A DNA stretch of 64,000 nucleotides from Candidatus Hydrogenedentota bacterium (lineage in GTDB: Bacteria > Hydrogenedentota > Hydrogenedentia > Hydrogenedentales > CAITNO01): NCBI GenBank assembly GCA_012730105.1, contig JAAYBJ010000146.1, forward strand, positions 1 through 64,000, in the 5' to 3' direction. This document shows, one piece after another, positions 1 to 64,000 of the stretch. A model generated the notes under the pieces. It was not told the DNA's origin. It did no database searches and saw only the letters and a program-made list of their open reading frames with translations. The position numbers and the translations under genes were made by a program. The stretch's first letter is position 1; every line of letters begins with the position of its first letter.

Positions 1-348
1 GAAGTCTTCGTTGGCATAAAGTTTTCGGGCTTGTACTATGAGCACCTGAGCGAAGTCGGCATAAATCCGCCAATCCCGTTTCTCGTTCGCATCGGCCAAC
101 GTGCTGCGGGTTATATTCCCACGAATTCCTGCGTGAAAAAGTTTTGGAGCCAATGCCTGCAAGCAGGTCACGGCATCGCGAAGGCTCTCGCGATAGGTGA
201 GTTGAGCAAAGGCCATACAGAGAAATTGGTCGTAACATGAAAGCATACGAACCCGATAGTTGCCCCCGTAACGATCTACACATTTGTTGTACTCGTACTT
301 GGGGAGAAAATCCATCACCTGGGAAAACACCAAGCGTCCTGAATTCAT
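1..348 (-). CDS. IS4-family transposase with DUF4372 N-terminus, truncated by window edge
   Basis: The first 116 residues of a transposase are encoded on the minus strand from an ATG at 348, preceded by an AAGGAA ribosome site. The protein starts MNSGRLVFSQVMDFLP and contains CVDRYGGNYRVR, DQFLCMAFAQLTYRESLRD, GIRGNITRSTLADAN and KRDWRIYADFA. These match the conserved N-terminal DUF4372 region of IS4-family DDE transposases. The catalytic DDE core would lie beyond base 1. The reading frame is intact as far as visible. Its role is movement of the insertion sequence. Family assignment rests on recognised motifs, not on a search. Confidence 0.85.
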   Translation of the reverse strand, partial: MNSGRLVFSQVMDFLPKYEYNKCVDRYGGNYRVRMLSCYDQFLCMAFAQLTYRESLRDAVTCLQALAPKLFHAGIRGNITRSTLADANEKRDWRIYADFAQVLIVQARKLYANEDF

Positions 349-489
349 CAGAAGTTCCTTTCCTTATCGAAAAGGAAAAAGTATGGTGTAAATGCCCCAG
401 CAATTTGAAATCGAAAAATTTTTCCATGGCGTTTTGATACTATAAATAAAGGCCGAAACGACTATATCGAAAAAGTTAACCGGACACTA
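1..489 (-). mobile_element. IS4-family insertion sequence, one end (partial)
   Basis: The start of the window holds the 5' part of a minus-strand transposase followed, toward higher coordinates, by about 140 noncoding bases. I place the outer end of the element near 489, where the sequence GTTAACCGGACACTAGTG (475-492) looks like a terminal inverted repeat. The other end lies outside the window, so neither the repeat pair nor a target-site duplication can be confirmed. The element abuts a HEAT-type reading frame that is open across the junction, which suggests it inserted into or next to that gene. Confidence 0.6.
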
Positions 490-521
490 GTGATGCAGTA
501 ATCAAAACACAAGGAGGCCTT

Positions 522-956
522 GTGGAAACGTTAATAGCGATACTTAGAGTATACGACTGGGGCGGGGACCGTGGTTCGCTGATGGCAATAGACGCATCCA
601 TTGTCGCCGCTTATGGAAATGCCGAAAAACTGGCCGAAATCGAACAGGCCCTGCTGGAGGTACTGCAATCTGAGGCGCCCATCCCGGCCAAAGAATACAT
701 TTGCCGCCAACTTGCCCTCATAGGCACCGACCGTTGCGTTCCCGTGCTGGCAGCAATGTTGCCTGACGCGGAACTGTCTGACCAAGCACGCCTGGCACTC
801 GAAGCAATCCCCACTACTTTAGCGGACGAGGCGTTGCGGGCTGCCCTGGATAAGGTTGAAGGCGATCAACGGGCAGGCATAGTCAACAGTCTTGACGAAC
901 GAAAGAAACGACTGGTTACAAGCACGGAGCACCTCGATGCCAACGAAATTAAATAA
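522..956 (+). CDS. HEAT-repeat-like domain protein, probably a fragment
   Basis: The 144-residue product carries helical HEAT-like repeats: YDWGGDRGSL, then KEYICRQLALIGTDRCVPVL and ALEAIP. These resemble the first repeats of large HEAT proteins of planctobacterial genomes. In those proteins the segment after IVNSL normally continues into further repeats; here it ends in an unrelated tail of about 20 residues. The frame is open upstream to base 480, across the end of the insertion element. I use the GTG at 522 because AGGAGG lies just before it, though the spacing is short. The protein has no signal peptide. The likeliest reading is a remnant of a longer gene cut by the insertion; an autonomous small HEAT protein is the alternative. 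It overlaps the next gene by 20 bases. Confidence 0.5.
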   Translation: METLIAILRVYDWGGDRGSLMAIDASIVAAYGNAEKLAEIEQALLEVLQSEAPIPAKEYICRQLALIGTDRCVPVLAAMLPDAELSDQARLALEAIPTTLADEALRAALDKVEGDQRAGIVNSLDERKKRLVTSTEHLDANEIK

Positions 957-2400
957 AGATTCGGACAAGGCCAATACGATCACTCGCCGCGATTTCATCG
1001 GACGTTCCGCTGCCATGGCGAGTATCTTCGCTGCGCCCATGATTATCCCGGCATCCGCACGGGGCGCGGACGGCACGGTTGCGCCAGGCAATCGCATCAC
1101 CATCGGCCAGATCGGGCGCGGCATCATGGGGCGGGGCCATCTGAGCCGCCTCACGCATGATTCGGAGGTGGAGGTGATTGCCCTCTGCGATGTGGACAAA
1201 TCACGCCTCGATGAAGGCATGGCGGAATTGGCATCCGCCTACGCCGATAGGACGGAAAACGGGACCTACAAGGGGTGCACCGCCTATAATGATTATCGGG
1301 AAGTGTTGGCACGTGACGACATTGATGCCGTGGTCATCGTCACGCCGGACCACTGGCACAGCCCCATGTCCATCCATGCCGCGGAAGCCGGAAAGGATGT
1401 GTACTGCGAAAAACCGATCTCTATTACCATTGACGAAGGCCGTCAACTCGTGGAGGCGGTGCGTCGCAATAACCGGGTCTTTCAGAACGGCAGTCAATAC
1501 CGAACACACCCGGTTATCCGTCGGGCTTGCGACTTTATCCGGACGGGGGGATTGGGAAAGGTAAAGGCCGCCTTTACCCTTTGGGGCGACCTGGGCGGTT
1601 TCATCGGCGCCGAGCGATTTCATCCCTATGCGGCGGCAATCAATCCTGAGGTGACGGCGCGTTCCTTTGCCACGATGGATTTCGCCCTGCCGGGGGAACC
1701 CACTCCGGAAGGTCTGGATTGGAACCTCTGGGTCGGCCCGGCACTATGGCGTCCCTATAATTCCCTCTATCACATCAACCCCTGGCCGGGGGTGGTCCCC
1801 TGGTCCTTCTGCGAAGACTTCGGCGCGGGACCGTCCACATGGTACCACTCCCATGCGGCGGACGTGCTGCACTATGCCCTCGGCTATGAAGAAAGCGGCC
1901 CTGTTGAATGTATCCACCCCGGCAGCAACGCTTTTCCCACACTCACCTGCAAATACGCCAACGGCGAGTTGCTCCACCTGGTCAGGGGATGGGACGAGGT
2001 AAAGAACCTGTATGGCGCGGTGCCTGACACTGCGGTATTGGACGGTAACTTCGGCGGCGTGGTGGTGGGCGAGCGCGGCTGGCTGACCACCATGTCCGGC
2101 GGTTCCGGCGTCACAGGGGGCCCGGAAGAACTCATGGCGGAATACAACGCCTGGGAACATGATGTTGCCCTTGGCGACAAGGACCACCACGGGAATTGGT
2201 TCGAATGCATCCGGACGCGCAATAAGCCCCATTCCCATGAAGGTATAGGCCATCGCGCCGCCTCCCTGGGGCATCTGACCATGCTTACCTACAAACTCGG
2301 CCGTTCGCTGAAATGGGACCCGCTGAACGAAATATTCCCGGAAGACGAACAGGCAAATCGTCTGTTGCGCCGGGCACGTCGCACGCCGTGGCGTATTTGA
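937..2400 (+). CDS. Gfo/Idh/MocA-family oxidoreductase, Tat-exported
   Basis: A 487-residue NAD(P)-dependent oxidoreductase of the glucose-fructose oxidoreductase / inositol dehydrogenase family. The ATG at 937, with GGAG eight bases upstream, puts a twin-arginine signal (TRRDFIGRSAA, then a hydrophobic stretch ending ASARGAD) at the N-terminus, so export by the Tat pathway with bound cofactor is likely. The Rossmann motif GQIGRGIMGRGH is at about residues 50-60. The family motif CEKPIS is at about 167. The C-terminal half has the long aromatic-rich insertions common in the many paralogues of planctobacteria. The substrate, presumably a sugar or cyclitol, cannot be told. A longer start at 892 exists but would bury the Tat motif. 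Confidence 0.88.
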   Translation: MPTKLNKDSDKANTITRRDFIGRSAAMASIFAAPMIIPASARGADGTVAPGNRITIGQIGRGIMGRGHLSRLTHDSEVEVIALCDVDKSRLDEGMAELASAYADRTENGTYKGCTAYNDYREVLARDDIDAVVIVTPDHWHSPMSIHAAEAGKDVYCEKPISITIDEGRQLVEAVRRNNRVFQNGSQYRTHPVIRRACDFIRTGGLGKVKAAFTLWGDLGGFIGAERFHPYAAAINPEVTARSFATMDFALPGEPTPEGLDWNLWVGPALWRPYNSLYHINPWPGVVPWSFCEDFGAGPSTWYHSHAADVLHYALGYEESGPVECIHPGSNAFPTLTCKYANGELLHLVRGWDEVKNLYGAVPDTAVLDGNFGGVVVGERGWLTTMSGGSGVTGGPEELMAEYNAWEHDVALGDKDHHGNWFECIRTRNKPHSHEGIGHRAASLGHLTMLTYKLGRSLKWDPLNEIFPEDEQANRLLRRARRTPWRI

Positions 2401-2468
2401 GGAAGCGTATTTAGGCGCTAAAGGCCGTTTCGTTGACAATTAAGTATGAGTTTTAAAATCCTGGTAGC

Positions 2469-2486
2469 GCCGGCGTCCTCGCCGGC
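2469..2486. repeat. Short GC hairpin, intergenic repeat-like
   Basis: GCCGGCG, a TCCT loop and CGCCGGC form a perfect 7-base-pair hairpin 70 bases after the oxidoreductase stop. No T-run follows, so it is not an ordinary rho-independent terminator. Its core resembles short GC-rich intergenic repeats seen in several planctobacterial genomes. It is part of a 446-base gene-free stretch (2401-2846) that also holds the palindromic element at 2512-2667. Confidence 0.5.
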
Positions 2487-2511
2487 ATAGAACAACAAGA
2501 AAGACTTTGCC

Positions 2512-2667
2512 CTCGTTCCCAAATTCCTATTTGGGAACGCAATAACATGCGAAGTTCTACTTCGCAAGCCTGGGGAATATAAGACGGGTAAAAGCATGAC
2601 CAGAAAGCGGCAAAGGAAATGGAATTTCAATAGAGCGTACGTTCCCAAATTGGAATTTGGGAACGAG
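2512..2667. repeat. Palindromic REP/MITE-like intergenic element
   Basis: Two copies of the same hairpin face each other. CGTTCCCAAAT/ATTTGGGAACG lies at 2514-2539 with loop TCCT, and the same arms lie at 2640-2665 with loop TGGA. The outer ends read CTCGTTCCCAAAT at 2512 and ATTTGGGAACGAG ending at 2667, giving a 156-base unit bounded by long inverted repeats. A third hairpin, TGCGAAGT/ACTTCGCA, is at 2548-2566. The internal 70 bases encode nothing recognisable. The design is that of a bacterial interspersed palindromic element or small non-autonomous element. Copy number in the genome is unknown from this window. Confidence 0.7.
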
Positions 2668-2729
2668 AATGAAAACGACCGCTGTAGTGGGAAATACTTC
2701 ATTTATGCGATGTGCTGTGAAGGAATGTT

Positions 2730-2759
2730 TTGTTTTTGGCGTTAGGCATTATTTATAGT
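2730..2759 (+). promoter_or_regulatory. Possible promoter for the exported hydrolase
   Basis: TTGTTT (2730-2735) and TATAGT (2754-2759) are separated by 18 bases and sit about 90 bases before the start codon at 2847. The -35 match is weak; this is a pattern match only. Confidence 0.25.
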
Positions 2760-2846
2760 GCAAGGATTCCTGTGTAGTCGCCATGGTTCCAGAAAAACAA
2801 TGGCTGAAGTAGTTGGCGTTTAAGTTTTATATGGAAGGAATGACTT

Positions 2847-4844
2847 ATGAACTTGATACTTATTGCGTGCATGGTGATGACGGGAACCGCCGGTGTTGCA
2901 GATACGCTTGCGTCGCTTGAGGGCCAGCTGGATGGCGCGCAGCCGTCTGAAATGATGAAACAATATTTGACCGAGCATGCGATTACCCTTCTGGAAGAAC
3001 GCAAGGCGCGGTATGAAACCCTGAAAACGGAGGAAGAGGTTAAGGGGTACCAGGCTGATCTGCATGCTTTTTTCACGACGCAGTTGGGCGGTTTTCCGGA
3101 GAGAACGCCTTTAAATCCGCAGATCGTGGGCCAGGGCGAAACGGAATGGTTCCGATACGAGAAGGTGATTTTTGAAAGCCGCCCGAAATTCTATGTCACC
3201 GCCATTCTGTATCTACCGAAAACCGAAGGGCCATGGCCCGGCATTATCGTGCCTTGCGGCCACAGCGCCAACGGCAAGGGGATGGACGCGTACCAGCGTG
3301 CTTCCATGCTGCTTGCCGCCAATGGCATGGCCGCCTTGTGCTATGACCCACTCGGCCAGGGGGAACGGTACGCCTTCCTTAAGGAAGACGGGACCTGTGA
3401 ATTTGGAACCACCCTGGAGCACACGATTCTTGGGGTGGGCGCCATAATGACCGGCACCAGTACCGCCGGGTATCGCGTGTGGGACGGCATGCGTGCCATC
3501 GACTACCTGCAGAGCCGGCCGGATATCATTCCTGACCGCATCGGCTGCACGGGTAACTCCGGCGGCGGCACCCTGACCAGTTATCTTATGGCGCTGGACG
3601 AACGGATCCTGTGCGCGGCGCCGTCCTGTTACATCACCAACTTTGAAAAACTGCTGACCACCATCGGGCCCCAGGACGCCGAGCAAAATATTCATGGCCA
3701 GATTGCGAAAGGCCTGGACCATCCCGATTACATTCATCTGCGCGCGCCGAGACCTACCTTGATCTGTTCCGCGACCCAGGACTTCTTTGACATTACGGGA
3801 ACGTGGCAGGCTTTTCGCGAAGCCAAACGTCTTTTCTCCCGGTTGGGATATTCGGAACGGGTGGATTTGATCGAAAACGACGCTGAACACGGCTTTGCCC
3901 GGCCGCAACGTGAGGCCGCCGCACGCTGGATGAGCCGGTGGCTCCTTGGGAAAGACCAGGTAATAACAGAACCTGAGTTTACCGTACTGACGGATGAAGA
4001 GCTGCGCTGCACGCCGCAAGGCCAGGTGATGTTGATCGAAGGCGCGCAATCGGTTTTGGATTTGAATCGACAGCGCGCCGGGGAGTTGGCCGAAAAACGC
4101 ACCGTGTACAGGCAGGGTGTTGACGATGATACTTTCCGTGGCAAAATCCGGGAACTGATTGGGCTCACGGACGAGGCTGAATCTAAGGTCGAAGCGCTTC
4201 CCGCGCCCGGATTTACCGGAGATACTGCAAAGGCTGAACTGTTCTTTATCCAGCCGGAGCCGGGCATTCTGCTGCGGGTATATCTTCAGAAGCCCGCCGC
4301 ATTCACAGGTGACTATGTCATCCTGTGCCAGGAGAAACCCTTGGAAGACGTGTTGAACCAGGATAATCCAGGAACCTCGTTGCTGGCAGCCGGACATGCG
4401 GTATGCTGGGTCGAATTACGGGGTATGGGCGAAACAGCGGGCGTCTCCGTTGCCGATTGGACAAAACAGGTGGGTGCGGAGTGGCAGGATTATTTCCTGG
4501 CCTATATGTTGTCCAAATCCTACGTGGGCATGCGGACGATGGATATTTATGCCGTTGCCGATTTTCTTCGTTCCCGGGAAGAGCACCCGCTGCACATGGT
4601 TGCGCTCGGGCAGGCCACCGTGCCAGCCCTGCATGCCGCCGCGCTGCGTCCGGGCCTTTTTACGCACGTCATCCTTCAGGGAGGCATTCCTTCCTGGACG
4701 GAGGCGGTGAACACGCCGCGCGCCGCGCAACAGCTGGTGAATGCGGTGCATGACGCCCTTTCCTGGTATGACTTGCCTGATCTCCTCGCCCTACTTCCTG
4801 CGGAGGCGGTTACGGTAACGGACGCGACCGTGCCGCTTTTCTAA
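2847..4844 (+). CDS. Exported alpha/beta hydrolase, acetyl-xylan-esterase-like, two domains
   Basis: The 665-residue protein has a short signal peptide (MNLILIACMVMTGTAGVA). Residues from about 90 to 380 form an alpha/beta-hydrolase domain of the dienelactone hydrolase / acetyl xylan esterase type. The nucleophile elbow is GNSGGG with Ser238. The likely acid is Asp312 (ATQDFF) and the likely base His348 (AEHGF), so the triad is complete. A second half of about 270 residues (roughly 390-665) looks like a degenerate hydrolase fold without a GxSxG elbow. A periplasmic or surface carbohydrate esterase is the likely role; the substrate is unknown. A GGAATG site precedes the ATG. The gene stands alone between the palindromic element and the hcp operon. 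Confidence 0.75.
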   Translation: MNLILIACMVMTGTAGVADTLASLEGQLDGAQPSEMMKQYLTEHAITLLEERKARYETLKTEEEVKGYQADLHAFFTTQLGGFPERTPLNPQIVGQGETEWFRYEKVIFESRPKFYVTAILYLPKTEGPWPGIIVPCGHSANGKGMDAYQRASMLLAANGMAALCYDPLGQGERYAFLKEDGTCEFGTTLEHTILGVGAIMTGTSTAGYRVWDGMRAIDYLQSRPDIIPDRIGCTGNSGGGTLTSYLMALDERILCAAPSCYITNFEKLLTTIGPQDAEQNIHGQIAKGLDHPDYIHLRAPRPTLICSATQDFFDITGTWQAFREAKRLFSRLGYSERVDLIENDAEHGFARPQREAAARWMSRWLLGKDQVITEPEFTVLTDEELRCTPQGQVMLIEGAQSVLDLNRQRAGELAEKRTVYRQGVDDDTFRGKIRELIGLTDEAESKVEALPAPGFTGDTAKAELFFIQPEPGILLRVYLQKPAAFTGDYVILCQEKPLEDVLNQDNPGTSLLAAGHAVCWVELRGMGETAGVSVADWTKQVGAEWQDYFLAYMLSKSYVGMRTMDIYAVADFLRSREEHPLHMVALGQATVPALHAAALRPGLFTHVILQGGIPSWTEAVNTPRAAQQLVNAVHDALSWYDLPDLLALLPAEAVTVTDATVPLF

Positions 4845-4861
4845 CGAAGAAAACGAATGGA

Positions 4862-4890
4862 ACCAAGAATGAACACGAATAGACACGAAT
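4862..4890. repeat. Dispersed intergenic repeat, copy 1
   Basis: The sequence contains two near-identical decamers, GAACACGAAT and AGACACGAAT, behind ACCAAGAAT. A second copy of the same 29-30 base motif is at 35732-35761, also between genes. The two copies differ at a few positions. The motif has no coding potential; its function is unknown. Confidence 0.55.
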
Positions 4891-5000
4891 AATTCTGAAG
4901 TGTCTGTATCGTCGGATTTGTCAAATCCGCCCCCCCCTTCTGCTTGTGTCTTTTTTTGACTCGCATTGAAAAAGTAACGAAGAAACTATTTTTTTCCGTC

Positions 5001-5042
5001 TTGATCTAAGTCAAGGTAAAAGTTTTCCTTTCGCGGTAAAAT
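5001..5042 (+). promoter_or_regulatory. FNR/DNR/HcpR-like operator and promoter of the hcp operon
   Basis: TTGATCTAAGTCAA at 5001-5014 matches the CRP/FNR-family dyad TTGAT-N4-(A/G)TCAA. A -10-like TAAAAT is at 5037-5042. If transcription starts near 5049, the operator centre falls at about -41.5, the classical position for activation by this family. The site lies 75 bases before the ferredoxin gene that opens the ferredoxin-hcp-methyltransferase operon. Control of hcp genes by FNR-superfamily regulators under anaerobic or nitrosative conditions is well established; that it applies here is inference. Confidence 0.65.
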
Positions 5043-5088
5043 TGTCACGAAATGTGGAACGAAACGGCAACCGAGAAAGGAAAATGAC

Positions 5089-5880
5089 ATGCCGATAAGA
5101 AACATCATTAGAATAGACGAAGAGAAATGCACAGGCTGTGGGCAATGCATTGTTGACTGCGCTGAAGGGGCGCTTGCCATTATTGATGGCAAGGCGAAAT
5201 TAATCAAAGAAAACTTTTGCGACGGTCTGGGTGCCTGTATCGGCAATTGCCCTACCGGGGCCTTGACCCTGGAGGAACGGGAAGCGCCGGAATTTGAATT
5301 GCCTCCGGAAATGGCTCATGCCGCCGCGGCGGCGACGACCGGTGCTACCCACGCCCCCGCTCCGGTGCGGCCCTGTCCGTCCAGCCTTCCCGGTCATTCC
5401 GCGCATACGGCCCCGTCGGGCGGGTGTCCCGGATCCCGTGCGCGTCAGTTCCAAAGGCAGGAGCCGGAACAGGCCGCGCCCACAGCCGACGCTCCTTCCG
5501 CTCTGGGACACTGGCCCGTGCAATTGCACCTGGTTAATTTCGGGGCGCCGCATTTCCAGGGCGCCGACATCCTCATTGCGGCGGACTGCAGCGCCTTCGC
5601 GTGCGGTTCCTTTCATCCACGTCTCCTGAAAGGAAAAGCCGTCGCGATCGCCTGCCCGAAACTGGATGATCCCTCCGGTTATATGGAAAAACTGGTGGCC
5701 ATGTTTCAGCAGGCCCGTCCCAAAAGCGTCACGGTGGTTCGCATGGAAGTGCCCTGCTGCCGGGGCATTACACAGTGGGTAGTAAGCGCCCGCAGTCAGG
5801 CCGGCAGCGGTGTTGCGGTCGAAGAGGTCATCCTTGGTGTGGAAGGCGCCGTTATAGCGCGTAATACTTATGCGAATTAG
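5089..5880 (+). CDS. Hcp-associated 2[4Fe-4S] ferredoxin-domain protein
   Basis: The 263-residue protein begins with a bacterial ferredoxin domain. CTGCGQCIVDC (about residues 14-24) supplies one cluster motif and a second Cys-rich stretch, CDGLGACIGNC, follows at about 44-54. Residues 75-140 are a low-complexity Ala/Pro/His/Cys linker. The C-terminal 110 residues form a conserved domain containing AADCSAFACGSFH and MEVPCCRGI, with further cysteines. Proteins of this type are commonly encoded beside hcp in anaerobes and are thought to supply electrons to it. The start follows GAGAAAGGA. The Hcp gene begins 68 bases downstream, in the same operon behind the FNR-like site. Confidence 0.8.
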   Translation: MPIRNIIRIDEEKCTGCGQCIVDCAEGALAIIDGKAKLIKENFCDGLGACIGNCPTGALTLEEREAPEFELPPEMAHAAAAATTGATHAPAPVRPCPSSLPGHSAHTAPSGGCPGSRARQFQRQEPEQAAPTADAPSALGHWPVQLHLVNFGAPHFQGADILIAADCSAFACGSFHPRLLKGKAVAIACPKLDDPSGYMEKLVAMFQQARPKSVTVVRMEVPCCRGITQWVVSARSQAGSGVAVEEVILGVEGAVIARNTYAN

Positions 5881-5948
5881 GGTATAATAACGCTGTCGGT
5901 TTGTTTGCCGGACAGCATAGGTTGCAACTTCAGGAGAGGAGAATCAAA

Positions 5949-7598
5949 ATGTCGATGTTCTGTTATCAGTGTGAGCAAACTGCGCAATCCACGGGCTGCA
6001 CCGCCCACGGTGTGTGTGGCAAAGACCCCGAAACGGCGGCGTTGCAGGACTTGCTGGTGCATGTGGCCAAAGGTATTAGCCAGTACGCCCATTGCGCACG
6101 GCAACAGGGAGTCAAGGATGCCGAAGTAGACCGTTTTGTCATGGAAGCGTTGTTTACGACCGTTACCAATGTGAATTTTGATGCCGACACGATCGTTACC
6201 ATGATCAAGCGCGGCGTGGAACTCCGTGATAAGATGCGCTCAGCCTGTGGCCAGGCCTGCCAGGCTGCCGGCAACGGCCCGAAACCAGCGCAGGGACCTG
6301 CTTCCCTGGAAATCGCTCCAGACCGGGATGGCATGGTGCGCCAGGGCGTTTCCGTCAGCATTGAAAACCGCCTGCAGCATTTCGGCAAGGATGTCGCGGG
6401 GCTACAGGAATTGATCCTGTACGGGTTGAAAGGCATGGCCGCCTACGCGGATCACGCCTGCATTCTGGGCGTGGAAGACGATGCCGTCTACGCGTACACC
6501 CATGAGGCGATGGATTTCCTGGCGCGGGGCGTTGAGGATGTGAATGCGCTGGTCGGTCAGGCGCTTAAGGTCGGCGAAGTCAATCTGCGCGTCATGGAAA
6601 TGCTCGACGGGGCGAACACCGGCACCTATGGCCATCCGGAACCGACCCAGGTGCGGGTTACGCCGGTTAAAGGGAAATGCATCCTGGTTTCCGGCCATGA
6701 CTTGAAGGATCTGGACGAACTGCTCAAACAGACGGAAGGCAAGGGCATCAACGTGTACACCCATGGTGAAATGCTGCCGTGCCTGGCCTACCCGGGGCTG
6801 AAGAAATACAAGCATCTGGTCGGCAACTACGGCGGTGCCTGGCAGAATCAGGCGAAGGAATTCGACGCCTTTCCGGGCGCCATTCTGATGACCACCAACT
6901 GCATCCAGCGCCCGAGGCAGAGTTACCAGTCGCGCATCTTTACCTGTGGGCTTGTGCAGTGGCCCGGCGTCACCCATATCAGCGACCGCAATTTCGCTCC
7001 GGTGATCGAAGCAGCGTTGGCTGCGCCGGGATTTGCTGAGGACGAGGAAGCCAAGCATATTACCATCGGCTTCGGCCGGAATGCCGTGATGAATGTGGCC
7101 GGCGCCGTTATTGACGCCGTGAAGGCCGGCAAAATCCGGCGCTTTTTCCTCATCGGCGGCTGCGACGGCGCGAAACCCGGCCGGGATTATTATACCGATC
7201 TGGCCTCCAGCGTGCCGGATGACTGCGTCATTATGACGCTGGCCTGCGGTAAATATCGCTTTAACAAGCAGGAATTCGGCGATATTGGCGGTATTCCACG
7301 CCTGCTGGATATCGGCCAGTGCAATGACGCATACAGCGCCATCCAGATCGCGGTGGCCCTCGCCAATGCTTTCGAATGCGGCGTGAATGACCTGCCGCTT
7401 TCCATCGTGCTCAGCTGGTACGAGCAGAAGGCCGTTGTGATCCTGCTGACCTTGCTGCACCTGGGACTCAAGGGGATGCGCATCGGCCCGACCCTCCCGG
7501 CATTTGTCGGACCCAATGTGCTCAAGGTGCTTGTGGACACCTTCGGACTGACGCCCATCAACGAGGTCGAATCCGACCTCGCCGCCATGCTGGGATGA
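5949..7598 (+). CDS. hcp: Hydroxylamine reductase / hybrid cluster protein
   Basis: The 549-residue protein is a full-length class of Hcp. Its N-terminus, MSMFCYQCEQTAQSTGC, carries the cysteines that bind the proximal 4Fe cluster. The region with CGQACQAAG and the C-terminal segments around LACGKYRFN, IGQCNDAY and LSWYEQKA carry ligands of the hybrid Fe-S-O cluster. Hcp proteins reduce hydroxylamine and NO and act in nitrosative-stress defence and protein S-nitrosylation in the cytoplasm. The ATG at 5949 is preceded by GGAGAGGAG; an upstream in-frame extension to 5901 is not conserved. The gene lies between its ferredoxin and a methyltransferase and is probably co-transcribed with both. Confidence 0.96.
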   Translation: MSMFCYQCEQTAQSTGCTAHGVCGKDPETAALQDLLVHVAKGISQYAHCARQQGVKDAEVDRFVMEALFTTVTNVNFDADTIVTMIKRGVELRDKMRSACGQACQAAGNGPKPAQGPASLEIAPDRDGMVRQGVSVSIENRLQHFGKDVAGLQELILYGLKGMAAYADHACILGVEDDAVYAYTHEAMDFLARGVEDVNALVGQALKVGEVNLRVMEMLDGANTGTYGHPEPTQVRVTPVKGKCILVSGHDLKDLDELLKQTEGKGINVYTHGEMLPCLAYPGLKKYKHLVGNYGGAWQNQAKEFDAFPGAILMTTNCIQRPRQSYQSRIFTCGLVQWPGVTHISDRNFAPVIEAALAAPGFAEDEEAKHITIGFGRNAVMNVAGAVIDAVKAGKIRRFFLIGGCDGAKPGRDYYTDLASSVPDDCVIMTLACGKYRFNKQEFGDIGGIPRLLDIGQCNDAYSAIQIAVALANAFECGVNDLPLSIVLSWYEQKAVVILLTLLHLGLKGMRIGPTLPAFVGPNVLKVLVDTFGLTPINEVESDLAAMLG

Positions 7599-7609
7599 CG
7601 GGCGCCTGA

Positions 7610-8344
7610 ATGCTGATGACTGCGTTTCAAACAGCGGAACTTTATGAACTGCTCGGCAACCGGGGCGGGCGTCTCGACCGGGAGGGTCCCTTCCTGCTCG
7701 AGGCGCTCGCCGCCGCGCCTGAAAAGAAGGTGGCGGACCTTGCCTGCGGGCTGGGACTGCATGCCGAGTTTTTCGCGGCGCACGGCGCCGAGGTGCATGC
7801 CTTTGATCTCAGCCCGGAAATGATCGCCCATGCAGGCCGATATCGTAGCCGTACAAACATCGCTTATGGGGTGGGAGACATGTGCGCTCCTGCGGGCGGT
7901 CCTTATGGCCTGGTGGTCTGTTTGGGCAATTCCCTTTGCCTCCTGGAGGACGGACGGCAGATCGAGCGGTTCTTTCAGCATGTTTACGATGTCCTGCTTC
8001 CGGGAGGCATCCTGATCACGCAGACCTTGAATTATCAGGCGGAGGCCATGAAACAACCGCGGGTGCGCATGGAACGGACCGTACTGCCGAACGGTGAGGT
8101 CGCGGCGGTGAAGCGCTTTTCTCCAACGGCAGACCGGACCGAACTTGTTATCAATTATCTTATGGTCACGTACGCGGGAATGAATGAAACACGAGAATCC
8201 TTCGTCCTACGCCATTGGGACGCGGAGTATTTGCGGTCAACCGCAGCGTCTGCAGGATTTACTGTGGCGGGATGTTATGGAAGTTATGCCAAAGCGCCGC
8301 TTGAACGGGATTCCGCGGATATCCTGATTTCCTTTCGAAAGTAG
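7610..8344 (+). CDS. Class I SAM-dependent methyltransferase
   Basis: The 244-residue product has the class I SAM-binding signature VADLACGLGLHAEFFA at about residues 40-56, followed by the acidic end of strand 2 (VHAFDLSPEMI) and the LLPGGILITQT motif at about 125-135. It is full length for a small-molecule methyltransferase; the acceptor is unknown. It begins 11 bases after hcp, so it is probably translated from the same mRNA, and a bidirectional terminator follows its stop. A second ATG lies two codons downstream and could be the true start. Confidence 0.82.
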   Translation: MLMTAFQTAELYELLGNRGGRLDREGPFLLEALAAAPEKKVADLACGLGLHAEFFAAHGAEVHAFDLSPEMIAHAGRYRSRTNIAYGVGDMCAPAGGPYGLVVCLGNSLCLLEDGRQIERFFQHVYDVLLPGGILITQTLNYQAEAMKQPRVRMERTVLPNGEVAAVKRFSPTADRTELVINYLMVTYAGMNETRESFVLRHWDAEYLRSTAASAGFTVAGCYGSYAKAPLERDSADILISFRK

Positions 8345-8367
8345 ACAAATTACGTAGGCTTATAAAT

Positions 8368-8404
8368 AAAGCGGCAAAGAACCGTAACGGTTCCTTGCCG
8401 CTTT
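8368..8404. terminator. Bidirectional rho-independent terminator
   Basis: AAAGCGGCAA and TTGCCGCTTT form the lower stem, one mismatch follows, and GAACC/GGTTC closes a GTAAC loop. The hairpin has A-rich and T-rich ends on each strand and lies between the convergent methyltransferase and gpmA genes, so it can end both transcripts. Confidence 0.85.
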
Positions 8405-8426
8405 GCTGTTGTTCTGTAAGGGGGAA

Positions 8427-9173
8427 TCAGCCGGCTTTGCCTTGATTGGCCACGGCCTCGGCGGCCTTGCGGATCGCTTCCGGATCGCCGAGGTACCGGT
8501 GTCCGAGCGGTTTCAGGTCCTTGTCCAGATCATACACCAGCGGAACGCCGGTGGGTATGTTCAGGCCGATAATATCCTCTTCCGAAATGCAGTCCAGATG
8601 CTTGACCAGCGCGCGCAGGCTGTTGCCATGAGCGACGATAAGCACACGTTTTCCCGAGGCGACCTGGGGCGCTATGGTTTCTTCCCAATAGGGCACAAAG
8701 CGGGCGACGGTCTCCTTAAGGCTTTCGGTAAGCGGAATTTCTTCCTTGGAAAGACCCGCGTAGCGGCGGTCCAGTGCAGCGTTGCGTGGGTCATCCTCTT
8801 CCAGCGGGGGCGGTGGAATATCATAGGACCTGCGCCAGATTTTTACCTGATCTTCCCCGTGCTTGGCCGCTGTCTCCGACTTGTTCAAGCCTTGCAGCGC
8901 GCCGTAATGCCGTTCGTTAAGCCGCCAGTCCCTTACCACCGGAAGCCACATTTGATCCAGTTCATCCAAGGTAAGCCACATGGTCCGGATGGCGCGTTTC
9001 AGCACGGAAGTATAGACGAGATCGAATTCATAGCCTTCCTCTTTAAGAATCTTGCCGGCCGATTGGGCTTCACGGCGGCCCTGCTCGCTCAGATCGACGT
9101 CTGTCCAGCCGGTGAACCGGTTTTCGAGGTTCCAAGTACTTTGTCCGTGCCGTATTAATACCAGTTTATGCAT
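8427..9173 (-). CDS. gpmA: 2,3-bisphosphoglycerate-dependent phosphoglycerate mutase
   Basis: The 248-residue protein interconverts 2- and 3-phosphoglycerate in glycolysis and gluconeogenesis. [15 protein letters not shown] contains the phosphohistidine of the RHG motif at about residue 9. [15 protein letters not shown] and [18 protein letters not shown] are typical of the dPGM subfamily, as is the second catalytic histidine in [13 protein letters not shown]. Length is normal for GpmA. AAGGAG precedes the ATG. It is convergent with the hcp operon and shares its terminator. Confidence 0.97.
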
Positions 9174-9283
9174 CCATAGGCTCCTTTGATTTGCTATAAG
9201 AGTGAATTAATATTACATAAACAACCAGATGCGGGAACAGACCAGAATGTTCCGCCTGTTTGCTATTCAGCGGCAAAGGCTTT

Positions 9284-10117
9284 TCAACAAAATTGGGCCA
9301 AATGATTCGCGCCGAAGAAGAAGCCCGCCAGGGCGTCAAAAGCGGTGTCTTCATGTTCAATGCTTAACACGCCGTCATAGCCGTTGTGCATCAACGTGCC
9401 GATGTATTCACCCCAGTTGATGCATCCGTACCCCGGGATTACATAACGCCACCAGCCTTCAGCATACACGCCCTGCCGGGCGCGCTGGGCGTAATCAATC
9501 AGGGTATCCTTGGCATGGGTGTGGAAAAGCCGGTCTTTATAAAGCGCCACCGGTGCGAGATGATCGCATCCCTGGTGCACCAGATGAGACGGATCATAAT
9601 TCAATCCAAAGTTGTCATTGGGAATCGCCTCAAAAAGCGCCTCAAAGGTGTCGAGTCCCTGCAGGCAGGTCTGATACCAGTTTTCAACGGCGATATTGAT
9701 GCCCTTTTTGGCCGCGTGTGCCAGGATGGGTTTGAAGGCTTTTGGAAGCACTTTTTGGATGGTTTCCAGTTTCGTCATGCCCGGGGCGGCGAATCCGGTA
9801 AGCATGCAGACCACGGGCACGTTCAGGGCGGCGGCGGCATCGATCACCTTTTTGGCGGCCGTCTGCGTTTGGGCGATCTTCTTGGGATTGGAAATGTCGC
9901 ATGTGTAATAACATAAAGAACTTATGGTGAGCATGCAGTCGTCAAGCATTTCCCGGATTTCTTTGATACGCGACTTGGTCAGTTTGGCGGCGTCAATATG
10001 AGGGCTGCCGGGGTGGGCTGGAATTTCAAGGGCGTCAATAAAGGAGTCCTCAATCATGTCGATGATATCATCCAGGGTATGGCTCGACAGGGGTGTTGTA
10101 AGCATTCCGATATCCAT
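9284..10117 (-). CDS. Sugar phosphate isomerase/epimerase, AP-endonuclease-2-type TIM barrel
   Basis: The 277-residue protein has the xylose-isomerase-like TIM-barrel pattern. NIAVENWYQTC supplies the metal-ligand Glu at about 155, NYDPSHLVHQG the Asp/His pair at about 185, FHTHAKDTLI a His at about 210, and VLSIEHEDT the final Glu near the C-terminus. Members isomerise or epimerise free sugars or cyclitols and often work beside Gfo/Idh/MocA enzymes. The substrate cannot be assigned. AAAGGAG lies upstream of the ATG. A TATAAT reading on the minus strand at 10198-10203 may be its promoter, and a GGCCCG/CGGGCC hairpin (10169-10188) would lie in its leader. Confidence 0.83.
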   Translation of the reverse strand: MDIGMLTTPLSSHTLDDIIDMIEDSFIDALEIPAHPGSPHIDAAKLTKSRIKEIREMLDDCMLTISSLCYYTCDISNPKKIAQTQTAAKKVIDAAAALNVPVVCMLTGFAAPGMTKLETIQKVLPKAFKPILAHAAKKGINIAVENWYQTCLQGLDTFEALFEAIPNDNFGLNYDPSHLVHQGCDHLAPVALYKDRLFHTHAKDTLIDYAQRARQGVYAEGWWRYVIPGYGCINWGEYIGTLMHNGYDGVLSIEHEDTAFDALAGFFFGANHLAQFC

Positions 10118-10328
10118 GGTATGTCTCCTTTGGTTGCCGTTGAGAAAACCCGGGAAAAGTTTACGGTCGGCCCGGGGATGATCGGGCCTTTGTCCGGATT
10201 ATAGCCCGTTTTATGTGGGGTGTACCCTCTGATTCGACAGTATAGCACACCCCCTATGTTTTGGCATAACCATACGAAAGGGACAGTCTCCCGGACACCG
10301 CCACTTCAGCCGTGAAATACCGCATCAA

Positions 10329-10366
10329 CAGGCAATATCCGCATGTGGGTGAAGCAGTATTGCCTG
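10329..10366. other. Stem-loop just after the small Cys-rich gene
   Basis: CAGGCAATA (10329-10337) and TATTGCCTG (10358-10366) form a perfect 9-base-pair stem with a 20-base loop. It begins two bases past the stop codon of the minus-strand gene at 10368. The T content after the stem is low, so it may be a weak terminator or an mRNA-end structure rather than a canonical terminator. Confidence 0.45.
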
Positions 10367-10367
10367 C

Positions 10368-10550
10368 CTAAACCCGCGGTCGGTAATCCGGGCATCGTAT
10401 CGCGTTGGGCCGTTCCGGGCGGTTGCAGGCCGATCCGTAATCATATTTGCAGTGATCGCAAAGGAATTCGGTCGGGCATTTCTGACGCAGCCACCATTCA
10501 TACAGGCGCTGCTTCCATCCGCTTCTGGCTATGCCGGGAATGTTCTTCAT
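10368..10550 (-). CDS. Small Cys-rich basic protein, 60 residues
   Basis: A minus-strand ATG at 10550 is preceded by a near-perfect ribosome site, GAGGAGG, four bases away. The product has a basic, Trp-rich N-terminus (WKQRLYEWWLRQK) and then four evenly placed cysteines in CPTEFLCDHCKYDYGSAC, with a fifth in IRCPDYRPR. The pattern suggests a small metal-binding, probably zinc, protein. I do not recognise a named family but similar short ORFs with YDYG-C-RPERPNA-RCPDY exist in my memory of related genomes; this needs a search. It lies 40 bases downstream of the AraC-type regulator in the same direction and is followed by a stem-loop. Confidence 0.65.
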   Translation of the reverse strand: MKNIPGIARSGWKQRLYEWWLRQKCPTEFLCDHCKYDYGSACNRPERPNAIRCPDYRPRV

Positions 10551-10590
10551 TTTCCTCCTCTGGTATACGTTCCTGAGATCCGGTATCCGC

Positions 10591-11841
10591 CTATCCTCTG
10601 CCCCGTTTTTCCAACTGTTCCCGATATATGCCCGGGCTGCATCCACGGTAACGTCGAAAAACCTTGCAGAAGTTGCTTTGGTCCGATATGCCCACCAGCA
10701 CTCCAATGCCGGCGGTTGGCATGGAGGTCGTTCGCAGGAGACGGCACGCCCTGTGTATTCGTATGCGGCCCAACACTTCCGAAAAGGAGGCGCCGGTCAT
10801 TTTCTCGAGCGCGCGGGTAATGCTGGACGGCGCCACGCCCGCTTCCCGGGCGATTCTGGAAAGAAGTTTGTCGGAAGCGTAGTCCCGGTGGAGGGATGCC
10901 ATCACCAGGGGCATGTAGGTGTGCCTGGTATTAAAAAATGGGGCGCAGTCTCGGGAAAGGCCGCGCAATATCCTGTCGGCGGCGCGGAGCAACATTTCAG
11001 GGCTTTCCAGGGAAGGTGCCTTCTCCACAAAGCGGCTGTAGGCTTTCCAGGCTCCCGTGGTATCGCCGCCAAGACGCTGGACCGTGTCGAGCATCTCGGA
11101 TAGGGCCCTGGTCATCTGGGACTGCATGGCAGGTAATGTGGCGTTTGATTCGGCAAGCATATCCGCAAGGCAAGACCGTACTTCGCCCGGGTGCCCGCAC
11201 AGCAGCGACAGCCCCAGTATTCTGAGTCCCACGTCATTGTCCGGGCGGGTATCGTTGCCTGTGTTCGGAGCAACAGGTTCTTCAGGCAACTCTGAAATAG
11301 ACGGGGTTTCAAACGCCTCTTTCTCCACCCAGGCCTCAACGCGGCTACGCAACCCGTAAAGCAGCCAATCCGCGGCGGCGCTGACCGAGCCTTGGGGAAC
11401 CACCCGTACGTCCTTGATAGAAAAAGGCAGGGGTTGCGCCGTAGGCCGGGAGGTATCCAGGGATAAAAGCCCCTGTCTGACGGCAAACTCAACCCCTTGC
11501 GCCGCGTCAGCGGGTATGAAGGGGCCGAAAACAACCGTGTAGCCACCCTGTCTAAAAGGGGCGGCAATGACGCAAGTGAATCCCATATGACAGACAAAGG
11601 TTACCGGCACTTGTTCAAGCAGGGTGAGCCGGGCGGCATCGCTTCGGCACTTTCGGCATGCCTTTTTCCCCGTCCCATGACTGTTCACCCAAGTGCAGGC
11701 TTCGCATCCCCCCCATCCCGAAATTTTCAGGCCATCCCCGCTGTGAAGGCACATGGGCAATGCCGCCGCGCTTGCCGCCATTTCCAGAAGTCGCCGGGTT
11801 TCCTCATCCTGAAAAAATGCGGGAGACACCTTCATGGGCAA
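10591..11841 (-). CDS. PocR-sensor AraC-family transcriptional regulator
   Basis: The 416-residue protein has an N-terminal PocR-type sensory domain (about residues 10-175) with the typical Cys-rich segment GWGGCEACTWV then KKACRKCRSDA and the PAS-like FVCHMGFTCVIAAPF. The C-terminal 100 residues are an AraC double helix-turn-helix: LLSRIAREAGVAPSSITRAL and the second helix pair around GIGVLVGISDQSNFCKVFRR. It probably binds a small ligand and activates carbohydrate or alcohol catabolism genes; the target is unknown. Its start overlaps the stop of the preceding hydrolase gene by 10 bases, so translation is likely coupled. Confidence 0.85.
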   Translation of the reverse strand: MPMKVSPAFFQDEETRRLLEMAASAAALPMCLHSGDGLKISGWGGCEACTWVNSHGTGKKACRKCRSDAARLTLLEQVPVTFVCHMGFTCVIAAPFRQGGYTVVFGPFIPADAAQGVEFAVRQGLLSLDTSRPTAQPLPFSIKDVRVVPQGSVSAAADWLLYGLRSRVEAWVEKEAFETPSISELPEEPVAPNTGNDTRPDNDVGLRILGLSLLCGHPGEVRSCLADMLAESNATLPAMQSQMTRALSEMLDTVQRLGGDTTGAWKAYSRFVEKAPSLESPEMLLRAADRILRGLSRDCAPFFNTRHTYMPLVMASLHRDYASDKLLSRIAREAGVAPSSITRALEKMTGASFSEVLGRIRIHRACRLLRTTSMPTAGIGVLVGISDQSNFCKVFRRYRGCSPGIYREQLEKRGRG

Positions 11842-12605
11842 ATCTCAAAGACAGGGGAAGCACTGTCCGCCGGCGCGGCAAGCACATTCACGGGCAGGTC
11901 GCCCAAGGCTTCCCTGGCCAGCATGCAGGCCAGGTCCGGCGTGTTGTTCTCCCGGCTGATGTGGGTCAACACCACAAGCCGTAACGCGTCGTGGGAAAGC
12001 TCCTTCAGAAGCTGCTGCACATCGTGATTGGAAAGATGGCCGTTGCGGCTGTGAATGCGCTGCTGGACCTGGGGCGGATAGGGGCCTCGACGCAACATGT
12101 CCGGACAATAGTTGGATTCTATGACGAGCGCATGAGAACCCGCAAGGCGCGCCCGGGTCAATTGGGAACAGTGCCCGAAATCCGTTGCTGTTCCCAGTTT
12201 GGCGTCCTGCGATTTAAAGGTGTAGTTCACCGGGTCCGCGGCATCGTGGCATACGGCGAAACTGGTGACTTCGATGTCCTTGAATGCGAGGGAGTCGCCC
12301 GACTCAAAACGAACCAGATTGGCGATGTTGCCGGTATAGGGAGGCAGGCATTCCGCGCAGCCCCGGGTCATGAATATAGGCACCCCGGTTTTGCGTGACA
12401 GGGGCCCGAGCCCGCGCACATGGTCAGTATGTTCGTGGGTGACCAGCACCGCGTCAAGGCTTTCCGGCAATATGCCGATGGTGCCCAGGGTCTCGGACAA
12501 CTTCCTATAACTGAAGCCGTTGTCCACCAGGATCCTGGTCTTTTCCGTAAATACCAGCATGGCGTTGCCGCTGCTGCTGCTTCCTAATACCGCAAAACGC
12601 AACAC
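11832..12605 (-). CDS. MBL-fold metallo-hydrolase, WalJ/YycJ-like
   Basis: The 257-residue product begins LRFAVLGSSSSGNAMLV, a signature of the YycJ/WalJ branch of metallo-beta-lactamase-fold hydrolases. The zinc motif THEHTDHVRG is at about residues 56-65. A further metal-binding histidine is in FAVCHDAADP, and LVLTHISRENN near the C-terminus gives another. WalJ proteins are single-strand exonuclease-like enzymes linked to DNA repair or cell-wall signalling in Firmicutes. Which role applies here is unknown. It is followed, with overlap, by the AraC regulator. Confidence 0.83.
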   Translation of the reverse strand: MLRFAVLGSSSSGNAMLVFTEKTRILVDNGFSYRKLSETLGTIGILPESLDAVLVTHEHTDHVRGLGPLSRKTGVPIFMTRGCAECLPPYTGNIANLVRFESGDSLAFKDIEVTSFAVCHDAADPVNYTFKSQDAKLGTATDFGHCSQLTRARLAGSHALVIESNYCPDMLRRGPYPPQVQQRIHSRNGHLSNHDVQQLLKELSHDALRLVVLTHISRENNTPDLACMLAREALGDLPVNVLAAPADSASPVFEICP

Positions 12606-12648
12606 GTTGATATATCTTCCTGTATCGAGGGCCGCAAGGGTGCCCGGG

Positions 12649-14007
12649 TCAATCGTTTTCGTTTATAAAACCGTAATAACGGCCGGTCCAGTAGGCGAGG
12701 AGGTAGTCATGGCCATTGTACTCGATGGGCTCGTCCCAAGTCCTTTCCCCGCCGCTGTGATAAGGGTCCTGAACCCAGGCCGACCAGGTTTTGGTCCGGC
12801 GGTCTATTGGAACTGGCCGGCCCCGTTCGGGTTCGGGGCTTGCGGGCATTTTATCAAAGCGGAAATGTAATGCAGCCTCGTATTTTTTGATCGTGTCACA
12901 ATTCCATTTCATGTCCAGCGGGAACCAGCGCAACGTGTCTGTAGCCCCCGGAATGTCCGAAACGGTTTTCAGGTGCCTGGCGACAACAAAGGCATAAAAG
13001 GGATTTCGTTCGGGCTGCACTCCAGGAAACCGCCCGTCACCCTCCCAGGCGCGCTGCAGGCTCGCGAGGAGCGCAGCGCGCAAGGTCTCGTCTTCCTCGT
13101 ACATCAGTAACGGCACATAGGCTAGAAAAATCAGCACGTCGTCACTGTGGTTTACGAAGCCGGGGAACAATGGACTGGCCATGCGCCGCGCGGTCTGCGC
13201 ATATTCCATGTAGTTCTCCCCCACCGCCCATCTTGTGTACAGTTCCGTGTATTTGTCCGCCCCGGTCACGTGTGCCGCCACTTTAAGCGCCTGCAGCCAA
13301 AGAAGGGCGTTCATGCGTTCGCCACGGGAGACATATTCCGGCCCGTAGCGCCCCCAGCGCGTGGGTTTTCCGTCCACATCCACAATGCGCATGTCATGTT
13401 CCAGCACGCGGTCGACAATGGCCGTTACGTCACTGGCGATTTTCCCCTTTTCTTCATCATCCGCGACGAGGTCAAAAGCGAGAGCGAATCCGAACATGAG
13501 GCCGTCCACCTGGTCCGTGCTCACATCGCCCCGCCACAAATACCGTCCGCACGATGACTTGCGCCAGATGCCGTCGTCTTCCATGGGCTTCTCCGCAGGC
13601 CACGCGGCGCGTGCCGGTACGCCGGGCACACCGGAAACCGCGCATAGCAAATGCATTGCCTTCAACGATTGAAGTGCGGCCTGGCGGTCCGACTCGTCCC
13701 GCGTTACGGCATACTTCATGGCAAGGGTGCCCGTGTGCATACCGGTCATATAGGCGTTGTCCGGCATATTATAGGCGATAAAATCCCGGCCCGATACGGG
13801 TAATTTCAGCTTGCACAAGGCCTGACCGTCCAGAAGAAAACGTTCTTCCATATCACGCTGAAAGAGATCCGCCTTTTGTCGCAGGCTGAGGCCGTGGGCA
13901 GTAGCAGGTGACGCGCAGAGAAAAAGGAGCATAAATGCAACGGCAAATAACCGGTGAATTTTGGTCATTAACGGCGCGAAGGTTTTTAGCGACGCCGGGA
14001 TGCGCAT
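12649..14007 (-). CDS. Exported protein of unknown function, helical, 452 residues
   Basis: A signal peptide is visible (hydrophobic stretch FAVAFMLLFLCASPATAHG ending near residue 38). The mature part is Trp/Tyr/Asp-rich and mainly helical by composition, with recurring helix pairs such as MNALLWLQALKVAAHVTGA and SDDVLIFLAYVPLLMYEED. This is reminiscent of (alpha/alpha)-barrel glycan-processing enzymes. I see no known catalytic motif and do not name a family. It begins five bases after the ferredoxin stop, with AAGG-type ribosome site, so it belongs to the same transcript as fdxA and the hem genes. Confidence 0.7.
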   Translation of the reverse strand: MRIPASLKTFAPLMTKIHRLFAVAFMLLFLCASPATAHGLSLRQKADLFQRDMEERFLLDGQALCKLKLPVSGRDFIAYNMPDNAYMTGMHTGTLAMKYAVTRDESDRQAALQSLKAMHLLCAVSGVPGVPARAAWPAEKPMEDDGIWRKSSCGRYLWRGDVSTDQVDGLMFGFALAFDLVADDEEKGKIASDVTAIVDRVLEHDMRIVDVDGKPTRWGRYGPEYVSRGERMNALLWLQALKVAAHVTGADKYTELYTRWAVGENYMEYAQTARRMASPLFPGFVNHSDDVLIFLAYVPLLMYEEDETLRAALLASLQRAWEGDGRFPGVQPERNPFYAFVVARHLKTVSDIPGATDTLRWFPLDMKWNCDTIKKYEAALHFRFDKMPASPEPERGRPVPIDRRTKTWSAWVQDPYHSGGERTWDEPIEYNGHDYLLAYWTGRYYGFINEND

Positions 14008-14012
14008 GAAGC

Positions 14013-14381
14013 CTACCCTTCCTGATCTTCTTCTGGTGTATCGGGCGGTGATCCGGGTTCGGGGCTGAAATGGGCACGTTTGTCTTCCATCTCGCTGAAG
14101 GCATCCGCCGTGGGAAGCGGATCACGGCTGTCCCGTATGACAGGCCATTCTTTCGCGTACTTGCGATTGAGTTCTATATATTCCCGCCATTTTGCCGGCA
14201 CCTCTTCATCACAATATATGGCGCGTACCGGGCATTCTTCAACGCAGACACCGCAATCGATGCATTCATCCGGATCGATCACCAGCATGTTTTCTCCCTC
14301 GTGAAAACAGTTTACCGGACAAACGCTCACGCATTCGGTATATTTGCACTTAATGCAGGGGTCGCATACCACGAAAGTCAT
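14013..14381 (-). CDS. fdxA: 7Fe ferredoxin, FdxA type
   Basis: The 122-residue protein has the [3Fe-4S]/[4Fe-4S] ferredoxin I layout. The N-terminus is MTFVVCDPCIKCKYTECVSV, where the extra spacing in the first motif is typical of seven-iron ferredoxins. The second motif, CIDCGVCVEECP, is at about 40-51. The region PAKWREYIELNRKYAKEWP matches the DUF3470-type C-terminus of FdxA. The last 25 residues are an acidic Pro-rich tail. It is an electron carrier of the cytoplasm. It sits 29 bases after hemD in the hemA-hemC-hemD transcript. Confidence 0.9.
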   Translation of the reverse strand: MTFVVCDPCIKCKYTECVSVCPVNCFHEGENMLVIDPDECIDCGVCVEECPVRAIYCDEEVPAKWREYIELNRKYAKEWPVIRDSRDPLPTADAFSEMEDKRAHFSPEPGSPPDTPEEDQEG

Positions 14382-14410
14382 AATAACGTCTTCCCTTGAC
14401 CAAGTTGCAT

Positions 14411-15220
14411 TTAATTTATAGTATTATAATTTTTTCGGACAAAATAGGCGCCCAGTGTTTGAATGAGATTATCTTCTATTTGGCGAGGCGATTCAATCAC
14501 CGGGGATAATCCCGCTTCTTGAATGGATTTTGTGGTTACGGGGCCGATGGAAGCGTAGACGGTGTGCCGGGTGCCGACGGTTACAATCCGCTGCAGGCCG
14601 GCGGTTACGAAAGACTGGACGGCAGAAGGGCTGAAGAAGGTGACGGCATCCGGGTTGAAAGCGGCCAGCAGTTTGATTTCTTCGGGAGGCACCGGACGGA
14701 AAAGCGTTTCATAACAAATAAAAGAGGTGACGGACATGCCGCGTATTTTAAGGGCACATTCTATCTCGTGACTTGCCAGGCTCCCCTTCGGGTATAAAAC
14801 ATGCTTACCAGCCGGATGGTGTTCTGCCGTAAAAAGCGCCTTTATAAGCGCATCCGCTACATGTTTCTCCGGGAGTACTTCCGCATTGACACCGTGGGAC
14901 GCAAGGGCTTTTTGGGTTGCCCGTCCGATGACGGCGACACGGCAGTGTGAAAGATTTTCAAAGGATTTCCCGGTGTTTTTGAGGCAAAGGTCAAGGTAAT
15001 GAACAGCGTTGGCGCTGGTCAACAGCAACCAGTCAAAAATTTCCAGGTCAATGGGGCAGTCCGGTTCCTGCGTTGCGGTAATTGTGATAAGGGGCAGGTG
15101 CAGGACCCTGGCGCCGCATTGTTCAAGTTTGCGGCTGAACGCCAGCGCCTGGTGGGCGGCCCGTGTTACTACAATGCGTTTGCCCCCAAGGCCTTGAGGA
15201 GAACCGTCTTTCATCAGCAC
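14411..15220 (-). CDS. hemD: Uroporphyrinogen-III synthase
   Basis: The 269-residue protein should close hydroxymethylbilane to uroporphyrinogen III. The family diverges strongly, but GKRIVVTRAAHQALAFSRKLEQ, the mid-region WLLLTSANAVHYL and the C-terminal DAVTFFSPSAVQSF and ASIGPVTTKSIQEAGL are the recognisable HemD positions. Its start overlaps the end of hemC by seven bases, as expected for a hemCD pair. Confidence 0.92.
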   Translation of the reverse strand: MLMKDGSPQGLGGKRIVVTRAAHQALAFSRKLEQCGARVLHLPLITITATQEPDCPIDLEIFDWLLLTSANAVHYLDLCLKNTGKSFENLSHCRVAVIGRATQKALASHGVNAEVLPEKHVADALIKALFTAEHHPAGKHVLYPKGSLASHEIECALKIRGMSVTSFICYETLFRPVPPEEIKLLAAFNPDAVTFFSPSAVQSFVTAGLQRIVTVGTRHTVYASIGPVTTKSIQEAGLSPVIESPRQIEDNLIQTLGAYFVRKNYNTIN

Positions 15221-16113
15221 AGATTAAGCCCTTTACGCAGCCTAAGGCCGATTTCTCTGCCCAGCGATTCCGCGTCTCCCACGGCACCGCTTTCCTGTAC
15301 CCGTTTTGCCTCTCCTGTATCCGGATTCCCGGCCAGGGCCTCTATGCGGAGCATCCCGTCCGCGCAACTCGCGTGGGCGCCCAGTGGAGACCGGCAACCC
15401 CCGCCGAATCCCTCCAGAATGGCGCGCTCGCAACGGACTTCCGCGGCTGCCCGGGCATCGTGGAGCCGTTCGACGCGCCTGGCGAGGTCAGCGTCGCCTG
15501 TGCGTATCTCCACCGCCAAAGCCCCCTGTCCCGGAGCGGGAAGCATTTGTGACAGGGAAATCTCCCGGAAACAGGTTTCCTTTTCCAGATTTAAACGACG
15601 CATGCCGGCCAGGGCGATGACGGCTGCGTCAATACGCCCTTCACGGACGCGCGCAATGCGCGTGGGCACATTGCCGCGAAGTTCCATGATGCGCAAATCA
15701 GGCCTCAACAAAAGCAGCTGCATTTTTCGGCGCAGACTGGAGGTGCCCACCCGGGCGCCTTCAGGAAGGGATTCCAGGGTGTGGCCCGCTTCCGAAACGA
15801 GGGCATCCGCCGGTGTAGTGCGTTCCGCTATCGCGCAGAGGTGGAGGCCGTCCGGCTGTTGAACGGGCAAGTCTTTCAGGCTGTGGACCGCGGCGTCTAT
15901 GTCGCCCACAAGGAGCGCCTGTTCGATTTCACGGGTGAAGGCTCCTAGTCCGCCGATGGCGGCAAGAGGGGCGTCTGCCAACCTGTCTCCTGTCGTGGTA
16001 ATTACGGCCATCTCCGTCTGAACGTCCGAATTCAATTCACGAAAACGCCGTATCGTGTGTTCGGTTTGAGAAAGGGCAAGAGCGCTGCCCCTTGTGCCGA
16101 AAACAATGGTCAT
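15214..16113 (-). CDS. hemC: Porphobilinogen deaminase (hydroxymethylbilane synthase)
   Basis: The 299-residue enzyme polymerises four porphobilinogens. MTIVFGTRGSALALSQTEH is the standard N-terminus. The catalytic Asp region HSLKDLPVQQPDGL is at about 80-93, and RVGTSSLRRKMQL is the substrate-binding Arg segment at about 123-135. GGGCRSPLGAHA contains the cysteine that carries the dipyrromethane cofactor. The gene overlaps hemA by four bases (ATGA), so translation is coupled. Confidence 0.97.
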   Translation of the reverse strand: MTIVFGTRGSALALSQTEHTIRRFRELNSDVQTEMAVITTTGDRLADAPLAAIGGLGAFTREIEQALLVGDIDAAVHSLKDLPVQQPDGLHLCAIAERTTPADALVSEAGHTLESLPEGARVGTSSLRRKMQLLLLRPDLRIMELRGNVPTRIARVREGRIDAAVIALAGMRRLNLEKETCFREISLSQMLPAPGQGALAVEIRTGDADLARRVERLHDARAAAEVRCERAILEGFGGGCRSPLGAHASCADGMLRIEALAGNPDTGEAKRVQESGAVGDAESLGREIGLRLRKGLNLC

Positions 16114-17390
16114 AAAGGCTCCGAATCCCCCAGGCTGAAAAAACGCTCCAGGATGGCGGTCATCATTTCTTGTTCCTCGGGCAGGGCGTGTTTCACGGCA
16201 TCCACAGGCTTGCGCAGCAGGCTGTTTGTAATCCGTTTCGAAAGATGCTCCACCACGCGGCGTTCCTCCTCCGTTAACCCGGAGAGTTTTCTCAGTGCGT
16301 GTTGCAGTTCCTTTTCACGGGTTTGGTTAAAAGCGCATGTAAGGGCCGAAATTACGGGATCAACGTTCAGGCGATGTCGCCAGTTGAGGAAACTGGCGGC
16401 CTCCTGCTGCACGATGTTTGTGCAGGCGGAGATCTCTTCCTGGCGTTTTAAAAGGTTGCGTTCCGCCACCCCCTGCAAATCGTCCATGTCATAACAATAC
16501 ACGTTGTCAACGCCCCCGGCCTCCCGCTCGATATCACGGGGAATGGCGATGTCGATGACGATCATGGGGGCGCGGCCTCGCTGCACAATGGCGCGTTCGA
16601 AGTCGGACGCTTTCAGGATAAGCTCGGAGGCGCCCGTGGAGCTGATGACAATATCCGCCCGGTGCAGGTGGCAGGGGAGCGCTTCAAGGATAATGGCTTC
16701 GCCATGGTAGCGGCGGGCAAGGGCCTTTGCCCGTTCAAGGGTGCGGTTGAGCACCATGACGCGGTTCACCCCGCGCTCCACCAGGCTTTTCATGGCCAGT
16801 TCGCCCACCTGTCCGGAGCCGATAATCATGGCCGCTTTCCCGTGGAGGTCTTTCAAGATCGATTCCACGAGATCTACTGCGATGGAAGCCACGGAAACCT
16901 TGCCCTTGCTGATTTGCGTTTCAGTTCGCACCCGTTTGCCGCACTTCAGGGAGCGTTGCAGCAGGGTGCTCAGCACCCGGTTCAGCGTTTCCGCAGCGCG
17001 GGCAGTGTCAAGCATTTGTTGGATCTGGCCCAGTATTTCGTTTTCCCCCACCACCATGCTGTCCAGGCTTGCGGCAACACGGAACAGGTGGGTAACCGCC
17101 TCAGCCTCCGCTTTAAAATAAAGAAATCCCGAGAATTCCGATTCAGCCAATTGATAGGTTTTGCCGAGGAACCGCACCATTTCCCGATACAATTGCTCCG
17201 TGGGTATCTTGGCACAGGCGTATACTTCAATGCGGTTACAGGTGGCCAGCAACGCCACGCCGCTTTCCGGACCCAGTTCTTTTTGAAACGCCGCAAGCAG
17301 ATCCGGCAGGTTCCCGGTGGAAAGCGTCATCCGTTCGCGCAGGGCGAGCGGGCTGGTGTGATGGCTTAATCCTGTCAACGCAAGGGTCAT
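16110..17390 (-). CDS. hemA: Glutamyl-tRNA reductase
   Basis: The 426-residue enzyme makes glutamate-1-semialdehyde from glutamyl-tRNA, the first step of C5-pathway tetrapyrrole synthesis. MTLALTGLSHHTSPLALRE is the conserved start, and ATCNRIEVYA places the nucleophilic Cys at residue 51. The NADPH-binding motif IGSGQVGELAMKSL is at about 180-193. I prefer ATG 17390 because the family normally begins four or five residues before the GLSHHT motif; a TTG four codons upstream (17402) is the alternative. Ribosome sites are poor for both. It is divergent from parA. Confidence 0.95.
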   Translation of the reverse strand: MTLALTGLSHHTSPLALRERMTLSTGNLPDLLAAFQKELGPESGVALLATCNRIEVYACAKIPTEQLYREMVRFLGKTYQLAESEFSGFLYFKAEAEAVTHLFRVAASLDSMVVGENEILGQIQQMLDTARAAETLNRVLSTLLQRSLKCGKRVRTETQISKGKVSVASIAVDLVESILKDLHGKAAMIIGSGQVGELAMKSLVERGVNRVMVLNRTLERAKALARRYHGEAIILEALPCHLHRADIVISSTGASELILKASDFERAIVQRGRAPMIVIDIAIPRDIEREAGGVDNVYCYDMDDLQGVAERNLLKRQEEISACTNIVQQEAASFLNWRHRLNVDPVISALTCAFNQTREKELQHALRKLSGLTEEERRVVEHLSKRITNSLLRKPVDAVKHALPEEQEMMTAILERFFSLGDSEPL

Positions 17391-17415
17391 AAGGGATATC
17401 AATCATGTGATGCTG

Positions 17416-17443
17416 TTGAAAATCAAGGGAATAACGGTATAGT
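17416..17443 (+). promoter_or_regulatory. Candidate promoter of the parAB-serS operon
   Basis: TTGAAA (17416-17421), 16 bases, TATAGT (17438-17443). Transcription from about 17450 would give a 5' leader of about 140 bases before parA. The same intergenic space must also hold the hemA promoter, which I could not place. Confidence 0.5.
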
Positions 17444-17592
17444 ACCTGTAAAGGCATTCGCGTATCCAGTGAACCTGTTTCGGAAAGTCAAGGGTATCCT
17501 TGTTATGGCAGGAGAATTGACTTGTCCCGCTTGTGAAACGTATCATTTACATTTCAACGGAACGTATCCTTCAAAACTCGGAAAAACACTCA

Positions 17593-18351
17593 ATGGCGCG
17601 TATTATCGCTGTGGCTAACCAGAAAGGCGGGGTGGGCAAAACCACCACCGCCGTGAATCTTGCGGCATGTTTTGCCGAAGCAGGTAAAAAAGTGCTTTTG
17701 TTGGACCTGGATCCACAGGGTAATGCCAGCCAGGGCGTTGGTGTTGACAAAAACAAATATGACACTACCATTTATGATGTTTTAGTGGACCACGTTCCGC
17801 TGGACCAGGTCGTTCTCGCCACCAATTATGACAACCTGTCTCTGGTGCCTTCACACCGCGATCTCGTGGGAGCGGAAATAGAATTGGTGGGCGAAAACGA
17901 CCGTGAATTTCGTCTGCGCAACGCGATCGTTCCCGTTCAGGACGCGTATGATTACATCGTGCTGGATTGTCCCCCGGCCTTGGGATTGTTAACCCTGAAC
18001 GGACTGGTTGCCGCTACAGGCGTCATCATACCCCTTCAATGCGAATATTACGCGCTGGAAGGACTGAGCGAATTACTGCACACGATTATTCTTGTCAGGG
18101 ACAATCTAAACGCGGACCTGGCGGTTAAGGGGGTCTTGTTGACCATGTATCAGCATACCAACCTCTCCAGGCAGGTGATGGAAGACGTGCGCAACCATCT
18201 TGGCACCAAAGTCTTCGAAACGTGGATCCCGCGTAACGTCAGTCTTAGCGAAGCGCCCAGCTATGGTATGCCTATTATCCATTATGACAACAAATGCGCC
18301 GGCGCCCGGTATTACAGGATGCTGGCGCAAGAGGTGGACAACCGTGCTTGA
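17593..18351 (+). CDS. parA: Chromosome-partitioning ATPase ParA (Soj)
   Basis: The 252-residue protein has the deviant Walker A motif NQKGGVGKTTTAVNLAA at about residues 9-25, the Walker A' VLLLDLDPQGN, and Walker B YDYIVLDCPPALGL. Length and motifs are those of chromosomal Soj-type ParA. It moves ParB-parS complexes during segregation. The ATG at 17593 gives the usual MARIIAVANQKGG start; a GTG 20 codons upstream is possible but unconserved. It overlaps parB by eight bases. No clear parS palindrome was found nearby. Confidence 0.93.
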   Translation: MARIIAVANQKGGVGKTTTAVNLAACFAEAGKKVLLLDLDPQGNASQGVGVDKNKYDTTIYDVLVDHVPLDQVVLATNYDNLSLVPSHRDLVGAEIELVGENDREFRLRNAIVPVQDAYDYIVLDCPPALGLLTLNGLVAATGVIIPLQCEYYALEGLSELLHTIILVRDNLNADLAVKGVLLTMYQHTNLSRQVMEDVRNHLGTKVFETWIPRNVSLSEAPSYGMPIIHYDNKCAGARYYRMLAQEVDNRA

Positions 18352-19285
18352 CAATAAAAAGAAAAAATCCGGTAAAGGCCTTGGCAAGGGCCTTGACGCG
18401 CTGATGCGTTCCGGCGCACAGGAAGAAGCAAAGAGCGGCGCTGAAAAACAAACGCATGTAGGCATGGATGACCCTTACGCGGGTCGGCATGTCCCCGGTG
18501 AGCGCATTCTCCTGTTGGATCCCGCCGCCATCCAGCCTAATCCGAAGCAACCCCGGCGCGTATTCGATGAAGAAAGATTGTCGGAATTGGCGGATTCGAT
18601 CCGCAAAGACGGGGTGCAGGAACCGCTTATCGTGCGCCGCGTTGACGGCGAATATCAGATCGTATGCGGTGAGCGGCGCTGCCGCGCGGCGGTCATGGCG
18701 GGATTGGAAACGGTTCCGGCCATCTGCAGGAATGTCGCGGACGGTGACATGCTCAAGTTCGGCCTCATCGAAAATATACAGCGGGAAGATTTGAACGCCA
18801 TTGAACTCGCCCGCGCTTACAAGGAACTGATGGAGCAGTATGACTGGACTCAGGAGCAACTTTCTGAAGAGGTGGGCAAGAAAAGGGCCACTGTGGCCAA
18901 TACCCTGAGATTGCTACAGTTGCCAGAACTCATTCAGGGGCAGGTTGCGGATGGCACGCTGACCATGGGGCATGCCCGTGCCGTTGCCGCTGTTTCAGGC
19001 GCGGAACGACAACTCGCCCTTTCCCGCCGTATTGTTGAAAACGGTCTGTCGGTGCGCCAGGCGGAACATCTGGCGTCGAAGGAGGCGGAAAAACAAGCAC
19101 CCCGGAAAAAAGCCGCGCCGCCCGAAAAAGATCCCCATATTGCGGAACTTGAAAATCAGTTGCGCCGCAGGCTTGGCGCCAAGGTCGCAGTCAGGCACCT
19201 GGACGGCAACAGGGGCAAAATCGAGATAGAATATTATTCCCTCGAGGAACTTGACCGTATTTTGGAAATTATCTCCAATCGTTGA
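18344..19285 (+). CDS. parB: Chromosome-partitioning protein ParB (Spo0J)
   Basis: The 313-residue product starts at GTG 18344, inside the end of parA, after GAGGTGG. The N-terminus [15 protein letters not shown] is the ParA-stimulating segment. The CTP-binding ParB domain includes [18 protein letters not shown] and the GERRCRAA motif at about 115-122, then [14 protein letters not shown]. The helix-turn-helix DNA-binding region is [21 protein letters not shown]'s vicinity at about 165-185. The C-terminal dimerisation domain follows a KKAAPPEK linker. It binds parS and spreads by CTP switching. Confidence 0.94.
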
Positions 19286-19296
19286 AAAGGGCTCCC

Positions 19297-20568
19297 ATGT
19301 TTGATATACGGCTGATCAGAAACGAACCGGAACGCGTAAAAAAAGCGATGGAACTCAAGCGCGCCGGTGTCGACATCGACGCGGTGCTGGATGTCGATGC
19401 GCGCCGGAGAACCGCCATTTATGATATGGAACAACTGCGCGCCCAGCAGAACAAGGCAGGCGAGGCCATCGCGGCGCGCAAGCGCGCGGGCGAGAACGCC
19501 GATGATGCCATCGCTGAAATGAAAGCCATAAAAGATGACATTGCCCGTCTCGAGGAACAGGTGAAGACGCTGGACGCGTCGTTGCAGGAATTCCTCCTGG
19601 TATTGCCCAATGTCCCTGACGAGAGCGTACCGGTCGGTCCTGATGAAAGCGCGAACCGTGTTGAACGGCACTGGGGAGAGCCCCCCGTTTTTCCCTTTGT
19701 ACCCAGGGACCATGTGGACATCGCGGAGTCGCTGGGCATCATTGATTTCGGACGCGCCGCCAAACTGTCCGGAGCCCGTTTTGCCTTGAATCTCGGGATG
19801 GGCGCGCGGATAGAACGTGCGCTGGTCAATTTTATGCTGGATATCCATACCGGTGAGCATGGCTACACGGAAGTATGGCCCCCCCTCCTTGTCAATACCG
19901 ATTCCATGCGCGGCACGGGGCAGCTTCCGAAATTCTCCGAGGACTTGTTCAAGGTTCAAGACAGTGATTTGTGGCTGATTCCCACGGCGGAAGTGCCGGT
20001 CACGAACATTCACCGGGATGAAATTCTTGAAGCCCAGCAACTTCCACTCTACTATACCGCCTACACGCCCTGCTTTCGCAGCGAGGCGGGCTCCCACGGA
20101 AAAGACACGCGCGGCATGATACGCGTACACCAGTTTAACAAGGTCGAAATGGTGAAGTTCACCACGCCCGAGACTTCCTGGGAAGAACTTGAAAAACTGA
20201 CCGCAAATGCAGAGACTATTTTGCAGCGTCTCGGCCTCGCCTACCGTGTTGTGACGCTATGCACCGGCGACCTGGGATTTTCCGCGGCTAAGACCTATGA
20301 CATCGAAGTGTGGCTGCCGGCGCAGAATACCTACCGCGAAATCAGCTCCTGCTCGAATTTCACCGATTTTCAGGCGCGAAGGGCGAACATCCGTTTCCGT
20401 CGCGACAAAAAACCCGAATTCGTGCATACCCTGAACGGTTCCGGGATAGCGGTCGGCCGTGCCTTGGTGGCCATTCTGGAAAATTATCAACAAGAAGACG
20501 GCACTGTGGTGATACCGGAGGCGTTACGGCCATACATGAACGGCGCCGAGCGGATTACTTCGGCGTGA
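19297..20568 (+). CDS. serS: Seryl-tRNA synthetase
   Basis: The 423-residue class II synthetase charges tRNA-Ser. [18 protein letters not shown] starts the tRNA-binding N-domain, whose long antiparallel coiled coil spans about residues 35-100. Motif 2 includes [17 protein letters not shown] and motif 3 [19 protein letters not shown] near residue 395. The ATG at 19297 follows AAAAGGG, 11 bases after parB, so it is in the parAB transcript. A tRNA-Ser(UGA) gene is also in this window at 49062. Confidence 0.97.
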
Positions 20569-20592
20569 GTTGAGCAACTAACAGGAGGCATC

Positions 20593-21345
20593 ATGAAACA
20601 CGGTGATCAAGCGTCACTGCGGGAAGCCGCGGCGTTGTTGCAGGGAACACTCAATGGCATTGCCGTTACCGGGGCGGGAATTTCCGTGGAAAGCGGTATC
20701 CCCGACTTCAGAAGCGCGGGTGGATTGTGGTCCCGGTATAATCCGGCTGAATATGCCACTATGGAGGCCTTTCTTTATAACCCGGACAAGGTTTGGGAGA
20801 TGTGGTATGAATTGGCGGATACCCTGAAAGACGTTTCCCCCAATCCGGCTCACTTCGCTTTGGCGCGTCTGGAGGAACTCGGGCATATTAAGGCCGTCAT
20901 TACGCAAAATATCGATGCCCTGCACCACCACGCCGGAAGCAAAACGATCATCGAGTACCACGGAAACGCGGATACCATTGTTTGTCCCGCATGCCGGCGC
21001 AGGCGGCCGATGGACCTCAGCCAGCGGGCCTTGGGCGCGCCGCGTTGCGAATGCGGCGGGTATATGAAACCCGATGTGGTGCTCTTTGGCGAAGTGATCC
21101 CCGAATATGCCATGACGACGTCGGAGCGGCTCGCACGGGGTTGCGACGTCTTGCTGGTTATAGGCACCTCGGCCACGGTCTATCCTGCGGCAAGCCTTCC
21201 CTACCTGGCAAAGGAAGGCGGCGCCAAGGTGATCGAATGCAATACCGAGGAAACCGCGTTTACCAACACCATTACGGACATCTTTCTGCAGGGACCGGCA
21301 GGGGAAACCCTGCCTGAAGTCGTAAGGCTCATTGAAGCGCAATAG
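20593..21345 (+). CDS. NAD-dependent protein deacylase, Sir2 family
   Basis: The 250-residue sirtuin removes acyl groups from lysines using NAD+. GAGISVESGIPDFRSAGGLW is the NAD-binding signature at about residues 22-41. TQNIDALHHHAGS and EYHGNAD carry the catalytic His (about 119). Zinc is held by CPAC (about 128-131) and CEC (about 152-154). The GTSATVYPAASLP segment completes the NAD pocket. AGGAGG precedes the ATG; it is 24 bases after serS and likely the last gene of the operon. It may be CobB-like, but subclass is uncertain. Confidence 0.92.
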   Translation: MKHGDQASLREAAALLQGTLNGIAVTGAGISVESGIPDFRSAGGLWSRYNPAEYATMEAFLYNPDKVWEMWYELADTLKDVSPNPAHFALARLEELGHIKAVITQNIDALHHHAGSKTIIEYHGNADTIVCPACRRRRPMDLSQRALGAPRCECGGYMKPDVVLFGEVIPEYAMTTSERLARGCDVLLVIGTSATVYPAASLPYLAKEGGAKVIECNTEETAFTNTITDIFLQGPAGETLPEVVRLIEAQ

Positions 21346-21357
21346 GGCAAGGCCGGA

Positions 21358-23280
21358 TCAGGCGCTGTCTGCACGGCCGCGTCTAAGCCACATGGCGGTT
21401 CCGCCTGCCGTAATCACGGCGGCTTCCAACGCCCAGAATAGAGATAAAGCGCCCCAAATGCCGCGGGTAAAGCCATAACTGTGAAGGCCTACGCCAAGAG
21501 CGTTGACTCCCCACCAGGCGAATACCACGATCATGCCGAGCACAATAGCGCTCAGGGCGATGCTGTCATGACGCAGGTAGCCCCCGCGTCGGGCGTGCAA
21601 CACGGCCAGCGCCCACAAAATAATCAATAGCGCTCCGTTTTCCTTGGGGTCCCATCCCCAGAAGCGGCCCCAGCTCTGGGCTGCCCATATGCCCCCAAGC
21701 ACCGTGCCGATGAGCGTAAATGCCAGGCAAAAGGCAAGCACACCGTAGGTGATGCGGCCCAAGTCGGCAAAAAAAGGGCTTGCATGTTTTTTAAAGGGGA
21801 ATATCCGGAAAAACACGTGGACATGGCCGAGCGCGGACGCAAACAAACCAGCTCCGTAACCAACAATAATGGTGGTCACATGGGTCGCCAGCCAGAAATT
21901 AGTATCCAGAACCGCGATCACCGCCGGCATGGTGTCCGTTCCTTCACGCGCCTCGTATCGCCATGCGAAAAACATGCCCAGAGCGCCGAACAGAGCCCCC
22001 AGCGACATGGGAATTCGGTTCCTGACAACAAACTCCAGCAAAAAACCCAGCGAGGCTCCAATCAGGGCGGTAAAGAGAATGGTTTCATAAAGGGTCGTTA
22101 CCGGGGGACGTTCCCGGATTATGCAGCGGAGCGCAATGCCGAAACCGAGTAGCAAAATGGGCGGCAGCAATGAAAAATTGGCAAGTAGTGACAAACGCCC
22201 CGCTTCTTTCCGCAGCCAGCTGAGCGCGGTCAAAATAAAAGCCAGCACAAACAGCCATTGACCGAAGAAGAGATAACGTCCGCGATAATAGTGCACTTCC
22301 AGGGGCACATGGCGATATTCCCCTCGGGCGGCCGCCTGTGAAGTCACTGCCGTGTGAAGGCGTTTTAACGTGTCAAGAAACAATGGGGAGGCCGGAGGAG
22401 CGTTGACAAGAGTTTCAAATGCTTGTACAAATCCGATAGGGATTTCCATGGAAGTCCCCGAATCAAAAGCTCCTTCCATAATGTCCGCCGGGGACAACCA
22501 AGGTATTTCTTCTCCTTTCTCCGGGGGAAAAAGGGCGAAAAGACGCGCCGTGGTTGTTAGCGTGTCCAATTGGGTGAACAAAGCGTTCATGCCTTGCGCC
22601 AGCGGTTCCCGCTCCTTGTCTGTAAGGGTTTGGGATTTCTGGACAACCGTCTCAAGGTGACCGGGAACCTGTTTCAGGATGCCGCTGGTACGCGCAGGCT
22701 CTTCGCTCTCAAAGAGTTCCGCCAATAAGGCGTTTCCGGACGTTTCATAGGAGGCCCTGGCAAAGTCTAAAAACTGTGTAAGGGATTCGTAGGCCAGCAC
22801 GTTGTTGGCCAGCGTTATCAATTGTGTGTCTATGAAAGTCTGTGTTTCGCGGGGAATTTCCGATGCCTGGCGGGCCAGTGTCATCAATCGGTCTAGGCCT
22901 GGACGTAATTCGTTATAGGAATAGCGGTCCCGTTTTTTACCGTGAGGTTCAATGCCCAGAGCAACGACTGCCTCGTAGGAGTCCACGCTGAAGCATCGAT
23001 AGTCGTCAGCGGCCTCGGGTTGAAAAAGACAATCCAGGAACCATTCCAGCGCGGAAAGCGAACGTTTTCCCGTGGCAGCATCCAGAGTCAAGGTACGTTT
23101 TCCATTTAAACGAAGCAGAGAAAAGCGAGCCACCGTGTCGAGAGGTTTGACCCGGCCGGATTCTTGTACCGGCAGTACCGCGAACAAGTCCAGCACCTCA
23201 GACGGCCAACGCGGCGCCTCGGCAGCGGATATGCCGGCCAAAAGGGAAAAACAGGCCAATAGTAGGAGTATTTTATTCAT
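21358..23280 (-). CDS. ccsA: Cytochrome c biogenesis protein CcsA/ResC with periplasmic N-domain
   Basis: The 640-residue protein is the heme-handling half of system II cytochrome c maturation. A signal-like first helix (MNKILLLLACFSLLAGIS) leads into a 330-residue periplasmic domain. A multi-helix membrane domain follows from about 350. WGRFWGWDPKE near residue 565 is the heme-binding WWD motif, and conserved histidines lie in the flanking helices (LATHVTTIIVGYGAG). I start at ATG 23280, which exposes the signal sequence; the frame is open further upstream without a ribosome site. It follows resB by 67 bases. Confidence 0.9.
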   Translation of the reverse strand: MNKILLLLACFSLLAGISAAEAPRWPSEVLDLFAVLPVQESGRVKPLDTVARFSLLRLNGKRTLTLDAATGKRSLSALEWFLDCLFQPEAADDYRCFSVDSYEAVVALGIEPHGKKRDRYSYNELRPGLDRLMTLARQASEIPRETQTFIDTQLITLANNVLAYESLTQFLDFARASYETSGNALLAELFESEEPARTSGILKQVPGHLETVVQKSQTLTDKEREPLAQGMNALFTQLDTLTTTARLFALFPPEKGEEIPWLSPADIMEGAFDSGTSMEIPIGFVQAFETLVNAPPASPLFLDTLKRLHTAVTSQAAARGEYRHVPLEVHYYRGRYLFFGQWLFVLAFILTALSWLRKEAGRLSLLANFSLLPPILLLGFGIALRCIIRERPPVTTLYETILFTALIGASLGFLLEFVVRNRIPMSLGALFGALGMFFAWRYEAREGTDTMPAVIAVLDTNFWLATHVTTIIVGYGAGLFASALGHVHVFFRIFPFKKHASPFFADLGRITYGVLAFCLAFTLIGTVLGGIWAAQSWGRFWGWDPKENGALLIILWALAVLHARRGGYLRHDSIALSAIVLGMIVVFAWWGVNALGVGLHSYGFTRGIWGALSLFWALEAAVITAGGTAMWLRRGRADSA

Positions 23281-23347
23281 TCCGGTACTCTTTATGCAGT
23301 TCTTGGAAAACGAAACAAAGAAACACGCGCCGGCTTTATCTTTTGAT

Positions 23348-24493
23348 TTATGCATGTGTTTCCGCGCGCCCCCGTTTTAAATAACGAAACAATACCTGGC
23401 CGTAATGAAGGATCAGGCCGAAAGAAATAAGGCAGGAGGCGTATAGAGGCCACTGTGCCGCGCGGTTTCGGGTTACGGCCAGCACGGAGTATAACGGTTC
23501 GCCTTCCTGCGCGTTTGCCGGACCCCAGGAGGCCTGGTAAAAGGTGTAACCGCGATGTCGGAGCGGTTCATTCATACGAATGACGACGTCTCGAGAAGCA
23601 TCGCCGTCCTGCAGTGTCAACCTGCTGGTAAAAGCGCTCGGGAGTTCCGTGCCGGGATGCTTTTCGTGAGTGAAGGCGTTCAAGGTGAGTATAAAGGGTA
23701 ACGCCCATTCCCGTCTTTTCAGCGCGATCGTATAATTTCGGCCGTTGGCTTGAATAAGCCATGGCGCTTTCTCCATGCCCCACAGCAGGCCTTTCTCGGA
23801 AGCATCACCGGAGAGCGTAACGAAAATACCGGGAACGTTCATTTCTGCGGATTGCGCTGGTTCCGCGGCGCGCAATATCACGCCTTCCACCGCAGCAGGC
23901 CCGTTTCCTTGCTCCACAACGCTGTTTAGGTAACAGGGACCTGTTTCCAATTGGAAAGGCAACGAATCATGACGGAAAACCGCTGTCCGTTCCCCGGTGC
24001 AGTCTTGAAACTGTTCTTGCGGAATAATAAAACGAAGGCCGCTATCCGCAGGATCCATTTCGGTTATTTGTATCTCCCAGTCATAATAACTCCGGATGCT
24101 ACGGCCGCTGTCACCTTCATAAAGCGGCATGTTGCCGGATATGGAATAGTGGTAGCCAACAAATCCGGCAAGAATAAGCATAAGAATGCCCGTATGAGCG
24201 ATCAGGAGGCCCGGGCGCGAAAGGCGTTTCGGGGCGCGAATTACCGCGCCGATTAGCATACTTACAAATACCAGCGCCAGCAGCAGATAACCGCCGGGCA
24301 GTGGAACCGGGAGGCGTCCGAATAACCGATGCACCAGAAAAAAAGATTCAAAATATTTCTGTTGCGCTTCGTATAGACCTATCCGGGTCTGCTCTAGCGT
24401 GCCGAAAAATACAAGCAATAACAAAGTCAGAAGCAGCACAACGGAAAGGCCGTAAGATCCCAGGAACCGGATAAAATCTTTTAAACGCGTCAT
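23348..24493 (-). CDS. resB: Cytochrome c biogenesis protein ResB-like
   Basis: The 381-residue protein has the ResB layout. A transmembrane helix (SVVLLLTLLLLVFFGTLEQ) is followed by two more helices near 65-85 and 95-115. A large periplasmic domain comes next, containing LRHRGYTFYQASW, a hallmark of the family, and a final helix (LYASCLISFGLILHYGQVL) ends the protein. ResB binds CcsA to form the cytochrome c synthetase that attaches heme outside the inner membrane. It overlaps the upstream lipoprotein gene by four bases (ATGA). Confidence 0.9.
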   Translation of the reverse strand: MTRLKDFIRFLGSYGLSVVLLLTLLLLVFFGTLEQTRIGLYEAQQKYFESFFLVHRLFGRLPVPLPGGYLLLALVFVSMLIGAVIRAPKRLSRPGLLIAHTGILMLILAGFVGYHYSISGNMPLYEGDSGRSIRSYYDWEIQITEMDPADSGLRFIIPQEQFQDCTGERTAVFRHDSLPFQLETGPCYLNSVVEQGNGPAAVEGVILRAAEPAQSAEMNVPGIFVTLSGDASEKGLLWGMEKAPWLIQANGRNYTIALKRREWALPFILTLNAFTHEKHPGTELPSAFTSRLTLQDGDASRDVVIRMNEPLRHRGYTFYQASWGPANAQEGEPLYSVLAVTRNRAAQWPLYASCLISFGLILHYGQVLFRYLKRGRAETHA

Positions 24494-25182
24494 GAAGTGG
24501 GAGCCCCTTCAAAATGAAATGATTCCACGAAGGACATAAAATTGTCTTTTTCCTTGATTATGGATTCTGCCGGCCCCGTCATCTTAATAAACAGGGTCTC
24601 GGTTTCAAGGGGACAGATCACGCCCAACAGCATCTGTTCATTGGCGGGTTGACCATCGGCTTGGGAAAGAGCAGCCATACACTCCATGTATGTGGCTTGA
24701 CTGCCAAGGAGGTCAAAAGAAGCAAGTCGTAGGGTCTCCTCCTCTGTCAGCGGTGCAAGTCCCATCTGGGCGCGCCATCGGTTCAGGTTCGGAATGACTC
24801 CCCCCGCTTCACCCGCCAATACACTGACCGTACATTCGGCATCCTTCAGTGTGTTGGTGAAAAACGTGGCAAGACGCATGGGGCGTGCTTCCCCTTGCGT
24901 CCATGAAGCGGGAGGAACCCAGTTGATTCGGGATGTCACTGTCGAATCCCCAGGAACTTCGACATCGGGCGCCTGCGTGCCAGAGGCGGGACGTGTGTTA
25001 GCAGAAGGGCTGGACTGGTTATTTATACCAAAGCGTTCCGCAATAGTAAGTTTCGGCGGCATAACGCGTTCCTCAGGCGGGACAATACGCGTTTCGTTGA
25101 TTTCACGGACGGATGTCTGCGGAGAGCAGGCGGGCAGCAAAAACAGCAAGACTATTGAAAAAAGACCATATATTTTTACCAT
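24490..25182 (-). CDS. Conserved lipoprotein linked to cytochrome c maturation genes
   Basis: The 230-residue product has a lipoprotein signal peptide with lipobox LLPACS (Cys at about 19). After a linker of about 60 residues comes a domain starting at WVPPASWTQGEARPMRLATF and containing VIPNLNRWRAQMGLAPLTEEE. I recognise this WRxQxGL pattern from uncharacterised proteins of planctobacteria and Verrucomicrobia but know no function. It is the first gene of a lipoprotein-resB-ccsA transcript, so a role in c-type cytochrome assembly outside the membrane is a reasonable inference. Confidence 0.75.
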   Translation of the reverse strand: MVKIYGLFSIVLLFLLPACSPQTSVREINETRIVPPEERVMPPKLTIAERFGINNQSSPSANTRPASGTQAPDVEVPGDSTVTSRINWVPPASWTQGEARPMRLATFFTNTLKDAECTVSVLAGEAGGVIPNLNRWRAQMGLAPLTEEETLRLASFDLLGSQATYMECMAALSQADGQPANEQMLLGVICPLETETLFIKMTGPAESIIKEKDNFMSFVESFHFEGAPTS

Positions 25183-25305
25183 GATTATTCGCTTTTAACC
25201 TTTTTCAAAAAACAAAATAAAAGGTATTTCTATCATAAACACGGATGAGACTTCCATATCGCCGAAATAGTCGGATAACCTGAAGTCGTTTAACTGTAAG
25301 AAGAT

Positions 25306-25334
25306 TTACATTCTTTGCCCGTATAGTTTATAAT
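25306..25334 (+). promoter_or_regulatory. Candidate promoter of the marR gene
   Basis: A consensus -10 box TATAAT is at 25329-25334, with a weak -35 TTACAT at 25306-25311 and a 17-base spacer. It lies about 65 bases before the marR start. Confidence 0.45.
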
Positions 25335-25399
25335 GACACAGTCAAATTTTTTGACGCATTGGAAACTGCGGGTGTTACAGTCAGTGTAAAGAGGAATTT

Positions 25400-25870
25400 A
25401 TGGCAGCATCCATCAACAATGAATTGGAACTTGAACAGCCGATGGAAGATATTCGGCACGAACTGGTGCTGAATATAGTGCGGACGGCCGCTGTCATAGC
25501 CGGAGAAGGGGCTGCCCTGTTTCGGCGATTTGATCTGACAGAGGCGCAATTCAATGTCCTGTTCGCGTTGAAGTATAAAAAGAATGAATGGACCCAGTCC
25601 GACTTGGGAAAGCGACTGGTGGTTACGCGTGCCAGCATCACTTCCGTGTTGGATAAATTGGAAAGTAAAGGACTGGTGAGGCGCAATGATGTCGCCGGCA
25701 ATCGGCGCATATACCACATTTCGCTGACGCGTAAAGGACAAAACTTGATAGATCGTGTGGAACCTGTATATCGGGAAACCATTCACAAGGCGCTTGACAT
25801 TTTTTCGGATGAGCAATGCCGGGACATGATATCGAAAATGGAGCAGATTCGGTCCCGCTCGGCAGTTTAG
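25400..25870 (+). CDS. MarR-family transcriptional regulator
   Basis: The 156-residue protein has the MarR winged helix. LTEAQFNVLFALKY is the first DNA-binding-domain helix, WTQSDLGKRLVVTRASITSVL the helix-turn-helix region at about 65-85, and LVRRNDVAGNRRIYHISLT the wing at about 95-113. AGAGGAA precedes the ATG. It lies directly upstream, in the same direction, of the three-part phospholipid/fatty-acid protein and may regulate it; a 16-base palindrome lies between them. Confidence 0.9.
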   Translation: MAASINNELELEQPMEDIRHELVLNIVRTAAVIAGEGAALFRRFDLTEAQFNVLFALKYKKNEWTQSDLGKRLVVTRASITSVLDKLESKGLVRRNDVAGNRRIYHISLTRKGQNLIDRVEPVYRETIHKALDIFSDEQCRDMISKMEQIRSRSAV

Positions 25871-25877
25871 GATAATA

Positions 25878-25893
25878 CCGCCGAATTCGGCGG
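25878..25893. promoter_or_regulatory. Perfect 16-base palindrome, possible operator
   Basis: CCGCCGAATTCGGCGG is a perfect palindrome seven bases after the marR stop, between marR and the MFS/PlsC/ligase gene. MarR proteins bind palindromes of about this size. It could equally be a mere GC hairpin. Confidence 0.3.
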
Positions 25894-26049
25894 ATGACTA
25901 AGTCTTTCAATGGATGTCGCAGATGAACCGGTCAGACCCGGTTCTTCGATGGACGATGTGTAATGTGTCCCCTGCCCTTCTTTCGGGTCAATGGCCATTA
26001 CTGAAACCGGGCCCGCCTTCGGGCGTGCCGTAGGAATGAGAGGCTTCTT

Positions 26050-29000
26050 ATGGAGCATGGCAGACAGCGTATCGCCAGCCGCGATTTCGAATTTAACAAA
26101 CGCGGTTTCTGGGCATTGATGGTTACCCAGTTTCAGGGTGCCTTCAATGACAACCTCTATCAATGGGTGATCACTTTTTATCTCCTTGCCGTATTTCAGG
26201 TGCGGCCGGAAGGGGATGCTGAATACCTATATTTGGGACGATTCACCGCGGACACGTTTGTCCCGGCATTCGCCACTTTCTTGTTCTCCCTGCCCTTTAT
26301 TTTATTTCCGGCCGTGTTTGGCGCGTTGGCCGACCGGTTTAGCAAGCAGAGCATTGCCGTGGCCACGAAGTGGTGGGAAATTGCCATCATGGCCATGGGC
26401 GGCATTGCCTTCTACCTGGGATTTCCCCCGCTAATTTGGTTTCTGCTGTTCCTGATGGCGACGCAGAGCGCCATGTTCGGTCCGGCAAAATACGGAATAT
26501 TGCCTGAAATCCTGCCTCCTGCGCGTTTGTCCTGGGGTAACGGTGTCATTCAGATGGGCACCATGATTGCCATTATATTTGGCACAGGACTGGCAGGACC
26601 TCTTTTCCTGTTGCTTTCAGAACGAATCTATCTCGTGTCCATTGTCCTGGTAATGCTTTCTATACTGGGTACCGGTTCCTCGTATTTTATAACCCGCCCG
26701 CCCGCCGCCAATCCCCAGCAGCGCATACCCTGGTTCCCGTGGGGGGGCATGGGTAAATATTTCGCGGTGGTGAGAAAAGACAGAGTGCTTTTCTACACAG
26801 TCGTGGGCTATACCTATTTCTGGTTTGTGGGTGCTTTGGCCAGGCAAAATCTGGTGAAATTCGCTACAGCGGAAATGATGATTTCGGAAGATATGATGTC
26901 CTATCTGTTGGCGGCCGTGGCCATAGGAATTGGCATGGGCGCGCTGGTTGCGGGCTATATGTCCCGGGGCAAGGTGGAACTCGGCCTTGTGCCTATCGGC
27001 GCTCTCGGCATGATGACATTTTCGTTCCTGCTGGCGGTTCCCTATAGGGCCCTTCAAATCACTGTGGTCCCGGTAATAAAGTTTGTTGCCGTTCCCCTGA
27101 CGGGCGGGACAGACGGCCCGCTGATGGGCCTGGCGCGTGTGACGGGCGGGCACTATCTGGTGGTGTTGATGTGCTTTCTCGCCTTGGGAGTATTTGCGGG
27201 CTTGTACGGGGTGCCGCTGGCTGCTGCCATACAAAAGAGGGCCCCGAAAGGGTTGAAAGGTGGTGTCATTGCCGCGGTAAACATGTTGACCTGGGTGGGT
27301 ATTGCGTTTTCTTCTGTGGTATTCCTTGTACTGAACAGTCTCAATTTTTCTGCATTCCATATCTTCATCTTTATGGGGCTCAGCGCTTTGGGCATCGGCC
27401 TGGTGCAGTGTCTGCGCTCGCCCATTGTGGCCATCCGGATGTTCTGGTGGTGCGTGGACGGCACACTGTTGAAGTTACATGTGACCGGCAGAAACAACAT
27501 TCCCGAAGAGGGCGGCGCTTTGCTGGTGGCCAATCATGAAACCTTTGTTGATACCATGGTGATTCAGGCTGCCCTGGACCGGGAGGTCTATTTCGTCATC
27601 GGCAAGGAGGCCCTGGAGGTGCCGTGGATACGGCGTTTTGCCCGGAGCATGTATCTCATTCCCGTGGATACGGGAAGCGGCGAATCGCTCGAGGCGGCGG
27701 CTTCAGAAATTCGCACGCTCATCGCCGCAGGCAACCTCGTCTGCGTTAATTCCGGCCGGCGCTTTGAACCGGACGGCCTGGAAGTGCCCTGGTTTAAGGA
27801 TTATAGTATCCTGTTGCCGGATGAAAACACACCCATTCTGCCTGTGGCCATGAATCGTATCTGTGAAATTCTGTACGCCTTTGAGAATAAGCGCATTACC
27901 TGGCATTATCCCGGCGTGCTGCGTTTCCCTTTGTATGTGCAGTGTGGTGCGCCCTTGCCCGAGACCCTGAGCGCCTTTAAGATCCGTGAAGCCGTGAACG
28001 TGGAAAATGTGGAAGGGTATTACACGAGGAAGTACCGCGACAGTGTGCTTCAATACGCTTTCATACGCGTTGCGCGCCGCTTTTTATGGCGCCTGTGTTT
28101 TGCCGATGCCATGACCGGGCGCCTCAACTATTTCAAGACACTGGTTGCTTCAATCGCGCTGGCCCGTAAATTCAAGGCGATTTTGGGTAACTCTGAAATG
28201 GTGGGGGTTCTGATGCCTTCTACTGTGGGAGGCGCCCTGGCGAATATCGCCCTGCAAACCATGGGCCGGGTTCCCGTAAATCTGAATTACACCGCATCGT
28301 CTGAAATGACCGAGAGCTGTGCCAGCCGTTGCGGTATCACGCACACGGTAACTGCCAGGGCGTTCTTGGACAGGGTTCCTGTGACTCCTCCGGGGATACC
28401 GGTGTACTTGGAAGATATTCGTAAAAGTGTAAGCAAAAAAGATCAGTTTGCCGCCATGTTCATGGCACTATTCGTGCCCCGGCGCCTATTGACGCGCCTG
28501 CTGGGGGCTGCTCCCAAGACGGATAACGATGTCGCCACCGTCATCTTTTCGAGTGGAAGCGAGGGCGTGCCCAAGGGGATCGTGCTCACCCATCGCAATG
28601 TGATTACGGTCTTTGAAGGCATGCGGGAGATGGTGCCTCACGACAAACATACGGGTATTGTCGGTTTCCTTCCCTTTTTCCATTCCTTTGGTTTCGCGGT
28701 AATTCTGTGGACCCCTCTCATGGAAGGGCTGCACTCGATCTTTCATCCCAATCCCTTGGAACCCAAGCCGATTGCGCAACTGGTACAGCAATACAACGGA
28801 TCAGTCATGCTCGCCACCCCCACGTTTTTGCAGGGCTTCCTGCGGCGTGTCGAACCCGAGCTACTGAAAAGCCTGACTTGCGTCGTCGCGGGTGCGGAAA
28901 AACTGCCGGAACGCACACGCGTATCCTTCCAGGAACGCTTCGGCATTGAACCCATGGAAGGATACGGAACAACGGAGTGCGCGCCGGTGGTGGCGGTGAG

Positions 29001-29610
29001 CTTGCCCAATGAGGAATCCCCGGGATTTTTCATTCGGCACGAAAAACAGGGTTCCGTCGGGCATCCTTTCCCCTATCAGGCCGTCAAGGTTGTTGACTTG
29101 GATACCTTCGAGGAGATGCCGGTGGGCGAATCCGGCCTGCTTCTGGTCAGGGGACCGAATATCATGCAGGGGTACCTGCATGATGATGCGAAGACCGCGG
29201 AGGTCATGAAGGACGGATGGTATATCACGGGGGACATCGCCGCGCTGGATGAGGAGGGGTTCATCTTTATAACGGACAGACTGGCCAGGTTCAGCAAAAT
29301 CGGCGGCGAAATGGTGCCCCATACCAAAGTCGAGGATGTGCTGCATCAATTGCTCTCGCTGACAGAACAGTCCCTTATCGTGGTGGGTGTTCCCGATGAA
29401 GCGCGCGGGGAAAGGCTGATAGTACTCCATGTTCTTGAAGACCGGCAGGTGGATAGTCTTAAGGAACGGTTGAATAATTCTGATTTGCCTAATTTATGGC
29501 GGCCCCGTCCCACTGCGTTCTATCGAATCCCGGAAATACCCCTGCTGGGTACCGGCAAAATGGATATCCGCAAAGCGAAACAAATGGCCTTGGACTTGTG
29601 CTCCACCTAA
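26050..29610 (+). CDS. MFS transporter - acyltransferase - AMP-dependent acyl-ACP/CoA ligase fusion (Aas/LplT-like)
   Basis: The 1186-residue protein joins three modules. Residues about 15-425 form a 12-helix major facilitator domain (FWALMVTQFQGAFNDN, typical of LplT lysophospholipid transporters). About 465-680 is a PlsC-type acyltransferase with the H-x4-D motif in NHETFVDT (about 494-501). About 700-1180 is an AMP-forming ligase with SSGSEGVPKG (about 833-842), EGYGTTECAP and YITGDIAALDEEGF. Together they resemble LplT plus Aas, which import lysophospholipids and reacylate them at the inner membrane. Such triple fusions are known in several phyla. It follows marR by 180 bases. Confidence 0.9.
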   Translation: MEHGRQRIASRDFEFNKRGFWALMVTQFQGAFNDNLYQWVITFYLLAVFQVRPEGDAEYLYLGRFTADTFVPAFATFLFSLPFILFPAVFGALADRFSKQSIAVATKWWEIAIMAMGGIAFYLGFPPLIWFLLFLMATQSAMFGPAKYGILPEILPPARLSWGNGVIQMGTMIAIIFGTGLAGPLFLLLSERIYLVSIVLVMLSILGTGSSYFITRPPAANPQQRIPWFPWGGMGKYFAVVRKDRVLFYTVVGYTYFWFVGALARQNLVKFATAEMMISEDMMSYLLAAVAIGIGMGALVAGYMSRGKVELGLVPIGALGMMTFSFLLAVPYRALQITVVPVIKFVAVPLTGGTDGPLMGLARVTGGHYLVVLMCFLALGVFAGLYGVPLAAAIQKRAPKGLKGGVIAAVNMLTWVGIAFSSVVFLVLNSLNFSAFHIFIFMGLSALGIGLVQCLRSPIVAIRMFWWCVDGTLLKLHVTGRNNIPEEGGALLVANHETFVDTMVIQAALDREVYFVIGKEALEVPWIRRFARSMYLIPVDTGSGESLEAAASEIRTLIAAGNLVCVNSGRRFEPDGLEVPWFKDYSILLPDENTPILPVAMNRICEILYAFENKRITWHYPGVLRFPLYVQCGAPLPETLSAFKIREAVNVENVEGYYTRKYRDSVLQYAFIRVARRFLWRLCFADAMTGRLNYFKTLVASIALARKFKAILGNSEMVGVLMPSTVGGALANIALQTMGRVPVNLNYTASSEMTESCASRCGITHTVTARAFLDRVPVTPPGIPVYLEDIRKSVSKKDQFAAMFMALFVPRRLLTRLLGAAPKTDNDVATVIFSSGSEGVPKGIVLTHRNVITVFEGMREMVPHDKHTGIVGFLPFFHSFGFAVILWTPLMEGLHSIFHPNPLEPKPIAQLVQQYNGSVMLATPTFLQGFLRRVEPELLKSLTCVVAGAEKLPERTRVSFQERFGIEPMEGYGTTECAPVVAVSLPNEESPGFFIRHEKQGSVGHPFPYQAVKVVDLDTFEEMPVGESGLLLVRGPNIMQGYLHDDAKTAEVMKDGWYITGDIAALDEEGFIFITDRLARFSKIGGEMVPHTKVEDVLHQLLSLTEQSLIVVGVPDEARGERLIVLHVLEDRQVDSLKERLNNSDLPNLWRPRPTAFYRIPEIPLLGTGKMDIRKAKQMALDLCST

Positions 29611-29684
29611 ACGCGATTTTGGACACCATAAAGCGCGAAGGCTGAAAGGATTCCTCCGGGCAATGCGTATGTGCCCCGGCCGGA

Positions 29685-29713
29685 TTGATTCTCATCGTCC
29701 CGGCATATATCAT
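29685..29713 (+). promoter_or_regulatory. Candidate promoter of the MalK-type ATPase gene
   Basis: TTGATT (29685-29690), 17 bases, TATCAT (29708-29713), about 85 bases before the start codon at 29799. Confidence 0.45.
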
Positions 29714-29798
29714 TTCACCGTGCAGGACAAAGGCTTCTGTGTAAACATGCTTTTCTTGCTGTGGGCGCAACGCGTCACCGTGGATGCAGGGAGGAATC

Positions 29799-30899
29799 AT
29801 GGCCCGTGTCGAATTGAAAAATCTTTGCAAGGACTATCCGGGAGGTATTCAGGCGGTAAAGAATGTCAGCCTGGTAGTAGAAGACCGTGAGTTCGTCGTT
29901 TTGGTCGGGCCCTCCGGCTGCGGGAAATCCACAACGTTGCGGATGATTGCCGGTCTGGAGGAGTGTACCAGCGGTGAAATCCATATTGACGATGTGCTGG
30001 TGAATGACGTGCCGCCCAAAAACCGTGATATCGCCATGGTCTTTCAAAACTACGCGCTGTATCCCCATATGACCGTTTACAAAAACATGGCCTTCGGTCT
30101 CCTCCTGCGGAAATATCCGAAAAGTGAAATCGACCGGCGGGTTCATGAAGCGGCGGAAATCCTTGGTATTACAGAATTGCTGAACAGACGACCCAGGGAA
30201 TTGTCCGGGGGGCAGCGTCAACGGGTTGCCGTGGGACGTGCCATTGTCAGGCAGCCAAAGGTATTTTTGTTTGACGAGCCTCTTTCCAACCTGGACGCCA
30301 AATTACGCGTACAGATGCGCGCCGAGATCGCCAAACTGCATGCACGGTTGCAATCAACCATGATTTATGTAACCCATGATCAGGTGGAGGCCATGACCAT
30401 GGGGGACCGAATCGTGGTTATGCTGGACGGCGTGATTCAGCAGGTATCCTCCCCTCTCCACTTATACCGACACCCTGCCAACCGCTTTGTCGGGGGTTTC
30501 ATCGGCAGTCCGCCCATGAATATGATTGAAGGTCGTCTGGCGCGGGAAAATGACAGGCTCTTTTTTATCGACGCTCTGAGTGGGATTCGTCTGCAAATTT
30601 CCGAAGACAAAACAGGCGCCTTGGCGTCTTATGCAGGCAAGGCCGTAATACTGGGAATTCGCCCAGAGCATTTCAGCAGTGCAACGGAACAAGGAAAAGA
30701 GCAGGTTATCAGCGGGACGGTAGAAATGGTGGAACTTACGGGCGCGGAGACTCATTTATACTTGAAAACAGGGAAAAGAATACTAGTAGCCCGCGTTAGC
30801 CCGCAGAAAATTCCCGCTTTGGGTGAACACTATGTTTTGCAGGTGGATGCGGCGGCCACCTATTTCTTCGATGAAAGCACCCAAGAGATCATTGTATAA
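29799..30899 (+). CDS. ABC transporter ATP-binding protein, MalK/UgpC type
   Basis: The 366-residue ATPase has Walker A GPSGCGKST (about residues 38-46), the Q-loop VFQNYALYPHMTV, signature LSGGQRQRVAVGRA (about 135-148), Walker B VFLFDEPLSNLDAKLR and the H-loop YVTHDQ. The C-terminal 130 residues are the TOBE/OB-fold regulatory domain typical of sugar and glycerol-3-phosphate importers. GGGAGG precedes ATG 29799. No permease or binding protein is adjacent, so it is an orphan ATPase, probably shared by several sugar importers encoded elsewhere. Confidence 0.9.
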   Translation: MARVELKNLCKDYPGGIQAVKNVSLVVEDREFVVLVGPSGCGKSTTLRMIAGLEECTSGEIHIDDVLVNDVPPKNRDIAMVFQNYALYPHMTVYKNMAFGLLLRKYPKSEIDRRVHEAAEILGITELLNRRPRELSGGQRQRVAVGRAIVRQPKVFLFDEPLSNLDAKLRVQMRAEIAKLHARLQSTMIYVTHDQVEAMTMGDRIVVMLDGVIQQVSSPLHLYRHPANRFVGGFIGSPPMNMIEGRLARENDRLFFIDALSGIRLQISEDKTGALASYAGKAVILGIRPEHFSSATEQGKEQVISGTVEMVELTGAETHLYLKTGKRILVARVSPQKIPALGEHYVLQVDAAATYFFDESTQEIIV

Positions 30900-30932
30900 A
30901 AACGGGCCTTCAAATGGAGGGCAAACGGAAGG

Positions 30933-31475
30933 TTAGAAGGTATACCCGAAGCCCAGCGTTACCGTGTCCGCACCGGAATTAGCCTCGCCGAGGCCGGCAT
31001 TGGAAATATGTTCCCATTTCAATACCGTGTGCCAGCCCTTTGCAAATTTATAACCAACACCCAAACCGGTTAAAAAATTAAGATTGGAACTGTTGCCCGC
31101 AATACGGTTTTCGTGACCGATAATATGGGCGCTCCCCTCCGCGAATAGCCCTCGATACTCTGATTTAACCGCGTACAAACGTGCGCTTACGCCGCCTCCA
31201 CCTCCATAAACCGTATCGCCGTCATCCTGACCATATACAAAAAGCGGAAGGATGCGCAATCCCAGGGACAGGTGCGGGGTGGTCGGTATCTCATATTCAA
31301 CGGTACCCTTGAGAAGATAATCTCCTTCCCGATCGCGTCCTCCGACTGTAAAACCGGGACCGCCTGAAAGCTCAAGGCGCCAGGATCCATTCTCGAATCC
31401 GGCATTTGCTGTTAGCGGGAAAAGGAGCGAAATAGAAACAACAAAGGCAAAGATAGAAAAGGTCGATAAACGCAT
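30933..31475 (-). CDS. PagL-like acyloxyacyl hydrolase (lipid A 3-O-deacylase family)
   Basis: The 180-residue product has a signal peptide (LFPLTANAG) and an outer-membrane beta-barrel pattern of alternating hydrophobic strands, ending in the C-terminal aromatic F. The motif KWEHISNAGLGEANSGADT followed by LGFGYTF is the conserved PagL block: the His and Ser of HISNA are the expected catalytic pair. PagL removes the 3-O acyl chain of lipid A at the outer membrane. ATG 31475 has TTGGAG upstream; a TTG 15 bases earlier is the alternative. The gene lies downstream of the secretion genes with its own promoter-like sequence. Confidence 0.8.
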   Translation of the reverse strand: MRLSTFSIFAFVVSISLLFPLTANAGFENGSWRLELSGGPGFTVGGRDREGDYLLKGTVEYEIPTTPHLSLGLRILPLFVYGQDDGDTVYGGGGGVSARLYAVKSEYRGLFAEGSAHIIGHENRIAGNSSNLNFLTGLGVGYKFAKGWHTVLKWEHISNAGLGEANSGADTVTLGFGYTF

Positions 31476-31526
31476 AAATAAACACTCCAAATTTATAATT
31501 CACAAGGTTGCCAACAATTTACGGAT

Positions 31527-31556
31527 ATTATTCATCATAAAACTACCATTTGTCAA
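31527..31556 (-). promoter_or_regulatory. Candidate promoter of the PagL-like gene
   Basis: On the minus strand a consensus -35 TTGACA (31551-31556) is followed after 18 bases by AATAAT (31527-31532). A perfect TCAACGA/TCGTTGA hairpin lies just upstream at 31570-31588; it lacks a correctly placed T-run. Confidence 0.45.
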
Positions 31557-31644
31557 GAAATATTTTTTTTCAACGAAATACTCGTTGATAGGAATAGTTT
31601 CCCCCCCCCACTACAGACGATATGAGCAATGTTTACCGCTCTTA

Positions 31645-32868
31645 CTAAAGGGCGCTGGCCGCGCCAAGATGATCAATCATGGAAATCATGGGTAGAAACA
31701 GGGATACAAAAAGAATCAATACGGCAGTTCCGATAACAAGCGTAAATACGGGCTGCAGTGATTCACCTAATCCGGAAATGGCTATGCGAACTTCTTCCTC
31801 ATAAATGTCGGCGATTTGCTCCGCGACCTGGTCTACTCGTCCTGATTCCTCACCGGTCACAAACATATCGACGATGACGGCCGGCATAACACCGGAGGCG
31901 CGCATGGGTTCTTCAAGCCCTCCCCCGCCTTCCACAGTGCTTCTCATGGCATTGAGGGATTCCGCAACAGCGCGATTATGGATGGCATCTTTGGTGAGGT
32001 CCAGGGTGGACATCATTGAAAGTCCGCTACGTAAAAGGAGCCCCATGGTGCGGCACATTTCCGTAATGGCGTTCTTGTGAATGATGCTGCCGATTATGGG
32101 AAGTTTAAGTTTCAAGTAATCAATTGCCATGCGTCTTGCGGGATTCCGAATAAACCAGAATTGGTACAGGAATATCATTAGAACAAGTACAAGGATGGGC
32201 ATCCACCACCACTGGCGAATGAGCTCGGAGGAGTCAATCAGAAAGCGGGTGCTTGCCGGAATATCCATATTCGAGCGCGCAAAGAATTCAGAGAAAACCG
32301 GCACCACGAAAGATGTGATCACAAACAGGGCCACAATACAGGCGACAATCAGCAATATCGGATAAATCATTGCCCCACGAACACGTTTTCGAAGCATTTC
32401 CCGGGATTCGCGATAATTTACAATACGGTGAAGAATGGTGGTGAGGGTGCCGCTTGCCTCGCTGGCGCGAATCAGATTTACAAAAACAGAATCAAAATAG
32501 TTCGGATGCCTGTCAAAAGCCTGCCATAAGGCATTTCCGCCTTCCACGTACAGGGCGATATCATTAATCAAGCCCCTGACTGCCGGACGTTCGCTGCGGA
32601 TTGAAAGGGATTTCAGCGCGCGCAAGATGGAAACCCCCGAGTCAAGAAGCATGATAAGTTGCCTTAAAAACAGGGTAATATCCGAATAACGAACACTTCC
32701 GGAAGAAAAGAAACCTTGTTGTAGATTGTCCTGTTTCCGGGAGGCGTGGGCTTCCGAAGTGCCCTCTGTTGCGGGGGAACCACTTTTCCCCGGTTTCAAA
32801 CCTTGTGTCAGGGTAACCCGCTTCATGCGCTTTGAAGAGCCCGTGGGCTTGTCCGGGATGTTTCCCAT
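31645..32868 (-). CDS. Type II secretion / type IV pilus inner-membrane protein GspF/PilC
   Basis: The 407-residue protein is the polytopic platform protein of type II secretion or type IV pilus machines. A basic hydrophilic N-terminus of about 55 residues precedes two copies of the T2SF domain: ITLFLRQLIMLLDSGVSILR at about 65 and MCRTMGLLLRSGLSMMSTL at about 265. Three transmembrane helices are visible (IYPILLIVACIVALFVI, WWWMPILVLVLMIFLYQF and the C-terminal FTLVIGTAVLILFVSLFLP). AAGGAG precedes ATG 32868. No secretion ATPase is adjacent. Confidence 0.9.
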   Translation of the reverse strand: MGNIPDKPTGSSKRMKRVTLTQGLKPGKSGSPATEGTSEAHASRKQDNLQQGFFSSGSVRYSDITLFLRQLIMLLDSGVSILRALKSLSIRSERPAVRGLINDIALYVEGGNALWQAFDRHPNYFDSVFVNLIRASEASGTLTTILHRIVNYRESREMLRKRVRGAMIYPILLIVACIVALFVITSFVVPVFSEFFARSNMDIPASTRFLIDSSELIRQWWWMPILVLVLMIFLYQFWFIRNPARRMAIDYLKLKLPIIGSIIHKNAITEMCRTMGLLLRSGLSMMSTLDLTKDAIHNRAVAESLNAMRSTVEGGGGLEEPMRASGVMPAVIVDMFVTGEESGRVDQVAEQIADIYEEEVRIAISGLGESLQPVFTLVIGTAVLILFVSLFLPMISMIDHLGAASAL

Positions 32869-32939
32869 AGTTCTGAACTCCTTTTTGATCACGAGGTGTT
32901 GCCTTGCGAAGTCTCTTTCGTCGGGACTTCATCGGAAGA

Positions 32940-33560
32940 TTAGGGCTTGAAGGTGCCAAATGATATGACTCGACAGCCGTTTTCCTCCACAGTAATTATG
33001 GATTCCACGGAATATTTACCCAGTACGCGCATTTCACCCGTACTGGCACGCTTTATTTCGCTTGAACTGATGACACGGTAAGCTTTCCCGGTACCCGGCC
33101 ATGCGGGCGCGCTTTGAAACCGAGCGGACCATGATTCCGCGTCCATCGCGGAAAGGGTTACCGCCGCTTCGGCAACATGGGTTTCTATCGGTATGGGGGT
33201 CTCATGGGTTGCGCCCGGCTCTCCTCCATAGACCCTGTACGAAAAGACCTGTGACAGGGCCGGCGCCTCGCCTTGCCGATAATTATTGTGTATTTGCCCC
33301 AGTGCACTTTCCAGGCCCGCAATAGCATAGTGGCGTGCCCGTACCGAGTAGACGGAACGGGTGTTGCCTTCCAGTTCGAGGGACATGTAACGCAGATAAG
33401 TGGCGCCAAGCATGGAAAACAAGGAAAGAAACGCAAGGGCTATAAAAAGAGCGGCCCCCACACGAAGTTTTTTTTCATTCGCGCGGGTGCGACAAAAGTT
33501 GTTTTCAGCCTTTGATAACGGCATAAAATGTATCTTGAATGGGCGCTCGGTTGGTTTCAT
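32940..33560 (-). CDS. PilX/GspK-like minor-pilin-associated membrane protein
   Basis: The 206-residue protein has one N-terminal transmembrane helix (GAALFIALAFLSLFSMLGATY at about 34-54) after a basic stretch, then a periplasmic domain with no recognised motif. The pattern after the helix (YLRYMSLELEGNTRSVYSVRARHYAIAG's opening part) is that of PilX-N-type proteins, in which Ala-rich helix alpha-1 continues into the periplasm. It starts four bases after the stop of the GspJ-like gene and probably acts at the pseudopilus tip. Confidence 0.7.
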   Translation of the reverse strand: MKPTERPFKIHFMPLSKAENNFCRTRANEKKLRVGAALFIALAFLSLFSMLGATYLRYMSLELEGNTRSVYSVRARHYAIAGLESALGQIHNNYRQGEAPALSQVFSYRVYGGEPGATHETPIPIETHVAEAAVTLSAMDAESWSARFQSAPAWPGTGKAYRVISSSEIKRASTGEMRVLGKYSVESIITVEENGCRVISFGTFKP

Positions 33561-33564
33561 TCGA

Positions 33565-34197
33565 TTAATTCACATAGGTTCGGAAAGTGCGGACGCGGGA
33601 CAAGTGCTTGTCATCCCGCATGGCTTCCATGATGGATATGCTAATCTGGACAGCCTTGGGCATTCCGTCTTGTTCCCAATGGTCCAGCCATACGGCGCCG
33701 TCAAAATATTTAATCCGCATGCCGGTAACGCCAGGAAAAATATCTGTCGCTGTTTCGGCGTCAGGGCCCGATAACAGAGGCCGGGCATGGCGGATTAATT
33801 TAAGGTCGCCCTCCTTGCGTTCAATCTCATACCGCACAAGATACCGGTCCCGGGATTCTTCGTTCCCAGTAGAATATTCGACAGGCAGGGAGAATCGGTC
33901 ATCTTCAAATATCAGCCGCCAGAAACGACGATTGTCTTCATAATTTCCCCGTTGTCCTCGAAGCCCCGTACCAGTGACCTCAGAGGACAGAAGATTCTCA
34001 AAGTCCAATGCCATGACGGAAAAAATGGAAGTCGCCCTGTGGTTCAAACGCTGGGTGAGTAGAATATCCCCCCAGTAACTGGAAAGTTTAAAAAAGCCGG
34101 TCGCACTTAGGGTTGTAAGTACTGACAATAATGTTACGGCCAGAAGCAGTTCAAAAAGGGTGAAACCCGTTGATTTCCTTCGGATACTACACATCAT
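33565..34197 (-). CDS. Type II secretion minor pseudopilin, GspJ-like
   Basis: The 210-residue protein carries a prepilin peptidase site: STG/FTLFELLLAVTLLSVL, where the Glu at position 5 after cleavage is present. The single hydrophobic helix is followed by a periplasmic domain with RYEIERKEGDLKLIRH, a feature seen in GspJ-type minor pseudopilins that report a RYRL-like pattern. It overlaps the upstream prepilin gene by four bases. It should be processed by a GspO/PilD peptidase encoded elsewhere. Confidence 0.8.
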   Translation of the reverse strand: MMCSIRRKSTGFTLFELLLAVTLLSVLTTLSATGFFKLSSYWGDILLTQRLNHRATSIFSVMALDFENLLSSEVTGTGLRGQRGNYEDNRRFWRLIFEDDRFSLPVEYSTGNEESRDRYLVRYEIERKEGDLKLIRHARPLLSGPDAETATDIFPGVTGMRIKYFDGAVWLDHWEQDGMPKAVQISISIMEAMRDDKHLSRVRTFRTYVN

Positions 34198-34757
34198 AGC
34201 CCTTCCCCTTTCTTTTCTCCAGGGGGCGCTGTGGCCGTGTCTACACGGCTTCGGGCGATGCTGGAGCTAAGGGCGAAAAGATATGGCCTACCCTGTGTGT
34301 ACCAGGAGACGCTTACGGTTATTTCATAACTCGCCGCATCCGGAGATGGGAGTCGTCCCCATGCTTTGCATCGGAATTTATTGTACAAACTAAGAATGCG
34401 CTCATGGGCGTTTCGTGTCGCAAGGTTTGTTTCCGGGAGGGGGGGCATGCCGGAATGAAGTGGGCCCGTTTTCTCACAGTCTATCGCGAACAGACCATGT
34501 TCGTTCGGGGTGTTCGTCTGCCAGCAGAATGCATCCGGACTGGTATTGAGCAGGTGCAGGTAGGTTTCCGCCACTTCCAGGGCGATGGTTTTGTCCCGTG
34601 ACTCCGCGGCAAGACGAACCGCCGAAACGAACATCGCAATAAAAATACTTAGTGCGACAGAAACCATGGTCAGGGCAACAATAATTTCAACCAGGGTGAA
34701 ACCGGGCCGGCCCTCTCTTTTGGAACAATAGATTCGAACTGTTGAAGAAATGTTCAT
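34194..34757 (-). CDS. Type II secretion minor pseudopilin, GspI-like
   Basis: The 187-residue protein has the cleavage motif GRPG/FTLVEIIVALTMVSVAL and a long hydrophobic alpha-1, followed by AAESRDKTIALEVAETYL, which resembles the AxxxAxxLAE stretch of GspI. It is the first gene of the gspI-gspJ-pilX-gspF transcript. I choose ATG 34757; the frame extends to a TTG at 34799, but that adds an unconserved leader. A consensus-like promoter lies 70-100 bases upstream. Confidence 0.78.
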   Translation of the reverse strand: MNISSTVRIYCSKREGRPGFTLVEIIVALTMVSVALSIFIAMFVSAVRLAAESRDKTIALEVAETYLHLLNTSPDAFCWQTNTPNEHGLFAIDCEKTGPLHSGMPPLPETNLATRNAHERILSLYNKFRCKAWGRLPSPDAASYEITVSVSWYTQGRPYLFALSSSIARSRVDTATAPPGEKKGEGL

Positions 34758-34828
34758 AAAAAGATGATTGACACCTGCAAAAGCATTTGATTTACACAAT
34801 GGAATCTAACGATACCAGGTTCTTAAAT

Positions 34829-34857
34829 ATGTTATATAAACGAATACTTCATGTCAA
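34829..34857 (-). promoter_or_regulatory. Promoter of the pseudopilin operon
   Basis: On the minus strand TTGACA (34852-34857), 17 bases, TAACAT (34829-34834). It points into the GspI-like gene and is back to back with the promoter at 34959. Confidence 0.6.
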
Positions 34858-34958
34858 CCTTTACACAACTAAGCGCGGTAAAAAAACATATTTTAAATAT
34901 GAACAATTTATTGTGACTCTAAATCTATTCTAAAAAAATAAATTTTCATAAAAAAAAC

Positions 34959-34987
34959 TTGACTTTTGCAAAAAAATATGGTATAAG
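34959..34987 (+). promoter_or_regulatory. Strong sigma-70-type promoter of the 45-residue protein gene
   Basis: TTGACT (34959-34964), exactly 17 bases, TATAAG (34982-34987), in a very A/T-rich tract that could act as an UP element. The transcript would have a leader of about 95 bases containing a small AGACTGATTCAGTCT hairpin (35043-35057). Confidence 0.7.
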
Positions 34988-35087
34988 CATTTTGAAATTA
35001 ACGAGTGAAGTGTGTCTTTGACCCTCCTGTTTTTCCCATTCAGACTGATTCAGTCTAAAACTTTATTCAGAAAGCGAGGTGAATACT

Positions 35088-35225
35088 ATGCAGTGCGCGT
35101 TATGTAACGAATATATTGATGACAATGAGTTCGTGTTCGATGAAGCGTTTGAAATTGACGGCGAATATTGGCATGCCGAATGTTACGCCGAATATTACGG
35201 AGAAGAGCTCGAAGAAGCTGTTTAA
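35088..35225 (+). CDS. 45-residue acidic zinc-finger-like protein
   Basis: A short gene beginning ATG CAG TGC with AGGTG upstream. The product starts MQCALCNEYIDDNEF and contains WHAECYAEYY. CxxC plus HxxC is the spacing of a LIM/treble-clef-like zinc-binding pair (Cys3, Cys6, His29, Cys32). It is very acidic, ending in EEGLE-type residues (GEELEEAV). The gene has its own strong promoter and a rho-independent terminator, so it is a well-expressed single-gene unit. I do not know a function; binding of nucleic acid or a protein partner is possible. Confidence 0.75.
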   Translation: MQCALCNEYIDDNEFVFDEAFEIDGEYWHAECYAEYYGEELEEAV

Positions 35226-35263
35226 CCGTGTTTTCACTCTGAACCAATGAATCTCATTGATTG

Positions 35264-35299
35264 CCTCGACCCAATAATTCAGGTCGGGGTTTTGTTTTT
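35264..35299 (+). terminator. Rho-independent terminator of the small zinc-finger gene
   Basis: CCTCGACC (35264-35271) pairs with GGTCGGGG (35282-35289), with one wobble, over a 10-base loop, followed by TTTTGTTTTT. Confidence 0.85.
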
Positions 35300-35486
35300 G
35301 GGGGATGATGATCTTCGCCGGGGCGGGATTCTTAGGATAATTTTTGTGTAGGATCGGTTGCAGTGGAGCCAATTCTGGCGTAGGACGGTAGATTTTTCAG
35401 GGGGGTCTATGGTACCATGATCTTGTTCTGCCAAGGGGTGAAAGCGATCGAAGGAACGCCCCGCAGATGAGTTTAATCTGTTTTTC

Positions 35487-35676
35487 CGCCCTGCGATGTT
35501 CGATATGGCGAAAAAGCGCGTGGCCTTTCACAGTGAACTGGGAGTTCGATATTTGTGCAGCCTACGGCACACCTCCCTTGAGAGGGAGCCGGATGACTGT
35601 CGTGAGAACACCCCCCTATTGAGGGAAAGGTTCACCCTGCTTTTCAACAGCCAGTCGGCATGCGCGGGGTTTTTTA
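35487..35676 (+). ncRNA. ssrS: Candidate 6S RNA (SsrS)
   Basis: This gene-free stretch folds like 6S RNA and has its length, about 190 bases. The closing stem pairs CCCTGCG (35489-35495) with CGCGGGG (35663-35669) and continues ATGTT (35496-35500) with GGCAT (35657-35661). A large internal region follows; GTGAAC near 35533 can pair with GTTCAC near 35630, and CTCCCT/AGGGAG forms a perfect apical hairpin around 35570-35590. A T-run after the stem (35670-35675) would terminate it. The GATGTTCG, TTTCAC, TGAAC series in the 5' half resembles 6S sequences I know. A -10-like TAATCT is at 35474-35479. 6S binds RNA polymerase sigma-70 holoenzyme. Orientation is set by the terminator. Confidence 0.55.
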
Positions 35677-35731
35677 GTTAGGCTATGAGGGGGCTTTTGC
35701 GCAAGGGGCTGTCTGAATTGAAAAATATTCC

Positions 35732-35761
35732 AACCGCCAATGAACACGAATGGACATGAAT
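35732..35761. repeat. Dispersed intergenic repeat, copy 2
   Basis: AACCGCCAAT followed by the decamers GAACACGAAT and GGACATGAAT matches the copy at 4862-4890. The rest of the gene-free stretch 35677-35959 holds only a CCCCA/TGGGG hairpin (35863-35882); I see no gene there. Confidence 0.55.
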
Positions 35762-35959
35762 AGTTTTTGGGGTATCGCATCGTGTTCGTCCTCTCTTCCG
35801 GTCGCATCCTTTCTTCCCTTTCGACGCAATTAATATGACCTTATTGATATTGAGTGATTCCCCAGTATCTCATTTGGGGATGTGACCGTCTCTCTTGTTA
35901 TATTGATTCGTGGGCATTGGTGTTAATGCGTGGTTCTCTAGGAGGCCTTGCGCTGTTGA

Positions 35960-37975
35960 TTAATTGACGGGGGCGCAGGGTGTTTCGATCCACTTCAAGG
36001 TGAATCGGTAATGCAGGCTGCTGGACACCAGATGAATCATGTGGTCGGGAGTTTGTGTGGCGGCCAGGTATCCCCCGGGTTCTGCCCGGGTCGGAGTCGC
36101 GGTGAAGGGACCTGTATTGCCGCCTGCGGAGAATTCACCTTTTCCGGGGGTTAGCAGTTTTTGTACAGGCCATGTTTCGCCGTCATCGTACGACAGGGCG
36201 GCAAACATGCCATATCCAATGAAGGGTTTGTTTGAGGCATCGCTGAATAGAAGGCCTTTGAGGTTGTCTCCTTGAGGATCCGTGAACGACACAAACAGAA
36301 TGGGACCTTCCCGCAAACGCATCAGCACCAACCGTTGTCCGCCACCTATTGAAGGAAAGGAACTGGCGGCATAATCCCAGGTGCGCCCGAGATCTCCGGA
36401 AACGCTGCGCGGCATATGTCCGTTGATGGCATCACCGCGTCCGAACGCGAGCAGGCGGCCGTCGTTCAGTTCCACCACGCCGGCATGGATACCCGCGATG
36501 GATCCGCCCGTGGCGCCTTCCTGAAAGGTCGGCAGGGTTTTGTCTTTGCTGGCCTCTTTCCAGCTTTTTCCATCGTCCAGGCTGATGTGAATGGTGGATC
36601 CGCCATCCATGCCGGTTACAGCGTCACACGGCAGGATAAGCGCCCCTGCACGGGTCTTGAAGGCGCCCGCGATGGGCATGTTGCGCAGACCGCGTTCACC
36701 GGCTATCCAGTGATGGGCGGACCAGGTTGCCCCGTTATCCGTGCTGGTGCGGTAAAACAAGGCAAGATTCGCCCAACCGTAACTGGCGGAAATCCCTTGA
36801 AAATGGTACAGAATATTACGTTCCGCGTCCGTCCACAATGCCGTGGCGTGCATATTCCTGTCCGGCACTTTGTAGAAAAGGGCCGCATTATCCCAAGCCG
36901 CCTGTCCTTTGCGCAGACGTGCCGCCGCCACGGCCAGTTCCCTGCCTTTTTCCTCCCGTGTCGTATACCAGGTGGCGAGCAGGTCGCCGTTGGCCATAAA
37001 GGTGATATCGGGGCAGTGATTATGACGTGAGAAAAGCGGGCCTTCAGTATTTGCCGGGATACGCACAAAGGGAATGGGATCCAGAAAAAGGGCTTTGCTT
37101 TCCAAGGCGGTGGTGGACCAGTCGTAGACCTCCTGGGAAACGTTTCGCGCCCAAATTTCTGCTTTTACCGGAAGCGGTCGCGACGGGGGCACTGGGGCAA
37201 TGATAACGCGAAAGCCCGTCAGCCATAACCGGTCATCTGGCAGGGCACCAAGACGGTTGGCGCTGCGCAGATAGTGCGCCTCCACACCATGGCTACCGCC
37301 TCGGGTGACTTTGCTGATGCCGCCCTCATAACCGATAGGATCTGTTTGTTCCGTTGCCGGATAAGGCCCATACCAGTCCAGGCACCATTCTTCGACAAGC
37401 CCGTGCATGTCCATCAATCCCCAGCCATTGGGCGGCGTTTGCCCCACCTTGAGCGAAACAGGTTCTGGTTCCCAGTGGTCGGCCTGTTCTCGATGATACA
37501 CGGAGGGTAACTCATTTCCTGTTGCATATTCGGTGACCGTGCCGGCCCTGCACGCGTATTCCCATTCCGCCTCCGTGGGAAGCCGGTACGGAAGACCTTC
37601 CTTCGCTGACAACCAGTCGCAGAAGTCGGCGGCTTCGACCCACGAAATAAAGATGACCGCCTCGTCATCTTCGCGCGATAAACCCCGGTTCCCACGGAAT
37701 TTTGCATGTGCCGGGGCGAATTGTTCGTATTGCATGTTGGTTACCGGGGTGGCCGCCATAAAAAAAGGCTGTGTAATGCTCACCTCATGCAAGGGTTTCT
37801 CATCAAAATCCCCGTCTTCACTACCCATTCGGAAGGAACCTGCCTCTACCCGCACTAAAGACATGCCAAGGCTGTTAACGCGTGTTTGATGTGTTTCAGC
37901 TTCAGTCCATCCGACGCAGACAGCTACTAACATCAGCACCCGGAATCCCTGTTTCAACCAGTGCTCCTCATCCAT
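35960..37975 (-). CDS. Exported SUMF1/FGE-like domain fused to BNR sialidase-like domain
   Basis: The 671-residue protein has a signal peptide (FRVLMLVAVCVGWTEAE). Residues about 35-265 form a formylglycine-generating-enzyme-like (SUMF1) domain: GMSLVRVEAGSFRMGSEDGDF, RLPTEAEWEYACRAGT and VTRGGSHG are its hallmarks. Residues about 300-670 form a sialidase-like beta-propeller with four Asp boxes: STDNGATWS, SLDDGKSWK, SGDLGRTWD and SYDDGETWP, plus an RIP-like entry (FVRIPANTEG). The propeller probably acts on sialic acids or another sugar acid; the FGE-like part is likely binding or structural. It is 50 bases downstream of the nfnB-like gene and may be separate. Confidence 0.85.
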   Translation of the reverse strand: MDEEHWLKQGFRVLMLVAVCVGWTEAETHQTRVNSLGMSLVRVEAGSFRMGSEDGDFDEKPLHEVSITQPFFMAATPVTNMQYEQFAPAHAKFRGNRGLSREDDEAVIFISWVEAADFCDWLSAKEGLPYRLPTEAEWEYACRAGTVTEYATGNELPSVYHREQADHWEPEPVSLKVGQTPPNGWGLMDMHGLVEEWCLDWYGPYPATEQTDPIGYEGGISKVTRGGSHGVEAHYLRSANRLGALPDDRLWLTGFRVIIAPVPPSRPLPVKAEIWARNVSQEVYDWSTTALESKALFLDPIPFVRIPANTEGPLFSRHNHCPDITFMANGDLLATWYTTREEKGRELAVAAARLRKGQAAWDNAALFYKVPDRNMHATALWTDAERNILYHFQGISASYGWANLALFYRTSTDNGATWSAHHWIAGERGLRNMPIAGAFKTRAGALILPCDAVTGMDGGSTIHISLDDGKSWKEASKDKTLPTFQEGATGGSIAGIHAGVVELNDGRLLAFGRGDAINGHMPRSVSGDLGRTWDYAASSFPSIGGGQRLVLMRLREGPILFVSFTDPQGDNLKGLLFSDASNKPFIGYGMFAALSYDDGETWPVQKLLTPGKGEFSAGGNTGPFTATPTRAEPGGYLAATQTPDHMIHLVSSSLHYRFTLKWIETPCAPVN

Positions 37976-38025
37976 GTTTCATTGTCACCAGGTGAAGTTG
38001 TGCTTAGAAAGCCCAAAAGGCCTTT

Positions 38026-39489
38026 TCAGGCGGGCTTGGGAACTACAATTTCCTCCCCGTGGAGGTACTTGTTGATGGTAGCGGCGGCGGTGCGCGCCTG
38101 GCCCATGGCGCTGATGACGGTGGCGGCACCCGAAACGATGTCGCCGGCCGCGAAGACGCCTGGCACAGAGGTGGCCATGGTGGTTTCGTCTACAATAATT
38201 GTTCCCCACTTTGAGGTGGCGAGGTCCGGCATGGAACGCGGGATAAGCGGATTCGGGTTGTTGCCAATGGCAATGACCACGGTGTCCACCTCAATGACAA
38301 ACTCGGAACCTTTAACCGGAACAGGACGGCGGCGGCCGGATTCGTCCGGCTCGCCCAGCTCCATCTGAATGCATTCAATGCCAGTTACACGGTGCTTATC
38401 GTCTCCCAAAATCTGCTTGGGATTGGTCAACAACTTCATTTTCACGCCTTCCTGTTCGGCGTGATGGACTTCCTCGATACGGGCGGGCATCTGCTCTTTG
38501 GCGCGGCGGTAAACGATATGCACATCACCACCCAGGCGCAGTGCGGTCCGGGCGGAATCCATGGCGACATTACCACCGCCGACCACGGCGACCCGTTCCC
38601 GGCGGATGGGCGGCGTATCATATTTCGGGAAGAGATAGGACTTCATCAGATTGGAACGGGTCAGGTATTCATTGGCGCTATACACGCCCACGAGGTTTTC
38701 GCCCGGGATACCCAGAAATGCCGGCAATCCCGCTCCGGTGCCGATAAACACAGCATCATACCCTTCTTCCTCCAACAATTCCGGGATGGTGGCGTTGCGT
38801 CCGACTACGAAGTCCATCACGAATTCAACGCCCATTTGCTTGAGGAAATTTACTTCAGCCTTTACAATCTCCTTGGGCAGACGAAATTCCGGAATTCCGT
38901 ATACCAGCACCCCACCCGTTTCCTGGAGCGCTTCAAATACGGTTACTTCATGGCCCATACGAACAAGATCGCCCGCCGCGGTCAACCCGGCAGGGCCCGC
39001 CCCGATGATGGCGACTCTCTTACCGCTTTTCGGGGGAAGCTCGGGGGTGGCCACGGCGCCGGACGCGCGCTCATAATCCGCCACAAAGCGTTCCAGACGC
39101 CCCACAGCGACCGGTTCGCCCTTGATGCCAAGAATGCACTTGCTCTCACATTGTTCTTCCTGGGGGCATACCCGGCCGCAGATGGCGGGAAGAGCGTTTT
39201 GTTCCTTGAGATGATGGGCAGCCTCAATGAATTTGCCCTCTTGGATCAGGGCAATAAATCCCGGGATATCCACATGGACCGGACACCCATCCACGCATTT
39301 TGGTTTTTTGCAGGTCAGGCAACGGCTTGCTTCGAGCATGGCCAGTTCCGGGGTGTAACCGTAGGGCACTTCCTGAAAATTGCGCGCGCGGTCTTCCGGC
39401 GCCTGTTCAGGCATCGCCTGGCGCGGGGGACGTTCCTTTTTGGGCTTTGGTTCAGCAGCAGTATTGTCTGTATTGCTATTGTCTGGCAT
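38026..39489 (-). CDS. NfnB/GltD-like NADPH oxidoreductase subunit
   Basis: The 487-residue flavoprotein matches the homotetrameric-type small subunit of glutamate synthase and NfnB. The N-terminal domain binds two [4Fe-4S] clusters (RCLTCKKPKCVDGCPVHV at about 57-74 and ICGRVCPQEEQCESKC at about 103-118). The FAD motif IIGAGPAGLTAAGDL is at about 160-174 and the NADPH motif VVGGGNVAMDSARTAL at about 300-315. No glutamate synthase large subunit is adjacent; instead it ends a nuoE-nuoF/gltD-nuoG/nfnA operon. A partner role with the NfnA domain of the preceding gene, bifurcating electrons between NADPH, NADH and ferredoxin, is the best reading. The first 35 residues are a charged tail. Confidence 0.88.
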   Translation of the reverse strand: MPDNSNTDNTAAEPKPKKERPPRQAMPEQAPEDRARNFQEVPYGYTPELAMLEASRCLTCKKPKCVDGCPVHVDIPGFIALIQEGKFIEAAHHLKEQNALPAICGRVCPQEEQCESKCILGIKGEPVAVGRLERFVADYERASGAVATPELPPKSGKRVAIIGAGPAGLTAAGDLVRMGHEVTVFEALQETGGVLVYGIPEFRLPKEIVKAEVNFLKQMGVEFVMDFVVGRNATIPELLEEEGYDAVFIGTGAGLPAFLGIPGENLVGVYSANEYLTRSNLMKSYLFPKYDTPPIRRERVAVVGGGNVAMDSARTALRLGGDVHIVYRRAKEQMPARIEEVHHAEQEGVKMKLLTNPKQILGDDKHRVTGIECIQMELGEPDESGRRRPVPVKGSEFVIEVDTVVIAIGNNPNPLIPRSMPDLATSKWGTIIVDETTMATSVPGVFAAGDIVSGAATVISAMGQARTAAATINKYLHGEEIVVPKPA

Positions 39490-39517
39490 GATACTTTTCT
39501 TCCATTACTCGTGGTTT

Positions 39518-42034
39518 TTATGACTTGCCGCAACCGCATCCGTGGCCATGGGCGTGGTGGGCGTGTTCTACCGGTTCTGTCCTCAACAAGGATCCGATTT
39601 CCGCTTCGCTGTAGGCGTTGCGGCGGTCTTTCAATTCTTCCCAATCAATCAGGTGTGCGTCGAAGAACGGCCCGTCAACACAGGCGAACTTCGTCTTGCC
39701 GTCAATGGTGACGCGGCACGCCCCGCACATGCCGGTGCCGTCCAGCATGATGGGATTTAGTGCGGCCAATACCGGCATGTTCATCTCGGCCGTTTCCGCG
39801 GCCACGGTCTTCATCATAAAGGGACAGCCCACCGCGATGACCCGGTCAACCTTGGCGCCGGTCTTCAAGCGGCGCAGGAGCACGTCAATGGAGTGTCCCT
39901 TGACGCCGTTTGAACCGTCAATGGTTGACGCGATGAATTCATCGGCTACCGAGGCCAGTTCTTCCTGGTAGTAATGGAGGTAGTGACTGCGGGCTTCGAC
40001 AATCAAAATAACATGGTTGCCGGCGGCTTTTAGGGCCTTGGCGTTGGCGATATGTGCGCCAATGCCATAGCAGCCGCCCAGAAGCACCACGGTGCCGTAG
40101 TTGTCTATTTCCAGCGGGGTGCCCAAGGGCCCTACGATATGAGCGGCCGTATCGCCCGTCCGCATCAAGGCTAGTTTGCGGCTGCTTTGGCCTTTTTCCT
40201 GTACAATTAACGTAATGGTGCCTTCATTGGCGTCCCAATCGCATAGCGTATAGGGAACCCGTTCCGATGTGGCATCCGCCATAATAATGACAAACTGTCC
40301 GGCTTTGGCTTTCTTGGCCACCGCTGGAGCATAAAAAATAATCTCATGGTTGTTGGGCGAAATCTCTTGTTTGGAAAGAACCTGAAAAGGAATCCTTTTG
40401 TCGGTTGGAACGAACGTGGGAAGAGATGCCTCTTCTTCCGCCGCAACAGGTTCTCCGTCTGCAGGCAGGGATTTAAGCCCGCCGACCAATAAGGCAAGAT
40501 TATGCCCCCGGAACCATGCGCTCCGCTTGGCAGGGTTGGAGGCTGCGGCGGGAACGGATTCCCGTTTGCTGTAAAGCGTGGCCTCGGGAATGCCGGCTGC
40601 TTCAGCGAGGGTTGCCCGGTCGTTGCCGGGGAATCCGGAGGTATTGAGTGCGGCGGCAAGGGCGGTTATGATCTCCCCGTCCGTCCTCGCTTGGCCGGGA
40701 GGCGTTGTCAACCGATGCAACGGCCTGGCGGTATTTCTGCAGTCAAGGACGGTTCCTTCAGTTTCCGTAAAAAGAGCTGCCGGAAACACGATATCGGCTT
40801 TTTCGAGTATCGCTGAAGGATAACAATCCTGAACGACAAGAACGTCCAGGGCATCGCGTTGCGTTTCGGTGAGAAAATCACCGGTGGTCAGTACGGCCGT
40901 GACCCCGTCAGGAAGCGAGGCTTTTGCCCGGCCGTTACCATCGGGAACACTTATGATGAAATTGGGCGAGGCCATGACATCGGTCGTGAATTTTTTCAGC
41001 ACATAGCGGTCTTCAAGGGTCAGGGATGTGTCGCATACCACGGCAAAAGCGCCCCCCTTGCAGGCTGACAACTTCTCAGAGGCCCTTGTCAAGGCTTCTT
41101 CCCAGGAAACTTCACGCAGCACATCACCCACGCGGATCTGGGGTGCGCGCAGCCTTTCCGTGCCGTTCATAAAAGGCGCCGTGGCGAAACGTCCCAGTAC
41201 GCACAGCGGTTTGTCCTCGTCCACCGCCCGAACAGCTACCGCTTTTCCGTCTTCAAGGCCGACATGAAGCGCGCATCCTTCTTCGCAGAACATGCAGGTC
41301 GTTTCCGCCCAGGAATCCGGCTTGCCAAACCATTTGGCATAGCGGTCCGCCAAACTGCCGGTGGGACACACATCAACGCAGGAACCGCAGAAACGGCAGT
41401 CCGCCTCGAGAAGCGTGCGGCCGAAGGCCTCGCCGATGCGGGAGATACTGCTCCGGCCCACAAAATCAATAATGGACGTGTCGTGCTGGTGTTTGCATAC
41501 GCGCACGCACCGCCCGCAGAGAATACAAAGATTCAAATCGCGGTCGATGAAGGGATCCGAGCGTTCAAGAGGCCTGAAGTGGTAAAGAGGGGGCACCGGC
41601 AACTGGCAGAAACCCAGGTCTTCGGATAGTTTGCGGACATCGCAGACTTCCTTGTTGTTGCAGGTGTGGCAGCCGGTGGTACGGCCCACTTTTTCCGAGG
41701 ATGGGCGGAATTCTTCGCACTGCTCCCGCCGATCGCACAGCAGACAGGCGCTCGGATGCTCGAGCATCATCAGGCCAAGTATGTTCCTGCGCAGTTCACG
41801 AAGGGCCTCCGTCTCTGTGCGGACCACCATCCCCTCGGCGGCGGGTGTGGTGCAGGCGGTGGGATACCCGCGCATGCCCTCAATTTCCACCATGCACATC
41901 CGGCAGGCGCCGAAGGGCGGCAGGCTCGGATGGGTGCACAAATGGGGAATATGAATGTCGTGCCTCAATGCGCACTTGAGAACGGTTTCATTGGCTTCTG
42001 CTGAAACCCGCTGTCCATTGATTGTAAGTTCCAT
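39518..42034 (-). CDS. NuoG-like / NfnA (SudB-like FNR) fusion, 838 residues
   Basis: Domains run in this order. A [2Fe-2S] ferredoxin domain (HLCTHPSLPPFGACRMCMVE) and the NuoG His-Cys cluster segment (HPSACLLCDRREQC) come first. Two [4Fe-4S] motifs follow (CILCGRCVRVC and CRFCGSCVDVC at about 165-230). A molybdopterin-type cluster motif, CMFCEEGC, is at about 248. Next is a shortened molybdopterin-like domain of about 200 residues, probably without cofactor. From about 546 an FNR-type FAD/NAD domain like NfnA/SudB runs to GTGMCGACRV...CVDGPFFD near 770-795. The tail HAHHAHGHGCGCGKS is rich in metal ligands. ATG 42034 follows AGGACAG; a longer start is unconserved. I infer the electron-transfer hub of a bifurcating complex. 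Confidence 0.88.
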   Translation of the reverse strand: MELTINGQRVSAEANETVLKCALRHDIHIPHLCTHPSLPPFGACRMCMVEIEGMRGYPTACTTPAAEGMVVRTETEALRELRRNILGLMMLEHPSACLLCDRREQCEEFRPSSEKVGRTTGCHTCNNKEVCDVRKLSEDLGFCQLPVPPLYHFRPLERSDPFIDRDLNLCILCGRCVRVCKHQHDTSIIDFVGRSSISRIGEAFGRTLLEADCRFCGSCVDVCPTGSLADRYAKWFGKPDSWAETTCMFCEEGCALHVGLEDGKAVAVRAVDEDKPLCVLGRFATAPFMNGTERLRAPQIRVGDVLREVSWEEALTRASEKLSACKGGAFAVVCDTSLTLEDRYVLKKFTTDVMASPNFIISVPDGNGRAKASLPDGVTAVLTTGDFLTETQRDALDVLVVQDCYPSAILEKADIVFPAALFTETEGTVLDCRNTARPLHRLTTPPGQARTDGEIITALAAALNTSGFPGNDRATLAEAAGIPEATLYSKRESVPAAASNPAKRSAWFRGHNLALLVGGLKSLPADGEPVAAEEEASLPTFVPTDKRIPFQVLSKQEISPNNHEIIFYAPAVAKKAKAGQFVIIMADATSERVPYTLCDWDANEGTITLIVQEKGQSSRKLALMRTGDTAAHIVGPLGTPLEIDNYGTVVLLGGCYGIGAHIANAKALKAAGNHVILIVEARSHYLHYYQEELASVADEFIASTIDGSNGVKGHSIDVLLRRLKTGAKVDRVIAVGCPFMMKTVAAETAEMNMPVLAALNPIMLDGTGMCGACRVTIDGKTKFACVDGPFFDAHLIDWEELKDRRNAYSEAEIGSLLRTEPVEHAHHAHGHGCGCGKS

Positions 42035-42084
42035 GTAGACACTGTCCTGTTTGTTGCCGATTAAACGCGGCCCGTAAAAGGATC

Positions 42085-45000
42085 CTATTGATGTTCCTTG
42101 CAGTAGTCGCAACGCAGGCAGCGCAGGGCCTGGCCCACGGCGGCATCTTCCGTAAATACGCTGAACGTATCGTCAAAACTGTCTTTTTGTTTTTCAATGC
42201 GCGAGCGGTCCACTACCAGGCGAGAAGTCGGAAGAGGCTCCGCAGTCATATCAAACGCGGTATCCACAAGTTTTTGGGCACGCCAGAACGCATGTGAGGC
42301 GCCTGTCAGAAAACGGTCCAGTTCCACAGCCGCCCGTTCACCGGAGGCAATGACATCAATGACCGATTCCCCGCCTTGTGCCGCTTCTCCGCATGCGAAA
42401 ATCCAGGGAATGCCGCTTTGCTGGGTCTGGGAATTCACACGGATGAAACCACTGACATCTGTTTCCAGGCCCGGCTCGCCCCAGGAAAACTCCGTGTTGG
42501 AATCCCGGCCGATGGCAATGATTACCTGGTCCGCGTCCAAATCGAACTGACCGTTTTCAACAGGCACGGGCGCCGGGCGGCCGCTCAGATCAAACGCGCC
42601 CAGTTCCATGCGTACGCAGGTGATACCGCTAAGGTGGCCTTCAATGGTTTTGACCGCTACGGGGCCCGCCAGGGAAGTGATGGTAACGCCTTCACGTTCC
42701 GCGTCGTCAATGCATTCTTCATAGGCGGTCATTTCACGGCGGGTGCGGCGGTAAAGTACCGTGACTTCCGCTGCGCCCAGGCGCTTAGCGGCCCGTGCCG
42801 CATCAAAGGCAGCGTTATTGCCGCCGATAACAACCACTTTCGCGCCCGTGGGTGCCGTGCCGGTTCTGTTGTACAGGGAGAGGTACGTGCCCGCATCAGT
42901 GACACCTTCCGCGTTTTCCCCGGGAATGTGAAGCTTTTTAGAAATAGAGGAACCGCAACTGATGATAACGCCTTCGTAGCCGTTTTCGCGAAGCGTGTTC
43001 AGGGTAATGTCTTTTCCAAGGGGTTTGTTCGTTTCAATAGTGACCCCAAGACTGCGAATCATGTCGATTTCACGGTTGACCGCTTCGCGGGGAAGCCGGA
43101 AAGCCGGAATGGTTTGTGTCAGCATGCCGCCAGGCTGTGACGACGCCTCGAAAACGACGGGACGATAACCTAACCTTGCCAGAAAATAGGCCGCGGTAAG
43201 ACCGGCGGGGCCCGCTCCGATAACGGCGACTTTGCGTTCTGCGTTGTCAGGATTCGGTTGTCCGGATGGGCGGTTCGTTTCCTTTTCCGCACTTACCATG
43301 TAACGGGCAACTTCACGGATGGAAACGGGCGCATCCACCGCGGCACGCTGGCAGCGGTTTTCACAGGGGTGGGCGCATATATAAGCGCACACCGAGGCAA
43401 AAGGATTGCGTTCACGGTGAAGGTTAATGGCTTCTTCAAAGCGCCGTTCCCCCGCCAGCGAAACAAAACCGGGAATATAGACCCCGGCGGGACATCCGCT
43501 CATGCAGGGAGTGGCGGTCAAAGCGGAACATACCCCCGCGGGACACCGTTTCTCCACGATATGGGCGAGATACTCTTCCCTGAAATATTGCAGGGTACAG
43601 AGCACCGGGTTTGCAGCCGTTTGGCCAAGTCCGCACAAGGACCCGTTTTTAACCGTAAGCGCGATGCTTTCCAGGGTCTTTAGATCGTTCAGGTCTGCTT
43701 TACCCTCGGTGATCTTGGTCACCAGCGACAGCATGGCGCGCGTACCTACGCGGCAGGGCGGACACTTGCCGCAGGATTCATTTTGTGTAAAGGTCAGGAA
43801 ATACCGGACAAGGTCCACCATGCAGGTCTGTTCGTCAAGCACGATCATGCCACCGGACCCCATGATGCTGCCCGCTTGGGCCAAAGCCTCATATTCCACG
43901 GGCAGATCAAAGCGCCATGCCGGAATGCAGCCGCCGGAGGGACCACCCGTCTGCACGGCCTTAACCGCGCGGCCCATGGGAGCGCCGCCACCCACTTTGT
44001 AGATGATGTCCATAAGGGGCATGCCGAGGGGTACTTCAATCAGGCCGGGGCGTTTTATGCTGCCCGCCATCGCGAAAGAGCGCGTTCCCTTATTATTTTC
44101 CGTCCCGCATTCGGTGTACCAAGCGGCGCCGTTGCGCAGAATCAGGGGAAGGTTGCCCAGGGTCTCCACGTTTTGGATGTTCGTTGGGTAGCCCCACAAT
44201 CCGCTGACCGCGGGGAAAGGCGGACGGGGACGCGGCATGCCGCGCCGGCTTTCAATGGCGGCGATCAGGGCGGTTTCCTCACCGCACACATACGCGCCGG
44301 CGCCCCGTTTAACCGTGATGTCAAAGGAAAATCCTGACCCGACAATATTATCACCCAGCAGGCCGGCTTCACGCATCTGCTGAATGGCAAGTTTCAGGCG
44401 CTTAAGCACGGTGGCATACTCAACGCCGCAATAAATATAGCCCCCCGTGGCATTCATAGCGTAGCCGGCGATGAGCATACCCTCCAAAACGGCATGGGGG
44501 TCGCCTTCTATCAGGGTGCGGTTCATAAAGGAGCCGGGGTCGCCCTCGGAGCAGTTGCAAACAAGAAAGCGCTTTTCACCGGGGCTGTTTCGACAGAATT
44601 CCCATTTCTTGAAGGTCGGAAAACCGGCGCCGCCCCTGCCGCGCAGCCCTGAGTTCTTTACCTCTTCCAGTGTCTTGTCTGGACCGATTTCAAGGGCACG
44701 GAAAAAGCCGCGATACCCGTCGCGGGCAAGATAATGATTAAAATTCTCAGGGTCGATAATGCCACAGTTTCGGAAAATTCGCCGCACCTGGTCGCGCATT
44801 ACGGCATGGTCGGAAAACTTCGGTATGCCATCGGTCGTGCCGTCGCCCAGTATTCCAAGCGCCCATTGCGCGCAGGGATCGTTTCCATACGCATGCTTGT
44901 TTAAAATTGCCAGTATCTGCTGGGGCCCCACGTTCCCATAACAGATGCGCGGTGCGCCGGGCTTGTGCACAATAACCAGGGGTTCCAGATAACAGGGGCC

Positions 45001-45195
45001 CAGGCACCCCACCTCAATGACCTTGGCATTGATGCCTTGCCGTTTAATCTCGCCTCGCAGTGTTGTTAAGACTTGATCCGCGCCTGCGGCGCGGCCGCAC
45101 GTGGCCGCGCCTACAAAAAATACCGGAACATCGCTGTTTTCTATCTGATTCCACTCCGTCAGGGCATCGGCGTAGTTGTATTCAAAGACGTTCAT
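42085..45195 (-). CDS. NuoF/HydB-like subunit fused to NfnB/GltD-like domain, 1036 residues
   Basis: Residues 1-110 form a thioredoxin-like [2Fe-2S] domain (GRAAGAD, EVGCLGPCYLEP). The FMN/NADH domain follows: LRGRGGAGFPTFKKW at about 185 and NCSEGDPGSFMNR at about 215. The soluble-ligand-binding region comes next, then the [4Fe-4S] motif SCGKCPPCRVGT at about 475. From about 560 a complete GltD/NfnB module starts (CMSGCPAGVYIPGF, CENRC), with FAD motif VIGAGPAGLTAAYFL near 658 and a second dinucleotide motif VVIGGNNAAFDAARAAKRL near 785. A C-terminal CLRCDYCKEHQ could bind another cluster. HydB-type proteins carry the bifurcating flavin in HydABC-like complexes. It begins 13 bases after the nuoE-like gene. 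Confidence 0.88.
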   Translation of the reverse strand: MNVFEYNYADALTEWNQIENSDVPVFFVGAATCGRAAGADQVLTTLRGEIKRQGINAKVIEVGCLGPCYLEPLVIVHKPGAPRICYGNVGPQQILAILNKHAYGNDPCAQWALGILGDGTTDGIPKFSDHAVMRDQVRRIFRNCGIIDPENFNHYLARDGYRGFFRALEIGPDKTLEEVKNSGLRGRGGAGFPTFKKWEFCRNSPGEKRFLVCNCSEGDPGSFMNRTLIEGDPHAVLEGMLIAGYAMNATGGYIYCGVEYATVLKRLKLAIQQMREAGLLGDNIVGSGFSFDITVKRGAGAYVCGEETALIAAIESRRGMPRPRPPFPAVSGLWGYPTNIQNVETLGNLPLILRNGAAWYTECGTENNKGTRSFAMAGSIKRPGLIEVPLGMPLMDIIYKVGGGAPMGRAVKAVQTGGPSGGCIPAWRFDLPVEYEALAQAGSIMGSGGMIVLDEQTCMVDLVRYFLTFTQNESCGKCPPCRVGTRAMLSLVTKITEGKADLNDLKTLESIALTVKNGSLCGLGQTAANPVLCTLQYFREEYLAHIVEKRCPAGVCSALTATPCMSGCPAGVYIPGFVSLAGERRFEEAINLHRERNPFASVCAYICAHPCENRCQRAAVDAPVSIREVARYMVSAEKETNRPSGQPNPDNAERKVAVIGAGPAGLTAAYFLARLGYRPVVFEASSQPGGMLTQTIPAFRLPREAVNREIDMIRSLGVTIETNKPLGKDITLNTLRENGYEGVIISCGSSISKKLHIPGENAEGVTDAGTYLSLYNRTGTAPTGAKVVVIGGNNAAFDAARAAKRLGAAEVTVLYRRTRREMTAYEECIDDAEREGVTITSLAGPVAVKTIEGHLSGITCVRMELGAFDLSGRPAPVPVENGQFDLDADQVIIAIGRDSNTEFSWGEPGLETDVSGFIRVNSQTQQSGIPWIFACGEAAQGGESVIDVIASGERAAVELDRFLTGASHAFWRAQKLVDTAFDMTAEPLPTSRLVVDRSRIEKQKDSFDDTFSVFTEDAAVGQALRCLRCDYCKEHQ

Positions 45196-45208
45196 AGTGC
45201 TGTTCCTG

Positions 45209-45679
45209 TTAGTCTTGATACTCGGCCAGAATGGCCGGAAGCTTGCGGGCAGTTACGCGGGGATAGAACTTGCCGTCAATGGCGACCACGGGTTCCAGAG
45301 CGCAACAACCGAGGCAGGCAATACGGTTTAGTTCAAACTTGCCGTCCGGAGTTACCTCCCCCACTTTAATCTTCAGGAGACGTTCCAACTCTTTAAGAAT
45401 TTTTGAGCCGCCGCGCACATGGCAGGCCGTTCCAAGACACACCTGAATGACATGCCGTCCCGGTGGATTAAATTTATAAAAACTGTAAAATGTGGCCACG
45501 CCGTATATTTCGTTGACGGATATGCCCGTCAGGCGTGCAGTTTCATCCAGCGCGTCCGGCGATAGATAACCTTCGCGCTCCTGGATTTCCTGAAGAATGG
45601 CAACAATACCACCCTTGGTGGTCGGATACTTTGCGACAACGTTTTCGATGAAGGAAACATCTGATTTTACGATGGCCAT
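45209..45679 (-). CDS. NuoE/HydC-like [2Fe-2S] subunit
   Basis: The 156-residue thioredoxin-fold ferredoxin has the four ligands of the NuoE cluster: VCLGTACHVRGG at about 83-94 with the first two cysteines, and CLGCCALEPV at about 124-133 with the rest. The helical N-terminal region VAILQEIQEREGYLSPDAL is typical. It passes electrons between the NuoF-like subunit and the complex. It is the first gene of the four-gene redox operon; GGAAAG precedes the ATG and a promoter-like sequence lies about 115-145 bases upstream. Confidence 0.93.
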   Translation of the reverse strand: MAIVKSDVSFIENVVAKYPTTKGGIVAILQEIQEREGYLSPDALDETARLTGISVNEIYGVATFYSFYKFNPPGRHVIQVCLGTACHVRGGSKILKELERLLKIKVGEVTPDGKFELNRIACLGCCALEPVVAIDGKFYPRVTARKLPAILAEYQD

Positions 45680-45794
45680 GTTATATACTTTCCGTTAGGT
45701 ATATTGACCCAAATACAGAACTTCCACCCCGTCTGAATTGTGATGGATTTGAATAATCGTACTGCCATAAGGAGATTTGCACTTGCTTTTCAGT

Positions 45795-45824
45795 AGGATA
45801 GCATTTAAGGATGAAATGTTTCAA
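45795..45824 (-). promoter_or_regulatory. Candidate promoter of the redox operon
   Basis: On the minus strand TTGAAA (45819-45824), 18 bases, TATCCT (45795-45800). It would give a leader of about 110 bases before the nuoE-like gene. Confidence 0.45.
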
Positions 45825-46405
45825 AAAAAGCACAACGCTTAGGATGGGCAAGGATACTCTGAAGAGTAACACAAGCATTTGCATATAAACAGAACGATGC
45901 GGGAGTCGCGCGTGCTTGTTGATGTCGACATCTCCACAGATGCTTAAGAGGAACAGACCGGATTTTACGGGAGTATGGCGTCATAGACGCCGTCTTCAGC
46001 GTAACCATCGGAAGTCTGTCGGGCGCCAGTTGCCGCCCCATAAGTGAATCAGTCTGTAAGTAAGGCCTCCACTCTTGATACGTATAGGTCTGCGATTTTA
46101 TAGAACCGTGATCGTATCTGAAAAAAAAGCACTTGGTAAAATATTCAACATTTAGGACCATTTGAATGATAGTAATTCCAATAACTTGAAAATATTAAAC
46201 GAAAAAAATTCAAAGATTATGATATAATCTTTAAAATATTCTTGACATTATCGTCTCCAGTAATGAATGCGTATAGATAAAATTACGGTATAATCCCATA
46301 GGATTCTTACTAGCCTACACGAATGGGTTAAATTTATTAAATACCGAGTGGAAGAAAAAAAAGCCAGGATTTTATTCGAGGATAGTGAAGGAGGAAGTCG
46401 TATTT
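45825..46405. other. Gene-poor intergenic region between redox operon and kinase gene
   Basis: No convincing gene is present. The stretch contains several hairpins: CTCT/AGAG near 45857, GGCGTC/GACGCC (45978-45992) inside an ACAGAC/GTCTGT pair (45953 and 46013), and GGGCG/CGCCC near 46020-46038. On the minus strand two adjacent frames hold protein-like pieces (TYTYQEWRPYLQTDSL and DGYAEDGVYDAILP), which could be a decayed gene. Toward the kinase gene there are -10-like boxes TATAAT at 46223-46228 and 46289-46294 and a consensus TTGACA at 46242-46247, but no correctly spaced pair, so the kinase promoter is not settled. Confidence 0.4.
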
Positions 46406-48673
46406 ATGCCGGACCTTTTTGGCAAGGATTTCGCAAATACTGTTGTCGGTGAACGCTATCGTATTATTTCCCTCCTGGGCGAAGGCGCCATGGGAAACGT
46501 GTACCTGGCTGATGATGAATATCTGAAACGCAAGGTGGCCATCAAAGTGCTGCGCGATGAATGGGGCGGCCGCCTGGATATTGTGAAGCGCCTTGAAAAT
46601 GAATGCCGGTTGATGGCGCATCTCGGCCAGCATCCCAACATTGTTTCTCTGATAGATCGTCAGGTAATGGATGGCAAGACCTTGCTCGTGATGGAGTATG
46701 CCCCGGGAGAAACGCTTTCACAAATAATCAACCGTACCGTGCAGATTTATAAGTCAAAAGGGCCGGAAGGCCTGTCAAAAGAGCGCGATGAATCATTGCC
46801 GATGATTCTTACCCCGGATATTGCTTATGAAATTGCGACCCAGTGTATGACAGCGCTGGATTATGCCCACGGCAAAGGCATTCTGCATCTTGACATTAAA
46901 CCGGGAAACATAATGATTCAGAGTGATAGTTTGGGAAATGTCAATGCGAAGTTGATGGATTTCGGTATTGGCAGGACCCGTATCGATGCCAACCTGGTTT
47001 CCGCCGTGACCGCGCTGACATTTACTGAAGGCGCGGGGTTGGGCACGCCCGCCTATATGGCGCCGGAACAAATTGACCCGGAACGTTTCGGAACCCCGGG
47101 TCCGGCTGCGGATTTGTACAGTCTCGGTGTCACCTTGTTTGAGATGTTTACGCTGCAACTGCCCTTTCTGGGCGCCTATACCGAAGTGTTGCATGCTCAC
47201 GCGAATACTCGCCCCCCAAATCCGAGGGATTATAATCCCGAACTTTCAGTCAATCTGTCTCGTGTGATTCTTACGGCGCTCAGGAAATCTCCGGGAAATC
47301 GCTACCACAGCGCCAGTGAGATGCTTACGGAGTGGCAGAAGGGAAGATTCCTGGAGTCCGGAGAAAGGCGGGAAACTGATGTTGACGCAGAAGCCCCCGA
47401 AAAAACAGGGCGATATGGCAAGTTGTGCGAAAAGATACCGCGACTGCTCTTTCTTTCAGGCGTGCTGCTATTTGTTGTTTTATATTGGAGACTGGATTGG
47501 CAACTCCCTTTGGGAGAAGGGGGGATTTATTCCTTTATGCAGAGGGGCGGATTGACAGTGCGTCAGGCCCGCGAGTCGGCGGACGCTGCGCGCCGTCAGG
47601 CTGCCGCGGCCAGGTCAGAACAGTATGCTGCGGAACTTTGGGAAAAGGCGGAAAAATCGTACACTGATGCTGTAGCACAAGAGACAGGCGGGGAGGCCGC
47701 ACGGCTCTATGCCCAAGCCCAAGTATACTACGATCAGGCTTTTCAGCAGGTTAAGAATTCACGGAATGTGATCGTTACGGAAGGTGAGGCCCCAAGTGAA
47801 ACTTCGGCTGGGGCTGTTGTTGCGCCCGGAGAAAGCGTAATTGAAACCGAGGAACCTTCCGCATCCAGTCAAGAAGAGGGTGAAAACGCCTCCGCTGTGA
47901 TAACTGATGAAGCGCAAACGAGGCCTTACAAAAAGATGGAGGCAGGAAAAACCGATGAAGTGTCTCTCGGAGGCGGGGTATCCCTGGAACTCGCCTGGAT
48001 ACCGGAAGGGACTTTCTATTTCGGTTCAGAGTCTTTTCATGGGGAACAGCGGAATAACAAGCAGCGGGGAAAACAGGTCTGGCTGCCGTTGGGTTTCTGG
48101 ATTGGACGTTATGAAGTGCTCCAGAAACAATGGATGCAGGTGATGGGTGCCAATCCGAGCAAATTTCAGGGTGACGTCAATCTACCGGTGGATAACGTCA
48201 GCTGGAAAGACTGTCAGGAGTTTATTAACCGGCTTAACAAACGGATTCCCGAAGGGGGATTCCGACTGCCTACGGAAGCGGAATGGGAGTATGCTGCCCG
48301 TTCCGGAGTCATCAATACCTATATGCGCGAAGGCATAAGCCAGTATGCCTGGCATTCCGGGGTTAGTAACGGCCGAACGCACCCGGTTGGCGGCAAACGC
48401 CCCAATTCCTGGGGGCTCTATGACACCTTGGGGAACCTGTGGGAATGGGTGCAGGATTGGTATGTTGCCGATAGATCCGGGCTTACCCAAGTGACCAATC
48501 CCATGGGGCCGCCTACCGGCCTTTATAAAGTGCTTCGAGGAGGCGCCTGGAGTTTTTACCAGGAGCAATGCACGCTGACCTCCCGGACTTCCGCGGAACC
48601 TGGGGCGCGTATGGATACCTATGGTTTTCGAATTGCCCGGGACTACATCCCCGTTTCCGGAAACGCTCCTTGA
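46406..48673 (+). CDS. Membrane Ser/Thr protein kinase fused to SUMF1/FGE-like domain
   Basis: The 755-residue protein has a Hanks-type kinase domain at about 15-285: LGEGAMGNVYLA glycine loop, Lys47 in VAIKVL, catalytic HLDIKPGN with Asp163 (Leu replaces the usual Arg of HRD) and DFG at Asp185, then GTPAYMAPEQ. A transmembrane helix (LLFLSGVLLFVVLYW) lies near 345. An Ala/Glu-rich coiled segment follows. From about 515 a SUMF1/FGE-like domain (LAWIPEGTFYFGSE, RLPTEAEWEYAARSG, GNLWEWVQDWY, VLRGGAWSF, YGFRIAR) lies outside the membrane. It probably senses an outside signal. The Leu for Arg change defines an RD-minus type kinase. GAAGGAGG precedes ATG 46406. Confidence 0.92.
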   Translation: MPDLFGKDFANTVVGERYRIISLLGEGAMGNVYLADDEYLKRKVAIKVLRDEWGGRLDIVKRLENECRLMAHLGQHPNIVSLIDRQVMDGKTLLVMEYAPGETLSQIINRTVQIYKSKGPEGLSKERDESLPMILTPDIAYEIATQCMTALDYAHGKGILHLDIKPGNIMIQSDSLGNVNAKLMDFGIGRTRIDANLVSAVTALTFTEGAGLGTPAYMAPEQIDPERFGTPGPAADLYSLGVTLFEMFTLQLPFLGAYTEVLHAHANTRPPNPRDYNPELSVNLSRVILTALRKSPGNRYHSASEMLTEWQKGRFLESGERRETDVDAEAPEKTGRYGKLCEKIPRLLFLSGVLLFVVLYWRLDWQLPLGEGGIYSFMQRGGLTVRQARESADAARRQAAAARSEQYAAELWEKAEKSYTDAVAQETGGEAARLYAQAQVYYDQAFQQVKNSRNVIVTEGEAPSETSAGAVVAPGESVIETEEPSASSQEEGENASAVITDEAQTRPYKKMEAGKTDEVSLGGGVSLELAWIPEGTFYFGSESFHGEQRNNKQRGKQVWLPLGFWIGRYEVLQKQWMQVMGANPSKFQGDVNLPVDNVSWKDCQEFINRLNKRIPEGGFRLPTEAEWEYAARSGVINTYMREGISQYAWHSGVSNGRTHPVGGKRPNSWGLYDTLGNLWEWVQDWYVADRSGLTQVTNPMGPPTGLYKVLRGGAWSFYQEQCTLTSRTSAEPGARMDTYGFRIARDYIPVSGNAP

Positions 48674-48785
48674 CTTTAAAGTCTTCGGGTCGATATCGCT
48701 CCGGCTTTCGCTGCGGAATTCAAGGCAACACGGGGAACAAAAAACGGTAGCACAAAAATGCTTCCTGCCAAAACGAAATAAAAAT

Positions 48786-48827
48786 ACCCTGTAAAAACTG
48801 TTTCAGTCAATTTTTACAGGGTTTTTA
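48786..48827. terminator. Bidirectional terminator between kinase and tRNA-Met
   Basis: ACCCTGTAAAAA (48786-48797) and TTTTTACAGGGT (48811-48822) form a perfect 12-base-pair stem followed by a T-run on the plus strand, and by TATTTTTATTT on the minus strand. It can stop both the kinase transcript and the tRNA-Met transcript. Confidence 0.88.
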
Positions 48828-48841
48828 CTGGGTATTATACC

Positions 48842-48918
48842 TGGTAGCGGTGCAGGGATTCGAACCCCGGACACGTGGATTATGATTCCACTGCTCTAAC
48901 CAACTGAGCTACACCGCC
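48842..48918 (-). tRNA. tRNA-Met (anticodon CAT)
   Basis: The minus strand reads GGCGGTGTAGCTCAGTTGG for acceptor and D arms. The anticodon stem is GTGGA/TCCAC with loop ATCATAA, giving anticodon CAT. The T arm has GGTTCGAATCC, and the gene ends with an encoded CCA. It lacks the initiator's mispaired first position with the GGG/CCC anticodon stem, so it is elongator Met, or possibly Ile with a modified C34. Confidence 0.93.
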
Positions 48919-49006
48919 GAACAGAAAATAGTATAACATAGGATTACCCCCATTTTCCAGTGTTCTTTGCCCGGGTTTGTCTGGCATACTTGTGGGCGAA
49001 TCCTGT

Positions 49007-49036
49007 TGGACATTGTCAACCGGACATCACTATAAT
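49007..49036 (+). promoter_or_regulatory. Promoter of tRNA-Ser
   Basis: TGGACA (49007-49012), 18 bases, consensus TATAAT (49031-49036), 25 bases before the tRNA. Confidence 0.6.
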
Positions 49037-49061
49037 AGCGAACACAGCGGTTTTTCTGCAT

Positions 49062-49145
49062 GGAGGGTTAGCATAATTGGTAATGCACCGGTCTTGAAAA
49101 CCGGCGGCTTCGGCCTTGTGGGTTCGAGTCCCTCACCCTCCGCCA
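49062..49145 (+). tRNA. tRNA-Ser (anticodon TGA)
   Basis: GGAGGGT and ACCCTCC form the acceptor stem. CCGGT/ACCGG with loop CTTGAAA gives anticodon TGA. A type II variable arm (GCGGCTTCGGCCTTG region) identifies a serine tRNA; GGTTCGAGTCC is the T arm and CCA is encoded. The 3' end abuts the stop of the convergent transglutaminase gene. Confidence 0.92.
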
Positions 49146-51371
49146 TTATTCTTCTTCCCCATTGCGCAGTTTCAAGCCCTGCAATTGGCGTATGGCCGCT
49201 TTACGCGCGTCGTTTCCAAAGGGCCTTCCTCCGAAACGCACCTGGTGATATGCCTGAATGAAGGCATGCACCTGTTTTTTGTCTGCGAGGGGCATCTCCT
49301 TCAGTGCGTTCCAGATTTCCGTGGCGCTTTTGTTATCACAATTGACACCGATCGCGGCCGCCATTTTCATGAAACGCAGGTACAGGCTGCGTATTCTTGC
49401 CTGGTCGCGCGTGAGAACGGCGCCGCGCGGGATTCTTTTTTTGTGACGGCGCCAGAGAAAAAGAATTCCCGCCGCAATTGACACTGCCGCCAGCGCTTGC
49501 GTACTCGGGTGGTTCGCAATCCCCCAATAAGTGAAAGACTGTTCTTGGACCGGTGCGTTGACCATCTCCGTTTCCGGTGCGGCGTGTTGGGCTTGTGGTC
49601 GCCAGTTCCAGGGCCGGAAACGGAACAACTGGTCCAGGCGCAGACCGCCGCGGAAGCCTATGACCCGCTGAAACCAAAACATCTTGGTTCTTAAGACATA
49701 AGACGACCAGGCCATCCTGACGCGCCCCAGGCCGGTCGGGGAGAGATCGGAACGCGGCGAGGGGTCTAATCGTATCCAACCGATGTCCTTAAGCAAAACC
49801 TCCACCCACAGATGGGCCATGCTGGCCCGTATCATGTAGGCCTGGTCTCCGGGACTGTAGTCTCCTCCCCGGAAACCGCTTACCACGCGCGCGGGTATGC
49901 CCAGACTGCGCGTCATCATGGCAAGGGCGGAGGCGTATAACTCGCAGTGTCCGCTTCGGATGGTGTTGATAAACGCGTCGATGCTGTTGCGGGCCGGCAG
50001 GGGCGGCACATCAAGGGAGTAGACAAATGCGTCGCTGCTCAACCATGCCTCCAGGGCCCGGACTTTCTCATAGGGCGAAGGACTGGATTCCGTGAGCCGG
50101 CGCGTCAACGCAAGGGTTTCGGGAAGCAATTCGTGATACGTCAGCAGGCTGTAGTCCCGAGACGCCACAAAGTCATATTCAAGCGGGGCGGCCCGCAGCG
50201 TTTCTTCGCTGTGCGAGAGAACATCGGACACGCTTTCATATTGCAGGCTGCGCGTACCCCGTGTTTCCAGGGACAGTGTGAAATCCTCTCCCGGATCCCA
50301 AAACACCCGCGTGTAGGACGTTTCCCCGAGGACGCGTACCCCATAGGGAAGATCAAGGCAGGGTATCCCTTGTGCCGGCACATTATCCATGTAGATTACC
50401 TGGCGAATACTTCGTGAATGGGCGCGCTGAAACCGTTTTGTCTCCTGAAGACTGGCGCCCCAACCGCGTCCGGACTGGTTCAGAGAAGCCTGGATGGCAG
50501 GTTCATAATGTCCCTGCAGTCCTCGGCGGGACCATTCTTCCGCGGAGAACCGGGGCAAGGTGGTCACCCGCCAGTACAACAGACTTTCCGGCGCCAGTAG
50601 CCCCTCCTCTTCATCAGGAAAACGTACGTGCATAATGACGCTGGGGTCTTCGCTGATGTTTGTTGACCCGGAAAGACGCACTGTTTCAGATAGGCCCGTC
50701 ACCGCTTGCTGAGCATCCCTTCTGCCCAGCCAGCCCGCCTCGACGCGGGGCGTCAGCAGAAAGACGACGACCGTCAGCAGGATGGACAGCATGGAGAGGA
50801 CGACAAGGGACAGGTAGAGTCCGAAATCAAAAACATTGCCGACCCGGGCGCTTTCAGCATCCTTGTTAAGGGATATCATTTCGGGAGTGGAAAGGCGGTC
50901 ATTGCCGATGATTTCCACATACATTTGGAGAGTGGTGAAGGCCCACACTGCGCTTACGGCATACAAGACAAGCGCAATGGCCACCATTGATTCCGGGTCC
51001 TGTACTACAGCCGCAAGAAGCAGGAAGAAAGACATCAAAAAAAGCTCGTAATAGACCCGTGCGTTTTTTTCACCAAGCAAAAGATACGCCTGAATAAAAA
51101 TAACCAGCAGGATAACAGCATCCATCAACCCGAATAACTGCAGGGAAAAGGGAAGAAAAAGAAGGTAAGCGATTACTGCACCCTTGCGCAGAGTGCGCCA
51201 GAAAGAAAACCGCCTTTCAAGGAAGGCACCCACCGGCGCCAGGGGCAACAGCACCAGGGGGATCAGCAACAGGCCCGCTCCGTACAGGGGCACCGATCCC
51301 AGCGCCATGAAACCGGCAAATACCAGCGCGGCAGAGGCCGCCCACAAATTTACGGTCACCTGCCTACGCAT
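49146..51371 (-). CDS. TgpA-like membrane transglutaminase (DUF3488 + transglutaminase core)
   Basis: The 741-residue protein begins with a cluster of about six transmembrane helices (residues 1-215). A periplasmic transglutaminase-like domain follows at about 400-540: the catalytic Cys is in SGHCELYASALAMM (about 474), the His in MAHLWVEVLL and the Asp in GWIRLDPSP. One more helix (AVSIAAGILFLW near 620) precedes a cytoplasmic C-terminal domain of about 110 residues. It overlaps the DUF58 gene by eight bases; MoxR-DUF58-TgpA is a common trio in diverse bacteria. The function is probably envelope-protein processing or modification; the true substrate is unknown. Confidence 0.9.
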   Translation of the reverse strand: MRRQVTVNLWAASAALVFAGFMALGSVPLYGAGLLLIPLVLLPLAPVGAFLERRFSFWRTLRKGAVIAYLLFLPFSLQLFGLMDAVILLVIFIQAYLLLGEKNARVYYELFLMSFFLLLAAVVQDPESMVAIALVLYAVSAVWAFTTLQMYVEIIGNDRLSTPEMISLNKDAESARVGNVFDFGLYLSLVVLSMLSILLTVVVFLLTPRVEAGWLGRRDAQQAVTGLSETVRLSGSTNISEDPSVIMHVRFPDEEEGLLAPESLLYWRVTTLPRFSAEEWSRRGLQGHYEPAIQASLNQSGRGWGASLQETKRFQRAHSRSIRQVIYMDNVPAQGIPCLDLPYGVRVLGETSYTRVFWDPGEDFTLSLETRGTRSLQYESVSDVLSHSEETLRAAPLEYDFVASRDYSLLTYHELLPETLALTRRLTESSPSPYEKVRALEAWLSSDAFVYSLDVPPLPARNSIDAFINTIRSGHCELYASALAMMTRSLGIPARVVSGFRGGDYSPGDQAYMIRASMAHLWVEVLLKDIGWIRLDPSPRSDLSPTGLGRVRMAWSSYVLRTKMFWFQRVIGFRGGLRLDQLFRFRPWNWRPQAQHAAPETEMVNAPVQEQSFTYWGIANHPSTQALAAVSIAAGILFLWRRHKKRIPRGAVLTRDQARIRSLYLRFMKMAAAIGVNCDNKSATEIWNALKEMPLADKKQVHAFIQAYHQVRFGGRPFGNDARKAAIRQLQGLKLRNGEEE

Positions 51372-52434
51372 AGACAACGCTTCCCGGGTCCAAAACGGAG
51401 ACCCCCGAGAGGGAATCGGCGGTGCCCCATAAGGAGATGTCCGGAGTCATGCCGATGACACGCACGGCCTCCGAGTGCAGCCTTCTGACGCGCACATCGA
51501 AGTCCGGATAAGAAGACGCGTCAACCGGATTGATGCGGGCCAGGCAATCCAATATGTGTTGTTCTTGGGCGGTGCCTTTAGCGCATTCCAGGGACCGCTC
51601 AGGCGTATACAATCCCACGCTGTATTGGCGTTTTAAAAGGGTTACCATCAGTGAACCCGCCAGATCGATCATTTCTTCAAAAACGGCTTCATAGTCAGGG
51701 GCGTCTGTTTTGCGGGTATCCAGAACGAAGGTGACGATACGGGCGTTGCCGATGCCCATTTCCCGGACCATCCACTTGCCCAGGCGCGCGCTGATGCGCC
51801 ACACAATCAGACGCAGGTCATCACCGTGGTTATATTCTCTCAGGGCGAAAAATTCATCGCCCTCGCCGACATTTCGCGACTGCACCATCTGCATGCCGGA
51901 ACTGGATTCCAGGGCGGGCAACCGTGCCGGGCGGACTTTGGGATAAACCAGCACCTCCAGGATGTCTTCGTAGCGACGGCGCAGTTCGAGAAATCCGAAA
52001 GGATAATGGGTCACAAGCTCACATGGAGGTAGAGTGTAGACACCGCGGCGGGAAAATACGCTTTCTATGGAAGTGCTGGCCTGGTGACGGGCGGGAATAC
52101 GCAGGATGTACCCTGCGGAAGCCTGCTGTTGCTGAATGCGCAATGAGATCGAAGGCACAATACGCTTGTGATTTTGAATATGGACCGTACAGGAAAAAGG
52201 TTCCTCGCGAAAAACCGCATAAGGGGCTCCACGCCGTACGGACGTTTTCCGCAAAGACCATCGTCCCGCGACCATGGAGAGAAAAAACATGCCAAACACG
52301 CAGCCGAATACGATATAAAGCAGGTTTTCGCCAGTATTCCAGGCGGAAAGCAGCAACAGGAACAATACCAGCAGCATGATCCATCCTGAACGGGTCAGGC
52401 GCCCATGGACCGCTCTGCCGTAATTGGGCCGCAT
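51364..52434 (-). CDS. DUF58 domain membrane protein
   Basis: The 356-residue protein has two N-terminal helices (WIMLLVLFLLLLSAW and FGCVFGMFFLSMV). A domain of unknown function 58 follows, with REYNHGDDLRLIVWRISARL at about 200-220, the family signature, and a MIDAS-like VLDTRKTDAPDYE. Von Willebrand-like DUF58 proteins are usual partners of MoxR ATPases. Only two bases separate it from the upstream moxR gene. Confidence 0.9.
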   Translation of the reverse strand: MRPNYGRAVHGRLTRSGWIMLLVLFLLLLSAWNTGENLLYIVFGCVFGMFFLSMVAGRWSLRKTSVRRGAPYAVFREEPFSCTVHIQNHKRIVPSISLRIQQQQASAGYILRIPARHQASTSIESVFSRRGVYTLPPCELVTHYPFGFLELRRRYEDILEVLVYPKVRPARLPALESSSGMQMVQSRNVGEGDEFFALREYNHGDDLRLIVWRISARLGKWMVREMGIGNARIVTFVLDTRKTDAPDYEAVFEEMIDLAGSLMVTLLKRQYSVGLYTPERSLECAKGTAQEQHILDCLARINPVDASSYPDFDVRVRRLHSEAVRVIGMTPDISLWGTADSLSGVSVLDPGSVVYA

Positions 52435-52436
52435 GG

Positions 52437-53384
52437 TTAGACGGGAACCTTGGTGCCGTTGACGATCTCGCGAACAATACGCTCCCGTTCAAGCCCGGCG
52501 GCGGCGAGATCAGCCCCACGGGACTTTACAAGCAACCGGTGTGCCAGGGTAGGTCCGGCGAGCAGTTTGACATCGTCCGGCGTTACAAAGTCGCGGCCCT
52601 CTATCATGGCGCGGGCCTGGCTGGCCTCAAAGAGGGCTTGCGCGCCGCGCGGACTTGCGCCGAGACGAACCTGGTCGTGTTCGCGGGTGCTTCGCACGAT
52701 ATCGAGGATGTATTGTTCGACGGACGCTTCCACGGTTATCCCCCCGGCCTCTTCCTGGAGAACAACAAGTTCCGAGGCGGTGATGGCAGGTTTAAGGGAG
52801 GCGATCGCTTTCAGCGGATCGTGACGGCGCATGACAAGGCGCTCGTCATCCTCGGGTGGATACCCGATGTTTACGCGCAGGAGAAAACGATCCATCTGGG
52901 ATTCCGGTAGGACATAGGTGCCTTCATATTCAATGGGATTCTGGGTGGCAATGACCATAAAGGGCGCGGGCAGAGCATGGGTGGTTCCATCCACGGAAAC
53001 GGTGTACTCGCTCATCGCTTCCAGCAGGGCGCTTTGTGTTTTCGGAGGGGTGCGGTTGATTTCGTCCGCCAGCACGAAATTGGCGAATATGGGTCCGCGG
53101 CGATATTCAAATTCATTGGATTTGGGATTAAGGATGGACACACCCAGCACATCCGAAGGAAGCATGTCGCTGGTGAACTGAATCCGGGTGAAGGAACAAT
53201 CCACGGATTTGGCCAGGCTTTGCGCCAGCGTGGTTTTCCCGATACCGGGAACGTCTTCTATGAGAAGATGCCCCCGGGCAAGCAGGCCTACCGCGCATAA
53301 TTTGACCACGTCCCGTTTGCCGAACACCACCTGCTCCACGTTGTCAATGATACGTTGGATGCTTTCCAGACTTTCCGGACGCAT
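52437..53384 (-). CDS. MoxR-family AAA+ ATPase
   Basis: The 315-residue ATPase has Walker A GIGKTTLAQSLA at about residues 46-57 and Walker B VLADEINRTPPKTQSALLEAM at about residues 105-125 (the family's hallmark). Sensor motifs include IATQNPIEYEGTY and the arginine-finger segment PESQMDRFLLRVN. MoxR proteins act as chaperone-like assembly ATPases for metalloproteins or cell-envelope complexes together with DUF58/VWA partners. It is the first gene of the moxR-DUF58-tgpA transcript. Confidence 0.93.
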   Translation of the reverse strand: MRPESLESIQRIIDNVEQVVFGKRDVVKLCAVGLLARGHLLIEDVPGIGKTTLAQSLAKSVDCSFTRIQFTSDMLPSDVLGVSILNPKSNEFEYRRGPIFANFVLADEINRTPPKTQSALLEAMSEYTVSVDGTTHALPAPFMVIATQNPIEYEGTYVLPESQMDRFLLRVNIGYPPEDDERLVMRRHDPLKAIASLKPAITASELVVLQEEAGGITVEASVEQYILDIVRSTREHDQVRLGASPRGAQALFEASQARAMIEGRDFVTPDDVKLLAGPTLAHRLLVKSRGADLAAAGLERERIVREIVNGTKVPV

Positions 53385-53448
53385 AAATATCCTTTCGTTT
53401 CAGCGTGGTTGAGTTAAGCCCGCTAAAGAATGCATCTTGACCGCGGGA

Positions 53449-54429
53449 CTACAGCCAGCGCTCAAACCATTCATCGGCCACCTCGATGGTTTCAGGGGCG
53501 ACGGCGTGGCCGTCATGATGGGTAAAGTGGTCTATAGCGCCGGGAGCGCCAAGAAGCTTGTAAATTTTCGCCGCCGAGGTGACGGCCTTCTGACAACTCT
53601 TTGGATTGTCATGGAGCGCGTTGGACAATGACGTGATGATTTGAACCGGCGTCGGCGCGGCCAGGGCCAGGATATGTTCCCAATCGAAGGGGAATTTACC
53701 CGTGGAGGCCAGTTTCTTTATCTGCGGGTAGAGGGTCAAATGCTCCAGGTCCGGCCATCTGCCCGCGTTTTTGTCCGTGGCGAAGCGGGTGAAGCCGCAA
53801 CTGGAAACGCAGGCCTGGATACGGTCATCGCACGCGGCGAGAAGAAGCGCGTTCAACCCTCCCAGTCCGTGACCGATAACGCCTATGCGTGTCGGGTCAA
53901 CGCGTTTTAGTTCCGAAAATACATCAAGAGCCCGCCGATGATCCGCCAGCATCTTGCCAGCGAAGGAAATATTCTTGTTCTCCTTGTAAAAGGCCTGGGT
54001 ATCATAGGGTTCACGCTTATTACTGGCCCGTTTGCAGACCGTGGGCACGTCTATCGCCAGGGTTACGTAGCCGAGTTCGGCATAATGCTGGGCAAAGGCC
54101 AGTCGGGCATTGCCTTCAAGGCCGGCTACTTCGTCCTTGCCATTGGGTGTTTCATGATGACAGCACAAAATACCCGGGCAGTCCTCCCGCCCCTCCGGAA
54201 TAAACACCCAGGCCGTTATCAATTCCACATCGGTGATTGAAAAGACAATCTGGCGGCGGGTCAACCCGTGGATTTCATTTTCCTCCAGGACGCGGATTTG
54301 TAATTCCACTTGCTCATAGCGGGGAACCTGGAGGGTGGATAGGAAAACTTCTTCCAGGTTCTTGCGGATTTCAGGCCATCCGGTCAAACTCGTAATCTTT
54401 GTGAGGTCCACCATAATACTGCAATCCAT
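53449..54429 (-). CDS. Alpha/beta hydrolase-fold protein lacking the nucleophile serine
   Basis: The 326-residue cytoplasmic protein resembles dienelactone-hydrolase-type enzymes (PGILCCHHETPNGKDE, ADHRRALDVFSELKRVDP, HHDGHAV with the likely base His308). At the nucleophile elbow, residues 186-190 read GHGLG, where the family has GHSLG. The codon is GGA, two changes from any serine codon. The protein is otherwise full length with intact flanking motifs, so it may be a noncatalytic fold, or use another nucleophile. The gene is 64 bases upstream of moxR, in the same direction, divergent from ligA. The alternative ATG is five codons in. Confidence 0.72.
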   Translation of the reverse strand: MDCSIMVDLTKITSLTGWPEIRKNLEEVFLSTLQVPRYEQVELQIRVLEENEIHGLTRRQIVFSITDVELITAWVFIPEGREDCPGILCCHHETPNGKDEVAGLEGNARLAFAQHYAELGYVTLAIDVPTVCKRASNKREPYDTQAFYKENKNISFAGKMLADHRRALDVFSELKRVDPTRIGVIGHGLGGLNALLLAACDDRIQACVSSCGFTRFATDKNAGRWPDLEHLTLYPQIKKLASTGKFPFDWEHILALAAPTPVQIITSLSNALHDNPKSCQKAVTSAAKIYKLLGAPGAIDHFTHHDGHAVAPETIEVADEWFERWL

Positions 54430-54485
54430 TTCTGTTTTATCGGGTTTTCGGCGCGGGCTTTGCTACAATCCGCACCACGTGATAA

Positions 54486-56722
<2,237 letters not shown>

Positions 56723-56723
<1 letters not shown>

Positions 56724-57808
56724 TGAGCGATCTTCACCTGAAGGGTCCGGAAGAACTTAATCAAGATACGGGCGCCCATCTGCACAAGGAGGTTAAGAGG
56801 GTTTGGCGCAAGGGTGCGGAACGCCTTGTGCTGGATTTGGCGGCAACCCGGTGTATGGATTCTCCCGGGGGGGCGTGGCTCCTGAAAATTTCCGATTTCT
56901 TGCGGAAACATCATGCACGCCTGGAATGTCAGGGAGATCGCGGGGACGTCTCGGATTTCCTGCGACTGCTCGCTCCCGCCCTGACCTCCTCTCCCCCGCT
57001 CCCACGGAAAAGGACCGGTATCTTCGAAAATCTTGGCGGGGTGCTGATCGCCGCAGCAACGGAATTGCGCCAATTCATGGAACTGTCCGTGGACGCGATT
57101 TACTGGACCCTGATCGCGCCTTTCGAGGGCAAGGGATTTCGTTTCAACGCGTTCGTGGATGAAGTGCATGAAATGGGGGTCCGCGCGATAAAAATCGTCT
57201 GTCTGATGAATTTTCTGATGGGCTTGATTATTGCCATGTTGTCGGCAAAACAGGTGGAGTCTTTCGGCCTGCAGATTTATGTGGCCAACCTGATCGTTAT
57301 CGGTTTCGCCCGCGAACTTGCCTCGGTGGTGACCGCCATTGTGGTTTCCGCCCGAACGGGAGCGGCCATCGCCGCCGAACTGGCCACCATGACCGTACAG
57401 GAAGAAATTGACGCCCTGAGGGGCATGGGGCTTAATGTCTCCCAATATTTGATAACGCCGAAATTGCTGGCACTGATCGTGTCGCTGCCCTGTCTCGCGG
57501 TACTGGGTTTGATTTCGGGCGTCCTTGGGGGAGGCGTGTGGGGCGTGCTGGTATTGGGATTCCGACCCTCGGTGTGGTACACCCAAACCATGGAGGCCGC
57601 CTATATGGATGATCTCACCCAGGGGATGCTCAAAACCCTCTTTTTCGCCGTGGCTATTGTTATGATCGGATGTCATAACGGACTGCGCGTCACGGGAGGA
57701 TCCCGGGGCGTGGGGTTGATGACTACCCGCGCCGTGGTGATGGATATTTTTTCTTTGATTTGTATCGATATTGTGTTTGCCGTCGTTTTTTATTATATCC
57801 TTGGCTGA
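56723..57808 (+). CDS. mlaE: MlaE-type phospholipid ABC permease with N-terminal STAS-like domain
   Basis: The 361-residue membrane protein belongs to the MlaE/YrbE family of lipid-trafficking permeases. About 100 N-terminal residues resemble a STAS domain (VLDLAATRCMDSPGGAWLL). The permease core has five helices; the hallmark ELASVVTAIVVSARTGAAIAAELATM's opening section and EEIDALRGMGLN form the coupling helix. It works with the next genes to move lipids between the inner and outer membranes. The ATG overlaps the ligA stop. Confidence 0.93.
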
Positions 57809-57832
57809 CGTACGAAGAAACAGGCTTGTTGC

Positions 57833-58600
57833 ATGGAAAAAGCGCTCATAGAAGTCAGAAATCTTATCACCCATTACGGAGACTTTAGGGTTCTGGACGG
57901 AGTGTCCTTCGACGTCAGGCCGGGTGAAATCTTCATGATTATCGGGGGAAGCGGCTGCGGCAAGAGCACCCTGCTTAAACATATGTGCGGCCTGCTTAAG
58001 CCTACCAGCGGCGAAATACGTTTTAACGGCCGGAATATTGCCGACCTGGATGAAGAAGCGCTCAGTGTGATGCAGCATGCCATAGGTATCGCTTTCCAGT
58101 CGAGCGGTTTGTTTAATTCCATGACCGTGGGGGAAAACATCGCCATGCCCATGCGTGAATTCGGGGAGGTTGATCCCGAGTTGATTGACCACCTGGTGCG
58201 CTTCAAACTAAGCCTGGTCGGACTCTCCAATGCGCAGTACCAGATGCCCGGAGAGCTGTCGGGAGGCATGCGGAAGCGGGCGGGATTGGCCCGGGCGCTC
58301 GCATTGGACCCGGAATTGGTGTATTTTGACGAACCATCGGCCGGATTGGACCCGATCATGGCAGCGGGGCTGGATGAATTGATACTCAAAATGAAGGGGT
58401 TGCTGAAAACCACCTTTATTATCGTTACCCATGAACTGGAATCGATTCGCCTGGTCGCGGACCGCATCCTGATGCTCGATATGGGCCGGGTTGTCTTTTG
58501 TGGTACATTGGACGAGGCGGCCGCATGCGAGATCCCACGGTTGCGCCAATTCTTTGACAGGCAGCCCGATGAATTCATTTCACAGCGGAACCTGGACTGA
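57833..58600 (+). CDS. mlaF: MlaF-type phospholipid ABC ATPase
   Basis: The 255-residue ATPase has Walker A IIGGSGCGKSTLLKHM (about residues 37-52), signature LSGGMRKRAGLARALALDP (about 142-160), Walker B LVYFDEPSAGLDP and the H-loop IVTHELESI. The SGGMRKR variant is typical of MlaF/Mkl proteins. It powers the MlaE permease encoded 24 bases upstream. Confidence 0.94.
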   Translation: MEKALIEVRNLITHYGDFRVLDGVSFDVRPGEIFMIIGGSGCGKSTLLKHMCGLLKPTSGEIRFNGRNIADLDEEALSVMQHAIGIAFQSSGLFNSMTVGENIAMPMREFGEVDPELIDHLVRFKLSLVGLSNAQYQMPGELSGGMRKRAGLARALALDPELVYFDEPSAGLDPIMAAGLDELILKMKGLLKTTFIIVTHELESIRLVADRILMLDMGRVVFCGTLDEAAACEIPRLRQFFDRQPDEFISQRNLD

Positions 58601-58633
58601 AACCAACGCTGATACTCAAGAGGAATATATGCT

Positions 58634-59638
58634 GTGGCGACACGAAGACAAAAACTGAAGGTGAGCGTGTTCCTGTTGCTCTGTGTCGGCATTATGGTTG
58701 TCGGGACATTGGTCGTTACGGGCATTTATCAGGAACCGGGCCTGTCTTATTGGATTGAATTTAACGAATCCGTGCTCGGTCTTTATGAAGGCGGCATGGT
58801 TGAGTATCTCGGCGTCCCTGTGGGTAAGGTGCATGAAATTTTTGTTACGGAAAGCCAGTTGGCGCACGTGGAAATGGTAATCAATCCGGAGAAGGTGTCC
58901 CTTCATGAAGGGGTGGAGGGGAAATTGGTCATTTACAGCCTGGCTGCGGGAACCATGGCCATCTCTCTTGCCGGAGGTGATCCGCAAAAGCCGGAACTGC
59001 CCGAATTCAGCCAAATTCCCAGTAAGCCCAGCACCATAGAGGCTTTCAGTTCACAATTGAACAATATCATGCAGGATTTGTCCAGCACCTTGAAAGATGT
59101 CTCGGTTATCGGCGAAAAAGTCAGGATACAGGTGGAAAATCTCGACGACACCGCAGTGCGGGATATCGTTCACCAGGTGCGCGATCTTGTGGGCAAGGGA
59201 GATGAATTCGTCGAGCACACGGACGGCCTGGTTACCGAGGCCACCGGGGCGGTAAAAGATGTCAGGTCCCATGCCAAGACCCTTGTGGAAACCATTACGG
59301 ATAGAAGCCAGGATCTGGACCGGCTTATTAAGAAGATTGAAACCCTGGTGGAAACCTACAACAGCCGGGGGCAAGAACTGAAGGTGGACATGCTGCAGGA
59401 ACAGTTGAATAAACTGTTGGAGCAGGTTACCAATACGGCTGAACAAATGGATACCACGGTGGCGAATCTGGATACGGTCGTCGGTGATATCGGTCACAAA
59501 GCGGGCAATGTCGAATACGCGCTTCGCGGCACCCTCACGGAGTTGAGTGACTCCCTGGAAAGCATACGAATCCTGGTTAATCAACTTAAGGAAGACCCCT
59601 CGGCCTTGATTCGAGGCCGGGGCCGGGTGCAGGATTAA
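58634..59638 (+). CDS. mlaD: MlaD-type MCE-domain protein
   Basis: The 334-residue protein has one N-terminal helix (LKVSVFLLLCVGIMVVGTLVV's central part) and a single MCE domain at about 40-115: YEGGMVEYLGVPVGKVHEI is its signature. The C-terminal 200 residues form long amphipathic helices, as in multi-unit MlaD tunnels (VRDLVGKGDEFVEHTDGL, LNKLLEQVTNTAEQMDTTV). It binds lipid at the periplasmic face. The GTG start at 58634 follows AGAGGA. It is third in the ligA-mlaEFD transcript. Confidence 0.92.
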   Translation: MATRRQKLKVSVFLLLCVGIMVVGTLVVTGIYQEPGLSYWIEFNESVLGLYEGGMVEYLGVPVGKVHEIFVTESQLAHVEMVINPEKVSLHEGVEGKLVIYSLAAGTMAISLAGGDPQKPELPEFSQIPSKPSTIEAFSSQLNNIMQDLSSTLKDVSVIGEKVRIQVENLDDTAVRDIVHQVRDLVGKGDEFVEHTDGLVTEATGAVKDVRSHAKTLVETITDRSQDLDRLIKKIETLVETYNSRGQELKVDMLQEQLNKLLEQVTNTAEQMDTTVANLDTVVGDIGHKAGNVEYALRGTLTELSDSLESIRILVNQLKEDPSALIRGRGRVQD

Positions 59639-59661
59639 CACGCCTGCGAAGGAAAACATCC

Positions 59662-60285
59662 ATGTCGCATAAACTTATAATTGCTTGGGTCCCATGTCTT
59701 ATGTTGCCGCTTCTGGCAGGATGCCTGAGTACCCCCGACGTTGAACGGATTCACTTTTACACGGTTACGCCACACATACGCGTAGAAAAAGCGCCTGCCA
59801 CGGAATATACGCTGGGCGTGCGTCCGTTGTTTTCTTCGCGTACCTACGGACCTTCCATGGCGTATTTGGATAATGAAAACCAACTGGGCTATCAGCAGCG
59901 GCACGAATGGGCTGAAACGCCTTCCATTGTCGTCACACGAGCAATAACGGATGCGCTGGCGGCTGTGGGACGCTTTGCAGACGTGGGGAACGCCGCGGAT
60001 ATGGTCAGGCCAGACCTGCTTCTTACCGGAGATCTGAGAATTTACCAGGAAAACCGCACCGAAAAACCGGTATGCGCTGAATTAGAAGTAAGGCTTGAGT
60101 TACGGCAGGCCCTGGCGCCGGGCGCCCTGTACGCCGCTACCATCAAGGAAAAAGAGCCGCTTCTGGAAGATACCCCCCAAGCCTTTGCCACCGCCATGAA
60201 TGTCGCCTTGGGCAGATTCGCCGCGCGTGTGGCCTCGGACATTACTTCGCTGGAGTTGCCTGAAAAGAAAGTTGAATCCAATTAA
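59662..60285 (+). CDS. ABC transport auxiliary lipoprotein of the Mla system
   Basis: The 207-residue lipoprotein has a lipobox LLAGCLS (Cys at about 21). The mature part, with IHFYTVTP and YTLGVRPLFSSRTYGPSMAYLD, matches the ABC-type transport auxiliary component family found beside mlaD (PqiC/MlaD auxiliary type). It is probably anchored in the outer or inner membrane and helps lipid delivery. It lies 23 bases downstream of mlaD and ends the operon. Confidence 0.85.
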   Translation: MSHKLIIAWVPCLMLPLLAGCLSTPDVERIHFYTVTPHIRVEKAPATEYTLGVRPLFSSRTYGPSMAYLDNENQLGYQQRHEWAETPSIVVTRAITDALAAVGRFADVGNAADMVRPDLLLTGDLRIYQENRTEKPVCAELEVRLELRQALAPGALYAATIKEKEPLLEDTPQAFATAMNVALGRFAARVASDITSLELPEKKVESN

Positions 60286-60677
60286 ACCGTCTGGAACCTT
60301 TACGTTTTTTAATTCATGTGCCCCCGCGTTATAGGGTCCTTTAAATAATGACCACAACCGGAAAGCCTGTTAAGAAAAAGGTCAACAGGACGGCCGGCAA
60401 TGAAAGCATGCAGCAATCAGAAATGTTTTTGCCGTCTATATATCTCCAGTAAGTCCATAACGTCTCTTTGTCTAAAATCATCTCTGGAGCGTTTTCTGTT
60501 CGCATAGTAATATTTGCTTTCGTAGCAATAAAACGATGCTTGCACTTATACATGACTTATGGTACTATAAAATATTTCGAGTTTTGCAGTTTTATTTTTC
60601 ATGTAAATAATTAACCCCTCTGCTGGACGCGATTCCAACAGAAACTTTACCAAAAGCAGTAGCGAGGGAACCTTGTC
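60286..60677. other. Gene-free stretch before the coiled-coil gene
   Basis: No supported gene. A minus-strand frame of 70 codons at 60341-60553 has no ribosome site and I do not annotate it. TTGCAC (60540-60545), 17 bases and TACTAT (60563-60568) could be a weak promoter for the coiled-coil gene. GAGGGAA before 60678 is its ribosome site. Confidence 0.4.
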
Positions 60678-62891
60678 ATGACGGAAAAACAGTCGAAACA
60701 GGACATGCAAAAGATTCTGGATGAAGTCGTGGCTATTGGCAAAAAACAAGCGGAGGCGTATCAGGCAAAGATCAGTGACAACCTGGCCAAAATGCGGGCA
60801 CAACTGGATTCCATGCTGGAATCCGTTACGACGGAGTTACAGGAAAGCTCACTGGAATCCCCTGAGCACCAGTCCCTGTTTGACAGCCTTCGTGAGAAAC
60901 TAAGCGGGGCGCATGGGGCCGACGAAACCGCGTCTGAGGATGGAAACGCTCTTGAGGAAGCGCGGCAACGCATTCAAGAACTTGAACGGCAGATTCAGGA
61001 ATCCCCGAACAATCACGTTCAACGGCATATACAGGAACTCGAACAGAACCTCGAGAAAAGAAATGAAACAATCAACATAGCCCGCCGGCGGATCCTGCGC
61101 CTGCAGGAAAAAATTGAGGGTATGGCCGCGGATCGCGCCACCGCCCTGCAGCGTGTTGCGGATTTTGAAATGCAGCTGGAACGCAAAAATGCCGCATTGC
61201 AGGCGTCTGAGGAAAGATTTACCGATTTGCGACGAAAATTTGATCTCAAAATGGGCGGCAATGAGGCGCTGAACGCGCAAATGCTCGCCTTGGAACGCCA
61301 GGTTGAAGAAAAAAACAACTTATTGCGGTTCCATGAAGATCGGGCGCAACAGGCGCTGGCGCAGTCTGACACCAACTCCGGCGAAGTGGCAAGAATGGAA
61401 GAGCGCGTGCAGGCGGTGACGGCACAGTTGGAAGAGCAGAAAAATCAAGTGCTTGAATATGAGAAGCGCGTTAAGGAATTGCAGGAGGAACTGCAGGCGC
61501 TTCAGGCGTCCCGAACACAGGAGGAGCAGGACCTGTTGCAGTCCGCGCGTAATGAGGTGGAATCCAGGATGGAAGCGCTGCGTGGGGAAATGGCCGCGCT
61601 GGAACAACAGAACGTTTCCCTGAAAGAAGAACTGGCACAGTGCAAAACCGCCCTGGAGGAGGGCCTTGAGAAAGCGGCAGCCGTTGAAAACGCGCTCGCC
61701 GAAGAAACAGCCAGGTATGAAGAGGCTGAGGTCCGGTTACAGGGCCTGGCGGCGCAGACGGACGGCAAGGAAAAGGAATCGGCGGCGCTTGCGGGCGAAG
61801 TGGAAGCCTATAAATCACGCGTACAGGAACTCGAGGCGAGTCTTCAGCAAGCCAATCAAGCCATCCAAAAAACAAAAGAAGAAGGCGAAACCGCGTTACG
61901 CCAGGTTCGGGAGGAATTGGAGGAAAAGAGTACCCGGGTTGATGACCTTGCGTCACAGTTGGGCATAAGCGACGGGGAACGTCAGGAGATGAACACCGCC
62001 CTCGCAGAAGTGCGCAAGGAAATGGAGGAATTGCGCGCGACGAGTTATGATGCTCTCTCTGAAAAGGATGCCGCCCGGGTGCAGGTGGAGGAACTTTCCG
62101 GGAAACTGATCCAACTTGAAGACACGCTGAAACAGGCCCCCACTTCCGAGGAACTTGCCGCACTTGAACTGAAATATGAAGAGGAACGCAAACGGGCGGA
62201 TATGGTTCAGGAAAGACTTGACCAGGAGATGGCGAACGGGACCAAGGCCGGTTTGGCGCGACAACTGGCGGATGTGCTGCGTGATCTGGAGGAGGCCCGG
62301 GAAGAAATCAGGCGTCTTCGCAATCTTCCGCAAGCGGAAGCGCCTCGGGAAAGCGCCGTTCCGGAAAGCGCCGTTCCGGAGAGCGCCGTTCCGGAGAGCG
62401 GCCCCCAAGAGGCGGCCGGCCATTCCTGGAAGGAACTGTTTGACACGATGCCCTCGGTAAAGCGGAAAAATCTTGGCGACGCGCTCGTTGAGACGGGAAT
62501 CATTCGGCAGGAGCAACTGGCCGAGGCCATGCAGACACAAAAGATGCACCCTGAAGCCGGCCTGGCGACTATTTTGCTGAATAAAAAAATGGTGCCGGAA
62601 CAGGATGTGGCGGAAATAATTTCCTTGTTGAGCGATGTGCCGCGTGTGTCCCTTGAAAGCATCGATATTGACGCGGAGGCTGCAGCGTTGCTTCCGGAAA
62701 AGATCGCCAGGATGAAACACTGCATCCCCGTGCGCGCCGACGCCGAAGAAATTGAAGTGGCCATGGAAAGCCCCATGGATCTGGTCGCGATAGAGGATAT
62801 CGAACGGGTAACCAACAGACGCGTGGTGCCCAAGGTTGCGTTGCGTTCCCAGATTGAAGCCGCCCTTGACGCTGTGTTCAAGCCGGCCTAA
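60678..62891 (+). CDS. Long coiled-coil protein with C-terminal GspE N-domain (MshEN-like)
   Basis: The 737-residue soluble protein is coiled coil from about 50 to 555, dominated by E, Q, K and A with leucine heptads (for example LEERIQ- and LQEELQALQASRTQEEQDL-like stretches). A short Pro-rich linker containing repeated PESAV follows (about 557-575). From about 597 to the end it has the N-terminal domain of type II secretion/pilus ATPases: GDALVETGIIRQEQLAEAM, VPEQDVAEIISLL and ALLPEKIARMKHCIPV, RVVPKVALRSQIEAA. There is no ATPase core. GspE N-domains bind GspL/PilM-type partners, or c-di-GMP in MshEN. A scaffold for a pilus or secretion machine is a possibility. Confidence 0.78.
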   Translation: MTEKQSKQDMQKILDEVVAIGKKQAEAYQAKISDNLAKMRAQLDSMLESVTTELQESSLESPEHQSLFDSLREKLSGAHGADETASEDGNALEEARQRIQELERQIQESPNNHVQRHIQELEQNLEKRNETINIARRRILRLQEKIEGMAADRATALQRVADFEMQLERKNAALQASEERFTDLRRKFDLKMGGNEALNAQMLALERQVEEKNNLLRFHEDRAQQALAQSDTNSGEVARMEERVQAVTAQLEEQKNQVLEYEKRVKELQEELQALQASRTQEEQDLLQSARNEVESRMEALRGEMAALEQQNVSLKEELAQCKTALEEGLEKAAAVENALAEETARYEEAEVRLQGLAAQTDGKEKESAALAGEVEAYKSRVQELEASLQQANQAIQKTKEEGETALRQVREELEEKSTRVDDLASQLGISDGERQEMNTALAEVRKEMEELRATSYDALSEKDAARVQVEELSGKLIQLEDTLKQAPTSEELAALELKYEEERKRADMVQERLDQEMANGTKAGLARQLADVLRDLEEAREEIRRLRNLPQAEAPRESAVPESAVPESAVPESGPQEAAGHSWKELFDTMPSVKRKNLGDALVETGIIRQEQLAEAMQTQKMHPEAGLATILLNKKMVPEQDVAEIISLLSDVPRVSLESIDIDAEAAALLPEKIARMKHCIPVRADAEEIEVAMESPMDLVAIEDIERVTNRRVVPKVALRSQIEAALDAVFKPA
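62348..62400 (+). repeat. 15-base in-frame tandem repeat in the coiled-coil gene
   Basis: The unit GGAAAGCGCCGTTCC is repeated three and a half times, encoding repeated PESAV. It falls in the linker between coiled coil and GspE-N domain, where length changes of five residues per copy should be tolerated. Confidence 0.85.
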
Positions 62892-62920
62892 GCCTACCGT
62901 TGAAGGATGAAAACACAGGC

Positions 62921-63721
62921 TCACTTCTCGATTCGGGCAAAGATTTCGCGCTTGAGAACGCCGTAGGGGGTGAAACTGCCGTGCAGGGTCAGGTAAATCG
63001 CCGCGGTCACGGTTATGGCGGTGCCCGAAAAAATGGCCAGCATGATGGCGATTTGATATTTGATCGCTGTGGCGGGATCGGAACCGCCCAAAATGACGCC
63101 GGTCATCATGCCGGGAAGGGAGACAACGCCCATGGTCGCCATGGTCGCAATCGTTGGGGCAAGCGCGTCCCGCAGGGCATCTCGTAAAAACGGTTGGGCC
63201 GCCTCGTGGAGACGGGCGCCTGACGCGAGGGCGTGGAGATAGGCCTTTTCCCGTTTATGGAGGGATTCATAGAAACCGCGTATGCCCACAATGTCCGCGC
63301 GCAGGCAATTGCCCAATATCATGCCGGCAATGGGGATCACATAGCGGGCGTCAAAAAGCGGGTCCGGTCGGATAATGACCAGGACAAAAATGAGGAGGGG
63401 CGCCAGCACGCCCATCAGGAGAGAAAGGGAAAGGGGCAACAGAAAAATACGGGCCCGGAGTCCGCAACCGCGAACAATGGAAGCATCCGCGACCAGGACC
63501 ATGACCGCAATCCAGCCTATGTTCAGCCAGGGATTGTTCCAGCGGAACACGTACTGCAGGTAGAAACCGATAAACAGGAGCTGCACGGTCATGCGCAGGA
63601 CGCCCATGAAAGTGTCTCCCAGCAAGGGGACGCCGTGCCAGAGGAACACGGCCATGGGAAAAATCAGCAGTCCGTATCCCAACGCCAGCTGCCAGTAACT
63701 GATATCCGACGCACCCATCAT
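62921..63721 (-). CDS. fetB: Iron export ABC permease FetB family (UPF0014)
   Basis: The 266-residue membrane protein has about seven transmembrane helices and the UPF0014 pattern: [16 protein letters not shown], then [19 protein letters not shown] and [18 protein letters not shown]. FetB and FetA form an iron exporter that protects against iron overload or oxidative stress. It overlaps fetA by four bases (ATGA) and lies convergent with the coiled-coil gene 29 bases away. Confidence 0.9.
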
Positions 63722-64000
63722 GAGTCTCCTGTCGCGAGGTCGGGCAGGTGATACACCCCGCCGTTGAAAACGAAATCACGCACGTCATGAGATACGGACA
63801 CGATGGCAAGGTCTTCCCGGCTGGACAGGTAGGCGCGCACTTGCTTCTTGGCCTCGCCATCAAGCGCGGACGCCGCTTCATCCAGCAGGAGGAGGGGCCG
63901 TCGCAGCAATAAGGCGCCGATCAAGGCCACCCGCTGCTTTTCGCCGCCGGAAAGGCTGGTTATGTCCTTGTGTAGTAAAGGCAGGGGTAATCGAAAGTGC
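63718..64000 (-). CDS. fetA: FetA-type ABC ATPase, 3' part, truncated by window edge
   Basis: The last 94 residues of an ABC ATPase are present: signature [20 protein letters not shown], Walker [13 protein letters not shown] and H-loop VSVSHDVRD. The Walker A motif and the start lie beyond base 64000. It partners the FetB-type permease encoded just downstream. Confidence 0.88.

Follow-up and report, generated by a model that had tools for sequence, protein, structure and literature searches.

A very probable 6S RNA gene in a Candidatus Hydrogenedentota genome

6S RNA is a small RNA that mimics an open promoter and switches off the main RNA polymerase. Does a Candidatus Hydrogenedentota bacterium encode such an RNA at positions 35487-35676 of the window (the whole stretch of 64,000 nt analysed here), where a sequence-only reading had proposed a structured RNA, probably 6S? 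The Rfam model for 6S RNA, RF00013, matches at 35485-35674 of the forward strand over its full length (model positions 1-187) with 54.9 bits and an E-value of 3.5e-8 in the 64-kb window, the curated gathering score being 46.4 bits. When only the 661-base segment 35300-35960 is scanned, the E-value is 3.6e-10. This is the check that the sequence-only reading had itself suggested, and it supports the 6S assignment; the segment named was the right one, but its coordinates are two bases off the model match. The length of the modelled RNA, 190 nt by RF00013, agrees with the earlier estimate of a total length close to that of 6S RNA and falls within the 180-200 nt expected of 6S RNAs, and the reading frames across it are not conserved. 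RF00013 has a single match in the whole genome. Compared to the 6S/SsrS family described by RF00013, the RNA is alike in length, closing stem, central bubble, and apical arm; its score is modest, and no difference in kind is seen. Judged from these data, 35485-35674 (+) is with a probability of about 97% a 6S RNA gene (ssrS-like).

A different structured RNA that merely resembles 6S RNA is very unlikely to occupy the locus. The example to be considered is an Ms1-like binder of core polymerase, Ms1 being structurally related to 6S RNA (PMC9130861). In the same paper Ms1 is described from Actinobacteria, whereas the present genome groups with the Hydrogenedentota. The full-length RF00013 match above the cut-off also speaks against an Ms1-like RNA, and no other Rfam family comes near: a scan of 35300-35960 against the other families at a loose threshold gave four further matches, all far below their own cut-offs.

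In a set of 60 genomes, the present one being counted in, RF00013 matches with an E-value of 0.001 or better were obtained in 39 and matches above the cut-off in 33. A home-made covariance model, R1, built from 30 sequences of which the window is one, found one locus each in 57 of 68 genomes of the phylum, and 34 of the 38 phylum genomes with at least 90% completeness and at most 5% contamination were positive. No R1 match was obtained in the remaining 11 of the 68, for which a laxer search yielded just two scores at chance level. Four of these 11 are of good quality by the same thresholds (G011, G017, G019, and G046); their 6S gene may be lost or may lie within assembly gaps. Most of the relatives were picked with 6S models, which biases the collection toward paired sequences. 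Free of this bias is a search by plain DNA similarity, which is blind to structure and located the 6S locus in all four genomes of the genus including the present one. The three other sequences are 84-89% identical to that of the window, and the one of G001 was found in this way though missed by RF00013. Among the papers listed in searches of mostly open literature, none joined 6S RNA with a name of the phylum; 6S RNA of Hydrogenedentota may nonetheless be on record elsewhere, for instance in the full alignments of Rfam.

Less probable still than an Ms1-like RNA is a decayed 6S pseudogene in this particular genome. Decay would fit the RF00013 score of the window, which is below that of 23 of the 38 matching relatives, and the 7 out of 51 model pairs that are non-standard in the window. 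Against it, R1 assigns 170.1 bits to the window sequence compared to a best score of 181.3 bits in the phylum (the R1 alignment includes the window), the genome contains no second copy, and the sequences of the genus mates show the high identity given above.

For the fold, the RF00013 structure of 51 pairs (1529 cells) was evaluated on A2, an alignment of 30 sequences whose rows were chosen by the 6S model, so that the counts lean toward pairing. On A2, 78.9% of the cells are in standard pairs, compared to 74.2% after shuffling and at most 45.2% for slid versions of the structure. Changes on both sides are found in 26 of the 51 pairs (shuffle mean 18.0), and the covariation score is 0.220 (shuffle mean 0.138; slid versions at most 0.094); neither value was reached in any of 500 shuffles. 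RNAalifold, run unaided, proposes 43 pairs, 21 of them with compensatory changes. The covariation that the sequence-only reading had wanted checked in relatives is thus present in both analyses. The computed fold of the single window sequence has -72.4 kcal/mol, compared to -60.7 kcal/mol (sd 4.7) for dinucleotide shuffles (z -2.5; 2 of 200 as stable), a suggestive difference that is weak by itself and not decisive.

All features of the RNA given in the following are located on the forward strand. By the mapped RF00013 structure, the closing stem P1 (helix 1 of the pair counts) consists of 35489..35502 and 35656..35669, i.e., RNA positions 5-18 paired with 172-185, and 8 of its 17 pairs are invariant in the 30 sequences. 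Its 5' strand includes the run GATGTTCG (35495-35502), which resembles E. coli 6S RNA, in line with the sequence-only reading. Helix P2 (helix 2), which borders the central bubble, is formed by 35515..35525 and 35629..35641; 72.9% of its cells are paired, and 7 out of 10 pairs show two-sided change. The apical (internal) arm, 35540..35613, comprises helices 3-6 and includes the perfect hairpin CTCCCTTGAGAGGGAG at 35573-35588. The closing stem, the internal long-range pairing (here helices 2 and 3), and the apical perfect hairpin read earlier from the bare sequence are thus all recovered. The 3' strand of the central bubble carries a small hairpin, CCCUAUUGAGGG (35614..35625), as well as which only 1 of 100 shuffles folds. 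In many relatives this hairpin is unclear, and it is absent in L018 and L024. It has no clear support as a phylum-wide element, since many loci fold it no better than shuffles do, in part owing to segments that were cut too long.

The segment is intergenic, as had been stated, and is flanked by a 45-aa ORF (ATG at 35088, stop ending at 35225) on one side and by a minus-strand gene at 35960-37975 on the other. The longest overlapping frame, 35496-35681, encodes 61 aa and in the window spans the greater part of the segment, but in genus mates it is cut short by an early stop (L016 and L010) or disrupted (L033). Three overlapping ORFs were compared with Pfam and gave no match, so the frames are well described as shadows and a clear protein homologue was not encountered. 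A comparison of the segment with phage DNA gave no match either. A protein-coding segment, i.e., this or an overlapping frame whose codons fold by chance, is therefore hardly tenable, since the comparison within the genus already refutes it and the changes follow base pairs. At the level of sequence comparison, the locus is a member of the 6S family with a conserved rod-shaped fold and a central bubble, in single copy, conserved throughout the phylum and without a conserved frame.

Several observations concern the neighbourhood. The 45-aa ORF (35088-35225, forward strand; MQCALCNEYIDD...) shows a CxxC...HxxC pattern and is weakly LIM-like (PF00412, E-value 0.0021, 18.7 bits, below its cut-off). 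It is stop-free in 7 of 17 genomes of the family including the present one, with 71-98% identity in the other six. In the window, G002, and G003, i.e., in 3 of the 4 genus genomes, it is situated a few hundred bases upstream of the 6S gene on the same strand; in G001 it is located on a different contig from the 6S gene. The gene at 35960-37975 (-) encodes a protein of 671 aa with an FGE-sulfatase (SUMF1-like) domain and a BNR/sialidase-like domain. Next to it, the GltD-like protein encoded by 38026-39489 has counterparts with 93% and 87% identity in two Candidatus Hydrogenedentota/Hydrogenedentes genomes. In the genome with the 93% identical protein, the 6S gene is likewise located 3' of gltD on the opposite strand. 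Among the 18 sources considered with R1 (the window and 17 of 80 loci), proximity of 6S and gltD was observed, beyond the window, for L034 alone. A run of four ORFs at 31645-34799 (-) looks by eye like type II secretion/pilin genes, with the prepilin-like N termini GFTLFELLLA and GFTLVEIIVA; one of the four was compared with Pfam and gave no match. Two tRNA genes, 48845-48918 (-) and 49062-49142 (+), are located about 140 bases apart on opposite strands, the second with a long extra loop.

Both ends of the transcript can be approached from the sequence. The terminal T-run noted earlier is found at 35670-35675 directly after the closing stem and possibly serves intrinsic termination; it was not among the predictions of a terminator scan. 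Upstream, a probable extended -10 element, TGGTACCAT, is situated at 35410..35418 (+), its last base 66 nt from the modelled 5' end. Of 31 loci (those of A2 plus L033 of G001), 29 carry the pattern TGnTAnnnT within 100 nt upstream of the 6S gene, compared to 3 that carry it at a distance of 100-300 nt; because the loci are related, these 29 are not 29 independent events. For 20 of the 29, a distance of 15-31 nt separates the last base of the pattern from the modelled 5' end, and for nine including the window 48-75 nt. Due to the latter distance, transcription in the family to which the present genome belongs may yield an RNA with an extended leader that is then trimmed. A scan with the sigma-70 consensus reported no site at 35410-35418, and a -35/-10 scorer ranked another site of the window first; with both tools, a sigma-70 site with a good -35 element was not found beside the 6S gene of the window.

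As far as the known family is a guide, the RNA would accumulate as growth slows and, by mimicry of an open promoter, bind RNA polymerase in complex with the primary sigma factor; when nutrients return, the polymerase would copy a short pRNA from the 5' strand of the bubble and would thereby be released. The genome has a gene for the primary sigma factor. Another RpoD-like sigma factor of this genome is encoded outside the window (G000:C148:17334-18014) and reaches 245.9 bits at a curated cut-off of 354. In E. coli 6S RNA, the pRNA starts at U44. From this start and the position of a conserved CCUU in the alignment (35524-35527 in the window), we propose for the phylum that the pRNA starts at the second U of CCUU, with 35514..35527 as template. 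Its synthesis would open P2, whose 3' strand would then be free to pair with the distal segment of the 5' central bubble, i.e., 35629..35635 with 35533..35539, as suggested by pairing counts and folding. We refer to this pairing as the collapse helix. P2 and the collapse helix exclude each other, since both use the GG of the 3' strand.

The seven bases that precede the GGG of the apical arm have the potential to pair with the 3' strand of P2, which contains GGUUC. From 37 loci (the 30 of A2 and 7 more), 35 were counted, with L118 (not located) and L115 (no anchor) left out. At least 5 leading pairs of the collapse helix are possible in 30 of the 35 and at least 7 in 28. On A2, 91.3% of its cells pair, and the covariation is 0.213, compared to 0.107 for shuffles (none of 500 reaching it) and 0.093 for the best slid version. 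Just 2 pairs show two-sided change, a number equalled in 272 of 500 shuffles; the covariation therefore comes down to the two outer pairs. The GAACC core is nearly invariant and may be conserved for some other reason. In minimum free energy folds, with the helix scored as formed when at least 4 of its 7 pairs are present, it is predicted for 9 of 35 free RNAs and for 29 of 35 once the pRNA site is occupied (14 nt ending at CCUU kept unpaired). Occupation of another 14 nt gave 11 of 35, and after shuffling of the far 5' bubble segment the average was 0.05 of 35 (0-1 in 20 rounds). An alternative pairing scheme for the bubble, based on the single fold of the window, was rejected: it is less well kept (74.2% of cells), and a slid version has the higher covariation score (0.192 compared to 0.137).

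According to PMC8876501, a central bubble collapse helix between the 3' strand of P2 and the distal 5' bubble was deduced for the 6S-1 RNA of B. subtilis and the 6S RNA of A. aeolicus, and in E. coli 6S RNA a 9-bp hairpin arises within the 3' bubble on release instead. The Hydrogenedentota RNAs resemble those of B. subtilis and A. aeolicus in the predicted ability of the 3' strand of P2 to pair with the far 5' bubble, with the addition of the small 3' bubble hairpin common to the window and some relatives; the B. subtilis helix was inferred from probing, the present one from comparison and folding. The overall fold is also like that of E. coli 6S RNA, but in place of the 9-bp release hairpin, a 3' bubble hairpin of 3-4 pairs stands beside the collapse helix in 3 of the 4 occupied folds displayed (out of 35 made). 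The fourth, that of L016, is rearranged otherwise. A release of the B. subtilis/A. aeolicus type via a collapse helix would have roughly an even chance of applying to the Hydrogenedentota.

A wider proposal is put forward tentatively, the odds being somewhat against it: the collapse helix may be a part of the 6S release switch that is selected throughout the phylum, and an extended -10 promoter may drive 6S nearly everywhere. Extended -10 promoters are reported to be inhibited by 6S RNA in E. coli, so 6S RNA driven by a promoter of this kind may limit its own synthesis. If the switch exists, two segments of the 5' strand would compete for a single GGUUC on the 3' strand, with the outcome set by pRNA synthesis. 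Beyond the identification of 6S RNA, the promoter pattern and the collapse helix are modest additions.

The 6S RNA gene described here is an expected housekeeping RNA gene of a known kind in a little-studied phylum. With its identification, a phylum that is known chiefly from metagenomes most likely has this global transcription regulator, and the 57 loci of the phylum provide a comparative set on which the release helix of B. subtilis and A. aeolicus (PMC8876501) may be tested.
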